The notes under the pieces: model-generated
Seen by the model: only the letters and a program-made list of their open reading frames with translations
The model's database searches: none
Told to the model about the DNA's origin: nothing
Made by a program: the position numbers and the translations under genes
Shown here: piece by piece, positions 1 to 64,000 of the stretch
How the letters are laid out: each line of letters starts with the position of its first letter
Position numbering within the stretch: the stretch's first letter is position 1
Source of the DNA: Sulfuriferula plumbiphila
Lineage (GTDB): Bacteria; Pseudomonadota; Gammaproteobacteria; Burkholderiales; Sulfuriferulaceae
Length of the DNA: 64,000 nucleotides
Assembly (NCBI RefSeq): GCF_009938015.1
Contig: NZ_AP021884.1
Location: forward strand, 1 to 64,000
Direction of reading: 5' to 3'

Positions 1-1350
1 ATGAATGAGTTTTGGCAGAGCTGCCTAAACCATCTAGCTGAAGACCTGCCACCGCAGCAGTTCAATACTTGGATCAAGCCCCTCAAACCGGCGCTAGACG
101 GAGATTCTTTTCGGCTGCTGGCGCCCAACCGATTTGTGCTCGACTGGGTAAAAGAAAAATTTTTGGTGCGAATAGAAGGATTGGCGCTTGCTTACTTTGG
201 GGAACCCAAGGAAATTAATCTCGGTCTCAGCGAGCAGGTAATTTCCTCTCCCAGACCTGTGCTAGCTACGGCGCCGGCCGGCGCCGTAGCTTCGCCTGTG
301 GTTACTCCCGCCACAAGCCAGCGTGAATCGCCTAAACGCCTTAATCCGACATTTACTTTCGATAGTTTCGTCACCGGCAAGGCCAACCAGCTTGCCCGTG
401 CCGCCGCGATCCAGGTCGCCGAAAACCCGGGCACTGCATACAATCCCCTATTTATTTATGGGGGCGTGGGACTCGGCAAAACACACCTAATCCAGGCTAT
501 CGGCAACGTGGTGCACGCCTACAATCCGGAAGCGCGCATTAGTTATATTCATGCCGAAAACTATGTATCTGATGTGGTGCGCGCCTATCGACACAAAACC
601 TTCGATGATTTCAAGCGCCACTATCATTCATTGGATTTGTTGCTGATTGACGATATTCAGTTTTTCAATGGTAAAGGTCGCACCCAGGAAGAGTTTTTCT
701 ACGCCTTCAACGCGCTAATCGAAGCACGCAAACAGGTCATCATTACCTGTGACACCTACCCTAAGGAAATCGCTGGTATGGAAGACCGCCTCAAATCCCG
801 TTTTGGCTGGGGTTTGACAGTTGCAATCGAACCACCTGAACTGGAAATGCGCGTGGCGATCCTGCTTAAGAAAGCCGCAGCCGAAGGTATTGTACTAGAA
901 GAAAATATCGCGTTTTTCATAGCCAAACAGGTGCGTTCCAATGTGCGTGAGTTGGAGGGCGCGCTTAAACGCGTGTTCGCCTACGCCCGGTTTTCAGCTC
1001 GAAACATCTCGCTGGACCTTGTAAAAGAATCACTGAAAGATCTGCTCGCCGTACAAAGTCGCCAGGTATCTATCGAAAATATCCAGAAAACCGTGGCCGA
1101 TTTCTACAAAATTAAAGTTGTTGAAATGTACTCAAAAAAACGTACCCGGTCTCTGGTTCGTCCACGCCAAATGGCAATGTCTCTGGCCAAAGAATTGACT
1201 TCGCTGAGCCTGCCTGATATTGGAGAAGCATTCGGTGGTCGTGATCACACCACGGTTTTGCACGCATGCCGTAAGATTATTGAACTCAAGGAACAAGACG
1301 CCACGATGAGCCGGGAATATGCGTTGCTGTTGCAGGTGCTAACAAGTTAG
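1..1350 (+). CDS. dnaA: Chromosomal replication initiator DnaA
   Basis: This AAA+ protein binds DnaA boxes at oriC, melts the origin and loads the DnaB helicase; it also acts as a transcription factor. The 449 residues contain domain I, a short alanine/proline-rich linker (domain II, about residues 80-115), an AAA+ core with Walker [10 protein letters not shown] and Walker [10 protein letters not shown], and the domain IV signature [15 protein letters not shown] that contacts DnaA boxes. Length is normal for betaproteobacteria. The window opens on the ATG, so its promoter is not visible. The linker contains a perfect 28-bp DNA palindrome, annotated separately. dnaN follows after a 189-bp gap containing DnaA boxes. 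Identification is firm. Confidence 0.99.
264..291. repeat. 28-bp perfect palindrome inside dnaA linker
   Basis: The two 14-nt halves are exact reverse complements with no spacer, and the core is GGCGCCGGCCGGCGCC. It lies in the part of dnaA that encodes the poorly conserved domain II, giving an Ala/Pro/Gly/Val run without breaking the frame. It could be an inserted palindromic element or a GC-rich expansion. Only the symmetry is certain. Confidence 0.85.
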
Positions 1351-1539
1351 GGGCTAGCTGTGCACAATATGTGGATAAGTCGATTTTTTTACCCATGATA
1401 AAAATTATCCACAATTTGTCCGTATGTCATACTGGCCTTAACCGCATCTTAAAAAATGTTGTAATTAATTGATCATAAAACAGAAGTTACACTTATCCCG
1501 AATATACCCCATCCTTAACTATTATTATTAAGGTTATAT
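1351..1539. other. oriC: dnaA-dnaN intergenic region with DnaA boxes (oriC element)
   Basis: Two perfect TTATCCACA boxes lie in inverted orientation: 1370-1378 (read as TGTGGATAA) and 1405-1413. A one-mismatch box TGTGCACAA is at 1359-1367. An AT-rich stretch follows at about 1451-1480, suitable for unwinding. The dnaA-dnaN gap is a known site for all or part of bacterial oriC. Since the window starts at dnaA, a second cluster upstream of dnaA cannot be excluded. The boxes could also serve to autoregulate dnaN. Confidence 0.75.
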
Positions 1540-5092
<3,553 letters not shown>

Positions 5093-5127
5093 ACACGCCG
5101 GTGGCAACACAGAATTAACATCCAGCG

Positions 5128-5541
5128 ATGTTCAATAATCCTGGTCCTGCCGCCATCAAGGCGCTTTTGCAGCGCACGCGTAGCATTGCCGTGGTGGGGC
5201 TGTCGCCGCACCCTAAGCGCCCCAGCCATAGCGTAGCACGCCACATGCAGCAGTTTGGCTATCGCGTGGTGCCGGTGCGGCCGATGATGGAGGAGGTGTT
5301 GGGGGAGAAAGCCTACACCAGCCTGACCGAACTGCCGTTTCCGGTGGATATTGTCAACGTGTTTCGTGCGGCGGAGCATCTGCCTCAGCTAGTGGAAGAG
5401 TGTATCCGGATTGCATGTCCGGCAATCTGGATACAACAGGGCATCGTCAATGAGGAAGCCGCCCAACGTGCTAGCCAGGCGGGCCTGATCGTGGTCATGG
5501 ATCGCTGTATTTATCGAGATTACCTTGAACTGATGGTCTGA
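5128..5541 (+). CDS. CoA-binding domain protein (YccU-like)
   Basis: A 137-residue stand-alone CoA_binding_2 Rossmann protein. The N-terminus has the nucleotide-binding pattern IAVVGLSPHPKRPSHSVARH, and later VDIVNVFRAAEHLP and the C-terminal MDRCIYRDY typical of the YccU family. Such proteins resemble the CoA-binding domain of succinyl-CoA synthetase alpha but lack the catalytic ligase domain; their cellular role is poorly defined. The gene sits 35 bp after gyrB and 12 bp before dapF, so it may be cotranscribed with both. The family call is strong; the function is unknown. Confidence 0.9.
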   Translation: MFNNPGPAAIKALLQRTRSIAVVGLSPHPKRPSHSVARHMQQFGYRVVPVRPMMEEVLGEKAYTSLTELPFPVDIVNVFRAAEHLPQLVEECIRIACPAIWIQQGIVNEEAAQRASQAGLIVVMDRCIYRDYLELMV

Positions 5542-5553
5542 GACGCAAACAGA

Positions 5554-6387
5554 ATGAAACTACGTTTTAGCAAAATGCACGGTACAGGCAATGATTTTGT
5601 CGTGTTCGATGCCATCAACCAGCGTGTTGAGCTGAGCGCCGAGCAGGTACGGTTCATTGCCGAGCGCCATTTTGGCGTCGGCTGCGACCAACTGCTGCTG
5701 GTGGAGCGGCCTACCCGGAATGACGCCGATTTTCGTTATCGTATCTTTAACGCCGATGGCGGTGAGGTAGAACAATGCGGCAACGGCGCGCGCTGCTTTA
5801 TGCGTTTTGTGCATGATAAAAAACTCTCTCGGCAAAGCGAAATCCGCGTCGAGACCGCTTCCGGAATCATCCAGCCGCGCCTTGAAGCGGACGGGCGGAT
5901 TACTGTCAATATGGGCACACCACACTTTGATCCACATGACATACCATTCATGGTGGATAAGTGTGCACTTACTTATGAGCTTGAGCTGGAAGGCGAGACG
6001 GTCACGATTAGTGCCCTGTCCATTGGCAACCCGCACGCCGTGCAATATGTAGATGACATCGACACTGCCCCGGTTGCAAGACAGGGGCCACAGATCGAGG
6101 CGCATCCGCGCTTTCCCAATAAAGTGAACGCGGGCTTCATGCAGATAGTGGATCGCCAGAATATCCGTCTGCGCGTGTATGAACGTGGCGCAGGCGAAAC
6201 CCTGGCGTGTGGCACGGGTGCGTGTGCAGCCGTGGTAGCAGGCATCAGTCGAGGTTCGCTGGACGCCACTGTGCACGTGGCTGCGCGCGGGGGTCTGCTC
6301 ACTATTCACTGGGCGGGGGCGGACACGCCGGTATCGATGACCGGCCCCGCAGCGAATGTATTCGAAGGCGAAATTGAACTAGGATAA
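5554..6387 (+). CDS. dapF: Diaminopimelate epimerase
   Basis: Interconverts LL- and meso-diaminopimelate, the last step before lysine and peptidoglycan crosslinking precursors, without a cofactor. Two catalytic cysteines are visible: Cys75 in EQCGNGARC and Cys219 in [11 protein letters not shown], each in the family's strictly conserved context. The 277-residue length is standard. It starts 12 bp after the CoA-binding gene, and the DUF484 gene begins 4 bp after its stop, so dapF-DUF484-xerC form one operon, a gene order well known in proteobacteria. Cytoplasmic. Confidence 0.98.
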
Positions 6388-6391
6388 GCAC

Positions 6392-7030
6392 ATGCAGACA
6401 GAAGACATTGCCCGCTATCTTGCAGGCCACCCCGAGTTTTTCGACCAACATCCGCATTTGCTGACCGATATACGTGTCAGCCATCCGTTTGATGGGCGTG
6501 CCGTGTCCATCGCCGAGCGGCAGATCCTCAATCTGCGCGAAAAATATAAGCTGCTGGAAACAAAGCTGGCGGAGCTGATTGAATTTGGTGAAGAAAACGA
6601 CGCCATCTCGGAAAAAATGCAGCATCTGACACGGGCGTTAATGTCGGCACGCGAATTGCCCACATTACTGCAAATGCTCAAGCTCAATTTGCATGACGAT
6701 TTTGGCATTCCACACACAGCATTGCGCATTTGGCAGGGCACGGCACCACTGCCGGAGTTTGCAGCCGTATCCGAAGCCGTCAAAAACTGGGCTGCACAAA
6801 CCAGCCAACCGCATTGCGGTACCCTGCCCTTGGCAGAAATGGCGGACTGGTTTGCTGGTGCCAGCCATCCGCGCTCGTTCGCAGCCGTGCCATTAAAAGC
6901 GGACCACAGCGTCGGCATTCTGGTGCTGGCCTCGGAAGACGCGCAGCGTTTTTACCCACAAATGGGCACGCTCTACCTGCAGCGTCTGGGCGAGCTGCTC
7001 GCCGCCGCACTACAGCGCCTGCTGCCGTGA
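6392..7030 (+). CDS. DUF484 family protein
   Basis: A 212-residue DUF484 protein, the usual partner between dapF and xerC. The N-terminus ARYLAGHPEFFDQHPHLLTDIRVSHP is the family signature. It is followed by a helical segment (about residues 45-80, likely coiled coil) and a GAF-like alpha/beta part. No catalytic residues can be named. Its stop TGA overlaps the xerC start (GTGA at 7027-7030), which points to translational coupling. The biochemical role is not established; association with chromosome dimer resolution is inferred only from gene order. Confidence 0.9.
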   Translation: MQTEDIARYLAGHPEFFDQHPHLLTDIRVSHPFDGRAVSIAERQILNLREKYKLLETKLAELIEFGEENDAISEKMQHLTRALMSARELPTLLQMLKLNLHDDFGIPHTALRIWQGTAPLPEFAAVSEAVKNWAAQTSQPHCGTLPLAEMADWFAGASHPRSFAAVPLKADHSVGILVLASEDAQRFYPQMGTLYLQRLGELLAAALQRLLP

Positions 7031-7902
7031 CTCCGGCAGCCCTGCTCGAAGCTTATTTGATGCATCTAAGCAGCGAGCGTGGCCTGTCTCGCCACACACA
7101 GGAAAACTACGCGCGCGATTTGCGCGTGCTGTTCGGAAAAATTGGCGAAGTCAGGCTGGACGCTTTGCAAACCCAGGATATCCGTCGCGTGCTCGCGGGA
7201 CTGCATGCGCAAGGCTTGTCGGGCAAAAGCCTGGCACGCACGCTCTCCGCCTGGCGCGGCTTTTATCACTATCTGGCGAAGCGCCACGGATACAGCCACA
7301 ATCCTTGCGAAAGCCTGCGTGCGCCGAAATCACCAAGGTCCCTGCCCAAGGCGCTGTCGCCCGATCAAACCCGGCATCTGCTCGAAGCGCCGACAGGCAC
7401 GCCACTGCAAATACGTGATCTGGCGATACTGGAACTGTTTTATTCCTCCGGCCTGCGTCTCTCGGAACTGGCCGAACTCAAGTGCGCCCAGCTTGATTTG
7501 ATTAGCGGCGAAGTAACGGTTACCGGTAAAGGTAACAAGACCCGTATTGTGCCCGTGGGTAACCGCGCGGCGCAGGCGTTGGCCCGCTGGCTGGCACTGC
7601 GGCCGGCGGGCACAGACTATGTGTTTCCGGGGCGCGCTGGCGCGCACCTGGGTCAGCGTGCCATCGAGTTGCGCCTGAAACTGTGGGCCGTGCGCGCCGG
7701 GCTGGAAGTCAACATCCATCCCCACATTCTGCGCCATTCCTTCGCTTCCCACCTGTTGCAGTCTTCGGGCGATCTACGAGCGGTGCAGGAAATGCTCGGC
7801 CATGCCAGCATCAGCACCACACAGATATATACCCGGCTGGATTTTCAGCATCTGGCCAAAGTTTACGACGCCGCCCATCCCCGCGCCAGGCGTAAAAGCT
7901 GA
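7027..7902 (+). CDS. xerC: Tyrosine recombinase XerC
   Basis: Site-specific recombinase that, with XerD, resolves chromosome dimers at dif under FtsK control. I place the start at GTG 7027, overlapping the DUF484 stop; the frame is open further upstream, but that part only shadows the DUF484 gene. The 291 residues contain the SAM-like N-terminal DNA-binding domain and the full catalytic set: Arg144 (GLRLSE), Lys168 (TGKGNK), His233 and Arg236 (HILRH), His259 (LGHA) and nucleophile Tyr268 (IYTR). XerD would be encoded elsewhere, as is usual. Confidence 0.96.
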   Translation: MTPAALLEAYLMHLSSERGLSRHTQENYARDLRVLFGKIGEVRLDALQTQDIRRVLAGLHAQGLSGKSLARTLSAWRGFYHYLAKRHGYSHNPCESLRAPKSPRSLPKALSPDQTRHLLEAPTGTPLQIRDLAILELFYSSGLRLSELAELKCAQLDLISGEVTVTGKGNKTRIVPVGNRAAQALARWLALRPAGTDYVFPGRAGAHLGQRAIELRLKLWAVRAGLEVNIHPHILRHSFASHLLQSSGDLRAVQEMLGHASISTTQIYTRLDFQHLAKVYDAAHPRARRKS

Positions 7903-8293
7903 GCGCGCTGTATAGCGGCGCAACCAGATGCCTGCTTGCCCAGCGCCTGGATGCGCATGGCGTACTGGAGCACGCCACTAACGCACACTCGGCTGGCTGG
8001 TGAAGCAGCGCTGGCACACCATGTCTCGGGGGAAGGCCGCACTACACGCAACAATGCCGGATGGGCCGAAGCGCATAATCACGCGCATCCCAAGTGTGCG
8101 CAATGTGGTCAGGTTTTCTGCCTGGGCAGAGAATCCACGGCATTTGCGATACAGCTTGCCGGGAGGTTTTCAATCACAGCACATTGAGCTCTCGGCTAAA
8201 GGCATTCGTAGCGAGTTAGGTATCGCGGCAATAGATTCGCATTACTTGCATTCCGGATTTTGCCAAGATAATCTGCAACAAGGCTGCATTTAA
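7903..8293 (+). pseudogene. Decayed Fur-family (Zur-like) regulator
   Basis: No intact gene occupies the 433 bp between xerC and the COG0523 gene, but fragments of one Fur-family protein can be read in order across two frames. They are RTLGWLVKQ (from 7982), ALAHHVSGEGRTTRNNAG leading to HNHAHPKCAQCGQVFCL (about 8007-8126), and LPGGFQSQHIELSAKGI (about 8157-8207). The Cys-x-x-Cys-Gly-x-Val-Phe element and the LPxGF...IEL..KG tail are Fur/Zur C-terminal hallmarks. At least two frameshifts, and probably a deletion in the DNA-binding domain, rule out function. The neighbouring COG0523 gene and znuB-like tail favour Zur over Fur. Exact limits are uncertain. Confidence 0.7.
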
Positions 8294-8335
8294 AAAATCG
8301 GTGAACCGGTCCGATAAATCAGGAAATAAAACACC

Positions 8336-9397
8336 ATGTTCACCGAACCCATACCTGTAACCCTGCTCACCGGATTCCTGGGTAGCGGCAAGACCACGCT
8401 GCTTAACCAGCTGATCCAGCAGTTGCCACGCAGTGCCATTATCATGAACGAATTCGGCGAAATCGGACTGGACCACCAGCTACTGAAAAAAACCGATGGG
8501 CCACTGGCGCTGCTCTCAGGCGGTTGTATTTGTTGTACTGTGGTAGGCGCGCTTTCACCCACGCTGAAAAACCTGTTCATGGCATCCAGTCGGGGCGAAA
8601 TTCCGCAATTCGAGCGCGTCATTATCGAAACCACCGGGATTGCCGATCCGGCACCGATATTTGATACCCTCATCAACGAACGCTGGATTGCTGCGCGCTT
8701 TCAGCTAAACAGCGTGGTGACCACGGTGGATGCGGTGCTCGGAGACCAACAATTGGACAGCTACTTCGAGGCGGTCAAACAGGTGGCGGTTGCAGATCGC
8801 CTGCTCCTGACCAAGACTGATCTGGCTGACCATCACTCTGCGGCGGCGCTGCAGGCGCGGCTGGCTGCAATCAACCCGGCGGCACCAGTCATCACCGTGC
8901 AACATGGCCGGGTTGACCCTGCGCTCATCCTCAACGCCGGCTTGTATGACCCGGCCAATCAAACCAGCGAGGTAAAAAAATGGCTGAATGAAAGGCGCTA
9001 TCGTCCGGCGGCGAGCATCACGGTGATGGGCAGGTCCGCGGAGGCACCAGTACACGACAACCGTATCCGCTCATTCAGCGTGACATTCGATAAACCGCTG
9101 GAGTGGACGGGCATTTACGCGGCGCTGCAAATGCTGTTGAACTTGCGCGCCAAGTCGCTGTTGCGCATGAAGGCTATCGTCAACCTCAAGGGCAAGGATA
9201 AACCCACCGTTCTGCACGCGGTGCAGCACATTCTCCACCCGCCGGCAGAGCTGCCGGAATGGCCGGATGACAACCGCCACAGCCGCTTCGTGTTCATCGT
9301 CGCAGACCTTGACGCCGAGCTGGTGCCACAAATCCTGCGGGAATTCAATGACGCTTACGCGAGCGGGCTGCTGCCGGCGCCGGCAGCAGCCCGCTGA
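8336..9397 (+). CDS. COG0523/CobW-family metallochaperone GTPase
   Basis: A G3E GTPase predicted to insert or deliver metal, most likely zinc here. The 353 residues show Walker A GFLGSGKTT (13-21), Walker B-like NEFGEIGLD, the metal-binding CxCC motif at Cys64/Cys66/Cys67 (GGCICC), ETTGIADP, the guanine-specificity motif TKTD, and a C-terminal CobW_C domain (about 245-345). It is flanked by a Zur-like pseudogene and a znuB-like tail, a context typical of zinc-starvation COG0523 proteins. The last codons lie inside a 34-bp palindrome, so the C-terminus LLPAPAAAR may be altered. CobW or nitrile-hydratase activator roles are less likely because no such genes are near. Confidence 0.9.
   Translation: MFTEPIPVTLLTGFLGSGKTTLLNQLIQQLPRSAIIMNEFGEIGLDHQLLKKTDGPLALLSGGCICCTVVGALSPTLKNLFMASSRGEIPQFERVIIETTGIADPAPIFDTLINERWIAARFQLNSVVTTVDAVLGDQQLDSYFEAVKQVAVADRLLLTKTDLADHHSAAALQARLAAINPAAPVITVQHGRVDPALILNAGLYDPANQTSEVKKWLNERRYRPAASITVMGRSAEAPVHDNRIRSFSVTFDKPLEWTGIYAALQMLLNLRAKSLLRMKAIVNLKGKDKPTVLHAVQHILHPPAELPEWPDDNRHSRFVFIVADLDAELVPQILREFNDAYASGLLPAPAAAR
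9362..9395. repeat. 34-bp perfect palindrome at 3' end of the COG0523 gene
   Basis: Two 17-nt arms are exact reverse complements with no spacer (core GCCGGCGCCGGC). The palindrome spans the last coding codons up to the first base of the TGA. There is no T-tract, so it is not a classical terminator, although the hairpin could stabilise the mRNA end. The decayed znuB-like frame starts immediately afterwards, so it may mark a rearrangement junction. Confidence 0.85.
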
Positions 9398-9565
9398 GGC
9401 CCGCGCCGCACGCTGGCTCTGGCTTATATGGTCGGTTTGCCTGGTTATGCGCCGGGACTTGCCGCATCGGCGCTGTTTGACCTGCCTGCGGGAGCGGTGA
9501 ACATGTGGACAATTGCATTGACAGGCGTGACCGGAAGGCTGCTCCGGGTGCGTGCGCGCGCTTGA
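9398..9565 (+). pseudogene. Remnant of zinc ABC permease (ZnuB-like) C-terminus
   Basis: An open stretch without its own start, in frame with and directly after the COG0523 stop, ending at TGA 9563-9565. It reads YMVGLPGYAPGLAASALFDL followed by PAGAVNMWTIAL. The pattern 'G-x-x-L-x-S-x-x-FDLPxGAV' resembles the last transmembrane part of ZnuB-type permeases. Only about 50 residues remain and no znuA or znuC is present. With the Zur-like remnant it suggests that a zinc-uptake locus has been lost. The similarity is recognised from memory, so confidence is moderate. Confidence 0.5.
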
Positions 9566-9677
9566 TATTTGTTATGCTTAGCGCCTATCATCAAAATATG
9601 GTTCGAATACATGCTGGTCACCCTCTCTCGATACATGTCCCACGACCGCGGCGCGTGCGTTAGCAAGGTACTCTAAA

Positions 9678-10838
9678 TTGGATTTTTCGTTTTTCCGCAA
9701 AGACAAGAACAAGTCGGCACCCGCCAAAAAATCAGGCAAAGCCGCAGCGATAGAGGCTATTAATCAAGCACCACTCACCGAGGAGCAGTTCGGTTCCGCA
9801 CCCGCGCACGGTGGAATTGACGTAGTGGAAACCGGCGCCAAACTCGCCCCCGGCATCGAGGAAGCCGCCATGCTCTACGCCAGCGACCGAGCCAATGAGG
9901 CCATTGCGCTGCTCAAAACCTACCTTGCAGGTGCGGATGCAGGCGACGCGCAATGGCGCATGCTGTTTGACCTGTACCGGGTGACCCGACAGCGTGATGC
10001 ATTTGAGCAATTGGCACTGGATTACGCGGTGCAATGCGAAACTTCACCACCGGTGTGGGTGGATGGGGCGGCGGCAAAACAACCAGGAAAAGGTATCGCC
10101 GCGGATGCGACGAAGTCGAGCGGTCAACTGTTCAGCCTCAAAGGCAGCCTCGACGAGACCAGTGCCGACCGCATCGCGCTGCTGCAGAGCGCAGCCGCGC
10201 AAGGAGCAATCCAGCTCGACCTGTCAGGCATCAACGCAATCACAGCTAGCGGCAGCCAACTGCTTAAGGATGCCCTTGCCCATCTGCAAAAAAAGCGTGC
10301 CCTGCTACAAATTGCCAGCGGCGCGTTGATCAGCCTGCTCCAGCACCATACCGAGGAGGCCAGTCAGCACGAGCCCGCGTACTGGTTGCTGTTGTTGCAG
10401 CTGTACCAGGTGCAGGGCAAACAGGCTGAATTTGAAGACCTCGCCGTGGAGTATGCAGTGCGTTTCGAAGTCTCCCCGCCGTCCTGGGAAACCCCGGGCA
10501 AATTGGCACAGAGCATTGCCCCGGTGGCTCCTGCCGAGGCTGCCGAAGACGCTTCCTCCAATGGTTTTGCCATGCATGGAGTGATTAATGGCGGCAGTGC
10601 CGCGCTCTTTGATGAGTTTCGGGCATTTGCTGCGACCCGCAGTGAAGTCGAGCTGGATCTGGCAGATGTGCAACGGGTCGAGTTCGCCAGTGTCAATCTG
10701 TTCATGGATGCGTTGACGAGTCTGCTGCAAGCAGGCAAACGCGTGCGCATCGTCGGCGGCAATGAAATGGTCAACGTCGTCCTGATCGTCATGGGTGTGG
10801 ACCAGATGGCCGAAGTGGTGCGACGCAAGGCCAATTAA
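9678..10838 (+). CDS. Duplicated TPR/STAS-domain protein
   Basis: A 386-residue cytoplasmic protein starting at TTG 9678 (AAGG about 11 bp upstream), with no signal peptide. It has an internal duplication. A helical unit, WRMLFDLYRVTRQRDAFEQ to ETSPPVW (about residues 94-132), recurs as YWLLLLQLYQVQGKQAEFED to EVSPPSW (about 236-274). Each is followed by a STAS-like fold, GQLFSLKGSLDETSADR and GFAMHGVINGGSAALFDE. STAS domains act in anti-sigma antagonists and in lipid transport. Similar proteins occur in betaproteobacteria, but I know of no assigned function. It lies between the zinc remnant and hslV, with no evident operon partner upstream. Confidence 0.75.
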   Translation: MDFSFFRKDKNKSAPAKKSGKAAAIEAINQAPLTEEQFGSAPAHGGIDVVETGAKLAPGIEEAAMLYASDRANEAIALLKTYLAGADAGDAQWRMLFDLYRVTRQRDAFEQLALDYAVQCETSPPVWVDGAAAKQPGKGIAADATKSSGQLFSLKGSLDETSADRIALLQSAAAQGAIQLDLSGINAITASGSQLLKDALAHLQKKRALLQIASGALISLLQHHTEEASQHEPAYWLLLLQLYQVQGKQAEFEDLAVEYAVRFEVSPPSWETPGKLAQSIAPVAPAEAAEDASSNGFAMHGVINGGSAALFDEFRAFAATRSEVELDLADVQRVEFASVNLFMDALTSLLQAGKRVRIVGGNEMVNVVLIVMGVDQMAEVVRRKAN

Positions 10839-10960
10839 ATGTAAACGCGGGATATTGGCTGCACGGGGTTGAGAAACCGGCCGTCGGCCCCCACCTTGTT
10901 TTCCATCGCCTCTTTAATCCCCTCAAGAAAAATTCGCTGGTCATCACGGAAAGCTAACTC

Positions 10961-11497
10961 ATGGAGCAATATCGCGGCACCACCATCCTTTCGGTACGGC
11001 GTGGCAATCAGGTCGCACTGGGTGGGGACGGCCAGGTTACCCTTGGCAATATCGTTATCAAATCCACTGCGCGCAAGGTGCGTCGCCTGTACCAGGAAAA
11101 AATTCTGGCCGGATTCGCGGGCGGCACCGCAGACGCCTTTACCTTGTTCGAGCGCTTTGAAGCCAAACTCGACCAGCACCAGGGAAATTTGCTGCGCTCC
11201 GCCGTGGAGCTGGCCAAGGACTGGCGCACTGATCGCATTCTGCGCCGTCTGGAAGCCATGCTGGCGGTGGCTGATAGCGAGCACTCCCTTATTATCACCG
11301 GCAACGGCGACGTGCTGGAGCCGGAATATGGCATCGTCGCCATCGGCAGCGGCGGCGCCTACGCCCAGGCCGCCGCCCGCGGGCTGCTGGAAAATACCGA
11401 GCTGCATGCGCGCGATATCGTCGCCAGGTCCCTGGCGATTGCCGGCGACCTGTGCATTTACACCAACCAGAATCATGTGATCGAAGTGCTTGAATAA
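10961..11497 (+). CDS. hslV: ATP-dependent protease subunit HslV
   Basis: Proteasome-like peptidase of the HslVU (ClpQY) complex. After a six-residue propeptide (MEQYRG) comes TTILSVRR; the first threonine becomes the N-terminal nucleophile once the propeptide is removed. GGDGQVTLG and [14 protein letters not shown] are typical of the family. The 178-residue length fits. hslU starts 3 bp after the stop, so the two are cotranscribed. A heat-shock promoter would lie in 10839-10960, but I could not recognise a clear one. Cytoplasmic. Confidence 0.98.
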
Positions 11498-11500
11498 CCC

Positions 11501-12844
11501 ATGTCCCAGATGACCCCGCAAGAAATCGTCCACGAACTCGACAAACACATCATCGGCCAGGATGCTGCCAAACGCGCCGTCGCCGTCGCCTTGCGCAACC
11601 GCTGGCGGCGCGCCCAGGTGGCGGAACCGCTGCGCCACGAGATCACCCCCAAAAATATCCTGATGATCGGCCCCACCGGAGTCGGCAAGACCGAAATCGC
11701 GCGGCGCCTGGCACGGCTGGCCGATGCACCGTTCATCAAGGTGGAGGCGACCAAATTTACCGAAGTCGGTTATGTTGGGCGCGACGTCGATTCCATCATT
11801 CGTGACCTGATGGAGACCGCGATCAAAGACCTGCGCGAGCAGGACATGGCCAGGCACAAAATGCGTGCCGAAGACGCCGCCGAGGAACGCATTCTCGATG
11901 CCCTGCTGCCGCCGGCGCGCGATGTGGCCTATCAGCTCGCTGCGGAAACCAGCGCCAAACCGGAAGATTCCGCCACGCGCCAGAAATTTCGCAAGATGCT
12001 GCGCGAGGGTGCATTGGATGAAAAGGAGATTGAGATCGAGGTCGCCGCCATGCAGGCCACCGCGCAGATCTTCGCTCCGCCCGGTATGGAAGACCTTACC
12101 AGCCAGATTCAGGGCATGTTCCAGAACATGGGCGGCGGACGGCGCAAAACCCGCAAGTTGAAAATCGCCGAGGCAATGAAGCTCATCACCGAAGAAGAAG
12201 CCGCGCAAATGGTGAACGAGGAAGACATCAAACAGCGTGCACTGGCCAGCGTCGAGCAAAACGGCATTGTGTTCCTCGACGAAATCGACAAAATTACCAG
12301 CCGCAACGAAGCCAGCGGCGGCGAAGTCTCGCGTCAGGGCGTGCAGCGCGATCTGTTGCCGCTGGTAGAAGGCACCACTGTCACCACCAAGTACGGCATG
12401 GTCAATACCGATCACATTCTGTTCATCGCCAGTGGCGCGTTCCATCTGGCCAAACCGTCGGACCTCATTCCAGAGCTGCAAGGCCGTTTTCCTATCCGCG
12501 TTGAGCTGACCTCGCTGGCGGTGGGCGATTTTGAGGCGATCCTCACCGCCACCGATGCCTGTTTGACGCGTCAGTACCAGGCGCTGCTCGCCACCGAGGG
12601 TATGGAAGTCAACTTCACCCCGGACGGCATCCGCCGCCTCGCCGAAATTGCTTTTCAGGTCAACGAAACCACCGAAAATATCGGCGCACGGCGCCTGCAT
12701 ACCGTGATGGAGCGCCTGCTGGAAGAGGTCTCGTTCGACGCCGGAAAATACAGCGGCCAGCATGTCAGCGTGGACGCTGCCTTTGTGGATGCACGCCTGA
12801 AGAATCTGGCGGTGCGCGAAGATTTGGTGCGCTACATATTGTGA
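11501..12844 (+). CDS. hslU: ATPase subunit HslU of HslVU protease
   Basis: AAA+ unfoldase that feeds substrates to HslV. Walker [10 protein letters not shown] lies at residues 57-65 and Walker [11 protein letters not shown] in the middle; an inserted I-domain falls between them. The C-terminus YIL is the conserved tail that docks into HslV pockets. At 447 residues it is full length. It is directly downstream of hslV (3-bp gap), as in most proteobacteria. No terminator with a clear hairpin and T-tract follows in the 176-bp gap before the convergent modC. Confidence 0.98.
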
Positions 12845-13020
12845 GAAATTGATTAATGTTTCGTGTGGCTTGCCACCACACCCTGGTGAGGTTGAAATAT
12901 GGCTGCGGGCGGTTGAGCATTATTGTTAATCAAGACAAATGTGCCCTGGTTAAATCTGTAGCGACATGGCGATATATTTTTAACGATTTACAAACAACCT
13001 CAGCTGTTCGCATGATGGGT

Positions 13021-14103
13021 TCATCTCATCAGGGCTACTGATTTGACTTGCACCCACACCGATTTGCCGGGCGCCAAACCGAGCGTGTCAGCGGAGAGCT
13101 TGGTGACGCGGCCCAGCAGCGGCACATCTCCAACCTGCAGGCGAATCAGGGCAAGGCTGGGATGGGTATCGTCGGCCAGTGCGACTACCTTGCCGTGTAG
13201 CTGGTTGAGGATGCTGGTATTGTCCGGTCGCGCCAATGCCAGGCTCACGTCTCGCGCCAAGATCCTTATTCGTACCGGCTCCCCCATGGCCGCGCCCATA
13301 TCCCGCACCCACAAGCCGCCGCCGGCAAAATCTGCGCGCAGTAGATGCCATTTCTTGTCACGCATGCCGACTATGGCGTCGACCACTACGCCGGCGTCTT
13401 CGCCCAGGCGAATGGGCAAATCAAGCCGCGCCAGTGTTTCACTCAGTGGGCCATTCGCCAGCACGCGGCCGCCGTCCATGACGACGATGTGATCCGCCAG
13501 TCGTGCCACTTCGTCTGGCGCATGGCTGACATACAAGATCGGTATTTCCAGTTCATCGTGCAGATGCTCCAGATAAGGCAGTATTTCTTGCTTGCGCGCC
13601 AGGTCGAGCGCAACAAGGGGTTCATCCATGAGCAATATTTTCGGACTTACTGCCAGCGCACGGGCGATGCCTACGCGCTGGCGTTCGCCGCCAGAAAGCG
13701 TGCCGGGTTTTTGCGCCAATAACGCGCCGATACCAAGTAATTCGATGGCCTGATCCAGCGAAACACGCCGCTCGGATGCAGGCACGCGCTTCATGCCATA
13801 TTCCAGATTGCGGCGTACATTGAGGTGCGGAAAAAGGCTGGCTTCCTGGAACACATAACCCAAAGGACGCTGGTGTGTGGGTAGATAAATCCGTTTAGCG
13901 TCGTCTTGCCAGACCGCGCCATTTACTTGCAAAAAGCCATCCGCTACACGCTCCAACCCGGCAATGCAACGCAACAGTGTCGTCTTGCCAGAGCCAGAAT
14001 GACCGAACAGGGCGGTGACACCGCGCCCAGGCAGGTCAAGGTCGACATCCAGCGAAAATCCGCTGTAATCAAGTTTGAAACGAGCGCCGATTGTCGTGTT
14101 CAT
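13021..14103 (-). CDS. modC: Molybdate ABC transporter ATPase ModC
   Basis: ATP-binding subunit of the molybdate importer. The 360 residues show Walker A GHSGSGKTT near residue 35, the signature LSGGERQRVGIARAL, Walker B ILLMDEPLVALDL, and a C-terminal Mop/TOBE domain (about 290-355) that binds oxyanion and distinguishes ModC from other importers. The start overlaps modB by 4 bp (ATGA), so the two are translationally coupled. The convergent hslU ends 176 bp away. The periplasmic binding protein ModA is not adjacent. Confidence 0.93.
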   Translation of the reverse strand: MNTTIGARFKLDYSGFSLDVDLDLPGRGVTALFGHSGSGKTTLLRCIAGLERVADGFLQVNGAVWQDDAKRIYLPTHQRPLGYVFQEASLFPHLNVRRNLEYGMKRVPASERRVSLDQAIELLGIGALLAQKPGTLSGGERQRVGIARALAVSPKILLMDEPLVALDLARKQEILPYLEHLHDELEIPILYVSHAPDEVARLADHIVVMDGGRVLANGPLSETLARLDLPIRLGEDAGVVVDAIVGMRDKKWHLLRADFAGGGLWVRDMGAAMGEPVRIRILARDVSLALARPDNTSILNQLHGKVVALADDTHPSLALIRLQVGDVPLLGRVTKLSADTLGLAPGKSVWVQVKSVALMR

Positions 14104-14777
14104 TTGCGCCGTCCGGTTGGGTTGAGTGTGTACAACCCCAGCAATACGAGGAAGGAAAATACCACCATGCCTGCTGCCAGGCTGTGTGCGTGTCCATATT
14201 CCATCGCCTCAACATGGTCGTAAATTTGCACTGACACTACGCGGGTTTTGTCTGGAATATTGCCGCCTATCATCAACACCACGCCGAACTCGCCAACTGT
14301 GTGCGCGAACCCCATCACCGTGGCGGTAAGGTAGCCGGGCTTGGCCAGGGGCAGTACAATGGTGAAGAAAGTATCCAGTGGCGAGGCCCGTAAAGTAGCG
14401 GCCGCCTCGGCATGACGCTCACTGATGGCCTCGAACGCATTCTGTATCGGCTGCACGACAAAAGGCAGTGAGTAAAAAACTGAAGCAACCACCAGGCCCC
14501 AAAAAGTAAAAGGAAGTAGCCCCAAACCCAGTGATTGGGTGAAATGGCCGACCGGGCCGTCAGGGCCCATCGCAACCAGCAGATAAAAACCCAGCACTGT
14601 AGGCGGCAGTACAATTGGCAAGGCTACCAGCGCGCCCGCTGGACCTTTCCACCAGGAGCGGGTGCGTGCCAGCCACCAGGCAATGGGCGTGCCGATAACG
14701 ATCAGGATTGAAGTCGTGAGCGCGGCCAGCCTGACGGTTAGCCAGACCGCGGCAAGATCAGGATTGTCAAAATGCAT
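14100..14777 (-). CDS. modB: Molybdate ABC transporter permease ModB
   Basis: Inner-membrane permease of the molybdate importer: 225 residues, about five hydrophobic segments, with the ATPase-contact loop EAISERHAEAAATLRASPLDTF carrying the EAA-type motif and VMGFAHTVGEFGVVLMIGG typical of ModB. It precedes modC with a 4-bp overlap. Upstream there is no modA, only an AT-rich 270-bp gap holding a ModE-like palindrome. A related oxyanion (tungstate, sulfate) cannot be excluded from ModB alone, but the Mop domain on the partner ATPase favours molybdate. Confidence 0.92.
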   Translation of the reverse strand: MHFDNPDLAAVWLTVRLAALTTSILIVIGTPIAWWLARTRSWWKGPAGALVALPIVLPPTVLGFYLLVAMGPDGPVGHFTQSLGLGLLPFTFWGLVVASVFYSLPFVVQPIQNAFEAISERHAEAAATLRASPLDTFFTIVLPLAKPGYLTATVMGFAHTVGEFGVVLMIGGNIPDKTRVVSVQIYDHVEAMEYGHAHSLAAGMVVFSFLVLLGLYTLNPTGRRK

Positions 14778-14865
14778 ACATCACGCCAAAAATTTACATT
14801 TAAACACGCAATCCTGCCGCGTGTAACCGTCAGGCTTGATCATGTCTTGGGCTTGCTTGGTTTTT

Positions 14866-14889
14866 CGATATATATTCAACAATATAATG
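14866..14889. promoter_or_regulatory. ModE-like operator upstream of modBC
   Basis: The half-sites CGATATATA and AATATAATG are separated by six bases, close to the ModE consensus CGnTATATA-N6-TATATAnCG (second half seven of nine). The site is about 90 bp upstream of the modB start in an AT-rich gap. ModE with bound molybdate would repress here. No modE gene is in the window, so the assignment rests on the site alone. Confidence 0.5.
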
Positions 14890-15047
14890 CGGCTGATTGC
14901 CGGTACAAGCGCAGTATTTGACAGGCCTCTCAAGCAATCCATCGGTACGTTATAAATCAACGATATGGCATCATAAAAAGCGCCGTTCAACATATGCGGT
15001 ACATCTCGGTAGAATGCTCAAACAACCCATAAACTCAGGAGACCAGC

Positions 15048-16880
15048 ATGGCCACCCGCGATACCCTTACTGCTAAAGAGGCATCCTGCAACAGCCCGGA
15101 GGACTGGGCAGCCCTGGCGCACGAGGCGCTGGCCGAGCCGGTCGATGCCGAATACGCGAAGAAGCTGGTGGATGATATCGCTGGTGATTGCCAGTTCACC
15201 AAAGACCTGGTGGCGGTTGCCACGGTGTACAAGGCGCTGGGAGATGATGTGCAAGCGGCCGAACTGATGCAGCAGGCCGAGGATTATTGCATGAGCGGCG
15301 AGGAGCAAATCGCCTTGGCTGAAGGCAAGTTCAAGGTGCTGGGCGACAAGGCGGGGGCTATTGCCGCTTACGAACAGGCGCTGAAAGAGACTGCCAACGT
15401 TGCGCCGCTGCTGGAATTGTCGAAAACCGTGCTGAAGGTCATCGGCGACAAAGACTTCGCCAAGAAAATCTACGCCAAGGCAGAGGCCAAGGCGGAAACC
15501 GTCGCTGCCCGTGCCGCCGAATATGTCAAACTGGGTCAAGCGGCCGCCGCCGACCTGCGCGATCCGGCGTTTGTCGCCGAATTGTACGAGCGTGCCGCGG
15601 CCAAGCTCAGCGCGCCCGCAGATCTGCTGTTGCTGGCCAATTCCATGAACGACCCGATACGCGCCAGGCCGCTCTACACCAAGGTACTGGAAGGCAGCAA
15701 CGACGTACAAAGTCTCGCCAAGCTGCTGGAAGCCGCACAGGCCGCCAATGACACCAGTTTCGTCAAACTCATCCTGGAAAAAATGGCCGGGCTGGCCACT
15801 ACCACGCCGGATCTGCTCTCGCTCACTGATGGCTTCATGACATTGGGTGACGCTGCCAACGCCAGCAAGACGCTGGATGCCGCTGAAGACAAGGTCACCA
15901 GTGCGGATGAAATGCAGAAGGTGGTGGACGCCACTGCCCGCCATTTTCCCGAAGATACGGCACGCCTGGAACGTGGCAGGCAAAAGCTGGAAAAACGCAT
16001 CGCCAACCAGGCGCGCTACGTCGAATTCCAGACCCTGGAAAACGCCTTGTCCAGCGTCAAGGCCACGCTGCACCTCGCTGATCGGGTGGCGGTCGAATTG
16101 GCCGATCCGTTCTATGCCGCAAAACTGCTCGACCGCGCAGAAAAAATGCTGGCGGAGGAGCCATTCCAGTTCAGCCGTACCCAGCCGCTGATTGTAGCGG
16201 TGGACAAGCACACCGACGACACCGCCTGGCTGGCGCGTCTGCTTGACGAATCGGCCGCCAAGACTACCGATTTCATCTGGTTCAAGGAAGTCGTTCACAC
16301 CGCTGCGCATCTGCCGCGTCACGCCGAGCTTGGCCGCGAAAAGGCGCGCACCTATCTGAAAGACTGGGAAGCCAGACTCAAGGGCGGCAATGCCGGTGTG
16401 TATGACTACACCAAGCTGGCGCAAGCCGTGATCGCCGATCTCGGCGATGCGACCTGGGGTAATGCGTTGCTAAACGAGGCCAGATCCTGCGCCAAGGATC
16501 ACTATGCCCTCGCCCATATCGGCCAGCTCACCGCCCAGGCGGGTGATGCCGCCGGCGCTGAAGCGCTCTACCTGGAGGCCGCCGCGGTGTGTGCTTCCGG
16601 AGAGGCCTGTCAGCAGCTGCTCGATCGCCTCAAATCCTACGAACTTCCCGAAGCCCAATTGCGCAAGATTTATGAAACCTGCGGTAGCGCCCTCACCTCC
16701 CCTGCCGACAAGCTGCGCTGGGTAGAGGGGATCACTGAAAGCTTCCGTGACCGTGCGTGGGCCGCGCAGGCCTACGGCGAAATGGAGGGGCAATTCACCG
16801 GCGCAGACAAAGCGCGTTTCCATCAATCACGCATGAGCCGGGTGGGGGATGAGTTTTATCCTTACCGACACGCAGCATAA
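15048..16880 (+). CDS. Large alpha-helical repeat protein of unknown function
   Basis: A 610-residue acidic, alanine-rich cytoplasmic protein with no signal peptide or membrane segment. It consists of many short helix-turn-helix units. Recurrent patterns such as AAELMQQAEDYC, AIAAYEQALKETAN, DFAKKIYAKAEAKAE, and paired 'GD/AD-x-x-x-A' turns resemble degenerate TPR or Sel1 repeats. No catalytic motif is visible. It stands alone, preceded by the AT-rich gap shared with modB and followed by a broken transporter. An AGGAGA ribosome-binding site about 7 bp upstream of ATG 15048 supports the start. It could be a scaffold, but nothing in the context tells which process it serves. I do not recognise a named family. 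Confidence 0.8.
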   Translation: MATRDTLTAKEASCNSPEDWAALAHEALAEPVDAEYAKKLVDDIAGDCQFTKDLVAVATVYKALGDDVQAAELMQQAEDYCMSGEEQIALAEGKFKVLGDKAGAIAAYEQALKETANVAPLLELSKTVLKVIGDKDFAKKIYAKAEAKAETVAARAAEYVKLGQAAAADLRDPAFVAELYERAAAKLSAPADLLLLANSMNDPIRARPLYTKVLEGSNDVQSLAKLLEAAQAANDTSFVKLILEKMAGLATTTPDLLSLTDGFMTLGDAANASKTLDAAEDKVTSADEMQKVVDATARHFPEDTARLERGRQKLEKRIANQARYVEFQTLENALSSVKATLHLADRVAVELADPFYAAKLLDRAEKMLAEEPFQFSRTQPLIVAVDKHTDDTAWLARLLDESAAKTTDFIWFKEVVHTAAHLPRHAELGREKARTYLKDWEARLKGGNAGVYDYTKLAQAVIADLGDATWGNALLNEARSCAKDHYALAHIGQLTAQAGDAAGAEALYLEAAAVCASGEACQQLLDRLKSYELPEAQLRKIYETCGSALTSPADKLRWVEGITESFRDRAWAAQAYGEMEGQFTGADKARFHQSRMSRVGDEFYPYRHAA

Positions 16881-17023
16881 ATTGACACCTCCGGCGCGCG
16901 CAGCTAAATTTGCCAGGCATGACAACATCACTTCAATGCTGCGCTGCACAATGCGCACCTCAACGGCTGTGGCTGTGGAAACGGTCCACCGCTGCGGTCG
17001 CTTTCTATTGATTTAACTCAGAA

Positions 17024-17051
17024 AACAATCGCGGGTCTTGCTGCGATTGTT
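17024..17051. repeat. Inverted repeat in the gap before the broken EamA gene
   Basis: Nine-nucleotide arms AACAATCGC and GCGATTGTT are separated by ten bases. There is no T-tract, so termination of the upstream gene is uncertain. It could be a hairpin in a leader or an operator. Confidence 0.5.
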
Positions 17052-17092
17052 GTGCCCGCCCATTGACCCGCATCTTCATCGAAAGGGTCTTT

Positions 17093-17643
17093 GTGGCAAA
17101 TTCATTGAAGCATGAAGCGATCCAGCGCCATGCAGTAACGGGCGCGCTGTTCGCGCTGCTGGCACTGGGGCTGACCGGTTACTACCTCGCCAGCTATCTG
17201 GATTTCCTTGGCCTGCAATACATCTCGGCGCGACTGGAGCGGCTGATCCTGTTCCTCTATCCGACCATGGTCGTGGTATTGACCGCATGGTTGTACCGGC
17301 AGGCATCAAACCGCGCGAAAAGCTCGCGTTGATATTGAGTTATGCCGGTATCGCGCTGGTTTTCGTACATGATGTGGGAATGCGCGAAAACGGCGTATGG
17401 ACCGGTGCGTTGCTGGTATTTGGCAGCGCGTTGGCCTACGCGATCTACCTGATCGGCGCGAATCACAGTATTGCACGCATCGGCGCCGGCACAACAGCGC
17501 TGATTGGCGCAATAGGGCCGGTGTCCACGATTTATCTGGCCTGGGTGTTTCTTGGCGAGGGCGTCTCTCTCACCCAGATTACCGGATCGATGCTGGTGCT
17601 GGCAGGCGTACTGGCAATCAGCATCAAGCGCGGCGGCCGTTGA
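17093..17643 (+). pseudogene. Broken EamA/DMT-family transporter
   Basis: Fragments of a 10-TM drug/metabolite transporter. The first part (LALGLTGYYLASYLDFLGLQ, then LERLILFLYPTMVVVL) lies in one frame and lacks the usual first two membrane segments. Near 17300 the reading shifts to another frame with LALILSYAGIALVFVHDVGM and ALAYAIYLIGANHSIARIGA. It then jumps straight to TTALIGAIGPVSTIYLAWVF and LGEGVSLTQITGSMLVLAGV, which in intact relatives is the last quarter; about three membrane segments appear to be missing. Truncation, frameshift and internal deletion together make function very unlikely. The substrate of the ancestor is unknown. Confidence 0.75.
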
Positions 17644-17656
17644 GACGAGGCTGCGT

Positions 17657-18196
17657 TTACTGGCGTACCGGGCGCTTCGCCAGCTTGCGCTGCAGCGTGC
17701 GCCGGTGCATGTTGAGTGCACGCGCGGTGGCGGAGATATTGTTGTCATTTTCACTGAGCACGCGCTGGATGTGTTCCCATTCCATGCGTTCCACCGATGG
17801 CGGGCGGGGGGGTAATTCCACATTGGTATCGCCGCCGCCACGCTGCAGGGCCATTATGATTTCGTCGACTTCTGCGGGTTTGGCGAGGTAGTGGGTGGCG
17901 CCGAGCTTGATTGCCTCGATGGCGGTGGCAATGCTGGCATAGCCGGTGAGCATGACGATGCGGGTGTGCTCGTCCAGCTGCTTCAGGCGCGCCACCAGTT
18001 GCAAGCCGGTTGCGCCTGGCATTTTCAGGTCCACCACGGCGTATTCGGGCGGGTTTTGTTCGGCCAATAGCAGCGCCGCCGCAACATTGGCCGCGCTGCT
18101 GACTTTATAACCACGCCGAGTCAACGCCCGCGTCAATACTTCGCGAAAAGTGGCATCGTCGTCGACCAGCAACAGGCTGGGGCAATCTGCGGTCAT
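17657..18196 (-). CDS. regA: RegA/PrrA/ActR-type response regulator
   Basis: Redox-response transcription factor; relatives control RuBisCO, terminal oxidase and nitrogen genes. From ATG 18196 it has 179 residues: a receiver domain with acidic pocket Asp12-Asp14, phospho-acceptor Asp56 (VVDLKMPG), Thr84 and Lys106, a proline-rich linker (ELPPRPPS) and a Fis-like HTH (NISATARALNMHRRTLQRKL) highly typical of RegA. The frame stays open for 10 more codons upstream, but ATG 18196 overlaps the kinase stop (ATGA), so I chose it. It is the cognate partner of the RegB-type kinase. Plausible targets in this window include the cbb operon; that is inference. Confidence 0.9.
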   Translation of the reverse strand: MTADCPSLLLVDDDATFREVLTRALTRRGYKVSSAANVAAALLLAEQNPPEYAVVDLKMPGATGLQLVARLKQLDEHTRIVMLTGYASIATAIEAIKLGATHYLAKPAEVDEIIMALQRGGGDTNVELPPRPPSVERMEWEHIQRVLSENDNNISATARALNMHRRTLQRKLAKRPVRQ

Positions 18197-19464
18197 GGCG
18201 TGCGCGTCTCGTGCACGGGCAGGCATACTACGATGTGCGCGCCGCCGCCTTCGCGCGGCAGCATGCGCACACTGCCGCCCAGACGCTCGATGGTGGCGTT
18301 GGCCAGGAACAGGCCCAGCCCGAACCCGCCCTGTTCAAGTTTGGTGGTAAAAAATACTTCGCCGGCACGGGCTGCTGCCTCATGGTTAAAGCCTTGTCCG
18401 CGGTCGAGGATATCGAGTGTTAATGCCCGGCTGTCCCAGCGCGCTTCCAGCGCTACCTCAAAGGGGGCGGCGTCTGCGGCGTTGTTGAACAGGCTGAGCA
18501 GTGCCTGGCCAAGCGTTGCCTCAGCCAGGATGCGCGGTGCCGGGCGCGCGCCTTCCCAACAAGTTTGCAGGCCAATCGTGGGGCGCATCAGTTGCCATTG
18601 CGCCACCAGTTCATCGAGATAAACGTCTACTGCCAGCCAGCGCGCGTCTTCGGCACGCCCCGTCCCGCCTGTGGCCGTGAGCCGAGTGAGAATCACCTTG
18701 CAGGCCGCGACCTGGTTGCGCAGGATGTGCAGGCTGGCGGCCAATGCCGGGTTGGCGCCGTGTTCGTATTGCAGCTCGCCGGCAACCACTGCCATGGTGG
18801 CCAGCGGGGTGGACAACTCGTGTGCGGCGCCCGCCGCCAGGCTGCCCAGCGCCACGATCTGTTCGTTGCGCAAGCCGGTCTCGCGTGCCTCGGCCAGCTC
18901 ACGCTCACGGCTGCGGATCGAAGCGGCCATGCGGCCAATGAAGAAGGTGATCAATACCGCGCTGGCAATGAAATTGAGCCACATGCCCGCCACATGCAAT
19001 GCAAACGCCGCAGCGCCGTGCGGCATGTCCAGGGACAGATAGAAAAACATCAGAAAGCTGTATGCGGCCACGCAAATCGCGGTCAGCGCCCAGGCATATA
19101 GCGCAGGCAAGGTAATTGCCGCGATGATGATGGGCAGCAGGTACAGCGAAACAAACGGATTGGTCGAGCCGCCGCTGTAGAACAGCAGCACGGTCAGCGC
19201 CGTCACATCCACCAGCAGTTGCCCGAAAAACTCCATGGCGGTGACCGGCCAGGGCTGCGCCAGGCGCACCCAGGTCGCCAGGTTGAGCAGCGCAAGCAGC
19301 CCTACTACCACAAGCATTGGCAGTAGCGGAAGCCGGATGTCGAGACCAAAGTTGACGCCGGTTATCGCCAGCGCCTGCCCCGCAATGGCATACAGGCGCA
19401 GCACAAACAGGCGGCGCAACATGCCGGCGACGGGAACGGTGCGAAAACGGTTGGTAAACATCAT
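18193..19464 (-). CDS. regB: RegB/PrrB-type redox sensor histidine kinase
   Basis: Membrane kinase that senses the quinone pool and redox state. The 423 residues include six hydrophobic segments (about residues 25-180) and the quinone-site heptad GGSTNPF at 98-104. The H-box AAHELSTPLATM has His215, and Cys255 (QVAACKVIL) corresponds to the redox-active Cys of RegB; the His-Cys spacing of 40 is the same as the 225/265 spacing known from Rhodobacter RegB. The C-terminal ATPase has NNAADAAP, DRGQGF and GFGLGLFLAN. The stop overlaps the regA start. The divergent outer-membrane and copper-chaperone genes begin about 100 bp away, so a shared regulatory gap is possible. Confidence 0.92.
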   Translation of the reverse strand: MMFTNRFRTVPVAGMLRRLFVLRLYAIAGQALAITGVNFGLDIRLPLLPMLVVVGLLALLNLATWVRLAQPWPVTAMEFFGQLLVDVTALTVLLFYSGGSTNPFVSLYLLPIIIAAITLPALYAWALTAICVAAYSFLMFFYLSLDMPHGAAAFALHVAGMWLNFIASAVLITFFIGRMAASIRSRERELAEARETGLRNEQIVALGSLAAGAAHELSTPLATMAVVAGELQYEHGANPALAASLHILRNQVAACKVILTRLTATGGTGRAEDARWLAVDVYLDELVAQWQLMRPTIGLQTCWEGARPAPRILAEATLGQALLSLFNNAADAAPFEVALEARWDSRALTLDILDRGQGFNHEAAARAGEVFFTTKLEQGGFGLGLFLANATIERLGGSVRMLPREGGGAHIVVCLPVHETRTP

Positions 19465-19570
19465 GGCGTGTCATTGTACGCTGCAGCGATACGTGCATCG
19501 CTGCGACAATTAGTCGCATTCCATGGCGCAGGACATGGCGGGACAATCCCTTCCACAACGGGAGAAAACC

Positions 19571-20527
19571 ATGCGGAAAAAAACCAATGTCTTGATGCTG
19601 TCCGTGGCGCTGGCGTCATGCAGCGAAATGGCCAATGCCAGCTGCGGTGCTGCATTCTGTACGCTCAATAGCGACTGGGGAATCCAGGGAGCGTGGGAAC
19701 ACAGCGGAACGCGGCTCGACCTGCGCTACGAATGGGTACGCCAGGGCCAGCTGCGTTCGGGTACCGCAAAAGCCGCGGCGGCGGGCATTGCGGATACGCA
19801 TGACGAAGTCAAAACCCTCAACCGCAATACCATCGCCACCCTGGATCACAGCCTGGATTCGAACTGGGGTATTGCGCTGCGCTTGCCGGTTGTCGCGCGC
19901 AAGCATGAGCATATCCACAACGACCCGATCAATGGCGCGCAGCCAGAGACCTGGAAATTTTCCGCGCTGGGCGATGTGCAGCTGCTCGGGTTGTACCGTT
20001 TTGATCCCGGCCACACGTCGCCGGCCAGCGCCGGATTGCGCTTTGGCGTGAAACTGCCGACCGGCAGCATTGCACAACGCAATGCCGGCGGCGAACTGGC
20101 GGAGCGCAGCCTGCAGCCCGGCAGTGGCAGCACCGACGTCGTGGCGGGTGCATTTTATGGCGCACCCGGCGCACCAGGCGGCAACTGGTTTAGCCAGATT
20201 CAGTGGCAACATGCAGTCGCGATCCGCGACAATTACCGGCCGGGCGATACGGTGAGCCTGGATGCCGGTTATGCGCAGGCGCTGACGACTCGCCTGCAAG
20301 GCTTGCTCCAGCTTAACCTGCGCTGGAAAGATCGGGATAGTGGCAGCAACGCGGAGCCTGCTGATTCAGGTGGCGAGTACGCGCACATCAGCCCGGGGCT
20401 GGCATTTGCTGTAAGCAAGGACACGCGCCTATATGGTTTTGTGCAGCTACCGCTGTATCAGTCGGTGCGCGGCACCCAGCTCACCGCCGACTGGACGGCT
20501 GCGGCAGGGGTGAACGTGCGCTTCTAA
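19571..20527 (+). CDS. Predicted outer-membrane beta-barrel protein
   Basis: A 318-residue secreted protein. I start it at ATG 19571, preceded by GGAG at 19561; an upstream in-frame ATG (19523) would only lengthen the tail before the signal peptide. The signal peptide is about residues 1-24 (MRKKTNVLMLSVALASCSEM, then ANA-S). The mature part has alternating aromatic/polar strands (WGIQGAWEHSGTRLDLRYEW; LYGFVQLPLYQSV) and a terminal phenylalanine (GVNVRF), a usual barrel-assembly signal. It is followed 53 bp later by a PCu(A)C copper chaperone, so a role in metal handling is possible. I do not recognise a specific family. Confidence 0.75.
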   Translation: MRKKTNVLMLSVALASCSEMANASCGAAFCTLNSDWGIQGAWEHSGTRLDLRYEWVRQGQLRSGTAKAAAAGIADTHDEVKTLNRNTIATLDHSLDSNWGIALRLPVVARKHEHIHNDPINGAQPETWKFSALGDVQLLGLYRFDPGHTSPASAGLRFGVKLPTGSIAQRNAGGELAERSLQPGSGSTDVVAGAFYGAPGAPGGNWFSQIQWQHAVAIRDNYRPGDTVSLDAGYAQALTTRLQGLLQLNLRWKDRDSGSNAEPADSGGEYAHISPGLAFAVSKDTRLYGFVQLPLYQSVRGTQLTADWTAAAGVNVRF

Positions 20528-20580
20528 ACCCCGCTGTGGCGCGTTACCATTGGACGAAATCAATTCAAGGAGTATTAGAG

Positions 20581-21021
20581 ATGGGTCGATTTGGGATGCT
20601 GGCGTTGGCGTTTATTGCGCAGACTGCAATGGCTGCAGACGTGAAAGTGGAGAATGTCTGGATGCGTGCCACCGTACCAGGCCAACAGGTGGCGGGCGCT
20701 TACATGGACATTACCAGCCCGGTAAATGCCAGGCTGGTTGGCGTTCAGAGTGCGGCAGCCGGCAGCATGGAAATACACTTCATGCGGATCCATCATGGCG
20801 TGATGGAAATGCGTGAGGTCAAAGCATTGCCGCTGCCCAGGGGCAAGACAGTGAAACTCGCGCCAGGTGGTTTTCACCTGATGCTGTTTGATCTCAAACG
20901 GCCGTTCAAAACCGGCGAGACGGTGCCGATCAAGCTTACCATCGAAACAGCGGACAAAAAGCGTGAAACCATGGACGTCACCGCCCAGGTGCGCGACCTG
21001 AATGGCCAGATGATGCATTGA
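20581..21021 (+). CDS. Periplasmic copper chaperone PCu(A)C
   Basis: Periplasmic Cu(I) carrier used to load CuA of cytochrome oxidase or to supply cbb3 oxidase assembly. The ATG at 20581 follows AAGGAG at 20567-20572. A short signal peptide ends at TAMAA (about residue 20). The copper motif H-x-M...M...H-x-M is visible as EIHFMRIHHGVMEMREV and GGFHLMLF. The 146-residue length is normal. It is probably cotranscribed with the barrel protein and is convergent with mtgA (3-bp gap). RegBA next door controls oxidases in relatives, which fits a respiratory copper role. Confidence 0.92.
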   Translation: MGRFGMLALAFIAQTAMAADVKVENVWMRATVPGQQVAGAYMDITSPVNARLVGVQSAAAGSMEIHFMRIHHGVMEMREVKALPLPRGKTVKLAPGGFHLMLFDLKRPFKTGETVPIKLTIETADKKRETMDVTAQVRDLNGQMMH

Positions 21022-21024
21022 GGC

Positions 21025-21717
21025 TCAGCGCGGTACCGCCGCCGAACCCATGCGCGCCTGGATGATGGCTGCGCGGTGCAACAGGCCGCGTGCGTTGCGG
21101 TGGGTGTCGTAGTAGCGTGGATTGGGCACCATTGCGGCAAGTTTGGCGGCCTGTGCCGATGTCAGCGCTGCTGCCGAGCTGCGATAATAATAATGTGCCG
21201 CTGCCTGTGCACCGAATACGCCATTGCCCCATTCGATTACATTCATGTAGATCTCCAGAATGCGGCGTTTGTGCATCATTTTTTCCAGCATCACCGTGAT
21301 GATCGCTTCCTCGATCTTGCGCCACGGTGTGCGGTTGCCCGACAGAAACAAATTCTTGGCGAGTTGCTGGCTGATGGTGGATCCGCCTGCGACGATCCTG
21401 CCTTGTTTCAGGTTTTTTTCCGCGGCGAGCTGGATGCCCTCCCAGTCAAAGCCATCATGGCTGAGAAAACGCGCATCTTCTGCCGCGATGAGTGCACGCT
21501 TGAGGTTGCCGGAGATTCGTGCGTACGGTACCCATTTGTGGCGCAGTTCGGCGTCGGGGTTGTTCTGCTGCAGGATGTCCAGGCGTTCATCCATGAACGC
21601 GCTGTTGGCCGGGTTGTGATCCACCCACCACCATATATGGGCGAAAATCCACAGCTGATAGCACAGCCCCAGCGCCAGCAGCGCGAGCAGACCGCGCCGT
21701 ATCCATTTTCCCATCAT
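21025..21717 (-). CDS. mtgA: Monofunctional peptidoglycan glycosyltransferase
   Basis: Polymerises lipid II glycan strands (GT51). One N-terminal membrane anchor ([20 protein letters not shown], about residues 7-27) precedes the catalytic domain with [13 protein letters not shown], containing the catalytic Glu, then [17 protein letters not shown] and the [13 protein letters not shown] segment. From ATG 21717 the protein has 230 residues, a normal length. The frame is open further upstream but only across aroE; ATG 21717 overlaps the aroE stop (ATGA). No penicillin-binding transpeptidase domain follows. Confidence 0.96.
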
Positions 21718-22532
21718 GCGTGTTGGCGCAGCATCGCAATCACCGACGCGGTCGCCGGGCGCAGCTTGCGCCAAACATAAAACGCTTCTGCTGCCTGCTC
21801 GACCAGCATCCCCAGCCCATCCGCGCACCGCCCTGCGCCGTGACTGCGGGCATGCGCGAGAAATGGCGTTTCGCCTGTGCCGTACATCATGTCGTAGGCC
21901 AGGCTGTTCTGTGCGTAGAGATTGGCTGGCAACGGCACCTGCTCGCCCGTCAGGCTGGCCGAGGTGGCATTGATAACCAGGTCAAACTGCAACCCGGCCA
22001 GGGCCGCATAATCGCACGCCTCCACTACTCCGTAGGGGGAAAATTGATGTTGCAGCAGCACCGCTTTGCCCACACTGCGGTTGGCAATGACCAGTAGCGC
22101 CGGGTGCTCAGCCAGGAGCGGCAAGACTACGCCACGCGCCGCGCCACCCGCACCCATGATCAGTATGCGTTTGCGGGCAATGCCAAAACCGAGATTGCGC
22201 GTGATGTCGGCCACCAGTCCGGCGCCATCCGTGTTGTCGCCCTCAATACGCACGTCGGTAAATTTCAGGGTGTTGACTGCACCCGCGAGTCGCGCGCGTT
22301 CGGAGAGCCAGTCCGCCAACGCAAAGGCCTGTTCCTTGAATGGCACGGTCACGTTTACCCCGGCACCTCCCGCACGGCGGAATGCATTTACCGCGGCAGT
22401 GAACCCGTCCAGTGGCGCGAGTAGACGCTCATAGACCATATCCTGCCCTGTTTCACGGGCAAAAGCAGCGTGAATCTGCGGCGATTTTGAATGCCCGATC
22501 GGGTTGCCGATAACGGCATAAAGGTGGGACAT
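21714..22532 (-). CDS. aroE: Shikimate dehydrogenase
   Basis: NADPH-dependent reduction of 3-dehydroshikimate in aromatic amino-acid synthesis. The N-terminus [17 protein letters not shown] is the shikimate-binding signature; [10 protein letters not shown] carries the catalytic Lys, and [17 protein letters not shown] and VIANRS form the NADP site. The 272-residue length is typical of AroE. It overlaps mtgA by 4 bp; the aroE-mtgA pair is common in betaproteobacteria. Confidence 0.97.
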
Positions 22533-22582
22533 GGCGGCTCACTGAATAAAAAACTGCGCCGATTTTAGCGGATAATGGCGGG

Positions 22583-23035
22583 CTAGCGATGCTTCCATGG
22601 CAAGTCGGCGGCTTTCCAGCCACAGCCCTGGCCCCGTCTGCCGTCCGCGCTTTTGTTGCCTTCGAAGCCCTCCAGCACATTGTAGACTTCGGTATAGCCC
22701 GCGTTGTGGGCAACCACGGCTGCCTGGTGCGAACGTCCGCCGCTGCGGCAGATGAACATGACCAGCGCCTCCACATCCACTTGCTGTTTGAGTTGCTGCA
22801 CGAAGTAGGGGTTAAGCACCCAGCCCGGATAGGCTTGCCACTCCAGCTGCACGGTACCGGGAATTTCGCCGACCAGATCCCATTCCGCGTGCGAGCGCAC
22901 GTCCACCAGGCGGGTACCGGGGGCATGGCACCAGATGAAATGTGCCTCGGTGGGGGTGAGCGCACCTGCATAGGGCAACCCGGCCAGCTTGCCGCGTTGT
23001 TGGGCGCGTTCGAGAATGGCGCTGATGGTGGGCAT
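22583..23035 (-). CDS. Rhodanese-like sulfurtransferase
   Basis: A 150-residue single-domain rhodanese. The catalytic loop is CRSGGRS with Cys96, and RLVDVRSHAEWDLVGEIPGT is the CH2A region. The length includes an N-terminal helix (ISAILERAQQRGKLAG) and a longer C-terminal tail (NKSADGRRGQGCGWKAADLP) than minimal rhodaneses; homologues with this tail are found in chemolithotrophs, though I cannot name a substrate. No signal peptide is evident, so it is cytoplasmic. It is upstream of and divergent from glnA. Persulfide transfer is the likely chemistry. Confidence 0.88.
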   Translation of the reverse strand: MPTISAILERAQQRGKLAGLPYAGALTPTEAHFIWCHAPGTRLVDVRSHAEWDLVGEIPGTVQLEWQAYPGWVLNPYFVQQLKQQVDVEALVMFICRSGGRSHQAAVVAHNAGYTEVYNVLEGFEGNKSADGRRGQGCGWKAADLPWKHR

Positions 23036-23124
23036 GGCCGCTTCCTTGCTGTGTGTTGTAAAATCCTGATTTCAGTATAGCCAGAATCGTGTTGAGGAGG
23101 CATATACGCGAGCAGATCCATATA

Positions 23125-23141
23125 GGCACCAATATGAGGCA
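23125..23141. promoter_or_regulatory. NtrC-like binding site upstream of glnA
   Basis: GGCACCAATATGAGGCA matches the NtrC consensus TGCACCAATATGGTGCA at 14 of 17 positions. It lies 266 bp upstream of the glnA start, a reasonable enhancer distance, and ntrBC are 2 kb downstream. A -24-like TGGCAC occurs at 23203-23208, but the matching -12 element is poor (TCGG instead of TTGC), so a sigma-54 promoter is only tentative. Confidence 0.55.
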
Positions 23142-23154
23142 TTTTTGTGCCAAT

Positions 23155-23183
23155 GCGCCCCAAAATAGGGCGCGTTTTTTGTT
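23155..23183 (+). terminator. Rho-independent terminator-like hairpin in the glnA upstream region
   Basis: The stem GCGCCC/GGGCGC with a 7-nt loop is followed by GTTTTTTGTTT. No annotated gene reads into it on the + strand; the nearest, the rhodanese gene, is on the other strand. It may end a short leader or small RNA starting within 23036-23150, or attenuate glnA. The rest of the 371-bp gap (23036-23406) holds the NtrC-like site and the weak TGGCAC described separately. Confidence 0.6.
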
Positions 23184-23406
23184 TCTGAGATGAAAGCGCT
23201 TGTGGCACAATTGTCGGTCTTGGGAGGCCGTTCACCCAGCTGTCTGTCCGGCACTTGGTAATATCAGCATACATAAGCCGCGCCTGCTGCAAAAACCAGG
23301 GTACGGGGTGCGCGTTTTTTTGCTGGCATGTTTTCTGCTGCAACAGTGCCCCAGCGGGAAAGTGCATCCATTTTTTATGCAAACGCAACTCAATGAGGAG
23401 ATTTAA

Positions 23407-24816
23407 ATGGCGGTAGCCGACGTAATGAAATTGGTCAAGGAAAACGATGTGAAGTTCGTTGACTTTCGTTTTACCGATACCCGTGGCAAAGAGCAGCATG
23501 TAACCGTGCCAGTGAAACAGCTCAACGAAGAAAAGTTCACCGACGGCCACGCCTTTGACGGTTCCTCCATCGCCGGCTGGAAAGGTATCCAGGCCTCCGA
23601 CATGATCCTGATGCCGGATCCAGACAGCGCCCGCATGGACCCGTTCATGGACGAATCAACACTGCTCCTGACCTGCGACGTGATTGAGCCGAGTGACATG
23701 AAAGGCTATGACCGTGACCCGCGTTCCATCGCCAAGCGCGGCGAGGCCTACCTCAAATCCACGGGTATTGGTGACGCTGCCTATTTTGGCCCTGAACCCG
23801 AATTCTTCGTTTTCGATTCGGTGACCTGGCATACCGACATGTCCGGCACGTCAGTCAGAATCAATTCCGAAGAGGCTGCCTGGAGCTCTGCCGAAAAGTA
23901 CGAAGGCGGCAACATGGGCCACCGCCCCGGCGTGAAGGGCGGCTACTTCCCGGTCCCCCCCGTGGACAGCCTGCAGGACATCCGTTCCGCCATGTGCCTG
24001 GCGCTCGAGGACATGGGCGTGCCGGTGGAAGTGCACCACCACGAAGTCGCCACTGCCGGCCAGTGCGAAATCGGCACGCTGTTCAGCACTCTGACCAAGC
24101 GCGCTGACTGGACCCAGACCCTTAAATACGTGGTGCAAAATGTCGCCCACGCCTATGGCAAAACCGCGACCTTCATGCCCAAGCCCATCGTGGGCGACAA
24201 CGGTTCAGGCATGCACGTGCACCAGTCCATCTGGAAAGATGGCAAAAACCTGTTCGCGGGCAATGGTTATGCCGGCCTCTCCGAGACCGCGCTGTATTAC
24301 ATCGGCGGCATCATCAAACACGCCAGGGCGCTGAATGCCATCACCAACCCCGGCACCAACTCCTACAAGCGCCTGGTGCCCGGTTTCGAAGCCCCGGTGA
24401 TGCTGGCCTACTCCGCCAAAAACCGTTCCGCCTCGATTCGCATTCCTTACGTGGCCAGCGATAAAGCGCGTCGCATCGAAGTGCGTTTCCCGGATCCGAC
24501 CGCGAACCCCTATCTTGCTTTCACGGCGATGATGATGGCCGGCCTGGATGGCATCCAGAACAAGATCCACCCCGGCGATGCGATGGACAAGAACCTGTAC
24601 GATCTGCCGCCGGAAGAAGAAGCCAAGATTCCGAAAGTGTGCCACTCGCTGGAAATGGCGCTGGAGCACCTGGACCAGGACCGCGAGTTCCTGACGCGTG
24701 GCGGCGTGTTCTCCAATGAGATGATTGATGCCTACATCGAGCTGAAAATGGAAGAGGTTACCCGCTTCCGCATGACCACCCACCCGGTGGAATTCGAAAT
24801 GTACTACTCTTTGTAA
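23407..24816 (+). CDS. glnA: Glutamine synthetase type I
   Basis: ATP-dependent synthesis of glutamine from glutamate and ammonium, the main ammonium-assimilation enzyme. The 469 residues show the beta-grasp N-terminus, [36 protein letters not shown] (ATP/glutamate site), NRSASIRIP, and the adenylylation loop NLYDLPPEE with its Tyr, indicating GlnE control. It starts at an ATG after GAGGAGATTTAA. An upstream NtrC-like site and downstream ntrBC point to nitrogen control. A strong terminator follows. Confidence 0.99.
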
Positions 24817-24836
24817 TCAAGGGTATCGCAGCGCAG

Positions 24837-24867
24837 AAAGGGCGGGATTTTCCCGCCCTTTTTTTGT
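24837..24867 (+). terminator. Rho-independent terminator of glnA
   Basis: A GC-rich stem (GGGCGGGA / TCCCGCCC, extended by A-T pairs) with a short T-rich loop is followed directly by TTTTTTT. It lies 21 bp after the glnA stop, so ntrBC transcription from the glnA promoter would need read-through or a separate promoter. Confidence 0.92.
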
Positions 24868-24953
24868 GCATGGATTGTTCATGGCCCGCGTTTGCCATAA
24901 ACTCTCCGCTGTTCCGGCCGTTATAGCGTGTATTGTCTTTACCCATTCTGGAT

Positions 24954-25403
24954 ATGAAAGCAGCCCTGCTCATCATCGGCCTTATCGTCTGCCTACCCGT
25001 CCACGCAGAAATTTATAAATACGTGGATGAATCCGGACAAGTCACCTACACCAACCTGCCCAAGCGCGGCGCCAAGCGACTTAATCTGGGCCCAGTTGCA
25101 ACCCCCGCCGCACCTGCGCGCAAAAAAGAAGTAGGCGCGCCGGCCAATTTCCCGCGCGTGGATGGCAGTACCCAGCGCAAGCGCGATGATTTGCGGCGTA
25201 GCGTATTGCAGGACGAACTGCGCACTGAAGAGCGCAATCTGGCAGAAGCGACGGCGGCGCAAAAAGCGGGTGAAGTCCTGCGCAGCGGGGAACAGCCAGG
25301 CAGTGCAAGCTGGCGTGCGCGCAACGACAAACTGCGCGATATCGTCAAGCTTCACGAAGACAACATCCGTGCCCTGAAAAAAGAGTTGGCCAGCATTAAA
25401 TAA
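24954..25403 (+). CDS. DUF4124-domain periplasmic protein
   Basis: A 149-residue exported protein. I start it at ATG 24954, which gives a clean signal peptide MKAALLIIGLIVCLPVHA before EIYKYVDESGQVTYTNLPK, the DUF4124 signature. The C-terminal two thirds are charged and helical (LQDELRTEERNLAEATAAQ, then LVKLHED-type repeats), probably coiled coil. It sits between glnA and ntrB, as in many betaproteobacteria. The function is unknown. Confidence 0.85.
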   Translation: MKAALLIIGLIVCLPVHAEIYKYVDESGQVTYTNLPKRGAKRLNLGPVATPAAPARKKEVGAPANFPRVDGSTQRKRDDLRRSVLQDELRTEERNLAEATAAQKAGEVLRSGEQPGSASWRARNDKLRDIVKLHEDNIRALKKELASIK

Positions 25404-25484
25404 TTCCATTCTGTATTTCTGGCGCGGTACTTGCTAAACCTGCTGGATGCGTTCACTCAAATTACCAAAACCCAGCCCCTCACG

Positions 25485-26552
25485 ATGCAAGTTATAGACA
25501 GCCAGTTGATGGGTCTGGAACTCCTGGCCACCGCGGTGCTGGCGCTGGATGCGGCACGCGAGGTATGCTATCTGAACCCCGCCGCCGAAAATCTGCTGGG
25601 CCTTTCCGCCAGCCAGGCCGCAGGCATGCCGCTGGATGCGCTGTTCAACTCCCCGACCCAATTACACGCAGCGCTCGATTATGCGCTCTCGCACAATGCC
25701 AGTTTTACCGAGCACGAACTTGTCCTGGAAGTGAACGCCAACCGCCTGCAGGTGAGCTGCACGGTAACCCCGCTGGAAAGTGCACCGGTGGCATTCATGC
25801 TTGAGTTCCACCCCATGGATCAACAACTCAAAATCGCCCGCGACGAGCGCATGCTGTTGCAACAGCAGGCCAACCGCGAACTGATCCGCAACCTCGCGCA
25901 TGAGATCAAAAACCCGCTGGGCGGCATCCGTGGTGCGGCGCAGTTGCTGGAGCACGAGCTGCCCAAAGAAACGCGCGAATATACCCAGGTCATCATCCAG
26001 GAGTCCGACCGCCTGCAATCGTTGATGGATCGGCTGCTTACGCCACACCGCTTGCCGCAAATCAGTGCAGTAAACATTCTTGAAGTGCTGGAGCGGGTAC
26101 GTAGCGTGGTGCTGGCGGAAACCCCGCGCGGGCTCACTATCCGTCGCGACTATGACACCAGCATCCCTGACATTACCGGAGACCGTGAACAGCTTATCCA
26201 GGCCACCCTCAATATCGTGCGCAATGCAGTTCAGGCGCTGCACGGCGAGGGCGAAATCGTGCTGCGTACGCGGATTGCACGGCAGGTGACATTGACCATG
26301 AAGCGCCACCCGCTGGCGGTGCAAATCCAGATTATTGACAACGGTCCGGGCATCCCGGAATCGGTACGCGACCGGATTTTTTATCCGCTGGTGTCGGCAC
26401 GCGAAGGCGGCAGTGGTCTTGGCCTGACCCTGGCGCAGACGTTTGTGCACCAGCATCAGGGCACCATCGAGGCGGACAGCCGCCCCGGGCATACCTGCTT
26501 TACCCTGCTGTTGCCGCTGGGACAAAACGGCAGCAAGGCTAACGGACTATAA
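25485..26552 (+). CDS. ntrB: Nitrogen sensor kinase NtrB (GlnL)
   Basis: Controls phosphorylation of NtrC in response to the PII protein. It has an N-terminal PAS domain (LELLATAVLALDAAREVCYL, AAENLLGLS), an H-box RNLAHEIKNPLGGIRGAAQLL with the phospho-His, and an ATPase domain with NIVRNAVQAL, DNGPGIPESVRD and GSGLGLTLAQT. ATG 25485 gives 355 residues; the frame also allows a TTG 54 bp upstream (25431), and neither has a strong ribosome-binding site, so the start is uncertain. ntrC follows 3 bp after the stop. No membrane segment, as expected for cytosolic NtrB. Confidence 0.94.
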   Translation: MQVIDSQLMGLELLATAVLALDAAREVCYLNPAAENLLGLSASQAAGMPLDALFNSPTQLHAALDYALSHNASFTEHELVLEVNANRLQVSCTVTPLESAPVAFMLEFHPMDQQLKIARDERMLLQQQANRELIRNLAHEIKNPLGGIRGAAQLLEHELPKETREYTQVIIQESDRLQSLMDRLLTPHRLPQISAVNILEVLERVRSVVLAETPRGLTIRRDYDTSIPDITGDREQLIQATLNIVRNAVQALHGEGEIVLRTRIARQVTLTMKRHPLAVQIQIIDNGPGIPESVRDRIFYPLVSAREGGSGLGLTLAQTFVHQHQGTIEADSRPGHTCFTLLLPLGQNGSKANGL

Positions 26553-26555
26553 ATC

Positions 26556-27965
26556 ATGATGAAACCTGTCTGGATTATCGACGACGACCGCTCCATTCGC
26601 TGGGTGTTTGAAAAAGCCCTGAAGCGCGAGGGTATTCCGTTTATGAGCTTCTCCTCGGTGCAGGAGGTCGAAGCCGCACTGGAAAAGGACACCCCGCAGG
26701 TGGTGGTGAGCGACATCCGTATGCCGGGCGCTTCCGGCCTGGATTTGCTGCAACGGCTCAAAGGACGCTATCCGCGCCTTCCCGTCATCATCATGACCGC
26801 CTATTCGGACCTGGAATCTGCCGTCGCCGCGTTTCAGGGTGGTGCGTTCGAATACCTGCCCAAGCCATTCGATGTGGATCATGCCATCGAGCTGATCCGC
26901 CGCGCCATTGACGAGAGCCTGCGCGAAGACGAAGCTGCTGCGCCAAGCGAGGCGGTGCCGGAAATCCTCGGTCAGGCGCCCGCCATGCAAGAGGTATTCC
27001 GTGCCATTGGCCGGCTTTCGCAATCGCATACCACGGTGCTTATCACCGGCGAATCCGGCAGCGGCAAGGAGCTGGTCGCGTCGGCCCTGCACCGCCACAG
27101 CCCACGTGCAGCCAAGCCCTTCATTGCGCTGAATACGGCGGCTATCCCCAGGGATTTGCTGGAGTCCGAATTGTTCGGCCACGAGCGTGGTGCCTTTACC
27201 GGCGCACAGGCCCAGCGTCGTGGCCGGTTTGAGCAGGCCGACGGGGGCACCCTGTTCCTGGACGAAATCGGCGACATGCCGCCCGAGCTGCAAACCCGCC
27301 TGCTGCGGGTGCTGGCGGATGGGCAGTTTTATCGCGTGGGCGGCCACCAGCCGATCAAGGTGAATGTGCGGGTGATTGCCGCCACCCATCAGGACCTGGA
27401 AACACGGGTGAAAGAAGGCCTGTTCCGTGAAGACCTTTACCATCGTCTGAATGTGATTCGCTTACGTTTGCCTGCGTTACGTGAACGAGGCGAGGATATT
27501 CCCATTCTGACGCGGCATTTTTTGCAGAAGACGGCACGCGAACAGGGCGTGGAACCTAAAAAGCTCTCCGATGCGGCACTCAAATATCTTGGTCAGCTGG
27601 CGTGGAGCGGCAACGTGCGCCAACTGGAAAACGTCTGCCACTGGCTCACCGTGATGGCGCCCGGGCAAAATATTGATGTAGCCGATTTGCCGCCCGAGCT
27701 GCTGGGTGCAGGCAGCCTTGCGCCTACCGGCGGCAACTGGGCGCAGTCGCTGGCACGCGAGGCGGATGCCGCACTGGGCCGGGGCGAAGTGGGGATTATC
27801 GATGGACTCACCCAGGAATTTGAAAAAACGCTCATCACGGTTGCGCTCAAGCACACCGGTGGCCGGCGCATAGAGGCCGCCAATCTGTTGGGTCTGGGAC
27901 GCAACACCCTGACGCGAAAGATTCAGGAACTGGGCCTGGAAAGCAAAGACGCACCTGCAGAATAA
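26556..27965 (+). CDS. ntrC: Nitrogen regulator NtrC (GlnG), sigma-54 activator
   Basis: Enhancer-binding protein for nitrogen-starvation promoters. The 469 residues contain a receiver domain (IIDDDRS; phospho-Asp in VVSDIRMPGASG), a AAA+ domain with Walker A GESGSGKE, the sigma-54-contacting GAFTGA motif (ERGAFTGAQ) and Walker [13 protein letters not shown], and a Fis-type HTH (RIEAANLLGLGRNTLTRKI). It follows ntrB with a 3-bp gap. Likely targets in this window are glnA and possibly ntrBC itself. Confidence 0.97.
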   Translation: MMKPVWIIDDDRSIRWVFEKALKREGIPFMSFSSVQEVEAALEKDTPQVVVSDIRMPGASGLDLLQRLKGRYPRLPVIIMTAYSDLESAVAAFQGGAFEYLPKPFDVDHAIELIRRAIDESLREDEAAAPSEAVPEILGQAPAMQEVFRAIGRLSQSHTTVLITGESGSGKELVASALHRHSPRAAKPFIALNTAAIPRDLLESELFGHERGAFTGAQAQRRGRFEQADGGTLFLDEIGDMPPELQTRLLRVLADGQFYRVGGHQPIKVNVRVIAATHQDLETRVKEGLFREDLYHRLNVIRLRLPALRERGEDIPILTRHFLQKTAREQGVEPKKLSDAALKYLGQLAWSGNVRQLENVCHWLTVMAPGQNIDVADLPPELLGAGSLAPTGGNWAQSLAREADAALGRGEVGIIDGLTQEFEKTLITVALKHTGGRRIEAANLLGLGRNTLTRKIQELGLESKDAPAE

Positions 27966-28022
27966 GCAGCGGCAAAGCGCTGCATGCCAGATACCCCTGA
28001 AGCAGGGATTCATGCAGGTATT

Positions 28023-28700
28023 TCAGGAAATACGACCCAGCGCGTCGGGCTTGAGCACGACGACGGTTTCAGCGCTGACCTGGATCAAGCCGTCGTCACG
28101 CAGCTTGGACAGGATGCGCGACAGCGTCTCCGGCTGGATACCCAGCAGCGAGGCAATCGTCTGTTTGGTCGCCGGCAGGCGCACAATGCGGGTGCCGGCG
28201 GTTTTTTGCGCGGGCTGGGCAAGCAGGTATTGGGCAAAGCGTTGCACGCCGGTTTGCAGGGCGAGACGATCAATTTCCGTAACCAGGCCATGCACGCGCC
28301 GACTCATTGCAGCCAGCAGGGCCAGGCATAAATCCGTATTGCCGCGCAGCAGTCCCAGGAAAAAATCGGCGTCGAAGGCAATCAGTCGCGTTGGCTCCAG
28401 CGCGGCTGCATGGACCGGGTAGCGCCCGCCCATGAACATCACCGCCTCGGCGAACAGCTGCTCGCGCCCGATCAGTTCCATGACGTGTTCCTGCCCATCT
28501 TCCGCAAGCAGAAACAGCTTCATCGTCCCCGTCTTGACCAGATAAAACCGGTTGCCCGGATCATTTTTTGCGAACAGCGGTGCGCCGGCGTCCAGCTCGC
28601 GCCAGCACGCACGCTCCGCGATTTGTGCAAGCAGCGCCCGATCCAGATCGCGGAACAGGTAGGCGAGGCGGAAATCCTTGATGTCGGGTGGAGCTGGCAT
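28023..28700 (-). CDS. Crp/Fnr-family regulator (Dnr/NnrR-like)
   Basis: A 225-residue regulator with an N-terminal cyclic-nucleotide-like sensor fold (YLVKTGTMKLFLLAEDGQEH, LIGREQLFAEAV), a long dimerisation helix and a C-terminal HTH. The recognition helix QPETLSRILSKL holds the E-x-x-S-R pattern that reads TTGAT half-sites. There is no N-terminal cysteine cluster (only isolated Cys), so it is not an oxygen-sensing [4Fe-4S] Fnr. Dnr- or NnrR-type nitric-oxide or redox sensing is more likely. A perfect TTGAT-N4-ATCAA box lies 7 bp upstream of its start and before the divergent NnrS-like genes, so autoregulation and control of that operon are probable. Confidence 0.88.
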   Translation of the reverse strand: MPAPPDIKDFRLAYLFRDLDRALLAQIAERACWRELDAGAPLFAKNDPGNRFYLVKTGTMKLFLLAEDGQEHVMELIGREQLFAEAVMFMGGRYPVHAAALEPTRLIAFDADFFLGLLRGNTDLCLALLAAMSRRVHGLVTEIDRLALQTGVQRFAQYLLAQPAQKTAGTRIVRLPATKQTIASLLGIQPETLSRILSKLRDDGLIQVSAETVVVLKPDALGRIS

Positions 28701-28706
28701 GGGCGT

Positions 28707-28720
28707 TTGATCTAGATCAA
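28707..28720. promoter_or_regulatory. Perfect Fnr/Dnr-type operator
   Basis: TTGATCTAGATCAA is a perfect palindrome matching TTGAT-N4-ATCAA. It lies between the divergent Crp/Fnr gene (start 28700) and the operon starting at 28778, about 58 bp upstream of the latter, a class II-like activation position once a promoter is allowed for. Overlap with the regulator's own leader suggests autocontrol. Confidence 0.9.
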
Positions 28721-28777
28721 GGTGTTAACAAAACAAACCGGCTAGGCTGGTGCCTCAGGTGTCACTGGAGGCCCGCC

Positions 28778-29173
28778 ATGCACAAGCGCAATCGCTGGTT
28801 TGTTACCATTGCTCTCGTTTACGGCCTGCTAGGGGGACTGGTCGCGCTTGTCCACTTGAGCGCCCCAGGCCTGATTCCCGGTAACGTGGCGCGCATGCAC
28901 GGCCATATCATGCTGCTCGGCTTCATCCTGATGATGATCTATGGCGTGGCCTTGCACGTGCTGCCGCGCTTTTCCGGCAATGCGCTGCATTCCGAGCGCA
29001 TGGCGAACTGGCAGCTCTATCTCGCCAACGCCGGATTGCCGCTCATGATAGCCGGTTGGCTGACCCTGCTCAATTGGCTGGTGCTGTTGGGCGGCGCGAT
29101 CGCTTATTCCGCCATTGTACTGTTCGGCGTCAATATGCTGTTCACCGTCAAGCCCCATGGACCATGGAGATAA
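28778..29173 (+). CDS. Small heme-copper/NnrS-like membrane protein
   Basis: A 131-residue inner-membrane protein with four hydrophobic segments. ATG 28778 follows GGAGG at 28766-28770; the frame is open further upstream but would cross the operator. The core RMHGHIMLLGFILMMIYGVA followed by LHVLPRFSGN places several histidines at the membrane faces, like NnrS and the subunit-I fold of cbb3 or NO reductases, though it is far shorter than either. Its His pattern recurs in the C-terminal half of the thioredoxin fusion two genes downstream. First gene of the Fnr-box operon; a role in NO or low-oxygen response is inferred. Confidence 0.75.
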   Translation: MHKRNRWFVTIALVYGLLGGLVALVHLSAPGLIPGNVARMHGHIMLLGFILMMIYGVALHVLPRFSGNALHSERMANWQLYLANAGLPLMIAGWLTLLNWLVLLGGAIAYSAIVLFGVNMLFTVKPHGPWR

Positions 29174-29176
29174 ATC

Positions 29177-29623
29177 ATGTCCGAACACCGCGGCTGCGAA
29201 CTGCCGGAAGACCTCTACTACGATCTGGATTACGTCTGGGTGCGGCCGGAAGAAGACGGCACCTGCACCATCGGCCTCACCGACCCGGCGCAGACCATGT
29301 CGGGCAAGGTCCAGTATGTATGGATCAAGGACGCCGGCACCCATCGAGAATGGAAAAAACCGATGGCACGGCTGGAGTCGGGCAAGTGGGCGGGCGGCAT
29401 CCCGGCGCCCTTCCCCGGCGTGATCGTGGCGCGCAACGAGACGGTACTGGCCAACCCCAACCTGATCAATATCGATCCCTACCACGACGCCTGGCTGGTG
29501 CGCATGAAGCCGGACGACCCGGCCATGGCGCTGGCCCATCTCACCACCGGCAGCACCGCACAGGAAGCGCTCAAGGCATGGATAGAGCGCTATGGCGTGC
29601 AGTGCATGCGCTGCCAGGATTAG
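29177..29623 (+). CDS. GcvH-like (lipoyl-domain) protein
   Basis: A 148-residue protein of the glycine-cleavage H-protein fold. DLDYVWVRPEEDGTCTIGLT aligns with the H-protein start. The segment LESGKWAGGIPAPFPGVIVA aligns with the lipoyl hairpin ESVKAASDVYAPVSG, keeping Lys70 at the lipoylation position. GcvT, GcvP and the sHdr lipoate-binding system are not nearby, so classical glycine cleavage is unlikely. The C-terminus carries CMRCQD, an extra Cys pair absent from GcvH. It starts 3 bp after the NnrS-like gene and ends 8 bp before the thioredoxin fusion, within one operon. Lipoylation is predicted, not shown. Confidence 0.8.
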   Translation: MSEHRGCELPEDLYYDLDYVWVRPEEDGTCTIGLTDPAQTMSGKVQYVWIKDAGTHREWKKPMARLESGKWAGGIPAPFPGVIVARNETVLANPNLINIDPYHDAWLVRMKPDDPAMALAHLTTGSTAQEALKAWIERYGVQCMRCQD

Positions 29624-29631
29624 GAACAAAC

Positions 29632-30339
29632 ATGAAAGTCGAATTGCTGGTTTCGGAATGGTGCGCCTCCTGCCATCAGTCGGAAAAAATCTGGCGCGAG
29701 GTGGCCGAAGAAAAGGATATCGAATTCGCGGTGCTGGATATGGGCCAGCCCGAGGGGCGCGCCCTGGTGAGCCGGCTGCGCCTGAAGACCATCCCGGCGC
29801 TGGTGATCGACGGTGAATTGAAGGGCATCGGTGTGCAAACCTTTGCCGAAGCGCGTGCCTGGGTGGCTGGCGCATCCGCCAGGCAGAAGGCCGGCATGCA
29901 GCATGCCGGCCTCGCGCTGTCGCCGGATAACCGCCTGTTCATTCTGGGCGCCATGGTCTACCTGATGCTGGGCGGGCTGGGGCTGGTCATTAACGGTGCG
30001 CTGCTGTCCGGCCCGGCACGCCCGGTGGCGCTGCATCTCGTCACGGTGGGTTTCATGCTGATGCTGGTGTATGGCCTGGGCGCGCACATGCTGCCGCGGT
30101 TTACCGGCAACCCTATCCTGATGGGCGTGTGGCCGTGGATACAGATGGGTCTGGTGCATGCCGGGTTGCTGGCTTACAGCGCCGGTTTCCTGGTGGGGGT
30201 CTATCCTGTGGTCATCGCCGGCGGCGCGCTGATATGGCTGTCGCTGCTGGTGTTTACCGTGCGCATCTGGCCGGTGCTATGGCCCAAGCCGCGCAACAAC
30301 GGCATGGCCATCCAGGTGCATATTCAACCGGGGGCGTAG
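29632..30339 (+). CDS. Thioredoxin-like / NnrS-like membrane fusion protein
   Basis: A 235-residue two-part protein. Residues 1-80 form a thioredoxin-fold domain with the redox motif WCASC (Cys11, Cys14) and the cis-Pro segment TIPALVIDG. Residues 100-225 contain four membrane helices with HLVTVGFMLMLVYGLGAHML and PRFTGNP, the same His/aromatic signature as the first gene of the operon and reminiscent of NnrS. ATG 29632 is chosen because the open frame upstream only overlaps the GcvH-like gene. The fusion suggests dithiol exchange coupled to a heme- or copper-bearing membrane module. The function is inferred from context. Confidence 0.78.
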   Translation: MKVELLVSEWCASCHQSEKIWREVAEEKDIEFAVLDMGQPEGRALVSRLRLKTIPALVIDGELKGIGVQTFAEARAWVAGASARQKAGMQHAGLALSPDNRLFILGAMVYLMLGGLGLVINGALLSGPARPVALHLVTVGFMLMLVYGLGAHMLPRFTGNPILMGVWPWIQMGLVHAGLLAYSAGFLVGVYPVVIAGGALIWLSLLVFTVRIWPVLWPKPRNNGMAIQVHIQPGA

Positions 30340-30346
30340 CCAGGCC

Positions 30347-30859
30347 ATGCAGCTTATGCCCAAACCAGCGCCAGGATTCGATGATCCGCTCGGCCTGCTG
30401 CGCGCCTGCCATGAACGCATCCTCGGCCATTGCGATACCCTGGAGCGGCTGGTGTCGCATCTGCGACGGCACGGTGCCGACCAGGATGCGCAGCTGGCAG
30501 CGGCGCGCATTCTGCGCTATTTCCAGGTCGGGGCACCGCTGCATCACGAAGATGAAGAGCGCGATCTGTTTCCGGCACTGCGCGCCCATTCGGGTTTTCC
30601 GGCCTTCCAGCGCGCAGTGCTGGAAAACCTGGTGGTCCAGCACCGCGAACTGGATACGCTATGGGTTCAGCTGGAGGCCGCCTTGCAAGCCATTTCCAGA
30701 GGCGCGCCAGCCGACCTCCCCGTGCAGCCATTCGTGGCGCTGACACGCGCGCATATCGCCGTGGAAGAGCAGGAAATCTTTCCGCTTGCCGAACGTTATC
30801 TGGATGCAGCGGCGCTGGGTGTTCTGGGCCGCGTCATGCAGGCGCGCCGGCAAATATAG
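30347..30859 (+). CDS. Hemerythrin-like HHE-domain protein
   Basis: A 170-residue four-helix diiron protein. Candidate ligands are His22 (CHERI), His67 with Glu71 (HHEDEE), His99 (QHRE), and His136 with Glu140 (HIAVEE), the complete hemerythrin pattern. Such proteins bind O2 or NO or help repair iron centres after nitrosative stress. It is the last gene of the Fnr-box operon (7 bp after the fusion gene), which supports the NO/O2 theme, and is convergent with exonuclease III (6-bp gap). Cytoplasmic. Confidence 0.88.
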   Translation: MQLMPKPAPGFDDPLGLLRACHERILGHCDTLERLVSHLRRHGADQDAQLAAARILRYFQVGAPLHHEDEERDLFPALRAHSGFPAFQRAVLENLVVQHRELDTLWVQLEAALQAISRGAPADLPVQPFVALTRAHIAVEEQEIFPLAERYLDAAALGVLGRVMQARRQI

Positions 30860-30865
30860 CGGCTG

Positions 30866-31633
30866 CTATCTGGCCAGCTCCGCCACTACCGGCGCATGGT
30901 CGGAGGGACGTTCCAGGCGGCGTATGTCCTTGTCCACAACGCACGCGGTGCAGGTGGATGCCAAGGCGTCGGAGAGCAGGATGTGGTCAATGCGCAGCCC
31001 CCTGTTGCGGCGGAACGCGGCCATGCGGTAATCCCACCAGCTGAAGGTCTGTTCCGGCTGTTCGAACAGGCGAAAGCTGTCTTGCAATCCCAGTGCCAGC
31101 AAGCCGCGCCACGCTGCCCGCTCCGCTTCGGATACCAGTACCGAGCCCGCCCACGCTGCCGGGTCGTGCACGTCGCGGTCATCGGGAGCGATGTTGTAAT
31201 CGCCCAGCACGACCAGTTTCGGGTAGCGCGCAAGCTCGTCCCCGAGCAGCTTGGTAAGTGCCTGCAGCCAGGCCAGCTTGTACAGATATTTGTCCGAATC
31301 CACACTCTGGCCGTTGGGCACATAGACACAGATCACCCGAATGCCATCCACCGTGGCGGCGAGCACGCGTTGTTGCAGGTCATCAAAGCCAGCCATGCCC
31401 GCCGCCACGTCAAGCAGCGGTTGCCTGCTGAGAATGGCTACGCCATTGTAGGTTTTTTGTCCTGCATAAACGACTTGATACCCGGCGGCGGCGATTTCGG
31501 TGCACGGAAATTTGCCGTCCTCCAGCTTGGTTTCCTGCAGGCACACCACATCGGGCTGGCGCACGGCCAGCCAATCGAGCAATTGCGGCAGGCGAACCTT
31601 GAGGGAGTTGACGTTCCAGGTGGCTATTTTCAT
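30866..31633 (-). CDS. xth: Exodeoxyribonuclease III
   Basis: AP endonuclease and 3'-5' exonuclease for base-excision repair. ATG 31633 gives [19 protein letters not shown], the family start; the frame is open 66 codons upstream, but those are not family-like. Catalytic signatures are LQETKLED (metal Glu), [23 protein letters not shown] and LRIDHILLS, and SDHAPV has the final catalytic His. The 255-residue length is normal. Confidence 0.96.
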
Positions 31634-31827
31634 ATGTATACGTCGAAAACTTTTATCCATGCGGCACAGGCCGCTACGGATTCTATCATGTGCGACGGGC
31701 GTAATAATTGGCAGCCAAAGGCGGCATGATCGGGATGGATGCCCTCGCTGCCGATGACTTTGACCGACGCGCGGCAGTGTTCCGCCGCCAGGCCATGTGG
31801 ATTCCGTGCTCTGTGGTGACCGGTCTT

Positions 31828-32193
31828 TCATGTTGCGCCGGGTTGCGCCAATTGCTGTTCGACCGTTTGCCGTAAATCATCCAGCGCTGCCCCCATGATG
31901 AGACCGGCGCAGTTATGGTATAGCCACAGTTCACAAGCGACGGGCTGGTGCAGGTTATCACGCGCGTGAACCTGGAATTCTCGCCACGCCAGCACCGCCT
32001 GCCCGTCAGCCAGGCTATCGATGCACAGCCAGATATCGTCGTGCAGGATGACTTCCAGACCGCGATGTTGCACCAGCGCTATGCGCAAGGGGTTTCCCAG
32101 GCGCAGCAATGCGAGCCGCACCCGGTTATAACAGGCCGCCTCAATCTGCTTGGGAAATATGCGTAGCGGCAGCGTTTCGTGCGGCGCGTCCAT
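31828..32193 (-). CDS. Small conserved-type protein downstream of cbbX
   Basis: A 121-residue protein read from ATG 32193, 28 bp after the cbbX stop and on the same strand, so probably the last gene of the cbb operon. The frame is open upstream, but that part lies inside cbbX. It has no signal peptide. The N-terminal half is basic ([20 protein letters not shown]) and the C-terminal half acidic/aromatic ([20 protein letters not shown]). I do not recognise the family. A role in RuBisCO maturation is only suggested by position. Confidence 0.6.
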
Positions 32194-32221
32194 GCGGCTT
32201 ATGGCGCCATGATGCGCGGGC

Positions 32222-33187
32222 CTATTTTTGCACCGCCGTATCGGCACCGGGTTCGCTGTCGGGTTGGCCGTCCACAAACACCCGGCTGGCCAAAATATCT
32301 TCTGCCTCAAGGGTCATCAGATCGATTTTGGTGAGCGTTTTCTTGCCGCAAGCGAAGAGGCGATTAGCTTGACGTAGCCGTGCGCGGTCAAGCGCATTGC
32401 GTACCGAACGCGCATTGGCGAAGTGCTCTAGTTTCATGCGCAGCTTGAGGTATTCGGAAAAAGCCTGTTCCGCCGCTGGGCTGAAGCGATAGTTCTGCGC
32501 CGCCAGCATGAGTTTGGCGATGGCGAGCAATTCTTGCGCGCTGTAATCGGGGAAGTCGATATGGTGCGCGATGCGCGAGCGCATGCCGGGATTGCTGGAG
32601 AAGAACCTGTCCATGCGGTCTTTGTAGCCGGCCAGAATCACCACCAGGTCGTCACGGTTGTTTTCCATGACCTGGAGCAAGATCTCGATGGATTCCGCGC
32701 CATAGTCGCGCTCGTTTTCCGGCTTGTAGAGATAATAGGCTTCGTCGATGAACAACACGCCGCCCATGGCTTTTTTGATGACTTCTTTGGTTTTGGGCGC
32801 GGTGTGGCCGATGTATTGTCCGACCAGGTCATCGCGGGTCACGGAAATCAGATGGCCTTCGCGCACATAGCCCAGGCGATGCAAAATCTCGGCCATACGC
32901 ATGGCCACAGTGGTCTTGCCGGTACCGGGGTTGCCGGTGAAGTTCATGTGCAGGGTGGGGGTTTCGGAGGTCAGTGCAAACTGCTTGCGCAGCCTGTCCA
33001 CCAATAACAGCGCCGCGATTTCGCGAATGCGCGTCTTGACCGGCTTCAACCCGATCAGCTCGCGGTCGAGCTTATCGAGCACTTCTTGAACATTTGAGGC
33101 CTGAAATTCGGCCTCAAGATCGACCTGCGCATCATCTGCCAGTACGGTAGAGCGTTGCGCGCTGTCAGGATTATTCGTATCGCTCAT
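32222..33187 (-). CDS. cbbX: RuBisCO activase CbbX
   Basis: AAA+ activase that threads the red-type large-subunit C-terminus to release inhibitory sugar phosphates. The 321 residues include [20 protein letters not shown], Walker [11 protein letters not shown], the pore-loop region [16 protein letters not shown], Walker [13 protein letters not shown], and sensor [13 protein letters not shown] 33187 (MSDTNN) is preferred over GTG 33208, which lacks a ribosome-binding site. It lies 79 bp after cbbS in the cbb operon, as expected for form IC RuBisCO. Confidence 0.96.
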
Positions 33188-33266
33188 AACAACGGTTCCG
33201 GTAGCCACAAGGGTGAAAAACGGTGACGCGTGTTACATCACACTCGTCACCGTGACGGCTGCGTGT

Positions 33267-33701
33267 TTAATAACGCTCGCCTTCCGCTTTGTCCGTGGCA
33301 TAGGAATGCACGGTGTAGTGGATGGTGCGGCCGGGCCCTTCTTGCCGTACCACACCAAAGCCCGGTTCTTTCTTCGGACGATTGACGATGTAAGACATGG
33401 CTGGGCTTTCCACGCCGCGTGTGGAGTCAAAAGCCATCACGCGGATGTAATGGTCGGGGAAAGTCTTGCGGCAGTTGTTGACCTCCATCAGGATCCCGGC
33501 GGGATCTTTCAAATCAAACATCGGCATGCCGAACATTTCCCAATAGGTGTTGCGCGGATGCGGGTCATCGGTGTACTCGACGCTCAGCGCCCAACCTTTT
33601 TTCAACGCGTATTTGATTTGCGCAGTGATCTGTTGGTCGGTGAGATCGGGCAGGAATGAAAACTGCCCTTGCGTGATCCGATTGCCAGGATTGGTCATCA
33701 T
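33267..33701 (-). CDS. cbbS: RuBisCO small subunit, form IC
   Basis: Small subunit of the L8S8 carboxylase. The 144 residues show [20 protein letters not shown] at the N-terminus, [23 protein letters not shown], and the long C-terminal hairpin extension ([20 protein letters not shown]) diagnostic of red-type (IC/ID) small subunits. A strong AAGGAG (about 33710-33715) precedes two adjacent ATGs. It starts 20 bp after the cbbL stop. Confidence 0.98.
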
Positions 33702-33721
33702 GGTGGTTTCTCCTTAAATGA

Positions 33722-35388
<1,667 letters not shown>

Positions 35389-36342
35389 ATGCGCCACCGT
35401 ACTTTGCGCCAACTCGAAGTGTTTGAAGCCATTGCACGCCTGGGCAGTTTTACGCGCGCAGCGGAGGAGCTGTTTTTGACCCAGCCCACGGTGTCGATGC
35501 AAATCAAAAAGCTATCCGATGCAGTTGGTTTGCCGCTATTCGAGCAAGTCGGCAAAAAAATTTATCTCACCGATGCAGGGCACGAGTTGCACCGAACTTG
35601 CCGAGGCATTTTCGAGCATCTGGCGCATTTCGAGATGGTGACGGCGGATATGAAAGGGCTGAAGACCGGCAAACTCCGGCTCGCGGTGGTGACCACCGCC
35701 AAATATTTCGCGCCGCGCTTGCTGGGAATGTTTTGCCAGCAGTATCCGGGGGTGGAGGTCTCGCTCAAAGTATCCAACCGCGAGCGTGTGTTGGAGCGCC
35801 TGGCGGCCAACCAGGACGATCTTTACATCCTGGGCCAACCGCCCGAAGAAGCGGATGCTGTGGCGGAAGCGTTTCTGGAGAACACCCTGGTGGTGATCGC
35901 TCCCGCGCATCATGCGCTCGCAAAAAAGAAAAAAATTCCTCTGGCGCGTATAGCCGAAGAACCTTTTTTACTGCGCGAACCGGGTTCGGGAACGCGCATG
36001 GCGACAGAGCGGGTGTTCGCCACGCAGGGGCTCAAGCTCAAAGTGCGGATGGAATTGGGTAGTAATGAAGCGATTAAACAGGCGGTGATCGGTGGTTTGG
36101 GTATTTCGGTGTTGTCTAGTCATACGCTTGCGCTGGATGCACCGGCACGGCAATTTGTGGTGCTCGATGTGCAGGGCTTCCCGATCCGGCGCCACTGGTA
36201 TTTCGCGTATCCCGCGGGCAAACAGTTATCCATTGTGGCCAGCACATTTGTTGATTATCTCAGACAGGCGTCCAAGTATATTGGGGTGGTGTCCGCGCAA
36301 GAACACGGGCGCCCAGGCAGGCTGGTGAAGAAGGCCGAGTAG
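35389..36342 (+). CDS. cbbR: LysR-type regulator CbbR
   Basis: Activator of the divergent cbb operon, usually responding to metabolites such as RuBP or NADPH. The 317 residues show the N-terminal winged HTH MRHRTLRQLEVFEAIARLGS, FTRAAEELFLTQPTVSMQIK, and a LysR-substrate domain (LRLAVVTTAKYFAPRLLGMF, then SNEAIKQAVIGGLGISVLSS). I prefer ATG 35389, which matches the usual CbbR start and has GGAG 7 bp upstream, over ATG 35377. Confidence 0.95.
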   Translation: MRHRTLRQLEVFEAIARLGSFTRAAEELFLTQPTVSMQIKKLSDAVGLPLFEQVGKKIYLTDAGHELHRTCRGIFEHLAHFEMVTADMKGLKTGKLRLAVVTTAKYFAPRLLGMFCQQYPGVEVSLKVSNRERVLERLAANQDDLYILGQPPEEADAVAEAFLENTLVVIAPAHHALAKKKKIPLARIAEEPFLLREPGSGTRMATERVFATQGLKLKVRMELGSNEAIKQAVIGGLGISVLSSHTLALDAPARQFVVLDVQGFPIRRHWYFAYPAGKQLSIVASTFVDYLRQASKYIGVVSAQEHGRPGRLVKKAE

Positions 36343-36392
36343 TTCGCGCCCTTCATGAGTCCCGAGCATGAGTCCCGAGCGTGCTCGATGAG

Positions 36393-36953
36393 TTATTTTT
36401 TAGGCGCAGGTGTTTGCGACTGGTCCGTGGCGGCCGGGTTGTTTACCGCCCTGCCCGGTGCCGTAGCATCGGTTTTGCGCTCGCGCAGAGGCGTGTTCGA
36501 CTTGGGGTAGCCGGCTTCGTCCAATGCCGTGTTCCAGCGGCCCGCGTCGAAGCCCTTGATGGGTTTGTTGCCCACCTTGAGCACCGGCACCTCCATGACG
36601 CCAATCAGGCTCATCAGTTCGTCGGCGTCGGGCTTGCGGTTCTGCGGGTCCCTGGCGGCATAGGGGATGCCGCGCTTGTCGAGCAGTTTGCGCGCCTCGT
36701 CACACAACACACCACACTCGCCTGCGTAGAGTGCAACCGGATTTTTCGCCATGGCCTGCCTGAGCGGGTAGGAGTCCTGGCCGTCAATCACATTGCCGCC
36801 TATCGTGCGTTGCTCGGATTTTTTCACGCCCGCGGGAGGCGGCTGGTCGCTGTATTGAACATGGCCGTTTTTATCCACCCAGCGATAAACCTGGCTGGCA
36901 TAAACGCTGGTGGCGCACAGCAGCAAAACCATTGAAGCCGCAAGTTTACGCAT
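36393..36953 (-). CDS. DUF4124 / glutaredoxin-like exported protein
   Basis: A 186-residue protein from ATG 36953 with signal peptide MRKLAASMVLLLCATSVYA. The DUF4124 domain is SQVYRWVDKNGHVQYSDQPP. A glutaredoxin-like domain follows (KNPVALYAGECGVLCDEARK with Cys-x3-Cys rather than Cys-x2-Cys; VPVLKVGNKPIKGF with the cis-Pro). The C-terminal tail is low complexity (Ala/Pro/Thr/Lys). It lies 25 bp after the oligopeptidase A stop. The exact redox role is unknown. Confidence 0.8.
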   Translation of the reverse strand: MRKLAASMVLLLCATSVYASQVYRWVDKNGHVQYSDQPPPAGVKKSEQRTIGGNVIDGQDSYPLRQAMAKNPVALYAGECGVLCDEARKLLDKRGIPYAARDPQNRKPDADELMSLIGVMEVPVLKVGNKPIKGFDAGRWNTALDEAGYPKSNTPLRERKTDATAPGRAVNNPAATDQSQTPAPKK

Positions 36954-36978
36954 GGCTTGTCCCCCTCCCCTTATGTAT

Positions 36979-39003
36979 TTACACCATGCCGTTGTGGCGC
37001 AGCAAGGCGTCGATGGTCGGCTCACGTCCACGGAAGGCAACGAACGATTCCAGTGCCGGACGCGAGCCGCCGACACCGAGAATTTCGCTCCAGAAGCGGT
37101 GGCCGACTGTTTCCGACAGCACGCCGTTTTCCTCAAACAGGCTGTAGGCGTCGGCAGACAGCACCTCCGCCCACTTGTAGCTATAGTAACCCGCCGCATA
37201 GCCACCCGCGAAGATGTGCGAGAAGTTGTTGGGAAAGCGGTTGTAGTCGGGAGGGATCAGTACCGCCACCTGCGCGCGGATTTCCTGCAGCAGTTGCAGC
37301 GCGGTTTTGCCGGTGGCGGGATCGAAGTCGTCGTGCAGGCGCATGTCGAACAGCGCGAACTCGATCTGGCGCAAGGTCTGCAAGCCGCTCTGGAAATTCT
37401 TGGCGGCAATCATTTTGTCGAACAGCGCGCGCGGTAGCGGCGCTTTGCTGTCCACGTGCCGGGTCAGGTGTTTCAATACCTCCCATTCCCAGCAGAAATT
37501 TTCCATGAACTGCGACGGCAGTTCCACCGCATCCCACTCCACGCCGTTGATGCCGGACACGCCCAGGTCCTCGATTTTGGTCAGCAGGTGGTGCAGGCCG
37601 TGGCCGAATTCGTGGAACAGGGTAATCACTTCGTCGTGGGTGAACAACGCGGGTTTGCTGCCGACCGGGGCGGAGAAATTGCAGGTGAGATACGCCACCG
37701 GGGTCTGGATGACATCATTTTTGCGGCGCCGGGTCAGCGCATCATCCATCCACGCGCCGCCGCGCTTGTGTTCGCGCGCGTAAAGGTCGAGGTAGAACTG
37801 GCCGATGAGGCTGCCGCTGCGGTCGCGGATGTCGAAAAATTTCACATCCGGGTGCCAGGTTTCGGTATGGGAAGGTCGAATATCGAGGCCGTAAATCGTC
37901 TCCACCAGCTTGAACATGCCGGGCAGTACCTGGGTTTCGGGGAAATATTGTTTCACCTCCTGGTCGGAAAACGCATAACGCGCCACGCGCAGCTTTTCGC
38001 TGGCGTAGGTCACATCCCAGGCTTGCAAATCAGCCAGCCCCAGATCGGCGCTGGCGAATTCGCGCAATTCGTCCATGTCGCGCTGGGCGTGGGGTTTGGC
38101 GCGGGCGCCCAGCTCGCTCAGAAAATCTTTTACCTGCCGCGGCGTTTCCGCCATCTTGGTTGCCAGCGACTCTTCCGCATAGCTGGCAAAGCCCAGCATG
38201 GTGGCGTCCTCACGGCGCAAGCTGACGATCTGGGTGATCAGATCGGTGTTGTCCAGGTCGGGCGCGCCGAACTCGGACGCGCGGGTGACGTAAGCCCGAT
38301 AAATCTGCTCGCGCAGCGCGCGATTGTCTGCGTACTGCATCACCGGCATGTACGAAGGTCCATGCAGGGTGAGCTTCCAGCCTGCTTTGCCATCGCGTTC
38401 GGCGGCTTCGCGCGCGGCCTGCTTCACGTCGTCGGGCAGGCCGGAGAGCGTGGCTGCGTCGTCGACAAACAGGCTGAATGCATTGGTGGCGTCGAGCAGG
38501 TTTTCCTCGAATTTGGCCGACAATTTGGCTAGCGTCTGCTGAATTTCCAGGAAACGCGGTTTGCGGTCTTCCGGCAACTCCGCGCCGCCCAGACGAAAAC
38601 CGCGCAGCTCATTCTCGATGATTTTCTTCTGCGCCGGATTCAGCGTCATATAGCCCGCGCTGTCCTTGAGCGCCTTGAGCTTGGCAAACAGAGCCAGATT
38701 CTGCGACATCTCGGCATAATACTGGGTTATCTTGGGCAGATTGGCGTTATACACCTCGCGCAACTCGGGGCTGTTCATCACGCTGTTGAGATGCGATACC
38801 GGCCCCCACGCACGCGACAGGCGCTCGTTGGCGTCCTCCATCGGCTGCACGAAAGTCTTCCAGGTCGGCGCCTCGGCAGCGTTGGCGAGCTGTTCTAGCA
38901 GCGCCTTGTTCTCGGCCAGCAGCGCATCCACCGCAGGCGTGACGTGTTCGGGTTTGATTTGCGAAAAACGCGGCAGAGCGGAAAAATCGAGCAAAGGATT
39001 CAT
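36979..39003 (-). CDS. prlC: Oligopeptidase A (M3 metallopeptidase)
   Basis: Cytoplasmic zinc oligopeptidase degrading signal peptides and short peptides. The 674 residues have the zinc motif HEFGHGLHHLL (HExxH), with the third ligand region NGVEWDAVELPSQFMENF downstream. The N-terminus NPLLDFSALPRFSQIKPEHV is typical of OpdA/PrlC. It is full length. The divergent gamma-carbonic anhydrase gene starts 56 bp upstream. Confidence 0.96.
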   Translation of the reverse strand: MNPLLDFSALPRFSQIKPEHVTPAVDALLAENKALLEQLANAAEAPTWKTFVQPMEDANERLSRAWGPVSHLNSVMNSPELREVYNANLPKITQYYAEMSQNLALFAKLKALKDSAGYMTLNPAQKKIIENELRGFRLGGAELPEDRKPRFLEIQQTLAKLSAKFEENLLDATNAFSLFVDDAATLSGLPDDVKQAAREAAERDGKAGWKLTLHGPSYMPVMQYADNRALREQIYRAYVTRASEFGAPDLDNTDLITQIVSLRREDATMLGFASYAEESLATKMAETPRQVKDFLSELGARAKPHAQRDMDELREFASADLGLADLQAWDVTYASEKLRVARYAFSDQEVKQYFPETQVLPGMFKLVETIYGLDIRPSHTETWHPDVKFFDIRDRSGSLIGQFYLDLYAREHKRGGAWMDDALTRRRKNDVIQTPVAYLTCNFSAPVGSKPALFTHDEVITLFHEFGHGLHHLLTKIEDLGVSGINGVEWDAVELPSQFMENFCWEWEVLKHLTRHVDSKAPLPRALFDKMIAAKNFQSGLQTLRQIEFALFDMRLHDDFDPATGKTALQLLQEIRAQVAVLIPPDYNRFPNNFSHIFAGGYAAGYYSYKWAEVLSADAYSLFEENGVLSETVGHRFWSEILGVGGSRPALESFVAFRGREPTIDALLRHNGMV

Positions 39004-39059
39004 GACGCAACCTGTAAGAAATTCAGCACCATATAATAACCGTTTTCAGGATAACACTC

Positions 39060-39611
39060 ATGTCAGGACAACCCTCAGCGCAGAATGTTCAGGTCTTTCG
39101 CGGCGTGCGGCCGCGCATTGGGCGCGGCAGCTGGATTCACGACAGCGCGCGCGTCATCGGCGACGTCAGCCTCGGCGACAACGTCTCGATATGGTGCGGC
39201 GCTGTCATCCGCGGCGACGTCAATAGTATCAGCATCGGTGCCGGCACCAATATCCAGGACAACAGCGTGCTGCACGTCTCGCACCAGACCGGACGCGATC
39301 CTGCCGGCAGCCCGCTGATCATCGGCGCCAACGTCACCGTCGGCCACAGCGTCATCCTGCACGGCTGCACGATAGGCGACGAATGCCTGATCGGCATGGG
39401 CTCCATCGTCATGGACAAAGTGGTGATCGAGCCGCGCGTGCTGCTGGGTGCGGGGAGTCTGGTGCCGGAGGGCAAGGTGCTGTCAAGCGGCCACCTCTAC
39501 ATCGGCCGCCCCGCCAAGCTGGTGCGGGCGCTGACCGACGCGGAGCTGGCGTATTTCAACTACTCGGCAGAACATTATGCGAAGCTGGCGCGGGATTATC
39601 AGCAAGGCTGA
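39060..39611 (+). CDS. Gamma-class carbonic anhydrase-like (YrdA) protein
   Basis: A 183-residue left-handed beta-helix trimeric protein. Hexapeptide repeats run from IGRGSWIHDSARVIGDVSLG to GAGTNIQDNS. Metal-ligand histidines are present in LHVSHQ and TVGHSVILHGC. Members may hydrate CO2 or serve other functions, and activity is often weak. In an autotroph, CO2 hydration would be useful, but this gene is not near cbb. The intergenic start has no strong ribosome-binding site. Confidence 0.9.
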   Translation: MSGQPSAQNVQVFRGVRPRIGRGSWIHDSARVIGDVSLGDNVSIWCGAVIRGDVNSISIGAGTNIQDNSVLHVSHQTGRDPAGSPLIIGANVTVGHSVILHGCTIGDECLIGMGSIVMDKVVIEPRVLLGAGSLVPEGKVLSSGHLYIGRPAKLVRALTDAELAYFNYSAEHYAKLARDYQQG

Positions 39612-39888
39612 AGCCAGGGACATTCCCATCGCCCCTGCAATCCAGGATGCGCCGCGCGCTTCTCGGCCGCAGAATCAGGCTGAAGGTTTGCCATAGGCGC
39701 GTTCTACTTTTGCAATCCGAATCTCGTAGTCCTCGCACCACTGCAAATCAACGCGCTGCTCAACCTGTTTGGACTCCGCCATTGCCAACCGGTCTCACGC
39801 CGGCGATGGACTCCCCCCTTTTTTTCGTCAAACTGGTGCACTGGTGCTCATGGGGATGGGTCGTTCTTCAGCGACAGGAGTCCAGGAC
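39612..39888. other. Noncoding stretch before the IS110 fragment
   Basis: Between the gamma-carbonic anhydrase stop and the IS110-like fragment I see no supported gene or site. Open frames here are short and lack family features. A T-run at about 39827 has no convincing hairpin. Confidence 0.5.
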
Positions 39889-39997
39889 GAATACTGCTGT
39901 TGCCATCGGGCTTGGCAAAAGTGTTTTTCAGCTCGCGGTGGTCGATGCAAGAGGCGAGCCTGTCAGGCGCGAGCAAACGCAGGGTCGGCCGGGGTAG
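39889..39997 (+). pseudogene. IS110-family transposase N-terminal fragment
   Basis: In one frame, TNTAVAIGLGKSVFQLAVVD then ARGEPVRREQ matches the N-terminal segment of IS110/IS1111 DEDD transposases (usually AIDLAKxxFQ). The catalytic Asp is Gly here, the start codon is ACG, and the rest of the enzyme is missing where pyrC-like coding begins. Only about 35 residues remain. It shows past insertion by an IS110-type element; inverted repeats are not expected for this family and none were seen. Confidence 0.7.
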
Positions 39998-41296
39998 CTA
40001 TCTCTGCCCCGGCCCATTCTTCCCCGCCTCGAACACTACATGCCCGTCCACCAGCGTGGCGTGCACCTTCCCCTGCATTTCATAACCCAAAAACGGGGTG
40101 TTCTTGCCCTGGCTTTTGAGTACGCCGGGTTCGACTTTCCATGTGGCTTCAGGGTCGAATACGCAGATGTCTGCGGCATGACCGATGGCCAGGTGTCCGG
40201 TGTCGAGACCAAGGATATGCGCGGGTTGATGGGTGATGCACGCCAGCGCCTGGCTGAGCGGGGTGCCGCTTTCGCGTGCCCATTTCAGCGTCAATGGCAG
40301 CAGCAGTTCCAGCCCGGTGGCGCCGGGTTCGGATTCGCCAAAGGGCATTTGCTTGCCGTCTTCGTCCACCGGGGTGTGGTCGGAGCACAGCGCGTCCACG
40401 GTGCCGTCGGCGAGCGCGGCGCGGATCGCGTCGCGGTCGCGCAGGCCGCGTAACGGCGGCACCAGATGGTAGTTGGTGTCGAAATAGCCGATATCCGTTT
40501 CGCTGAGGTGGACGTGGTTGATGCCGACGTCGCAGCTCACGTTGAGGCCTGCGGCTTTGGCGGTGCGTACCATCGCCAGGCTCTCGGCGGCGGAGAGGCG
40601 GCACAGATGCACGCGCGCGCCGGTTTCGCGTGCCAGCAGCAGAATGGTGGCGAGGGCCACGGTCTCCGCACTGGTGGGGATGGCGGGCAAACCCAGGCGC
40701 GTGGCGACAAAGCCGTCGTGCGCCACGCCGCCTTTGGCGAGGTAGGCGTCCTGCGGGCGCAGCCACACGGTGAAGCCGAAGGTGGCGGCGTATTCCAGCG
40801 CGCGCACCAGCACCTGGGTGTCGGTAATGGGGGCGTCGGCCTGGGAGAAGCCCACGCAGCCGGCGTCGCGCAGCTCGGCCATTTCGGTGAGGCGCGCGCC
40901 CTCGAGCTTCTGGGTCATTGCGCCGACGGGATAGACACGCGCCTGGTTGAGGTTCATGGCGCGGAACTTGAGCATTTCCACCAGGCCGGGTTCGTCCAGC
41001 GGCGGGTCGGTGTCGGGCGGGCAGGCCAGGCTGGTGATGCCGCCGGCACATGCGGCATTCATTTCCGATTCCAGTGTTGCCTTGTACTCGAAGCCCGGCT
41101 CGCGCAGGCGTGCGGCGAGGTCCACCAGGCCGGGGCAGACGATGCAGTTGCTGGCGTCAATCACGTGGCTGGCTTGAAAACCCGCGGGCGCGCTGCCGGT
41201 GGCAGCGATTTTGCCTGCGGCGATAAAAAGGTCTGCCCGGGTATCGACACCGTGTTTTGGGTCGATCAGGCGACCATTTTTAATGTGAATTTTCAT
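39998..41296 (-). CDS. pyrX: Dihydroorotase-like protein, probably non-catalytic (PyrC')
   Basis: A 432-residue dihydroorotase homologue. The family's first metal motif, D-L-H-x-H-L-R-E-P, reads DLAARLREPG here: residues 61-63 are Ala-Ala-Arg, so both histidines are gone. TSLACPPDTDPPLDEP replaces the usual MPNT, and the late motif is CSDHTPVDEDGKQMPFGESE. In Pseudomonas an inactive PyrC' forms a complex with aspartate carbamoyltransferase and is needed for its assembly. The adjacent pyrB (2-bp gap) fits that role. A catalytic PyrC should be elsewhere. Confidence 0.88.
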   Translation of the reverse strand: MKIHIKNGRLIDPKHGVDTRADLFIAAGKIAATGSAPAGFQASHVIDASNCIVCPGLVDLAARLREPGFEYKATLESEMNAACAGGITSLACPPDTDPPLDEPGLVEMLKFRAMNLNQARVYPVGAMTQKLEGARLTEMAELRDAGCVGFSQADAPITDTQVLVRALEYAATFGFTVWLRPQDAYLAKGGVAHDGFVATRLGLPAIPTSAETVALATILLLARETGARVHLCRLSAAESLAMVRTAKAAGLNVSCDVGINHVHLSETDIGYFDTNYHLVPPLRGLRDRDAIRAALADGTVDALCSDHTPVDEDGKQMPFGESEPGATGLELLLPLTLKWARESGTPLSQALACITHQPAHILGLDTGHLAIGHAADICVFDPEATWKVEPGVLKSQGKNTPFLGYEMQGKVHATLVDGHVVFEAGKNGPGQR

Positions 41297-41298
41297 GC

Positions 41299-42249
41299 TT
41301 AATTTCCTGCGAGTATGCTCATCACCGCCATGCGTACGGCAATGCCGTAGGTCACCTGCGGCAGGATTACCGATTGCTTGCCGTCGGCCACGGCAGAGTC
41401 GATCTCGACACCGCGGTTCATCGGGCCGGGGTGCATGACGATGGCATCGGGCCGGGCCAGCGCCAGCTTGTCCGGGGTGAGGCCGTAGTATTTGAAGTAT
41501 TCCTGGGCGCTGGGCAGAAGCGCGCCGCGCATGCGCTCGTTTTGCAGGCGCAGCATGATGACTACGTCGACGTCTTTCAGCCCCTTGGCCATCTCGTGGT
41601 AGACGTGCACGCCCATCTGCTCGACGCCGGTGGGGAGGAGGGTCTTGGGAGCGATGACGCGCACTTCCGGCACGCCCAGCGTGGTCAGCGCGTGGATTTG
41701 CGAGCGTGCCACGCGCGAGTGCAGCAGGTCGCCGACGATGGCGACGCGCAGGTTGTGGAATTCGCCCTTGTATTTGCGAATGGTGAACATGTCCAGCAAG
41801 CCCTGGGTGGGGTGGGCGTGACGGCCGTCCCCGGCGTTGACGACGTGGATATGCGGCGCCACGTGGCGCGCAATCATGTGTGCGGCGCCGCTCTGGGCGT
41901 GACGTACCACGAACATGTCGGCCTGCATGGCAGCGAGGTTATCCACGGTGTCGAGCAGGGTTTCGCCCTTGCTCTGGCTGGAGGCGTTGATGTTGAGGTT
42001 GATGACGTCGGCGGACAGGCGCTTGGCGGCAATCTCGAAGGTGGTGCGGGTGCGCGTCGAGGGTTCGAAAAACAGGTTGAAAATCGCCTTGCCGCGCAGC
42101 AGCGGCACCTTTTTGACCTCCTGCTCGCTGACCGAAACGAAGCCCTCGGCGGTGTCCAGGATGTGGGTGAGAATGGCGCGCGGCAGGCCGTCTATGGTAA
42201 GCAGGTGTTTGAGGGCGCCGTCTTTGTTGAGTTGCGGGTTCAGGGTCAT
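41299..42249 (-). CDS. pyrB: Aspartate carbamoyltransferase catalytic subunit
   Basis: Makes carbamoyl-aspartate in pyrimidine synthesis. The 316 residues show the carbamoyl-phosphate motif [12 protein letters not shown], then [12 protein letters not shown] and [12 protein letters not shown]. Its start overlaps the pyrR stop by 4 bp and it is followed by the PyrC'-like gene, a pyrR-pyrB-pyrC' order known in proteobacteria. No pyrI regulatory subunit is present, consistent with a B-C' dodecameric complex. Confidence 0.97.
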
Positions 42250-42755
42250 TTGAGATCAACCAGTTTGAGGTTGAGATGGCCGGCGTCGTCGCGGACCAGA
42301 TGGATGTGCTGGTGCGGCGGCACGGTTGCGGTGCTGCCGACAAAATTGGCCATGATGGGCAGCTCGCGGTCGCCCATCCGGTCCACCAGTACGGCAAGGC
42401 GGATGCGCGCCGGGCGGCCATAGTCGAACAGTGCGTTCATGGCGGCGCGCACCGAGCGGCCGGTGTAGAGCACGTCGTCCACCAGCAGGATGTCGCGCCC
42501 TTCCACCTCGAACGGCAGGCGCGTCGGTTTGACCTGCGCGTGCAGGCCGATGCGGTTGAAGTCGTCGCGGTAAAAGGAGATGTCGAGGTCGCCGTGCGGC
42601 ATGGCCGGGTCAAGCAGCGCGTGCATTTGTTGCGCCGCCCACACGCCGCCGGTGTACATGCCTACCAGCACGGTGTTGGGCGTCAGCGTGGGTTTGATCG
42701 CCGCCGCCAGCTGGGCGACGAGCGTTTCGGCATCAGGCAAGGTAATGATGGGCAT
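42246..42755 (-). CDS. pyrR: PyrR bifunctional protein
   Basis: Uracil phosphoribosyltransferase fold with the PRPP motif [19 protein letters not shown]. The 169-residue length fits. In Gram-positives PyrR is an RNA-binding attenuator; in proteobacteria regulation is less clear. I saw no convincing anti-terminator in the upstream leader, which is in fact occupied by ruvX (the two genes overlap by 23 bp). First of the pyr genes. Confidence 0.93.
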
Positions 42756-43170
42756 GGTCGGGTTCGTCGAAATAATGTTGCAGGATGTGCTGGGCGGCGA
42801 CCTGATCGAGCATGGATTTTTGCTGGCGCCCGCGAATGCCGGATTCGTTCAGCGCCGAGCTGGCAGCAGCGGAGCTGTAACTTTCGTCCACCAGCGCCAC
42901 GTTCAGGCCAAAGCGCCCCTTGAGGCGCTGGGCGAAACGCAGGCAGGTGGGTGCAAATTCGTGTGTGCCGTCGTCGCGGCGCGGGATGCCGACCACGGCC
43001 AGTGCCGGTTGCCATTCTTCGATGAGCTTGCCGATGCGGGCAAAACGCGCGTCAGTGGTTTCAATGGCGATGGTCTCCAGCGGGTGGGCAAGCTTGAGTT
43101 CCAGTGTGCCGACTGCCACACCGATGCGTTTCAGGCCGAAATCGAAGCCCAGCACGCTGCCCGAGCCCAT
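42733..43170 (-). CDS. ruvX: Putative pre-16S rRNA nuclease YqgF (RuvX)
   Basis: A 145-residue RNase H-fold nuclease for 16S rRNA 5'-end maturation or Holliday-junction processing. LGFDFGLKRIGVAVG carries the first catalytic Asp, and ALVDESYSSAAA and LDQVAAQHILQHYF complete the family signature. Its ATG overlaps the last base of the preceding gene at 43170, and its end overlaps pyrR. The yqgE-yqgF-pyrR-pyrB order is conserved in many beta- and gammaproteobacteria. Confidence 0.95.
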   Translation of the reverse strand: MGSGSVLGFDFGLKRIGVAVGTLELKLAHPLETIAIETTDARFARIGKLIEEWQPALAVVGIPRRDDGTHEFAPTCLRFAQRLKGRFGLNVALVDESYSSAAASSALNESGIRGRQQKSMLDQVAAQHILQHYFDEPDHAHHYLA

Positions 43171-43730
43171 CAGGCGTGGCCCGCGTCATCCGACAGCATG
43201 GCAAAGTCGATACCGAGGATTTTCATTGCGGCGGTCAGGCGTTCTTCCACCGGCAGGTCAAAAATCACCTGCGGATCGGCCTTGACTGAGAGCCAGGCGT
43301 TTTGCCCGAGTTCATGTTCCAGTTGTCCCGGCGACCAGCCTGAATAGCCGAGCGACACGAGCAGCTTGTCCGGGCCGTGGCCGCGGCCGACGGCTTCGAG
43401 GATGTCTTTGGACGTGGTCAGCCCGAGGCGGTCATTCACTGCCATGGTGGACTGCCATTCTCCCGCCGGCTGGTGCAGCACAAAGCCGCGCTCGGTCTGT
43501 ACCGGGCCGCCGTAATAGACGGCTTGCCCGGCCAGTTCGGTACGTTCCAGCTCGATGCCGATCTGGTCGAACAATGCCGCCATATCCAGATCGGTGGGCC
43601 GGTTCACAATCACCCCGAGCGCGCCCTGCTCGTTATGCTCGCAGATATAGGTCAGCGTTTTGGAAAAATTGGGATCAGCCATGCTGGGCATGGCGATCAG
43701 GAAATGGTCGGTGAGGTTGACGGTTTGCAT
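43170..43730 (-). CDS. YqgE/AlgH family protein
   Basis: A 186-residue DUF179 protein. The N-terminus [20 protein letters not shown] and [20 protein letters not shown], together with [11 protein letters not shown], are the family hallmarks. AlgH is linked to alginate regulation in Pseudomonas, but the general function is unknown. Position before yqgF (ruvX) is the standard arrangement. Probable first gene of this operon. Confidence 0.93.
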
Positions 43731-43797
43731 GTGAATTCAATTGTAACGGCCTCGGGCATCAATCACAATTTAGCTGACAAATTCTTCCCTGAATATC

Positions 43798-44037
43798 ATG
43801 CCCGAATTCGATACCGCACTCGTATAGCTGCGCCGCGACCTGCGTCTGGACGACCACGCGGCCCGCTGCCATGCGCTGAAATCGAGCCGTGCCCGATACC
43901 TGTATTCATTTTCGACACAGACGTTCTCGATGCATTGCCGACCGCGCCGGCCGCCGCGTGGAATTCATCTGGGAGGGCCTGGCCGCCCAGGTGCTGCGCG
44001 AGTTCAAGACGGCGGGTAAAACTGATCGCCCAAAGAC
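43798..44037 (+). pseudogene. Decayed DNA photolyase (phr)
   Basis: The ATG at 43798 opens MPEFDTALV, then a TAG at 43825 replaces the Trp of the usual ALVWFRRDLRLDDH. After it LRRDLRLDDHAARCHALK continues in the same frame. Further on, VFIFDTDVLDALP is in a second frame and RRVEFIWEGLAAQVLREF in a third. These are N-terminal photolyase signatures in order, with a nonsense codon, frameshifts and deletions; the FAD-binding C-terminal domain is entirely absent. About 80 residues' worth of DNA remains. Confidence 0.8.
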
Positions 44038-44071
44038 ATAAGGGCACAGTCAGCGCTGTGCCCTTATGTCT
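44034..44071 (-). terminator. Long perfect hairpin downstream of fbp
   Basis: Sixteen-base arms (AGACATAAGGGCACAG and its exact complement) with a 6-base loop. It begins 17 bp beyond the fbp stop on the minus strand and abuts the photolyase remnant. There is only a TTT after the minus-strand stem, so termination would be modest. Its length and perfection also fit an inserted palindromic element. Confidence 0.6.
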
Positions 44072-44087
44072 GTTCCTGACCTGAAAT

Positions 44088-45095
44088 TCAGGTTTCGTTG
44101 TGGTAAGCCACTACTTTTTCCACTTCGTTTTTCGAGCCGAGGATCACCGGCACGCGCTGGTGCAGGCCCTCCGGCTGCAGGTCGAGGATGCGTTGACGGC
44201 CGGTGCTGGAAGCGCCGCCGGCCTGCTCGACGATGAAGCTCATCGGGTTGGCCTCGTACAGCAGGCGCAGTTTGCCGGCCTTGGCGGGGTCTTTGGTGTC
44301 CTTGGGGTACATGAAGATGCCGCCGCGCACCAGGATGCGGTGCACTTCGGCCACCATGGAGGCGACCCAGCGCATGTTGAAGTCGCGCGCGCGCGGACCG
44401 GTCTTGCCTTCCAGGCATTCCTGCACGTAGCGCTTGACCGGACCTTCCCAGAAACGCTGGTTGGAGGCGTTGATGGCGAATTCCCGGGTGTCGGCGGGAA
44501 TGGTCATGTTGGGGTGGGTGAGAATGAACTCGCCGATGTCGCGATCCAGCGTGAAGCCATTGACGCCGTGGCCGGTGGTCAGCACCAGCATGGTGGAGGA
44601 ACCATACAGCGCGTAACCGGCGGCGACCTGTTGGGTACCGGGTTGCAGGAAGGACTCGGCAGTCGGCGCATCGCCTGCGCCGGGACAGCGCAGAATGGAG
44701 AATATGGTGCCGACGGAGATGTTGACGTCGACGTTGGACGAGCCGTCCAGCGGGTCGAACACCAGCAGGTACTTGCCGCGCGGGTATCGGCCGGGGATCT
44801 GGTAGACGTCGTCCATTTCCTCGGAAGCCATGGCGGCGAGGTGGCCCGCCCACTCGTTGGACTGGATGAAGATTTCGTTGGTGATGACGTCGAGCTTCTT
44901 CTGGGTTTCGCCCTGCACGTTTTCTGAATCGAGGCTGCCCATCACGCCGATCAGCGCACCTTTGTTGACGGCATTGGAGATGACCTTGCAGGCGGTGACG
45001 ATGTCGTTCAACAGCGAAGTGAAATCACCAGTCGCGCCCTTGATCTGACGCTGCTCTTCGATGATGAACTGGGTGATGGTGGTGCCGATATGCAT
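44088..45095 (-). CDS. fbp: Fructose-1,6-bisphosphatase class I
   Basis: Dephosphorylates fructose-1,6-bisphosphate in gluconeogenesis and the Calvin cycle. The 335 residues show [20 protein letters not shown] at the start, [20 protein letters not shown] with the metal-binding Asp residues, and [20 protein letters not shown] at the end. ATG 45095 (AGAAAGG upstream) is preferred to the in-frame TTG at 45101. It stands away from the cbb operon but serves the same cycle. Confidence 0.97.
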
Positions 45096-45158
45096 GGCCA
45101 AGGCCTTTCTGGAATAACGTTCAAAACGTCCGATTGTATCAGATCGCGGGTGGCAAGC

Positions 45159-46061
45159 TCAGTCGTTGCTGCTGAGCTGGTCGCCAGGGATGAAATTCCA
45201 GGTACGCGTGATGCTCAGAATGTCCGCCTTGTTGCGCATCTCTTCCGGGAATGGCGAGTAGGGTGCCGCTTCACGCACGATGGCGACAGCGGCTGCATCC
45301 AGTATCTTGGAGCCCGAGCCGCGCGTGACCTCCACGTCGTCGAGGCTGCCGTCCGACTTGATCGACACGGTGAGTTGCAGCTTGCCGTAGAGTTTTTGTG
45401 AGCGCGCCGCTGCCGGATAATTCTGGTTGCCGATGCGTTCCACCTTGATGCGCCAGTCCTCGATATAGCGCGCAAACACGTAGTCCTGCGTGCGCGCACC
45501 GATAAACATGCGCTTGGGACGCTTTTGATAAGCGTCGTATTCGCGTGAGATTTGCGCTTCCAGTTTGGCCATTTCCAGGCTGCGCGCAACCAGGCTTATC
45601 GGCCTGGGGTCGGCCTCGACCGGCTTGGCATCGGTTGGCGACGTCGCATTCTGCATGTTGGGCAGGCTTTGCTCGGACTTGAGCCGGGTCATGATCTGGC
45701 GCGCTTGCGCTTCCAGCTGTCTGACACGCTGCTGTGCCCTGTCTGCGCCGGATTCGCGCTGATCCACCGCAGTGGCGGGCAATGGGCTTTTGGCGCGGCG
45801 GTCGAGATCGGTGTTGCCGCCACCGTCCAGGTTGGCCTGCGCCAGGGCGTCGGCCTGGAGCGGCTTGCGGGCCGATTTGCTATTGACCAGCACGACTTCC
45901 AGCGGCGGGCTGAGGAAGTTTTCCTCGCGCACCGGCGGCAATTTGAAGCTGAAGCCGAGCAACAACAGGTGGATACCCAATGAGGCCAGCAGCGCACCTC
46001 CCAGCAGCGGTGTGATGCCGAGACGGGAAGTGCGGGTGGACAAACGAGGTGGCGCGGTCAT
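45159..46061 (-). CDS. TonB-like energy-transducing protein
   Basis: A 300-residue inner-membrane protein from ATG 46061. The N-terminal anchor is ITPLLGGALLASLGIHLLLL (about residues 15-35). A Lys/Ala/Gln-rich periplasmic stretch follows, including VRQLEAQARQIMTRLKSEQ. The C-terminal TonB domain is NYPAAARSQKLYGKLQLTVS, then GSLDDVEVTRGSGSKILDAA. No exbB or exbD is adjacent. It follows the RNase II gene by 20 bp on the same strand. It may drive an outer-membrane receptor; TolA-like use is less likely. Confidence 0.88.
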   Translation of the reverse strand: MTAPPRLSTRTSRLGITPLLGGALLASLGIHLLLLGFSFKLPPVREENFLSPPLEVVLVNSKSARKPLQADALAQANLDGGGNTDLDRRAKSPLPATAVDQRESGADRAQQRVRQLEAQARQIMTRLKSEQSLPNMQNATSPTDAKPVEADPRPISLVARSLEMAKLEAQISREYDAYQKRPKRMFIGARTQDYVFARYIEDWRIKVERIGNQNYPAAARSQKLYGKLQLTVSIKSDGSLDDVEVTRGSGSKILDAAAVAIVREAAPYSPFPEEMRNKADILSITRTWNFIPGDQLSSND

Positions 46062-46081
46062 GGCCAGTATTTTAGCCCGGA

Positions 46082-47959
46082 TTACTGGACCGCAGGTTCC
46101 GTGGCAGGCGCCATGTCCAGCCTGCGCCGGAAACTGCACAGCAGTTCCACCTCGAACAAGTCCACGCCGTCCACGGCCAGGCTGACGCGGCTGCCCGGCG
46201 GCAGTTCCGGCAATGAGTGCACGCGCGTCACAAACGGCAAACCGTCGAGGCGCACCAGGTTTTCCCTGATGACGCCCGCGTTGATTTCGGTGATGCCTTC
46301 CTGCACCAGCCAGCGCAGGCACCAGTAACGCTCCATGTTGCGCTGGAAGTTGTTGTAGGCGTCGTAAGCCACCTCGAAATCGCGCAATGCGGTATACAGC
46401 ACCTCGGATTTCGGCGCATAAGGGGGGGGCACGCCCTGCGCCAGCGCCATGATCTGGCGCTGGTTGAGCAGATCCACATAACGCCGCAGCGGCGAACTCG
46501 CCCAGGTGTATTGCGCCACGCCCAGCCCCACGTGCGGCGCGGGCCTGGTGCTCATCTTCACCTTGCCGTTCTGCTGGGTACGGTACAGCGCCATGGTGTC
46601 GGTTTCCGCCAGCCAGCGCCCCCATTCCGAATTCACATAGATCATCAACTCGGACACCACGCGGTCGATCGGATTGCCGCGCACCCGGTCGGTAATGCTG
46701 ACGCGGTCGTTTTCCACCTTGAAGTTGTAATCGGCACGCGGCGGCACGTTGGGATCGGGGGTTTTGTCACGCGCGGCCTCCAGCGCACCGGAAAAATGCC
46801 AGAGCATGTCGAGTTCAGCCTTGAACGGGTAATCCGCGCTGTCATTGGCGATGCTGCCGGTATGGAAATGCGCCTCCAGCGTCTCATGGCGCAGGTTGGC
46901 GGCGATATGGACTTGCTCCAGGCGGGTTTCCTGGTTCAATACTTTCCACTCGCCGTCACTCACTTCCACATACATGGATAGCGCCGGGCAGGTGTGGGTC
47001 TCGCCCAGGGTGTAATGGTGGATGGCCGCATCGGGCAGCATGGTGATCTTGCCGCCGGGGTAATACACCGTGGACAGGCGGCGCGCGGCGATTTCGTCCA
47101 GCGCCGATGCAGGCACGATGCCCAGCGCGGGGACGGCGATATGGATGCCCACGCGCCAGTTGCCGGTGTCCAGACGCGTGACTGAAAAGGCGTCGTCAAT
47201 CTCGGTGGTGGCGGCGTCGTCCATGCTGAACGCCTGTACCCCCGCATCCGGCAGTTGCGGCGGGTCGGGCAGTTCGTGGGCGTCGCCGAAACCGGTGCCA
47301 CGCGGGAAGTGCTCGCGCAGGAACGCGCCCAGATGGTAATCGTGGCTGGAGGGAATCGCGCCGCACCGATCCAGCAGCTTGACCGGGGTCAGGCCGGTGG
47401 CCTTGCAGACGTCGTCCAGGGCTTTCCACTCCAGCCGGTTTTTGTCCGGCGCGTACAGCAGCATGTCGAGGTGCGCGGCGAATTCTTCCGGCAATTGATA
47501 CGCGCTCAGTTGCGCCACATAACGTGCCAGCAGTTCCGCTTCACGCTGCTTGCGTTCCACGCCGGCCTTGGCGGCGGCCAGTGCTTCGGGTGGCGCGGGC
47601 TTGTAGCGGCCGCGGCCCTTCTTGTAGAAATGCATGGGCGCTTCGTGCAGGCGCATCAGTATCCCCGCCGCTTCCACCGGCTTGGGTTCGTGGCCGAAAT
47701 ATTCGCGTGCCAGATCGGCAAAGCCAAATTCCTCGCTGCCCGCCACCTCCCACAGAAAATCCGCGTCCGCCTCGTCGCGCACGGCGTGCGCCGCGTCCAT
47801 GAATTCCGCCGGCGCCGGTGCGTTAAAACGCATCATCACGGTGATGGCCTTCACCTTGGCACGCTTGCCGTGCTGGGTATCCACCTGCAACGAGGTGTCA
47901 TTGTCGGTGATGATGGTGCCGGCCTTGAAGCTGCCGTCTTCTTCGTAAAGTAAATACAT
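46082..47959 (-). CDS. RNase II/RNB-domain exoribonuclease
   Basis: A 625-residue 3'-5' exoribonuclease. ATG 47959 (MYLLYEEDGSFKAG) is the family-like start; the frame is open a further 13 codons upstream. The central RNB domain has DAATTEIDDAFSVTRL with the catalytic Asp cluster, GIHIAVPALGIVP, and a YTWASSPLRRYVDLLNQRQI segment with the family Arg. The C-terminal S1 domain appears short. Similar proteins are found beside tonB-like and esterase genes in betaproteobacteria. Confidence 0.9.
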   Translation of the reverse strand: MYLLYEEDGSFKAGTIITDNDTSLQVDTQHGKRAKVKAITVMMRFNAPAPAEFMDAAHAVRDEADADFLWEVAGSEEFGFADLAREYFGHEPKPVEAAGILMRLHEAPMHFYKKGRGRYKPAPPEALAAAKAGVERKQREAELLARYVAQLSAYQLPEEFAAHLDMLLYAPDKNRLEWKALDDVCKATGLTPVKLLDRCGAIPSSHDYHLGAFLREHFPRGTGFGDAHELPDPPQLPDAGVQAFSMDDAATTEIDDAFSVTRLDTGNWRVGIHIAVPALGIVPASALDEIAARRLSTVYYPGGKITMLPDAAIHHYTLGETHTCPALSMYVEVSDGEWKVLNQETRLEQVHIAANLRHETLEAHFHTGSIANDSADYPFKAELDMLWHFSGALEAARDKTPDPNVPPRADYNFKVENDRVSITDRVRGNPIDRVVSELMIYVNSEWGRWLAETDTMALYRTQQNGKVKMSTRPAPHVGLGVAQYTWASSPLRRYVDLLNQRQIMALAQGVPPPYAPKSEVLYTALRDFEVAYDAYNNFQRNMERYWCLRWLVQEGITEINAGVIRENLVRLDGLPFVTRVHSLPELPPGSRVSLAVDGVDLFEVELLCSFRRRLDMAPATEPAVQ

Positions 47960-47994
47960 AGTGAATAACGCGGGCGCGTAATGCGTCCCGGCGT

Positions 47995-48552
47995 TCAAAA
48001 CTCCAGAATGGTTTCGATGTATTGAGGAAAGCTTTGGAAACCGTGATCGCCACCCGGCACGACAATCTGACGGCTGGCAGCGTAATAGTTCACCGCATCA
48101 CGGTAATCCAGCACGGCGTCGCCGGTTTCCACCAGCAGCAACAGATTCTGCGGACGCAATGGCGCGGGCCTGTCGAGCACGGCGAGCTCATCCAGGTGTT
48201 GCTGGGTGAATACGTACTCCTCGCCGGTGTGGTAGTTCTTTTGCGGGCCCAGCGCGCTTTTGAGCGCGTGTTGTACATGCACCGCCGGGTTGATCAGCGC
48301 CGCCTTGACGTCAAACCGATCCGCCAGCCAGGTGGCGTAAAAACCGCCCAGGGAGCTGCCGATGAGCTTCACCTGCGCGCCTGGCAATGCGGAGATCCGT
48401 TCGGACAACAGCGCGATGGCGGCAGCCGGGCGATGCGGCAGATCGGGGCAGGCAAACTCCGCACCGCGCCCGTGTGCAGCAAGCCAGGTATGGAGCTCGC
48501 GCGCCTTGCCCGAGCCGGATGCGCTGTTGAAACCGTGAATGTAAATGATCAT
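47995..48552 (-). CDS. YqiA/YcfP-like esterase (UPF0227)
   Basis: A 185-residue small alpha/beta hydrolase. The N-terminus MIIYIHGFNSASGSGKAREL gives the oxyanion region, GSSLGGFYATWLA holds the nucleophile Ser, and PGGDHGFQSF near the end holds the likely catalytic His. It lies 36 bp upstream of the RNase gene. The substrate is unknown; short-chain ester hydrolysis is reported for the family. Confidence 0.88.
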   Translation of the reverse strand: MIIYIHGFNSASGSGKARELHTWLAAHGRGAEFACPDLPHRPAAAIALLSERISALPGAQVKLIGSSLGGFYATWLADRFDVKAALINPAVHVQHALKSALGPQKNYHTGEEYVFTQQHLDELAVLDRPAPLRPQNLLLLVETGDAVLDYRDAVNYYAASRQIVVPGGDHGFQSFPQYIETILEF

Positions 48553-48634
48553 TGCGGGCGTGGTGTGACCGGTTTAATCCGGCATTATAAGGCAGGGCTG
48601 GCCGCCGCCGCGCAAAGCGGGTTAAATTGCAGTG

Positions 48635-49912
48635 ATGAAACGGTTTCCATTATCCGCCCCGGCGCGCGACCGCCTCGATTGGCTGACCCAGGTAGGCTAT
48701 GTATCGGTGCAGCTGTTTTTACGCAACGAGCTGGCCAATCATGCGGCGGCGATCTCGTTCTATTTTTTGCTGTCCATCGTTCCCATTGTGTTGCTGCTGC
48801 TGTACGCGGCCAATTTGTTTACCCAGTTGCCGCAACTTGCGGCGAATATGCCGCTGCTGTTTGTGGCATTGTGGGATCAGCTCAACCTGGGCGCGCTCAA
48901 GGCCATGGGCTTGCTGCCGGAACAGACCCGCGCGATTGCCAGCGGCGCCAGCATGCTTACCCTGGTGATGGCCTCGCGTGGTCTGCTCAACGCGCTGCAG
49001 AGTGCGTTTCGGGTGATTTTCGCGGGCGGCAAGCGCAGTTTCTGGCACGCCTGGCTGGTGTCGCTGCTGGCCATGCCACTGGCGTTTGGTTTGATTGTGC
49101 TGGCGGTACTGGCGCAACGCGTGCTGGGCTACTTGTCGCGCATGGAATTACTGGGCACGCATCTGGCAGCCAATCTCGATCTGGCGGGGGGCGTCGCTAC
49201 CTTTCTGGTGCTGTGGCTGCTGATTTTTACTGCGTATTGGCGTATGCCCATTCCGCGTCCACCGCGCCAACTGGCAGCGCTGGTGAGCCTGCTTTGCGCG
49301 CTCAGCATCCTCGCACTCAAGGCAGGGTTTGGTTATTTTGTCCACCTCGATAACTACCAGGCGATCTATGGCACACTGGGCACAGTGGTGTTTTCGCTGA
49401 TCTGGGTATATATCGTGGCGGTGATTTTTCTGGCATGGGCGCAGGGCCTGTATGCGGCAGGCAGAGTGGATGTGCTGGGACTGGAAAAACTGTTTCTGGC
49501 CAGCAGCGGCAAACAGGCAACGCTGGCCGACCGCTTCCTGTTTGGTCGCTCGCAACGCCTGTTGCACAAATACGGTCAGGCGCTTACGGCGGGCACAACC
49601 ATTATCCGGGAGGGCGAAACCTCACAACTCACCTACTTCTTGCAATCCGGGCAGGTGGCGCTATACAGGGACGTACAAGGTCAGGCGGTAAAAATTGCCA
49701 GCTTGCAGGCAGGAGAAATGTTCGGCGAAATGGCCTATCTGCTGGGCGAGTCGCGTACTGCCACTGTCATCGCAGACACCGACGTGTTTCTGGTTGCTTT
49801 CCCGCCGCAGGTGCTGGAGGAACTGATAGCGACCAGTCCAGCACTGGCGCGGGAGATTATTGGCGCGCTGGCACAGCGCCTGAAGCGGATGAATCAGGCG
49901 CGGACAGCTTAA
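48635..49912 (+). CDS. YihY/BrkB membrane protein fused to a cNMP-binding domain
   Basis: A 425-residue two-part protein. Residues 25-275 form the YihY/BrkB family membrane domain (about six helices; ELANHAAAISFYFLLSIVPI; SLIWVYIVAVIFLAWAQGLY). Residues 300-415 form a cyclic-nucleotide-binding fold (LTYFLQSGQVALYRDVQGQA, GEMFGEMAYLLGESRTATVI). ATG 48635 is preferred over the GTG just upstream. BrkB proteins were once mislabelled RNase BN. The C-terminal sensor is unusual and suggests ligand control of the membrane part. It is followed by a terminator. Confidence 0.88.
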   Translation: MKRFPLSAPARDRLDWLTQVGYVSVQLFLRNELANHAAAISFYFLLSIVPIVLLLLYAANLFTQLPQLAANMPLLFVALWDQLNLGALKAMGLLPEQTRAIASGASMLTLVMASRGLLNALQSAFRVIFAGGKRSFWHAWLVSLLAMPLAFGLIVLAVLAQRVLGYLSRMELLGTHLAANLDLAGGVATFLVLWLLIFTAYWRMPIPRPPRQLAALVSLLCALSILALKAGFGYFVHLDNYQAIYGTLGTVVFSLIWVYIVAVIFLAWAQGLYAAGRVDVLGLEKLFLASSGKQATLADRFLFGRSQRLLHKYGQALTAGTTIIREGETSQLTYFLQSGQVALYRDVQGQAVKIASLQAGEMFGEMAYLLGESRTATVIADTDVFLVAFPPQVLEELIATSPALAREIIGALAQRLKRMNQARTA

Positions 49913-49995
49913 ACCATGTGTCTTGAAAAAACGGCAATGAGCAAGCGGTTTGATGCCGTGGTGTGGGTTAGGCGAAACCGTGCAGCCTGTTTAAA

Positions 49996-50020
49996 CCCGG
50001 GGTTTGCAAGCCCGGTTTTT
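49996..50020. terminator. Terminator between the BrkB fusion and rubredoxin
   Basis: Stem CCGGG/CCCGG with a 9-nt loop followed by TTTTT on the + strand. On the minus strand the same stem lies 20 bp after the rubredoxin stop with flanking A/T, so it may work in both directions. Confidence 0.65.
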
Positions 50021-50039
50021 CAAGATACAGGGTTAAAGG

Positions 50040-50234
50040 CTATTCCTGCATCAGTTCAAAATCGCTCTTGGTCACGCCGCAGTCCGGACACGCCCAGCTG
50101 TCGGGGATGTCTTCGAAACGGGTGCCGGGGGCAATTCCCTCATCGGGGATGCCACGTGCCTCGTCGTACACGTAGTCACAGATCATGCAGACCCACTTGC
50201 GGGTCAGCGTTCCAGTTTCAGTCATTGCGTTCAT
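50040..50234 (-). CDS. rubA: Rubredoxin
   Basis: A 64-residue single-iron electron carrier. The two iron-binding pairs are CMIC and CPDC in the usual contexts ([31 protein letters not shown]). An ~10-residue N-terminal tail precedes the fold. The start overlaps the DUF302 stop (ATGA). It is the last gene of the operon that begins with osmC and could pass electrons to the acyl-CoA dehydrogenase-like flavoprotein or to a peroxide reductase; that is inference. Confidence 0.97.
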
Positions 50235-50623
50235 GATGCCTGCCTGTAGGGGGTGAGGCTGGACAGGATTTTGCCGAAAATCGGCTGCAGCTCGGCTGCA
50301 ATTCCATCCAGCCGGAGGTTGCCGTAGGGGGCAAACACCGCGTCCGGGCTGCGCATGGCGACGTGGGTTTTGCCGTCCGCCTCGTAAACATGGATGCGCA
50401 GCGGGATGTCTATCCCGGCGCGTTTGTCTGCCTGCCAGACGCGCACCGCAAAATCCGGGCGGAATACCTCCAGAATCTGGTCGGCCGGCACCGTCATGCC
50501 GCGCCTGGCGGCGTTGGCCTGGCCGTCGATATGTGCGACCAGCCCCATCGGTGCGGCGAGGATGGCCTCGGTGAGCCTGGCGGTCGTGGCGTCCACATCC
50601 AGGTTGACGGTGAAAGTGATCAT
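50231..50623 (-). CDS. DUF302-family protein
   Basis: A 130-residue DUF302-type protein: [20 protein letters not shown], then [20 protein letters not shown], and [17 protein letters not shown]. The family often binds small molecules and is seen near sulfur or redox genes; the role is not settled. No signal peptide. It lies between the acyl-CoA dehydrogenase-like gene (26 bp) and rubredoxin (overlap), in the same operon. Confidence 0.8.
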
Positions 50624-50649
50624 TCAGGCTCCGTGGTCATGCGCTGCGT

Positions 50650-51801
50650 TTATGCACTGCATACGCGGCAGCCGCTGTCGATGTCGTGTAACTCTTTGCG
50701 TAAATGCTTGATGGCCGGGGTGACGATGGCCACAAAGTAGGCTTCGCGCATGCGCCGCTGCGCGGCGTTGCTCACCAGATATCCCTTGGCACCAAGATGC
50801 AGCATGGCGGAGTTGGCCGCCTTGAGCGACAGCTCGCTGCCCAGCAGGCGCAGGGCGATGGTGTCGCGCTCGTAGCCGGTGTCGGGCGAGGCGTCAATTT
50901 TGTCCGCCAGACGGTAACAGGCTGCGCGCGCGCCAAGCAGCGCCGCTTCGACATCTTCGGCCTGATCATCGAGGAAACGGTTGACGTGCCCGTGGGTTTT
51001 ATTGGAGCGCTTCATCATGCTCACGCAGGCATCCACCAGTCCCAGTCCCATGCCCATCTGCATCAGGATAAAGGCGGATTTGGTGCGCGTGCGAAAGCGC
51101 TCGAATTCACTCGGATGCGATACCACGGCAGCGTCGGCGATGAATACATCCTTGAACTGGCAGGCAAAGGTATTGGTCCCCTCCATGGCAATAAAATGCG
51201 CATTCTGGCTGAGGGTCAGGCCGGGGCAGTCGCCGCGCACCAGAGCGATCATCAACCCCGGTTCGCCGGCCACGTCTATGCCGACGTGGAAATAATGGTC
51301 CGCGCCGATGTTGGATACCCACGGCAGCGTGCCATTCACGCAATAGCCGCCATTCACGCGCACTGCCTTGAGGCGATTTTCCTCGATGGCGACGCAGGCT
51401 TTCATTGCATTCGACTGGCCGGTGCCGCCCAACACCTTGCCCCCGGCGATTTGCGGCAACACGCTGTTACGAATCGCAATATTGCTGCTGTTTTGCAGGT
51501 ACCAGGCACAGGCATTCTGCGCCCATACCAGAAAGCCGGTGGAAACACATTCGCGCGACACGTCCTCGATTACCCGCACCGCGTTTTTCAACCCCTTGCC
51601 CGTACCGCCGAACTGCGGCACGACCATCGCGCCAAAGCCGCCGATTGCGCCGAGCCGGTGCAGAAACTCACCCGGGTATTCGCCTTTGATATCAATATCC
51701 AGCACGTGCGGGCAAAGGTGGTCGCGGATCAGCGCGGTGATGCCGGGCAGGGATTCACCGGCGTCGGCTTCCTGCGCATATTTCAACATTTCGACTTGCA
51801 T
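50650..51801 (-). CDS. Acyl-CoA dehydrogenase-like flavoprotein
   Basis: A 383-residue member of the acyl-CoA dehydrogenase superfamily. It has an N-terminal helical domain (PGITALIRDHLCPHVLDIDI), a middle beta domain (GTGQSNAMKACVAIEENRLK, LPWVSNIGADHYFHVGIDVA) and a C-terminal helical domain (MGMGLGLVDACVSMMKRSNK). This superfamily also includes SfnB/DszC-like flavin monooxygenases acting on organosulfur compounds. No thiolase or enoyl-CoA hydratase is nearby, so fatty-acid oxidation is unlikely. The C-terminus ends oddly in CRVCSA. It is downstream of osmC in a sigma-54 operon. The substrate is unknown. Confidence 0.82.
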   Translation of the reverse strand: MQVEMLKYAQEADAGESLPGITALIRDHLCPHVLDIDIKGEYPGEFLHRLGAIGGFGAMVVPQFGGTGKGLKNAVRVIEDVSRECVSTGFLVWAQNACAWYLQNSSNIAIRNSVLPQIAGGKVLGGTGQSNAMKACVAIEENRLKAVRVNGGYCVNGTLPWVSNIGADHYFHVGIDVAGEPGLMIALVRGDCPGLTLSQNAHFIAMEGTNTFACQFKDVFIADAAVVSHPSEFERFRTRTKSAFILMQMGMGLGLVDACVSMMKRSNKTHGHVNRFLDDQAEDVEAALLGARAACYRLADKIDASPDTGYERDTIALRLLGSELSLKAANSAMLHLGAKGYLVSNAAQRRMREAYFVAIVTPAIKHLRKELHDIDSGCRVCSA

Positions 51802-51868
51802 CACAGCTCCTTATTTCCCACCTGGCTGCCCGGGACAGGCAGCCATGCGCATTTTTTAAATTCTGTCA

Positions 51869-52411
51869 TCAGGCCAGGGCCACCGTCACGCCCACCGGAT
51901 TGCGCAGGGTATTGGCCACCGGCGACCACTGATTGGCATGTGCGACGAGCGATTGCAGCTCGCTGTCGCTGGCATCGCCTTCGAGATGCACCTTGACGCG
52001 AATATCGGTAAAACCCAGCACCTTGCCCGGCGACACGTCGCCCACGCCCCATACTGCGGTGACGTTGATATCACCCTCCAGCTCCAGCTCGATCCTGGAA
52101 AGTGCGATGCCACGTGCGACGGCATTGGCGTGCAGGCCGACCGACAGGCACGAGCCCAGCGTGGCCAGGGCTGCTTCGGAAGGATTGGGTGCGCTGTCAT
52201 CGCCGAGCAGGTGGGGCGGCTCATCAATCACATGTGCGGGCAAGTTGCGCACGAAATTGAGGTTGCGGAATTTGCTCTCGCATACCGTTCTTGTTTTCAG
52301 CGTGACCACATTCTGTGGATTGGCCTTGCCTTTTTGCGCCAGCCCATCGAGCCCGTTTTTATCTATCGGGGTCAGCGTGGTGGTCATTTTCAGTGCGGCA
52401 ACTTCGGACAT
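51869..52411 (-). CDS. OsmC-family peroxide/thiol protein
   Basis: A 180-residue OsmC-like protein; the family reduces organic hydroperoxides through two cysteines. NPSEAALATLGSCLSVGLHA contains the conserved second Cys and its helix. The first redox Cys may be in RTVCESKFRNLNF, an unusual position, so peroxidase activity is not assured. It is the first gene of the operon osmC - acyl-CoA dehydrogenase-like - DUF302 - rubredoxin. A -24/-12 promoter sits about 60-75 bp upstream. Confidence 0.85.
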   Translation of the reverse strand: MSEVAALKMTTTLTPIDKNGLDGLAQKGKANPQNVVTLKTRTVCESKFRNLNFVRNLPAHVIDEPPHLLGDDSAPNPSEAALATLGSCLSVGLHANAVARGIALSRIELELEGDINVTAVWGVGDVSPGKVLGFTDIRVKVHLEGDASDSELQSLVAHANQWSPVANTLRNPVGVTVALA

Positions 52412-52470
52412 GGTTTATTCCTCCTGGTGTTAAACGAATATTGGTGGCCTGTAGGGCACGCCGATATCTA

Positions 52471-52486
52471 CGCAAGCGCCATGCCA
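52471..52486 (-). promoter_or_regulatory. Sigma-54 promoter of the osmC operon
   Basis: On the minus strand TGGCATGGCGCTTGCG fits TGGCACG-N4-TTGC, with GG and GC ten bases apart. It lies 60 bp upstream of the osmC start. The upstream-adjacent gene is the sigma-54 activator, reading the same way. Confidence 0.75.
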
Positions 52487-52570
52487 GAGCCATTTTGTCT
52501 AAGTAATGCAATGATTTTAAATGTTATTTCAGGCAGTATGGGAAATTGAAACGGTGCTGCTGGTAGACAG

Positions 52571-52585
52571 ATTGTTAACAATTTG
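52571..52585. promoter_or_regulatory. Candidate activator site upstream of the osmC promoter
   Basis: Perfect 12-bp palindrome ATTGTTAACAAT at 52571-52582, overlapping the decamer TAACAATTTG at 52576-52585. The same decamer lies upstream of the cyn-type promoter (54223-54232). It is about 85 bp upstream of the -24 element, a typical enhancer distance. Confidence 0.6.
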
Positions 52586-52612
52586 CACGACAGCTTTCTG
52601 TACGCGGTCGGG

Positions 52613-54202
52613 TCAGGCAATTCCCAGGCGCTGAATCCGATAATTCAGCTGGCGCAAGGTCATGCCTATGTGCTGTGCCGCGCGCGACTTGTTGCCATTA
52701 CATAGCGCCAGTGCCTGCACGATGCTGTCGCGCTCGGCTGCCTGCACTGCATGGTAGGGGCGCAAACCGTCCGGTGTTGCGGTCACAAACGTGGTAACCG
52801 GGCGCGCCACGGGCTCGCTGACCGTTTCACCGGCAATCACCGCGACCACCTCCGCGGCACCAATCAGCCGGTTCTCGGAGAGCAGCGCCAGCCGCTCCAG
52901 CACGTTGCGCAATTGCCGCACATTGCCCGGCCAGCTATAAGCAGCCAGTCGCTCCAGCGCATCCGGGGCGATATTCACATTGCGCTGGTAGCTCTGGTTG
53001 ATCTGGTTCAGGTAATAGCGCACCAGATGGCGGATGTCTTCCGGGCGCTCCTGCAGGGAAGGCAGCCGCACTGGGATGACGTTGACCCGATAAAACAAAT
53101 CCAGACGAAATTTGCCGCGGCTCACCAGTTGCTGCAAATCCTGATTGGTGGCGGCGACGATGCGAACATTGACCGGGGTTTCGCGGCGTGCGCCGACGCG
53201 CTGGATGGTGTTCTCCTGCAATACGCGCAGCAGTTTGACCTGCATCGCCAGCGGCATGTCGCCAATTTCATCGAGAAACAGGCTGCCATTGTTGGCCTGC
53301 TCGAAATAACCGGGGCGGCTGCTGGTGGCGCCGGTAAACGCGCCTTTTTCATAGCCAAACAGCTCGGATTCGAACAGGTTTTCCGGAATCGCACCGCAGT
53401 TGACCTTGATGAAGGGATGGTCGCGGCGCGCACTGGACAGGTGCAGGGCGCGTGCGAACAGCTCCTTTCCGGTGCCGGATTCGCCCAGTAGCAGTACCGT
53501 CGCATCGGTTTGTGCCACCTGTTCAACCTGCTTTAATGCGCGGCGCAGCGGCATGGATTCGCCGACAATGCCAAATGCGCCCGGAGTCGATGGATTCTTG
53601 TTCAGCGCCCATTTCAGCTCACGGTTTTCCGACTCCAGGCGCGCGGTATGTTCCTGAATGTGACGGTTGAGCATGATTACCTGCGCAATCAGCGTGGCGG
53701 CAATTTTCAGTATTTGCAGATCGCGCGCCAGCGGTCGCGGGCGGTCGCGCAGCCGGTGCACGCCGAGCACCCCGAGCACCTGGCCGCCCTGCTCCACGGG
53801 CATGGCAATAAAGGACACCGTTTCGTGCGGCAGATGCTCACGTGCCACGCTGCGGAACAGGAACGCCGGCTCATTATCCACATCCTGAATAATCACCATT
53901 TGCCCGCTCTGCATCACGCGCCCGGTGATCCCCTCGCCAGGCTGGAAGCGCCCGCGTTTCATCTCTTGCCTGGATAATCCATAGGCGTGGGCGATATGCA
54001 ACGCTGCACTCTCGGCGTCAGGCAGCACCACGCGTCCCCGGTTCAAGCCGAGCAACTCGGACAGCAAATGCAAAATCTCGCGGATGACATAGTTCTGATC
54101 CGGGCTTTTTCCCATCAGTGCGGAGGCTTCGCGAATCACCAGCAATTCTTCGTCCACCAGAATTTCCGGTGGCGGACGGTGGGCGGTTTGGGCGTCAAGC
54201 AT
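52613..54202 (-). CDS. Sigma-54 enhancer-binding activator with GAF domain
   Basis: A 529-residue NifA-like activator. The N-terminal GAF domain (about residues 30-175) contains [40 protein letters not shown] and [20 protein letters not shown]. The AAA+ domain has Walker [12 protein letters not shown], the sigma-54 motif [10 protein letters not shown], and Walker [12 protein letters not shown]. The C-terminal Fis HTH is [23 protein letters not shown] 54202 is the plausible start; the frame is open further upstream only. It sits between two operons with -24/-12 promoters and shared upstream motifs, so it is their likely activator. The GAF ligand is unknown. Confidence 0.92.
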
Positions 54203-54222
54203 GGGTGCAGCTCCTGCAGAAA

Positions 54223-54241
54223 TAACAATTTGTCTACACAA
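54223..54241. promoter_or_regulatory. Candidate activator site upstream of the cyanate operon
   Basis: The decamer TAACAATTTG (54223-54232) is followed by the dyad TTGT-CTAC-ACAA at 54230-54241. It is about 85 bp upstream of the -24 element. It matches the site near the osmC operon and lies just upstream of the activator's own start. Confidence 0.6.
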
Positions 54242-54322
54242 TGTAAGCAAAAACCGGACGCACGCCGTACTGGCGATCTTGGCCATAGGCTGCAGATGGC
54301 GTGGAAAGGCGATTTGTCGAAC

Positions 54323-54338
54323 TGGCACGTTTGCTGCT
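54323..54338 (+). promoter_or_regulatory. Sigma-54 promoter of the rhodanese-cyanate operon
   Basis: TGGCACGTTTGCTGCT matches the sigma-54 consensus TGGCACG-N4-TTGCW with one mismatch; GG and GC are ten bases apart. It lies 40 bp upstream of the rhodanese start at 54378, leaving about 28 bp of leader. This implies dependence on an enhancer-binding protein, most likely the divergent one. Confidence 0.88.
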
Positions 54339-54377
54339 CTTGTGATGCATGCCCAAACCAGCACAAAAGGAATCAGC

Positions 54378-55241
54378 ATGAGCGGCCAAGTCTTGATCGA
54401 ACCAGCACAATTGCAACAAGCCATGGCCACCGAGCCCATCGTGGTAATCGACACGCGCGATCCGGGTGCTTACGCCAGGGGACATATTCCGGGCGCGGTC
54501 AACCTGCGCGAGATTTTTACCTACCTCGCCACCACCGACCACGAAGGCCTGGAAGCCATGCAGCACAAATTCGCCGCGGCATTTGGCGCGGCAGGCTTGT
54601 CCGGCAAGGAAACCGCAGTGGTCTACGAAGACACCATGAACACCGGTTTTGGGCAATCTTGCCGGGGTTATTTTCTGCTCAAATATCTGGGCTACCCCAA
54701 GGCCAGAGTGCTGCACGGCGGTTATCAGGCCTGGGTCAGCGCCGGCCTGCCCGCCACCACCGAGCCCACTCTGCCTGCGCCCGCCCAATTCCCGCTCGCC
54801 AGTGCACCGGGTGCGGTAATGGTGGACAAGGACGAAATGCTGGCAGCGCTGAATGACCCGTCAGTGATCAAGCTGGACGTGCGTGATGTAGACGAATGGA
54901 TCGCCACCAGCTCCTCGCCTTACGGCCCGGATTTTTGCCCGCGCAAAGGCCGTATCCCCGGCGCGCGATGGCTGGAGTGGTATCGGCTGATGAAGCCCGC
55001 AGACGGGGGCAGCATGGTCAAGTTCAAGGCGCGCGATGAAGTACTGGCGGAGTGCCAGACCGTCGGCATCCAGCCGCACTCCAGGGTTTACATTTATTGC
55101 TTCAAGGGCGCGCGTGCTTCCAATACCTTTCTGGCATTGAAAGAGGCGGGTGTGCATGACGTGAAAATCTACTTCGGTTCATGGAACGAGTGGTCACGCG
55201 ACCCGGCGCTGCCGATTGAAGAAGGCTTTCCGGCTGCCTGA
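54378..55241 (+). CDS. Two-domain sulfurtransferase (rhodanese)
   Basis: A 287-residue tandem rhodanese of the SseA/thiosulfate sulfurtransferase type. Domain 1 ([20 protein letters not shown]) lacks the catalytic Cys. Domain 2 ([31 protein letters not shown]) has the active loop YCFKGARAS with Cys. ATG 54378 follows AAAAGGAATC. No signal peptide, so cytosolic. It opens the operon with the ABC transporter and cyanase. It could make thiocyanate from cyanide, or handle sulfur from imported cyanate-linked compounds such as thiocyanate breakdown products; the true donor is unknown. Confidence 0.9.
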
Positions 55242-55302
55242 GACTGACATCACTTTTAACCAGTCGCTACCAACATCAGCCATCAATATCAGGGAGATAT
55301 CC

Positions 55303-56652
55303 ATGTCCGGTTTTGACGATCCGTTTGATCCTAATATCCAGCTCTCCGGCAAGGGTTGCAGCTGTGGCCGCCACGCCAGCCAGGCCGAGCACCGGCAGGA
55401 CGAGGACGCCCGTATCAGCCGGGTGGTTGAATCCACGGTGATGCGCGCACTGTTTCCGCATGACGAGACGCGCCGCAACTTTATTCGCGCGGTGGGCGCG
55501 GGCACTGCGCTGGCGGCGGTTTCCACTTTCTTTCCGCTATCCGCCGCCAGGGCGCTTGCTGCAGACCGTGCCGCGCTGGAAAAAACCGACCTGAAAATCG
55601 GCTTCGTCCCCATTACCTGCGCCACGCCCATCATCATGGCCGGACCGATGGGCTTCTACTCGCGCGAGGGTTTGAATGTCTCTTTGCTCAAAACAGCGGG
55701 TTGGGCCGTGGTGCGCGACAAGGTGATGAACAAGGAATACGACGCTTCGCACATGCTCTCGCCAATGCCGCTCGCCATCAGCCTGGGGCTGGGTTCGCAG
55801 GCACAGCCGGTGGCCGTGGCCGCGATCGAGAACATCAACGGCCAGGCCATCACCCTGCATGTGAAGCACAAGGACAAGCTCGATCCCAAACAGTGGAAAG
55901 GCTTCAAGTTCGGCCTGCCGTTCGACTACTCGATTCACAATCTGCTGCTGCGTTATTTCCTGGCCGAACATGGCCTGGATCCGGACCAGGACGTGGAACT
56001 GCGCATCATGTCGCCGCCCGACATGGTGGCCAATCTGCGCGCCGGCAACATCGACGGCTTCCTCGGGCCGGAACCGTTCAACCAGCGCGCAGTGTACGAG
56101 GAAGTGGGCTTCATCCACACCCTGTCGCGCGACATCTGGGACGGCCATCCGTGCTGCGCCTTCGGCGTGTCGGAGGGGTTCGCCAAGACCCATCCCAATA
56201 CCTTCGCCGCGCTGTTCCGCGCCATTGCCAGCGCCACTGACTACGCCCACAAACCGGAAAACCGCGCCGACATCATCAAGGCCATCGCCCCGGCGAATTA
56301 CCTCAACCAGCCCATCCCGGTGCTGGAGCAGGTGATGACCGGGCGCTTCGCCGACGGCCTGGGCAAGGTGCGCAACGTGCCCGACCGGGTGGATTTCGAC
56401 CCGTTCCCGTGGCCGTCCATGGCGGTGTGGATGCTGAGCCAGCTCAAGCGCTGGGGTTATCTCAAGGGCGAGGTGAACTACCGGCAAGTGGCGGAAAACG
56501 TGTTCCTCGCCACCGATGCGCGCAAGCGCCTGAAAGAGATGGGCTTGCCTGTCCCTGCCAGCAACTACGCCAGGTACACCATCATGGGCAAGGTGTTCGA
56601 CCCTGCCAAACCGGAGCAATACCTGAAGTCGTTCAAGATCAGCCGGGCATGA
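55303..56652 (+). CDS. ABC substrate-binding protein, NrtA/CmpA/CynA-like
   Basis: A 449-residue periplasmic binding protein of the nitrate/bicarbonate/cyanate class. ATG 55303 follows AGGGAG. An unusually long N-terminal cytoplasmic part (residues 1-55) with GCSCGRH precedes a Tat-type signal TRRNFIRAVGAGTALAAVST. The binding fold follows (KIGFVPITCATPIIMAGPMG, MLSPMPLAISLGLG, RAGNIDGFLGPEPFNQRAVY). The partner permease starts in its stop codon. With cyanase downstream, cyanate is the best guess for ligand; nitrate or bicarbonate remain possible because the class is broad. Confidence 0.85.
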   Translation: MSGFDDPFDPNIQLSGKGCSCGRHASQAEHRQDEDARISRVVESTVMRALFPHDETRRNFIRAVGAGTALAAVSTFFPLSAARALAADRAALEKTDLKIGFVPITCATPIIMAGPMGFYSREGLNVSLLKTAGWAVVRDKVMNKEYDASHMLSPMPLAISLGLGSQAQPVAVAAIENINGQAITLHVKHKDKLDPKQWKGFKFGLPFDYSIHNLLLRYFLAEHGLDPDQDVELRIMSPPDMVANLRAGNIDGFLGPEPFNQRAVYEEVGFIHTLSRDIWDGHPCCAFGVSEGFAKTHPNTFAALFRAIASATDYAHKPENRADIIKAIAPANYLNQPIPVLEQVMTGRFADGLGKVRNVPDRVDFDPFPWPSMAVWMLSQLKRWGYLKGEVNYRQVAENVFLATDARKRLKEMGLPVPASNYARYTIMGKVFDPAKPEQYLKSFKISRA

Positions 56653-57494
56653 TCATGACCAAGTCGCTGAATTTCAAATCACTGCTTATATCCGTGCTGC
56701 TGCTGTGCGCTTTGCTGCTGGGATGGTATATCGCCACCCTGCCGCAGGCGGCGCTCACGGCCAATGTAGACCCCGAATACGCGGCGCTGATGGGCGGCGG
56801 TGCGGTGAAGAAATCGGGGATGCCGACACCGGCCGAATTTGGTCACACACTGCGCGAACGGCTGTCGGACCCGTTCTATGACCACGGCCCAAACGACAAG
56901 GGCATCGGCATCCAGCTCGCCTATTCGCTGGCGCGGGTGCTGTCCGGGTTTGCGCTGGCCGCGCTGGTGGCCATCCCGCTGGGTTTTGTGGTGGGCATGT
57001 CGCCGCTGATGCAGCGCGCACTCAACCCCTACATCCAGTTGCTCAAGCCGATTTCGCCGCTGGCGTGGATGCCGCTGGCACTCTATACCATCAAGGACTC
57101 GTCCGCTTCGGCGATTTTCGTGATTTTCATCTGCTCGCTGTGGCCGATGCTGATCAACACCGCCTACGGTGTAGCCGCGGTCAGGCGCGACTGGCTCGAT
57201 GTCGCCAAAACACTGGAGGTGTCAGCGCTGCGCAAAGCGTTCCAGGTGGTGCTGCCCGCTGCCGCGCCCACCATCCTCACCGGGATGCGCATTTCCATGG
57301 GCATTGCCTGGCTGGTGATCGTGGCGGCGGAAATGCTGGTGGGCGGCACCGGCATCGGCTACTTTGTGTGGAACGAGTGGAACAACCTGAGTCTCACCAA
57401 CGTCATCTTCGCCATCCTCATGATCGGCGTGGTGGGCATGATGCTGGACATGATGTTCGGCGGGCTGTCGCGGCTGGTGGCGTATAACGATTGA
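56649..57494 (+). CDS. ABC transporter permease (cyanate/nitrate type)
   Basis: A 281-residue inner-membrane permease of the NrtB/SsuC class. ATG 56649 overlaps the binding-protein stop (ATGA); a second ATG at 56655 is possible. About six membrane helices; the coupling loop RRDWLDVAKTLEVSALRKAF precedes VVLPAAAPTILTGMRISMGI and LVIVAAEMLVGGTGIGYFVW, both class hallmarks. A periplasmic loop after the first helix (about residues 30-80) is longer than usual. Next comes the ATPase gene after 10 bp. Confidence 0.9.
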   Translation: MIMTKSLNFKSLLISVLLLCALLLGWYIATLPQAALTANVDPEYAALMGGGAVKKSGMPTPAEFGHTLRERLSDPFYDHGPNDKGIGIQLAYSLARVLSGFALAALVAIPLGFVVGMSPLMQRALNPYIQLLKPISPLAWMPLALYTIKDSSASAIFVIFICSLWPMLINTAYGVAAVRRDWLDVAKTLEVSALRKAFQVVLPAAAPTILTGMRISMGIAWLVIVAAEMLVGGTGIGYFVWNEWNNLSLTNVIFAILMIGVVGMMLDMMFGGLSRLVAYND

Positions 57495-57504
57495 GGTCTG
57501 GACC

Positions 57505-58416
57505 ATGCAAACCGATTTTTTGAAAGTTGAAGCCCTGAGCCGGGTATATCCGGCCAGTCGCGGTCAGGCGCCGCTGGTGGTGTTCGAGAACATCCATTTC
57601 AGCATCGGCAAGGGCGAATTCGTCTGCATCATCGGCCACTCCGGCTGCGGCAAATCCACCATCCTCAACGTACTGGCCGGGCTGGATGAGCCCAGCGCCG
57701 GCGTGGTGATCATGGATGGGCGCGAGGTGGCCGGCCCCAGCCTGGATCGCGGCGTAGTGTTTCAGGGCCACGCGCTGATGCCGTGGCTGTCGGTGATGAA
57801 AAATATCGAATTCGCCGTCAAGTCACGCTGGCCGGACTGGCCAAAAGACAAAGTACGCAGCCACTGCCAGCAGTTTATCGATCTGGTAGGCTTGACCGGT
57901 GCCGAGCATAAAAAGCCCTCCGAACTTTCCGGCGGCATGAAGCAGCGCGTGGGTATCGCCCGCGCCTTTTCCATCCAGCCGAAAATGCTGCTGCTGGATG
58001 AGCCCTTCGGCGCGCTTGATGCGCTGACCCGCGGCGTAATTCAGGATGAACTGCTGAAAATCTGCGCCTCCACCGGGCAAACCGTGTTCATGATTACCCA
58101 CGACGTGGACGAAGCCATGCTGCTGTCCGACAAGATCATCCTGATGACCAACGGTCCGCGCGCCCGTATCGCCGAAATCGTGGTGAATACGCTGCCGCGC
58201 AACCGCACCCGCAACGACGTGCACAAGGATCCACAGTACTACCGCATCCGCAACCATCTGGTGGATTTCCTGGTGAGCCGCTCGCGCGAGATGGCGCAGG
58301 CGCCCGCCGCAGACAGCGACCCGCGCCACCCGCCCGAAGTCAGGCCGGGCGAAATGGATGATGATCCGATAGCAACGCCGCGTGTGCAAAAACAGCCTGC
58401 CATGCACCTGGTGTAA
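57505..58416 (+). CDS. ABC transporter ATPase (cyanate/nitrate type)
   Basis: A 303-residue ATPase. Walker A GHSGCGKST, signature LSGGMKQRVGIARAF, Walker B MLLLDEPFGALDAL, and the H-loop ITHDVDEAM are intact. The C-terminal region beyond residue 250 (PAADSDPRHPPEVRPGEMDD) is an extra tail not seen in typical TauB/SsuB-like ATPases. It is cotranscribed with the permease and precedes cynS by 28 bp. Confidence 0.9.
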   Translation: MQTDFLKVEALSRVYPASRGQAPLVVFENIHFSIGKGEFVCIIGHSGCGKSTILNVLAGLDEPSAGVVIMDGREVAGPSLDRGVVFQGHALMPWLSVMKNIEFAVKSRWPDWPKDKVRSHCQQFIDLVGLTGAEHKKPSELSGGMKQRVGIARAFSIQPKMLLLDEPFGALDALTRGVIQDELLKICASTGQTVFMITHDVDEAMLLSDKIILMTNGPRARIAEIVVNTLPRNRTRNDVHKDPQYYRIRNHLVDFLVSRSREMAQAPAADSDPRHPPEVRPGEMDDDPIATPRVQKQPAMHLV

Positions 58417-58444
58417 TCACTCAACAACCTGACAAGGAGAAACC

Positions 58445-58888
58445 ATGCAGCGTACCGAAGTCACCGCAATCATCGTCGCCGCCAAGCTCAAAAAATGCCT
58501 GAAATGGGCAGACATTGCCAAAAAAATCGGCTTGAGCAAGGAATGGACAACCGCCGCGCTGATGGGACAAATGACCCTGGACAAGAAACAGGCCACCACT
58601 ATCGGCAAGCTGCTCGGACTGCCGCCGGAAGCCGTGGACGCGCTGCAAATCGTTCCCTACAAAGGTTCGCTGCCCAGCGCCATCCCCACCGACCCGCTGA
58701 TCTACCGTTTTTATGAGTTGATCAACGTCTATGGCACCAGCATCAAGGCACTGATCCACGAGGAATTCGGCGACGGTATCATGAGCGCCATTGATTTCAG
58801 CATGGATATCCAGCGCGAGACCGACCCCAAGGGCGACCGCGTCAAGATTGTGCTGAACGGAAAATTTTTGCCCTACAAGACATACTGA
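58445..58888 (+). CDS. cynS: Cyanate hydratase (cyanase)
   Basis: Converts cyanate plus bicarbonate to ammonia and CO2. The 147 residues have the N-terminal helical domain and the C-terminal catalytic part. The active-site residues known from E. coli are all present: Arg88 and Glu91 in YRFYE, and Ser114 in MSAIDF. A ribosome-binding AAGGAG lies 6 bp upstream of ATG 58445. As the last gene of the operon it gives the transporter its likely substrate and makes nitrogen available to glnA. In an autotroph the CO2 released could be fixed too. Confidence 0.97.
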   Translation: MQRTEVTAIIVAAKLKKCLKWADIAKKIGLSKEWTTAALMGQMTLDKKQATTIGKLLGLPPEAVDALQIVPYKGSLPSAIPTDPLIYRFYELINVYGTSIKALIHEEFGDGIMSAIDFSMDIQRETDPKGDRVKIVLNGKFLPYKTY

Positions 58889-58897
58889 TCCGTGCTG

Positions 58898-58922
58898 CGC
58901 ATCCCGCTTGCTTCAGGATGCG
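58898..58922 (+). repeat. Inverted repeat after cynS
   Basis: Arms CGCATCC and GGATGCG separated by 11 bases, 9 bp beyond the cynS stop. There is no T-tract, so it may act as a mRNA-stabilising hairpin more than as an intrinsic terminator. Confidence 0.5.
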
Positions 58923-58997
58923 ACTGCCTGGCTTCTCGCTCAGCTTGTGGCCAGGGCGTTGTGACGTTTGTGCGCCGCTTCGCGATGCCCGCGATGA

Positions 58998-61397
58998 TTA
59001 CCCTTGCAGAGCCGGGTGATCGGCTATCGGGCGGTCCAGGAAATAACCCTGCACGAAGTCGACCCCGAACTGGGTCAACAGATCGAGTGTGGCCTCATCC
59101 TCCACGAATTCGGCCACGGTGACCTTGCCCATTCCCCTGGCAACGTCGGCAATGGATTTGACGAACAACTGGTTGTCATGATCATGGGGCAGGTCGCGGA
59201 TGAACAGGCCGTCAATTTTCAATGTGTCCACCTTGAGGTATTTGAGATAAGCAAAAGACGAGAAGCCGGTACCGAAATCGTCCAGGCAGGTGGAGCAGCC
59301 GGTCAGATGAACGGCTTCGATGAAACGTCCTGCGTCATGCAGGTCGCCGATCGCTGAAGTCTCGGTGATCTCTATCAGCAGACGGCTGGGGTCGACGGCA
59401 TGCCGGATCAGGGTGTCCTGAATGTAGCGAGGCAATGACGGGTCTGCCAGGGAGCGCCCGGAAAGATTGATTGCCAGGGCGCGCAGCCTGGGATGGTGTG
59501 CCAGGGTGGCGACAGCCTCCCCGATCACCCAGCGGTCAAGCTCGAGGATTTTGCCGGTCTTTTCGGCGATGGTGATGAATAGCCCGGGCATGATCAACTG
59601 TTCCGGTTTTTCCTCATCAACGATACGTACCAATGCCTCGAGGTGCGACAGGGTGCGATCGGCGCTGTGATACACACCCTGGAAATGCAGCCGGAACAGG
59701 TCTTTTTCGAATGCGCGCGACAGCCGGTCATTCCAGGTGAGGCGGGCGACCATCTCCTTGCCCATATCCAGCTCGGGACGGTATACCTGCCAGGTGTTCT
59801 TGCCACATGCCTTGGCCTGGTACATGGCGGTGTCGGCATGGGCGATCAGCTCCTCGATAGAGGAACCATGTTGCGGATAAAGCGCGATCCCCAGGCTCAC
59901 CGTGACGCGCAGCGGCTGGTCGTCAAAAATGAGCGGGAGCCGGGCGATGGCCCGCACGACACGGTCCGCCAGACCTTCAGCCTGTTTCAGATCGGAAACC
60001 TGGGGGATCAGCAATGCGAATTCGTCGCCGCCCAGCCGGGCGAGGACCTCGTTGCGGCGCACCAGGGCGGAAAGTTCTGTTGCGACACGGATCAACGTGG
60101 CGTCGCCCGCATGGTGTCCGAAAGTGTCGTTAATGTACTTGAATTCGTCCAGATCGAAGAACAGCAACGCTCCCTGGCTGCCCGTGCGCCCTGCATCAGC
60201 AAGCAGCTTTTCCATCTCCTCGCGCAGGCGGTGGCGATTGAACAAGCCGGTAAGGGAGTCGCGCTCGGCGAGATAGATGAGTTGCTGGGCGGTCTGCTGC
60301 TCCTGGGTGACATCCTCGAACATCCACAGGTGGCCGGTAAACTTGTTTGCGTTGTCGTATACCGGGTGGCTGAGCCGGGTCACCAGCCGGCCATCGGCCA
60401 GGCGGATTTCAGTGGCCTGGCGGTCTTCATGGGGGCCCGCCGGTTCCGCCATCAGCTCAGCGAGCTGGTCCGGTTCGGCCAGTGTACAGCCGGTCTGGAT
60501 GATCGCCTCGGCGGGGAACTTGCCATGCAAAGACAGGCCCATGGGCAGTCTCCAGATATGCTGAAACGCAGGGTTGTAATAGATGATGCGGTTGTTCGTA
60601 TCGGCAAACAAAATACCCAGTTTCATGGCGTGCAGCAATGCGACCAGGCGCGCCTGCTCTTCATGCAACTGGGCCGTGCTTCCCTTGAGCGCACCGATCT
60701 GTGCGGCTATGGCGTCAGCCATGGAATTGAAGGCATGGGTGAGCGAGCCGACCTCGTCATCGCTGAGTACCGGCAGACGGATATCCAGCTGCCCTTGGGC
60801 AAAGGCTTCGGAGGCGCGGGTCAGGCTGGCGAGGTGACGCGTCAACCAGAATCCCAGACCCGCCAGCAGCAGGGTCGACAAGAGAATTTCCACGCCCGCG
60901 ATCAACATGCTTTGTCGAACCAGGTGAACACGTGCCTCTGTCAGAAATGCAGTGGAAACACCATAGTGGAGTGTGCCGTATTCCTGGCCCGCCAGCATGA
61001 TTTGCGTGCTGGTATCAAACCGGCCTGCGCCGGTGTCGGCAACTTTCGTTGACGGAGCGACAACCGGCAATGTTCGTCCTTTTTTCCAGCCGGCGGATGC
61101 AACGACATGTCCGGAGCGATCGACCAGCACGGCATAGACAATCCCTTCCAGGCGCTCACTCTCGGCAAGTATCTCATTCAGGGTGGCGTAATCCCGCTGA
61201 GATAGCGGCGCGGCGAGGGCCGCATTGAACAGGGTGTTGAGCTCCGTGTAGCGCGCCCGCGCCTGGGCGAGCAGACTGTCCTGGCTCAGGCGTACGCTGT
61301 TGACCACCAGCAGGGTCAGCATCACCGCTTCCACGATCAGCGAGAGCAGTACCAGCTTGGAACGCAGTGACAAACCGCGCGGCATCTTCAATAACAA
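58998..61397 (-). CDS. Membrane GGDEF-EAL protein (c-di-GMP turnover)
   Basis: A 799-residue signalling protein. Two membrane helices (residues about 12-30 and 160-182) bracket a periplasmic sensor. Then come HAMP (FAQGQLDIRLPVLSDDEVGS), a PAS domain (FADTNNRIIYYNPAFQHIWR), GGDEF (VLARLGGDEFALLIPQ, catalytic motif intact), and EAL (LSHLEALVR; CLDDFGTGFSS; DTLKIDGLFIRDL). Both enzymatic motifs look usable, so it could make or break c-di-GMP. The upstream gene (61400-62242) is a PhnD-like binding protein 2 bp away, so the sensor may use it as periplasmic input. Confidence 0.9.
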   Translation of the reverse strand: MLLKMPRGLSLRSKLVLLSLIVEAVMLTLLVVNSVRLSQDSLLAQARARYTELNTLFNAALAAPLSQRDYATLNEILAESERLEGIVYAVLVDRSGHVVASAGWKKGRTLPVVAPSTKVADTGAGRFDTSTQIMLAGQEYGTLHYGVSTAFLTEARVHLVRQSMLIAGVEILLSTLLLAGLGFWLTRHLASLTRASEAFAQGQLDIRLPVLSDDEVGSLTHAFNSMADAIAAQIGALKGSTAQLHEEQARLVALLHAMKLGILFADTNNRIIYYNPAFQHIWRLPMGLSLHGKFPAEAIIQTGCTLAEPDQLAELMAEPAGPHEDRQATEIRLADGRLVTRLSHPVYDNANKFTGHLWMFEDVTQEQQTAQQLIYLAERDSLTGLFNRHRLREEMEKLLADAGRTGSQGALLFFDLDEFKYINDTFGHHAGDATLIRVATELSALVRRNEVLARLGGDEFALLIPQVSDLKQAEGLADRVVRAIARLPLIFDDQPLRVTVSLGIALYPQHGSSIEELIAHADTAMYQAKACGKNTWQVYRPELDMGKEMVARLTWNDRLSRAFEKDLFRLHFQGVYHSADRTLSHLEALVRIVDEEKPEQLIMPGLFITIAEKTGKILELDRWVIGEAVATLAHHPRLRALAINLSGRSLADPSLPRYIQDTLIRHAVDPSRLLIEITETSAIGDLHDAGRFIEAVHLTGCSTCLDDFGTGFSSFAYLKYLKVDTLKIDGLFIRDLPHDHDNQLFVKSIADVARGMGKVTVAEFVEDEATLDLLTQFGVDFVQGYFLDRPIADHPALQG

Positions 61398-61399
61398 GG

Positions 61400-62242
61400 C
61401 TAGTGGCCCAGGTGTTGCTGAAGATATTGGGTATAGGGATCGAGGGACTTCATTTCCTCGGGCGTGATTTCACGCATGCCCTGATAGCCAGTCACTTCGA
61501 AAAATTGTTTGCCTTCAGGCAAATCCGGGGAAAAAGCGAGCAGAGCCGGTTTGAGGCGCGCAACTTCACGTGCCAGGCGCGGATTGGCCAGCCACATGAG
61601 GCCGGGTATTGCAGGCAGTTTGGCAAAAACCTGGAGGCCATCCCGGAGGTTCGCTGGCATCTGCTTCCAGCCCGCCGGCGAGATGATGGCCAGCGCGCTT
61701 TCTCCGCTCAGTACCGAGTAGGCGGCACTGTTGTGGCTGGGTGTCTCCAGCAGCCGGAAGTCGATACGTTCCCGCAATCCCTGCGTTTCCAGCCACAACA
61801 AGGCCTGCCCGGTAATCAGGGCAAAGCGATCCAGGGTGGCGACCGCATGCCCGCGCAAATCCCGGATGGATTTGAGCGGGGCGGCCCGGGAGGTCATCAG
61901 CATTGCCCGATTCGCCGCTTTGTAGGTCGCCAGGGGCAGATAACCACCTTCCATTTGGGCGAGCCGACCCAGGTGAGCGGCCGTCACCACGATGTCGTAA
62001 TCGCCCGCCATCGTGCCCTTGTGGAAGGCAGCGAAATCCGTCGCCGTCACCATCTCCACGGGGCGCTTTAGCGTCTGTTCCAGATAGGCGCGAAACGGTT
62101 GGTAGTTATTGAGCAGGACGCGCGGACTCAGGGTCGGCAACACGCCCACGATCAGCAGGGTTCCCTGCGCCGCACCCGGAATGGGCCATAGCGCCAGCAG
62201 GCAGGCCAGTAGCCAGCCTCTACCAGACAAGAACCTTCCCAT
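61400..62242 (-). CDS. PhnD-like periplasmic binding protein
   Basis: A 280-residue exported protein (signal peptide about residues 1-26, ending GAAQG). LLIVGVLPTLSPRVLLNNYQ and AFHKGTMAGDYDIVVTAAHL are typical of phosphate/phosphonate-type (PhnD) binding folds. No ABC transporter genes adjoin; instead it precedes the GGDEF-EAL gene by 2 bp, so it is probably a sensory subunit rather than a transporter component. The ligand is unknown. Confidence 0.85.
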   Translation of the reverse strand: MGRFLSGRGWLLACLLALWPIPGAAQGTLLIVGVLPTLSPRVLLNNYQPFRAYLEQTLKRPVEMVTATDFAAFHKGTMAGDYDIVVTAAHLGRLAQMEGGYLPLATYKAANRAMLMTSRAAPLKSIRDLRGHAVATLDRFALITGQALLWLETQGLRERIDFRLLETPSHNSAAYSVLSGESALAIISPAGWKQMPANLRDGLQVFAKLPAIPGLMWLANPRLAREVARLKPALLAFSPDLPEGKQFFEVTGYQGMREITPEEMKSLDPYTQYLQQHLGH

Positions 62243-62421
62243 ATCCTTCTCTCCTCGCTACTTCCGGTTTCTCGTGCCCTGCTCCCTTAGCCGGTGTTTT
62301 TGTGATGCGGGGTTCTGGCCCGCAGGGTGATTCCATCGAACTCTTAATATCGGTTTTTGGGTGCCAAACTTGAAGCTTATGTCCATGATTGGTATTTTTC
62401 GACAGACGCAGAGCGATGCGG

Positions 62422-63765
62422 TCAACGCGTGGCCAGGCGCGCCAGCAGCTTTTCGTGTATGCCGCCAAAGCCGCCGTTGCTCATCACCAGCACTTGATCG
62501 CCGGGCCGGGCTTCGGTGACCACCGCTGTTACCAGAGCGTCAAGCTGGTCGTGTATTTGGGCGATCTCGCCCATGGGTGCAAATACCGCATCAGCGTCCC
62601 AGCCCAGATTGGCAGCGTAGCAGAACACCTTGTCCGCATCCTTCAGGCTGGCGGGCAGGGCGTCTTTCATGGCCCCCAGTTTCATGGTGTTGGAACGCGG
62701 CTCCAGCACGGCGAGGATGCGCGCCCCGCCTGCCTTGCGGCGCAGGCCGCCGACGGTGGTGGCAATGGCGGTGGGGTGATGGGCGAAGTCGTCATACACG
62801 GTGATACCGTTGACGGTGCCGCGCATTTCCATGCGGCGTTTGACGTTTTCGAAGCGCCCCAGTGCCTCGCACGCCACTTGCGTGGAAACCCCCGCGTGAC
62901 GTGCGGCGGCAATGGCAGCCATGGCGTTGTGTACGTTATGTACACCCATCAGGCGCCATTCAACCCGGCCTTGAGGTTTGCCGTTGAACTGCACGTCGAA
63001 TCCGGCCTCGCCACCGCTGGCGGTCCAGCCGTCCGCCATACCCAGCCATTCCACCGGGGTCCAGCAGCCGCGTGCAATAACGCGGCGCAGGCTGTCTTCG
63101 CTACCGTTGGCAATAATCCGCCCCTGCCCCGGCACGGTACGCACCAGGTGGTGGAACTGGGTTTCGATGGCAGGCAGGTCGGGAAAGATGTCGGCGTGGT
63201 CGAATTCCAGGTTGTTGAGTATCGCGGTGCGCGGGCGATAGTGGACGAACTTGGAGCGCTTGTCGAAAAACGCGGTGTCGTATTCATCTGCCTCGATGAC
63301 GAAAAACGGCGACTCGGTGAGGCGTGCGGAGATGCCGAAATTCTGCGGGATGCCGCCCACCAGGAAGCCCGGCGTCAAGCCTGCGTCCTCCAGTATCCAC
63401 GCCAGCATCGAGGTGGTGGTGGTTTTGCCGTGGGTACCCGCGACGGCCAGCACCCATTTGCCCTGCAGGACGTTCTCCGCCAGCCATTGCGGACCGGAAA
63501 TGTACGCCAGGCCCTGGTCGAGGATGGCTTCCATCAACGGGTTGCCGCGCGTGACCACATTGCCGATGACGAACACGTCCGGTTTGAGATCAAGCTGGGC
63601 AGGGTCGAAGCCCTCGATCAGGTCAATGCCCAGCGCGCGCAACTGGTCGGACATGGGCGGATAGACGTTGGCATCGCAGCCGGTGACGGTGTGGCCGGCT
63701 GCGCGGGCGATGGCGGCGATGCCGCCCATGAAGGTGCCGCAGATACCCAGAATGTGCAGGTGCAT
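62422..63765 (-). CDS. mpl: Murein tripeptide ligase Mpl
   Basis: Joins UDP-MurNAc to recycled L-Ala-D-Glu-meso-DAP in peptidoglycan recycling. The 447 residues show an N-terminal Rossmann start (HILGICGTFMGGIAAIARAA), the ATP loop AVAGTHGKTTTTSML, EADEYDTAFFDKRSKFVHYR, and NVHNAMAAIAAARHAGV. It lacks MurC's preference signature for L-Ala alone, as judged from the DEYDTAF region. The 179-bp gap before the PhnD-like gene shows no clear promoter. Confidence 0.95.
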   Translation of the reverse strand: MHLHILGICGTFMGGIAAIARAAGHTVTGCDANVYPPMSDQLRALGIDLIEGFDPAQLDLKPDVFVIGNVVTRGNPLMEAILDQGLAYISGPQWLAENVLQGKWVLAVAGTHGKTTTTSMLAWILEDAGLTPGFLVGGIPQNFGISARLTESPFFVIEADEYDTAFFDKRSKFVHYRPRTAILNNLEFDHADIFPDLPAIETQFHHLVRTVPGQGRIIANGSEDSLRRVIARGCWTPVEWLGMADGWTASGGEAGFDVQFNGKPQGRVEWRLMGVHNVHNAMAAIAAARHAGVSTQVACEALGRFENVKRRMEMRGTVNGITVYDDFAHHPTAIATTVGGLRRKAGGARILAVLEPRSNTMKLGAMKDALPASLKDADKVFCYAANLGWDADAVFAPMGEIAQIHDQLDALVTAVVTEARPGDQVLVMSNGGFGGIHEKLLARLATR

Positions 63766-63809
63766 GGAATCGCTATCGTATAAAAGTGAACAGTGGGTTG
63801 GCCAAAGCG

Positions 63810-64000
63810 CTAGCTGAGTCCTGCGCCATCGCTAATCGAGCCCTTGGCCAGATCCACCAGAATATTGCGCCCCGGTATCAGCGTGGCGACTGCCAGCAGG
63901 AAGATTTCGACGAATTCGCTGCGTTCGTCCTCTGGCAGTTTGGTGACGCGGTTGAAGGTGCCGAACATGGAATCGTGAAACGCGGCGATATAGAGAATGC
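63810..64000 (-). CDS. C-terminal part of an unidentified protein (cut by window end)
   Basis: The minus strand is open from the window edge to TAG (63810-63812), giving about 63 residues: ILYIAAFHDSMFGTFNRVTK, then LPEDERSEFVEIFLLAVATL and IPGRNILVDLAKGS. It is mostly helical with a hydrophobic patch. I do not recognise the family; the rest lies beyond the window. It is upstream of mpl on the same strand, 44 bp away, so cotranscription is possible. Confidence 0.6.
   Translation of the reverse strand, partial: ILYIAAFHDSMFGTFNRVTKLPEDERSEFVEIFLLAVATLIPGRNILVDLAKGSISDGAGLS

Follow-up and report, generated by a model that had tools for sequence, protein, structure and literature searches.

The block between positions 50040 and 58888 of the window (the whole 64,000-bp stretch of Sulfuriferula plumbiphila DNA that was analysed) can be read, with a probability of about one half, as a regulon of two operons together with an enzyme module that makes cyanate from a C-N-S compound, most likely thiocyanate. 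The regulon, the conservation of the module, and the tie of the module to cyanase are well supported by sequence comparison; we infer the binding of the activator, the substrate, the direction of electron flow, and the transfer of sulfur.

The left operon, on the minus strand, encodes a rubredoxin (50040..50234; PF00301, E 2.6e-23), a DUF302 protein (50231..50623; PF03625, E 7.7e-14), a flavoprotein of the acyl-CoA dehydrogenase fold (50650..51804; assigned by Pfam, an AlphaFold model, Foldseek, and alignments), and an OsmC-like protein with the first cysteine, C88, only (51869..52411; PF02566). The right operon, on the plus strand, is headed by a two-domain rhodanese, a sulfurtransferase (54378..55241; PF00581, with two stretches and the catalytic Cys loop), followed by a CynA-type substrate-binding protein (NMT1_2; 55303..56652; PF13379, with NrtA, CmpA, and NrtC as PDB kin and, by eye, a twin-arginine-like leader), a CynB-type (NtrB-type) permease (56649..57494; TIGR01183), a CynD-type (NtrCD-type) ATPase (57505..58416; TIGR01184), and the cyanase CynS (58445..58888; TIGR00673 and PF02560). 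The scores of both cyanase profiles exceeded their cut-offs, as did those of the NCBIfam ntrB and ntrCD profiles, which places the transporter among the Nrt/Cmp/Cyn ABC transporters. The sigma-54 activator (52613..54202, minus strand) was assigned from domain profiles and a tree; its start was set from homologues, the reading frame being open further upstream, to 54454. It is divergent from cynABDS, the gene order being activator, rhodanese (where present), CynA, B, D, and S, and it is not an ortholog of NifA (TIGR01817, 469.5 bits against a cut-off of 528.85). The preliminary description had placed a GAF-AAA+-Fis activator between the two operons, and this was borne out by the GAF, sigma-54 AAA+, and Fis HTH domains; the rubredoxin, DUF302, acyl-CoA-dehydrogenase-like, OsmC, rhodanese, transporter, and cyanase genes that it had named were all recovered by profiles. 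The thiocyanate hydrolase subunits (scnABC) were absent among the ten cluster genes and are present elsewhere in the genome.

The -24/-12 sigma-54 elements proposed at both operons were confirmed as TGGCATGGCGCTTGCG for the OsmC operon (52471..52486, minus strand) and TGGCACGTTTGCTGCT for the rhodanese-cyn operon (54323..54338, plus strand), each with one mismatch from the pattern used and each assigned from the pattern and its conservation. The pattern alone matched five times in the window against 3.18 expected, which is not significant. The identical decamer that had been noticed near both promoters, TAACAATTTG, does occur in two copies in the window (52576-52585 and 54223-54232) against 0.12 expected, at least two being reached in 1 of 100 shuffles; there are four copies genome-wide, and the two in the window lie 89-90 bp from the -24 elements. 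However, both copies are on the plus strand and therefore face opposite ways with respect to their own promoters, and the decamer was dropped as a binding site because a palindrome is better shared. This element, common to both promoters in promoter orientation, is TTGTTAACAA on the OsmC side (52572..52581, minus strand) and TTGTCTACACAA on the cyn side (54230..54241, plus strand), both being putative activator sites. The composite of the palindrome TTGT-N2-4-ACAA, the spacing, and the -24/-12 element matched exactly twice in the complete 3.45-Mb genome, at the two operon promoters, and the backward-read control gave 0 matches. A looser palindrome, ACAAWTTGTNNACA with one mismatch allowed, gave 17 genome sites against 4 for the control, and the composite pattern was preferred because it was cleaner.

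The block is common to ten close loci, the window included. The OsmC-side palindrome and -24/-12 element were found in all ten; all ten also have the cyn-side -24/-12 element, and seven have the strict form of the cyn-side palindrome. Scored out of 12 in 11 loci, the cyn-side -24/-12 element reached 10-11 in ten of them and 6 in the other (L075). Upstream of OsmC, the -24/-12 element was detected in 20 of the 26 loci tested, at a random-window rate per locus of 0.0005-0.036; these 26 came from 32 OsmC loci (L083, L105, L110, L112, L113, and L114 were left out), and in L104 the OsmC start was shifted after the element was seen too near the first choice. When 21 genomes were searched for the composite site, 6 of the 7 that bear the module matched, five at both promoters (G000, G002, G007, G011, and G012) and one at a single promoter (G006), with no match in G022. 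Among the 14 genomes without the module, only G009 had the site; its contig also carries cyn transporter genes, and in this genome, which is 64% complete, the backward-read control matches once as well. Matches away from the module numbered two in G007 and one in G006, and the control also gave one in G023. These results, in which both operons co-occur with the activator and the -24/-12 elements are kept in Sulfuriferula relatives, support the proposal of one regulon joining the two operons through the joint conservation of genes and promoters. The rhodanese, which had been counted in the regulon, stands there in 7 of the 10 close loci, the window among them, but it is absent from three (L039, L040, and L049) and was therefore dropped as a fixed member of the cyn operon; in distant genomes it is grouped with OsmC and the flavoprotein, not with cynABDS.

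Alpha-, beta-, and gammaproteobacteria all include bearers of the module. Among 398 sampled genomes, 16 had the flavoprotein, 69 had cyanase, and 13 had both (Fisher 1.7e-8 with kinship ignored, 6 of the 13 joint genomes being of one family, f88); the flavoprotein genomes with no cyanase were G060, G303, and G584. The flavoprotein of G496 is divergent and falls below the Pfam cut-off. Cyanase and OsmC/flavoprotein genes form a single cluster in Caballeronia, Acetobacter, Marinobacter, and several sampled genomes, and flavoprotein clusters without cyanase close by (by cluster neighbourhood only) occur in Methylocystis, Pseudosulfitobacter, and SC52. Plasmid records with the flavoprotein numbered 28, 18 of them from Pseudosulfitobacter, and 8 of the 28 were examined. 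Near the flavoprotein in the 16 genomes, OsmC was found in 14 (the remaining 2 having a CMD-family protein), rhodanese in 10, and a rubredoxin domain in 6; the routes for electrons and for sulfur are therefore not general. In loci L086, L115, and L116, the CMD-family protein takes the place of OsmC. In G696 and Marinobacter, the OsmC, flavoprotein, and CynS genes lie in one run with a transporter, and cyanate is probably a product there and not an import because this transporter is not CynABD. Searchable open-licence PMC papers yielded no biochemistry for the enzymes of the module, and in its accessible text the same literature yielded no description of an OsmC/flavoprotein module (often with a two-domain rhodanese and/or rubredoxin); in the examined papers that contain some of the words cyanate, cyanase, OsmC, rubredoxin, and acyl-CoA dehydrogenase, these occur apart, with no such cluster in the parts available. 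In Rhodococcus, an OsmC/rhodanese cluster is described, in the text at hand, as serving another substrate, its acyl-CoA dehydrogenase lying elsewhere (PMC5157978).

The flavoprotein has the fold and the Pfam domains of the acyl-CoA dehydrogenases (AlphaFold pLDDT 91.5; Foldseek TM 0.84); the 50 listed chains of solved structure are 16-24% identical to it. The catalytic Glu positions of known MCAD/SCAD and isovaleryl enzymes were used as what we take to be the reference sites. By ungapped register, the MCAD/SCAD position would fall on Thr362 and not on a Glu (the printed alignments end before the site), and the isovaleryl position has no Glu in the profile. The top NCBIfam match of the flavoprotein was a desulfinase, and SfnB and DszC also matched, all far below cut-off. 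In the OsmC-like protein, C88 was invariant in 18 of 18 rows and no second conserved Cys was found among them; it has the Pfam domain and the first Cys of the OsmC/Ohr peroxidases, but the second Cys is absent, which sets it outside the two-Cys class. Both C95 and C241 of the rhodanese were invariant in 12 of 12 rows, as was the CFKGARA loop.

The right half of the block resembles cynFABDS of P. pseudoalcaligenes CECT5344, where the accessible text describes CynF as a sigma-54 Fis-type activator that is divergent from the transporter and cyanase operon with its -24/-12 promoter and is essential for its expression (PMC6627978). The window likewise has a divergent sigma-54 activator and a -24/-12 element before the cyn operon; it differs in the extra rhodanese heading the cyn operon and in the second operon under the same activator, and a word search of the CynF paper, in its available text, gave no mention of OsmC or rubredoxin (PMC6627978). 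The preliminary description had held that cyn genes usually answer to CynR or NtcA and not to a dedicated sigma-54 regulator, which CynF contradicts, and the claim of no precedent was dropped (PMC6627978); its interpretation of one regulon stood, and the role given to the rhodanese was adjusted. Six activators beside cynABDS (families f88, f78, and f101) make up a clade of their own, and the only one of them scanned is PAS-type; the N-termini of activators beside cynABDS were mostly cut by the start rule, and the lengths of these proteins are not meaningful.

Only two primary thiocyanate enzymes, thiocyanate hydrolase and the copper thiocyanate dehydrogenase, are named in the part of the literature available here (PMC5328954). 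In Thiobacillus thioparus, scnABC is clustered with a NitT/TauT-type transporter and cyanase, the hydrolytic enzyme producing COS, and no flavoprotein, OsmC, or rhodanese appears in the cluster as the accessible text describes it (PMC5328954). The dehydrogenase, of the cyanate pathway in Thioalkalivibrio, also gives cyanate and sulfur; however, it is described in the text available as a copper enzyme exported to the periplasm (PMC5328954, PMC6504805), and its family had no match among the block proteins in profile searches.

Judged by transporter kinship, the probable substrate is thiocyanate or a compound like it. Eight flavoprotein clusters without CynABD have a transporter that falls into one subfamily with the neighbour of thiocyanate hydrolase in the genome studied here, which holds the module and, near 1.10-1.11 Mb, the hydrolase with a second cyanase nearby; the transporter beside the hydrolase is presumed to carry thiocyanate. 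Identity to this transporter was 43-59% for the binding proteins, 50-65% for the nearer of two permeases, and 45-57% for the ATPases (7 full-length rows), whereas the CynA/B/D-type and E. coli Tau/Ssu subunits reached at most 28%, 38%, and 38% (TauA and SsuA were compared pairwise only, the tree being without them). In 14 chosen genomes, eight binding proteins reach 46% identity or more; three of them adjoin thiocyanate hydrolase, and the other five adjoin an acyl-CoA-dehydrogenase-like flavoprotein. The genomes, all with the module or the hydrolase, were picked knowing that 4 carry the transporter in the module and 3 beside the hydrolase, and the result shows only that they have no further close binding-protein homologue elsewhere. 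The window transporter itself is of the CynABD type, unlike the hydrolase-linked one. In G354 and G242, the hydrolase is present and the module broken or deleted, and in G380, of the genus of G354, the module is kept and the hydrolase absent. Both are present in the genome studied here, and a nitrile-hydratase-family match (family level only) was found in 9 of the other 15 flavoprotein genomes of the sample; therefore, the module and thiocyanate hydrolase are not mutually exclusive. Within the genus, 7 of the 8 genomes that bear the module gave no nitrile-hydratase-family match, and S. multivorans TTN (L035) has the block in full.

It is possible, though rather unlikely, that the block serves plain cyanate assimilation of the CynF-cynABDS kind and that the only task of the OsmC, flavoprotein, rubredoxin, and rhodanese proteins is thiol protection or repair in the face of cyanate and oxidants. 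OsmC and its CMD-family stand-in, which we take to be members of thiol-redox families, would fit such a role, although the OsmC protein has lost its second cysteine. The flavoprotein also occurs in the three cyanase-less genomes and in the three kinds of cluster without nearby cyanase; several of these carry their own importer, and a flavoprotein with a dedicated transporter looks catabolic, which speaks against protection even with the precedent of CynF (PMC6627978) and the rise of oxidative-stress enzymes under cyanate described for Chromobacterium in the text available (PMC3927592).

We consider it doubtful that the flavoprotein has a different C-N or C-S substrate (cyanide, a nitrile, an isothiocyanate, or something akin to a sulfonate) whose oxidation yields cyanate, either as the product or as a by-product. 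The matches to desulfinase, SfnB, and DszC, distant as they are, would agree with this, as would a cyanide monooxygenase forming cyanate, which was proposed but never shown according to the accessible text (PMC11049912). A nitrile-hydratase-like set adjoins a CynA-type binding protein in G496, but the kinship among the transporters points instead to the cluster of thiocyanate hydrolase. Moreover, free HCN should need no ABC importer. A chance neighbourhood of the two operons, with a merely coincidental common decamer, is very improbable, since the genes, the palindromes, and both promoters are kept in relatives and joint clusters occur in other classes, even if the decamer count was reached in a shuffle and the -24/-12 pattern alone was not significant.

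According to the preferred reading, that of a regulon with a cyanate-forming module, the activator would bind at each operon to the palindrome TTGT-N2-4-ACAA, which lies some 81-85 bp upstream of the -24/-12 element, and would then open both sigma-54 promoters. A small pseudohalide anion would be imported by the CynABD-type transporter of the right operon, and CynS would split cyanate into ammonia and CO2. The left operon and the rhodanese would constitute a separable enzyme module, which we propose, from gene context only, to supply CynS with cyanate made from thiocyanate or a similar C-N-S compound. Conversion of this compound (most likely thiocyanate) to cyanate would fall to the flavoprotein; rubredoxin may serve as electron carrier, and the sulfur may be handed on via the rhodanese and the OsmC protein with its single cysteine.

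Thiocyanate is a common pollutant of mining and coking and a metabolite of plants and animals. The conserved cyanase-tied module, with an importer of the thiocyanate-hydrolase subfamily, is a directly testable candidate for a third primary thiocyanate enzyme; a sigma-54 activator of cyn genes was already known from the available text on CynF (PMC6627978), and for the partner module no description was found in the literature accessible here. If true, this would account for the presence of some cyanases in clusters that have no CynABD importer; it would also assign a role to a branch of the acyl-CoA dehydrogenase fold that is so far uncharacterised. Tentatively, and with the odds somewhat against it, alpha-, beta-, and gammaproteobacteria may share a route for thiocyanate, or for a closely related compound, that would be the third in bacteria; in it the flavoprotein, rhodanese, and OsmC protein, presumably in the cytoplasm, would strip sulfur oxidatively to yield cyanate for cyanase, under one sigma-54 activator in Sulfuriferula and Thiobacillus relatives. 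In this sulfur-oxidising bacterium, one switch appears to control a cyanate import and breakdown set and an oxidative enzyme set together.

Ten genes were identified by Pfam and NCBIfam searches at 50040-58888 of the window, which spans bases 1-64000 of a genome assembled completely into one contig of 3,452,774 bases. The leftward operon encodes OsmC, an acyl-CoA-dehydrogenase-like flavoprotein, a DUF302 protein and rubredoxin, in that order, and the rightward operon encodes a two-domain rhodanese, an NMT1_2 binding protein, an NtrB-type permease, an NtrCD-type ATPase and cyanase. Between them lies a leftward gene for a GAF-AAA+-Fis activator, for which orthology to NifA was rejected (469.5 bits; cut-off 528.85). 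The nearest named relative found was Sulfuriferula multivorans TTN (activator, 91%). The CynA-type binding protein carries an N-terminal CSCGxH motif ahead of a twin-arginine-like leader (55303-55450), and the motif was kept in 11/11 alignment rows. Downstream of cynS (58998-62242), a HAMP-GGDEF-EAL protein adjoins a phosphonate-type binding protein (Pfam); among the loci of 10 relatives, several of them short stretches, only S. multivorans had this pair.

The -24/-12 elements assigned to the two operons in the preliminary description (52471-52486, minus strand; 54323-54338, plus strand) were confirmed. By themselves these elements prove little, because a one-mismatch -24/-12 pattern gave 5 matches in the window against 3.18 expected. 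The decamer noticed upstream of both has two copies in the window, against 0.12 expected, and four genome-wide. The proposed promoter alignment, performed on 11 loci (the window, L035-L040 and L048-L051), showed conserved footprints in both intergenic regions. For the OsmC operon, this element scored at least 10 of 12 in 11/11 loci, with upstream TTGT-N-ACAA palindromes in 10/11 (exception, L051). On the cyn side, where L075 replaced L051, an element scoring 10 or 11 was found in 10/11 loci and a palindrome 79-82 bases upstream of it in 7/11 (misfits, L037, L039, L040 and L075). The element ahead of OsmC scored at least 9 in 20 of 26 loci tested and less in L072, L073, L082, L107, L109 and L117; on the SC52 plasmid, the upstream regulator is TetR-type instead.

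Next, the composite pattern TTGT-N2-4-ACAA-N72-102-TGGCAY-N6-TGC was run over 21 genomes, of which 7 bear the module (OsmC and flavoprotein, often with rhodanese and/or rubredoxin). In the genome studied here, it matched at the two operon promoters and nowhere else; read backward as a control, it gave 0. Six of the seven module-bearing genomes matched, five of them at both promoters and G006 at one, with no match in G022; three off-module matches occurred in G006 and G007. The 14 other genomes yielded one match, in the 64%-complete G009, where the matching contig has CynA and CynB relatives and the control also gave one match, as it did in G023. Absence of the flavoprotein was shown in 6 of these 14, likewise in G009, the rest being termed module-less by a missing DUF302 match. 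The predicted co-occurrence of the activator with both operons held among relatives: the entire block was present in L035, L036, L037, L038, L048 and L050, and was complete except for rhodanese in L039, L040 and L049. In the genus sample (G000-G017, n=18), all 8 flavoprotein genomes were among the 11 with cyanase. At L175 (contig 59 of the incomplete G009), rhodanese lies immediately 5' of CynS with no transporter in between. The conserved block and promoters, together with the two composite-pattern matches, support the single regulon suggested earlier, which is as well established as sequence data allow.

Against the earlier view that cyn genes usually lack a dedicated sigma-54 regulator stands CynF, described in PMC6627978 as such an activator. 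In the tree, OsmC-side GAF activators were separate from six cynABDS-adjoining activators of families f88, f78 and f101 (support 100/100), that of G496 having a PAS domain (Pfam). Both kinds are present in G542 and G496, so the two operons can have separate switches in distant genomes. In the window lineage, an OsmC-type activator appears to serve both, judging by gene position and shared sites.

With the flavoprotein alone as query, 8 of 28 plasmid records and all 15 other matches in a 398-genome phylum sample were inspected. The order was activator-OsmC-flavoprotein-rubredoxin/reductase-CynA-B-D-CynS in Caballeronia, OsmC-flavoprotein-rubredoxin/reductase-CynABD-CynS-porin-sigma-54 regulator on an Acetobacter plasmid, transporter-activator-OsmC-flavoprotein-rubredoxin/reductase-CynS on a Marinobacter plasmid, and transporter-OsmC-flavoprotein-rhodanese-CynS in G696; the Pseudosulfitobacter and Rhodobacteraceae SC52 plasmids have transporter-OsmC-flavoprotein-rhodanese, without cyanase in the stretch. 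In distant clusters, rhodanese identity was 63-68% versus about 38-46% for the flavoprotein. The phylum sample contained the flavoprotein in 16 genomes, cyanase in 69 and both in 13 (Fisher p 1.7e-8, without kinship correction, 6 of the 13 belonging to f88), and cyanase lay within about 11 kb of the flavoprotein in 10/16. Neighbours in the 16 included OsmC (14), rhodanese (10) and a rubredoxin domain (6); the two loci without OsmC, L115 and L116, have a CMD-family gene, which in L115 is directly ahead of the flavoprotein at OsmC's expected place. In L115 and L081 (NZ_CP119140.1, a chromosome-sized 2.17-Mb record filed as a plasmid), a gene assigned by Pfam to membrane D-lactate dehydrogenase lies 5' of the flavoprotein-rubredoxin pair.

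The flavoprotein model (mean pLDDT 91.5) matched acyl-CoA dehydrogenases with a best TM of 0.84 and 16-24% identity among the 50 rows listed. Its profile has no Glu at the catalytic-base position of the isovaleryl enzyme, and, counting without gaps from the conserved R-E/D-A motif, Thr362 would occupy the Glu position of the medium- and short-chain enzymes. C88 of OsmC was kept in 18/18 rows, the second cysteine missing, and C95 and C241 of rhodanese in 12/12.

In the genome studied here, a second cyanase (52% identical) adjoins a thiocyanate hydrolase set, whose gamma subunit passes TIGR03887 (399.6 vs 291.45 bits) and matches the solved enzyme 2dd4 (E 1e-145). This locus (L148; 1,099,000-1,118,000) also contains two permeases, a methyltransferase, a LysR regulator and, by eye, a transposase-like ORF, and is the sole nitrile-hydratase-alpha family match among 18 genus genomes. 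The cluster has its own transporter, as described for Thiobacillus thioparus (PMC5328954). Pairwise identities with eight flavoprotein clusters lacking CynABD (L072, L073, L083, L084, L107, L113, L116 and L117) were 43-59% for the binding protein, 50-65% for the nearer permease copy and 45-57% for the ATPase (seven full-length rows; the eighth partial), versus at most 28%, 38% (40% for the other copy, against L085) and 38%, respectively, with CynABD-type and E. coli Tau/Ssu subunits; a tree was also built for the binding proteins. By these figures, the binding protein shows a strong contrast and the ATPase a weaker one. Among 14 genomes chosen for the comparison, all binding-protein homologues of at least 46% identity adjoin thiocyanate hydrolase (G000, G354, G242) or an acyl-CoA-dehydrogenase-like flavoprotein (G696, G584, G549, G303 and G496, the last divergent at 29% to the window's and under the Pfam cut-off), and the other 16 matches were at most 37%. 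Contig 5 of G496 (L203) has a nitrile-hydratase-like alpha/beta set immediately preceded by a CynA-type binding protein that is 51% identical to the one in the window.

The hydrolase also occurs where the module is reduced. What is left of the module in G354 is DUF302, rubredoxin and a C-terminal portion of the flavoprotein. G242 has lost activator, OsmC and flavoprotein, with DUF302 and CynABDS remaining. Thiocyanate hydrolase is present in both, its gamma subunit 89% identical to that of the genome studied here. In G380, a congener of G354, the module is complete and there is no match to the nitrile-hydratase family. Counted against a thiocyanate link are the presence of both systems in G000 and nitrile-hydratase-family matches, at family level, in 9/15 other sampled flavoprotein genomes. 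A less probable alternative is the reverse reading, in which cyanate is assimilated and the other genes form a protective side branch. Two thiocyanate routes, through COS and through a copper dehydrogenase, are described in PMC5328954 and PMC6504805, which caution that cyanase by itself does not mark a cyanate route; the argument is therefore based on the transporter and gene replacement. A partial search of open-licence PMC literature found no description of the module. We propose that thiocyanate or a similar compound would enter the cell and be oxidised by the flavoprotein, its sulfur passing to rhodanese/OsmC and the resulting cyanate to CynS.
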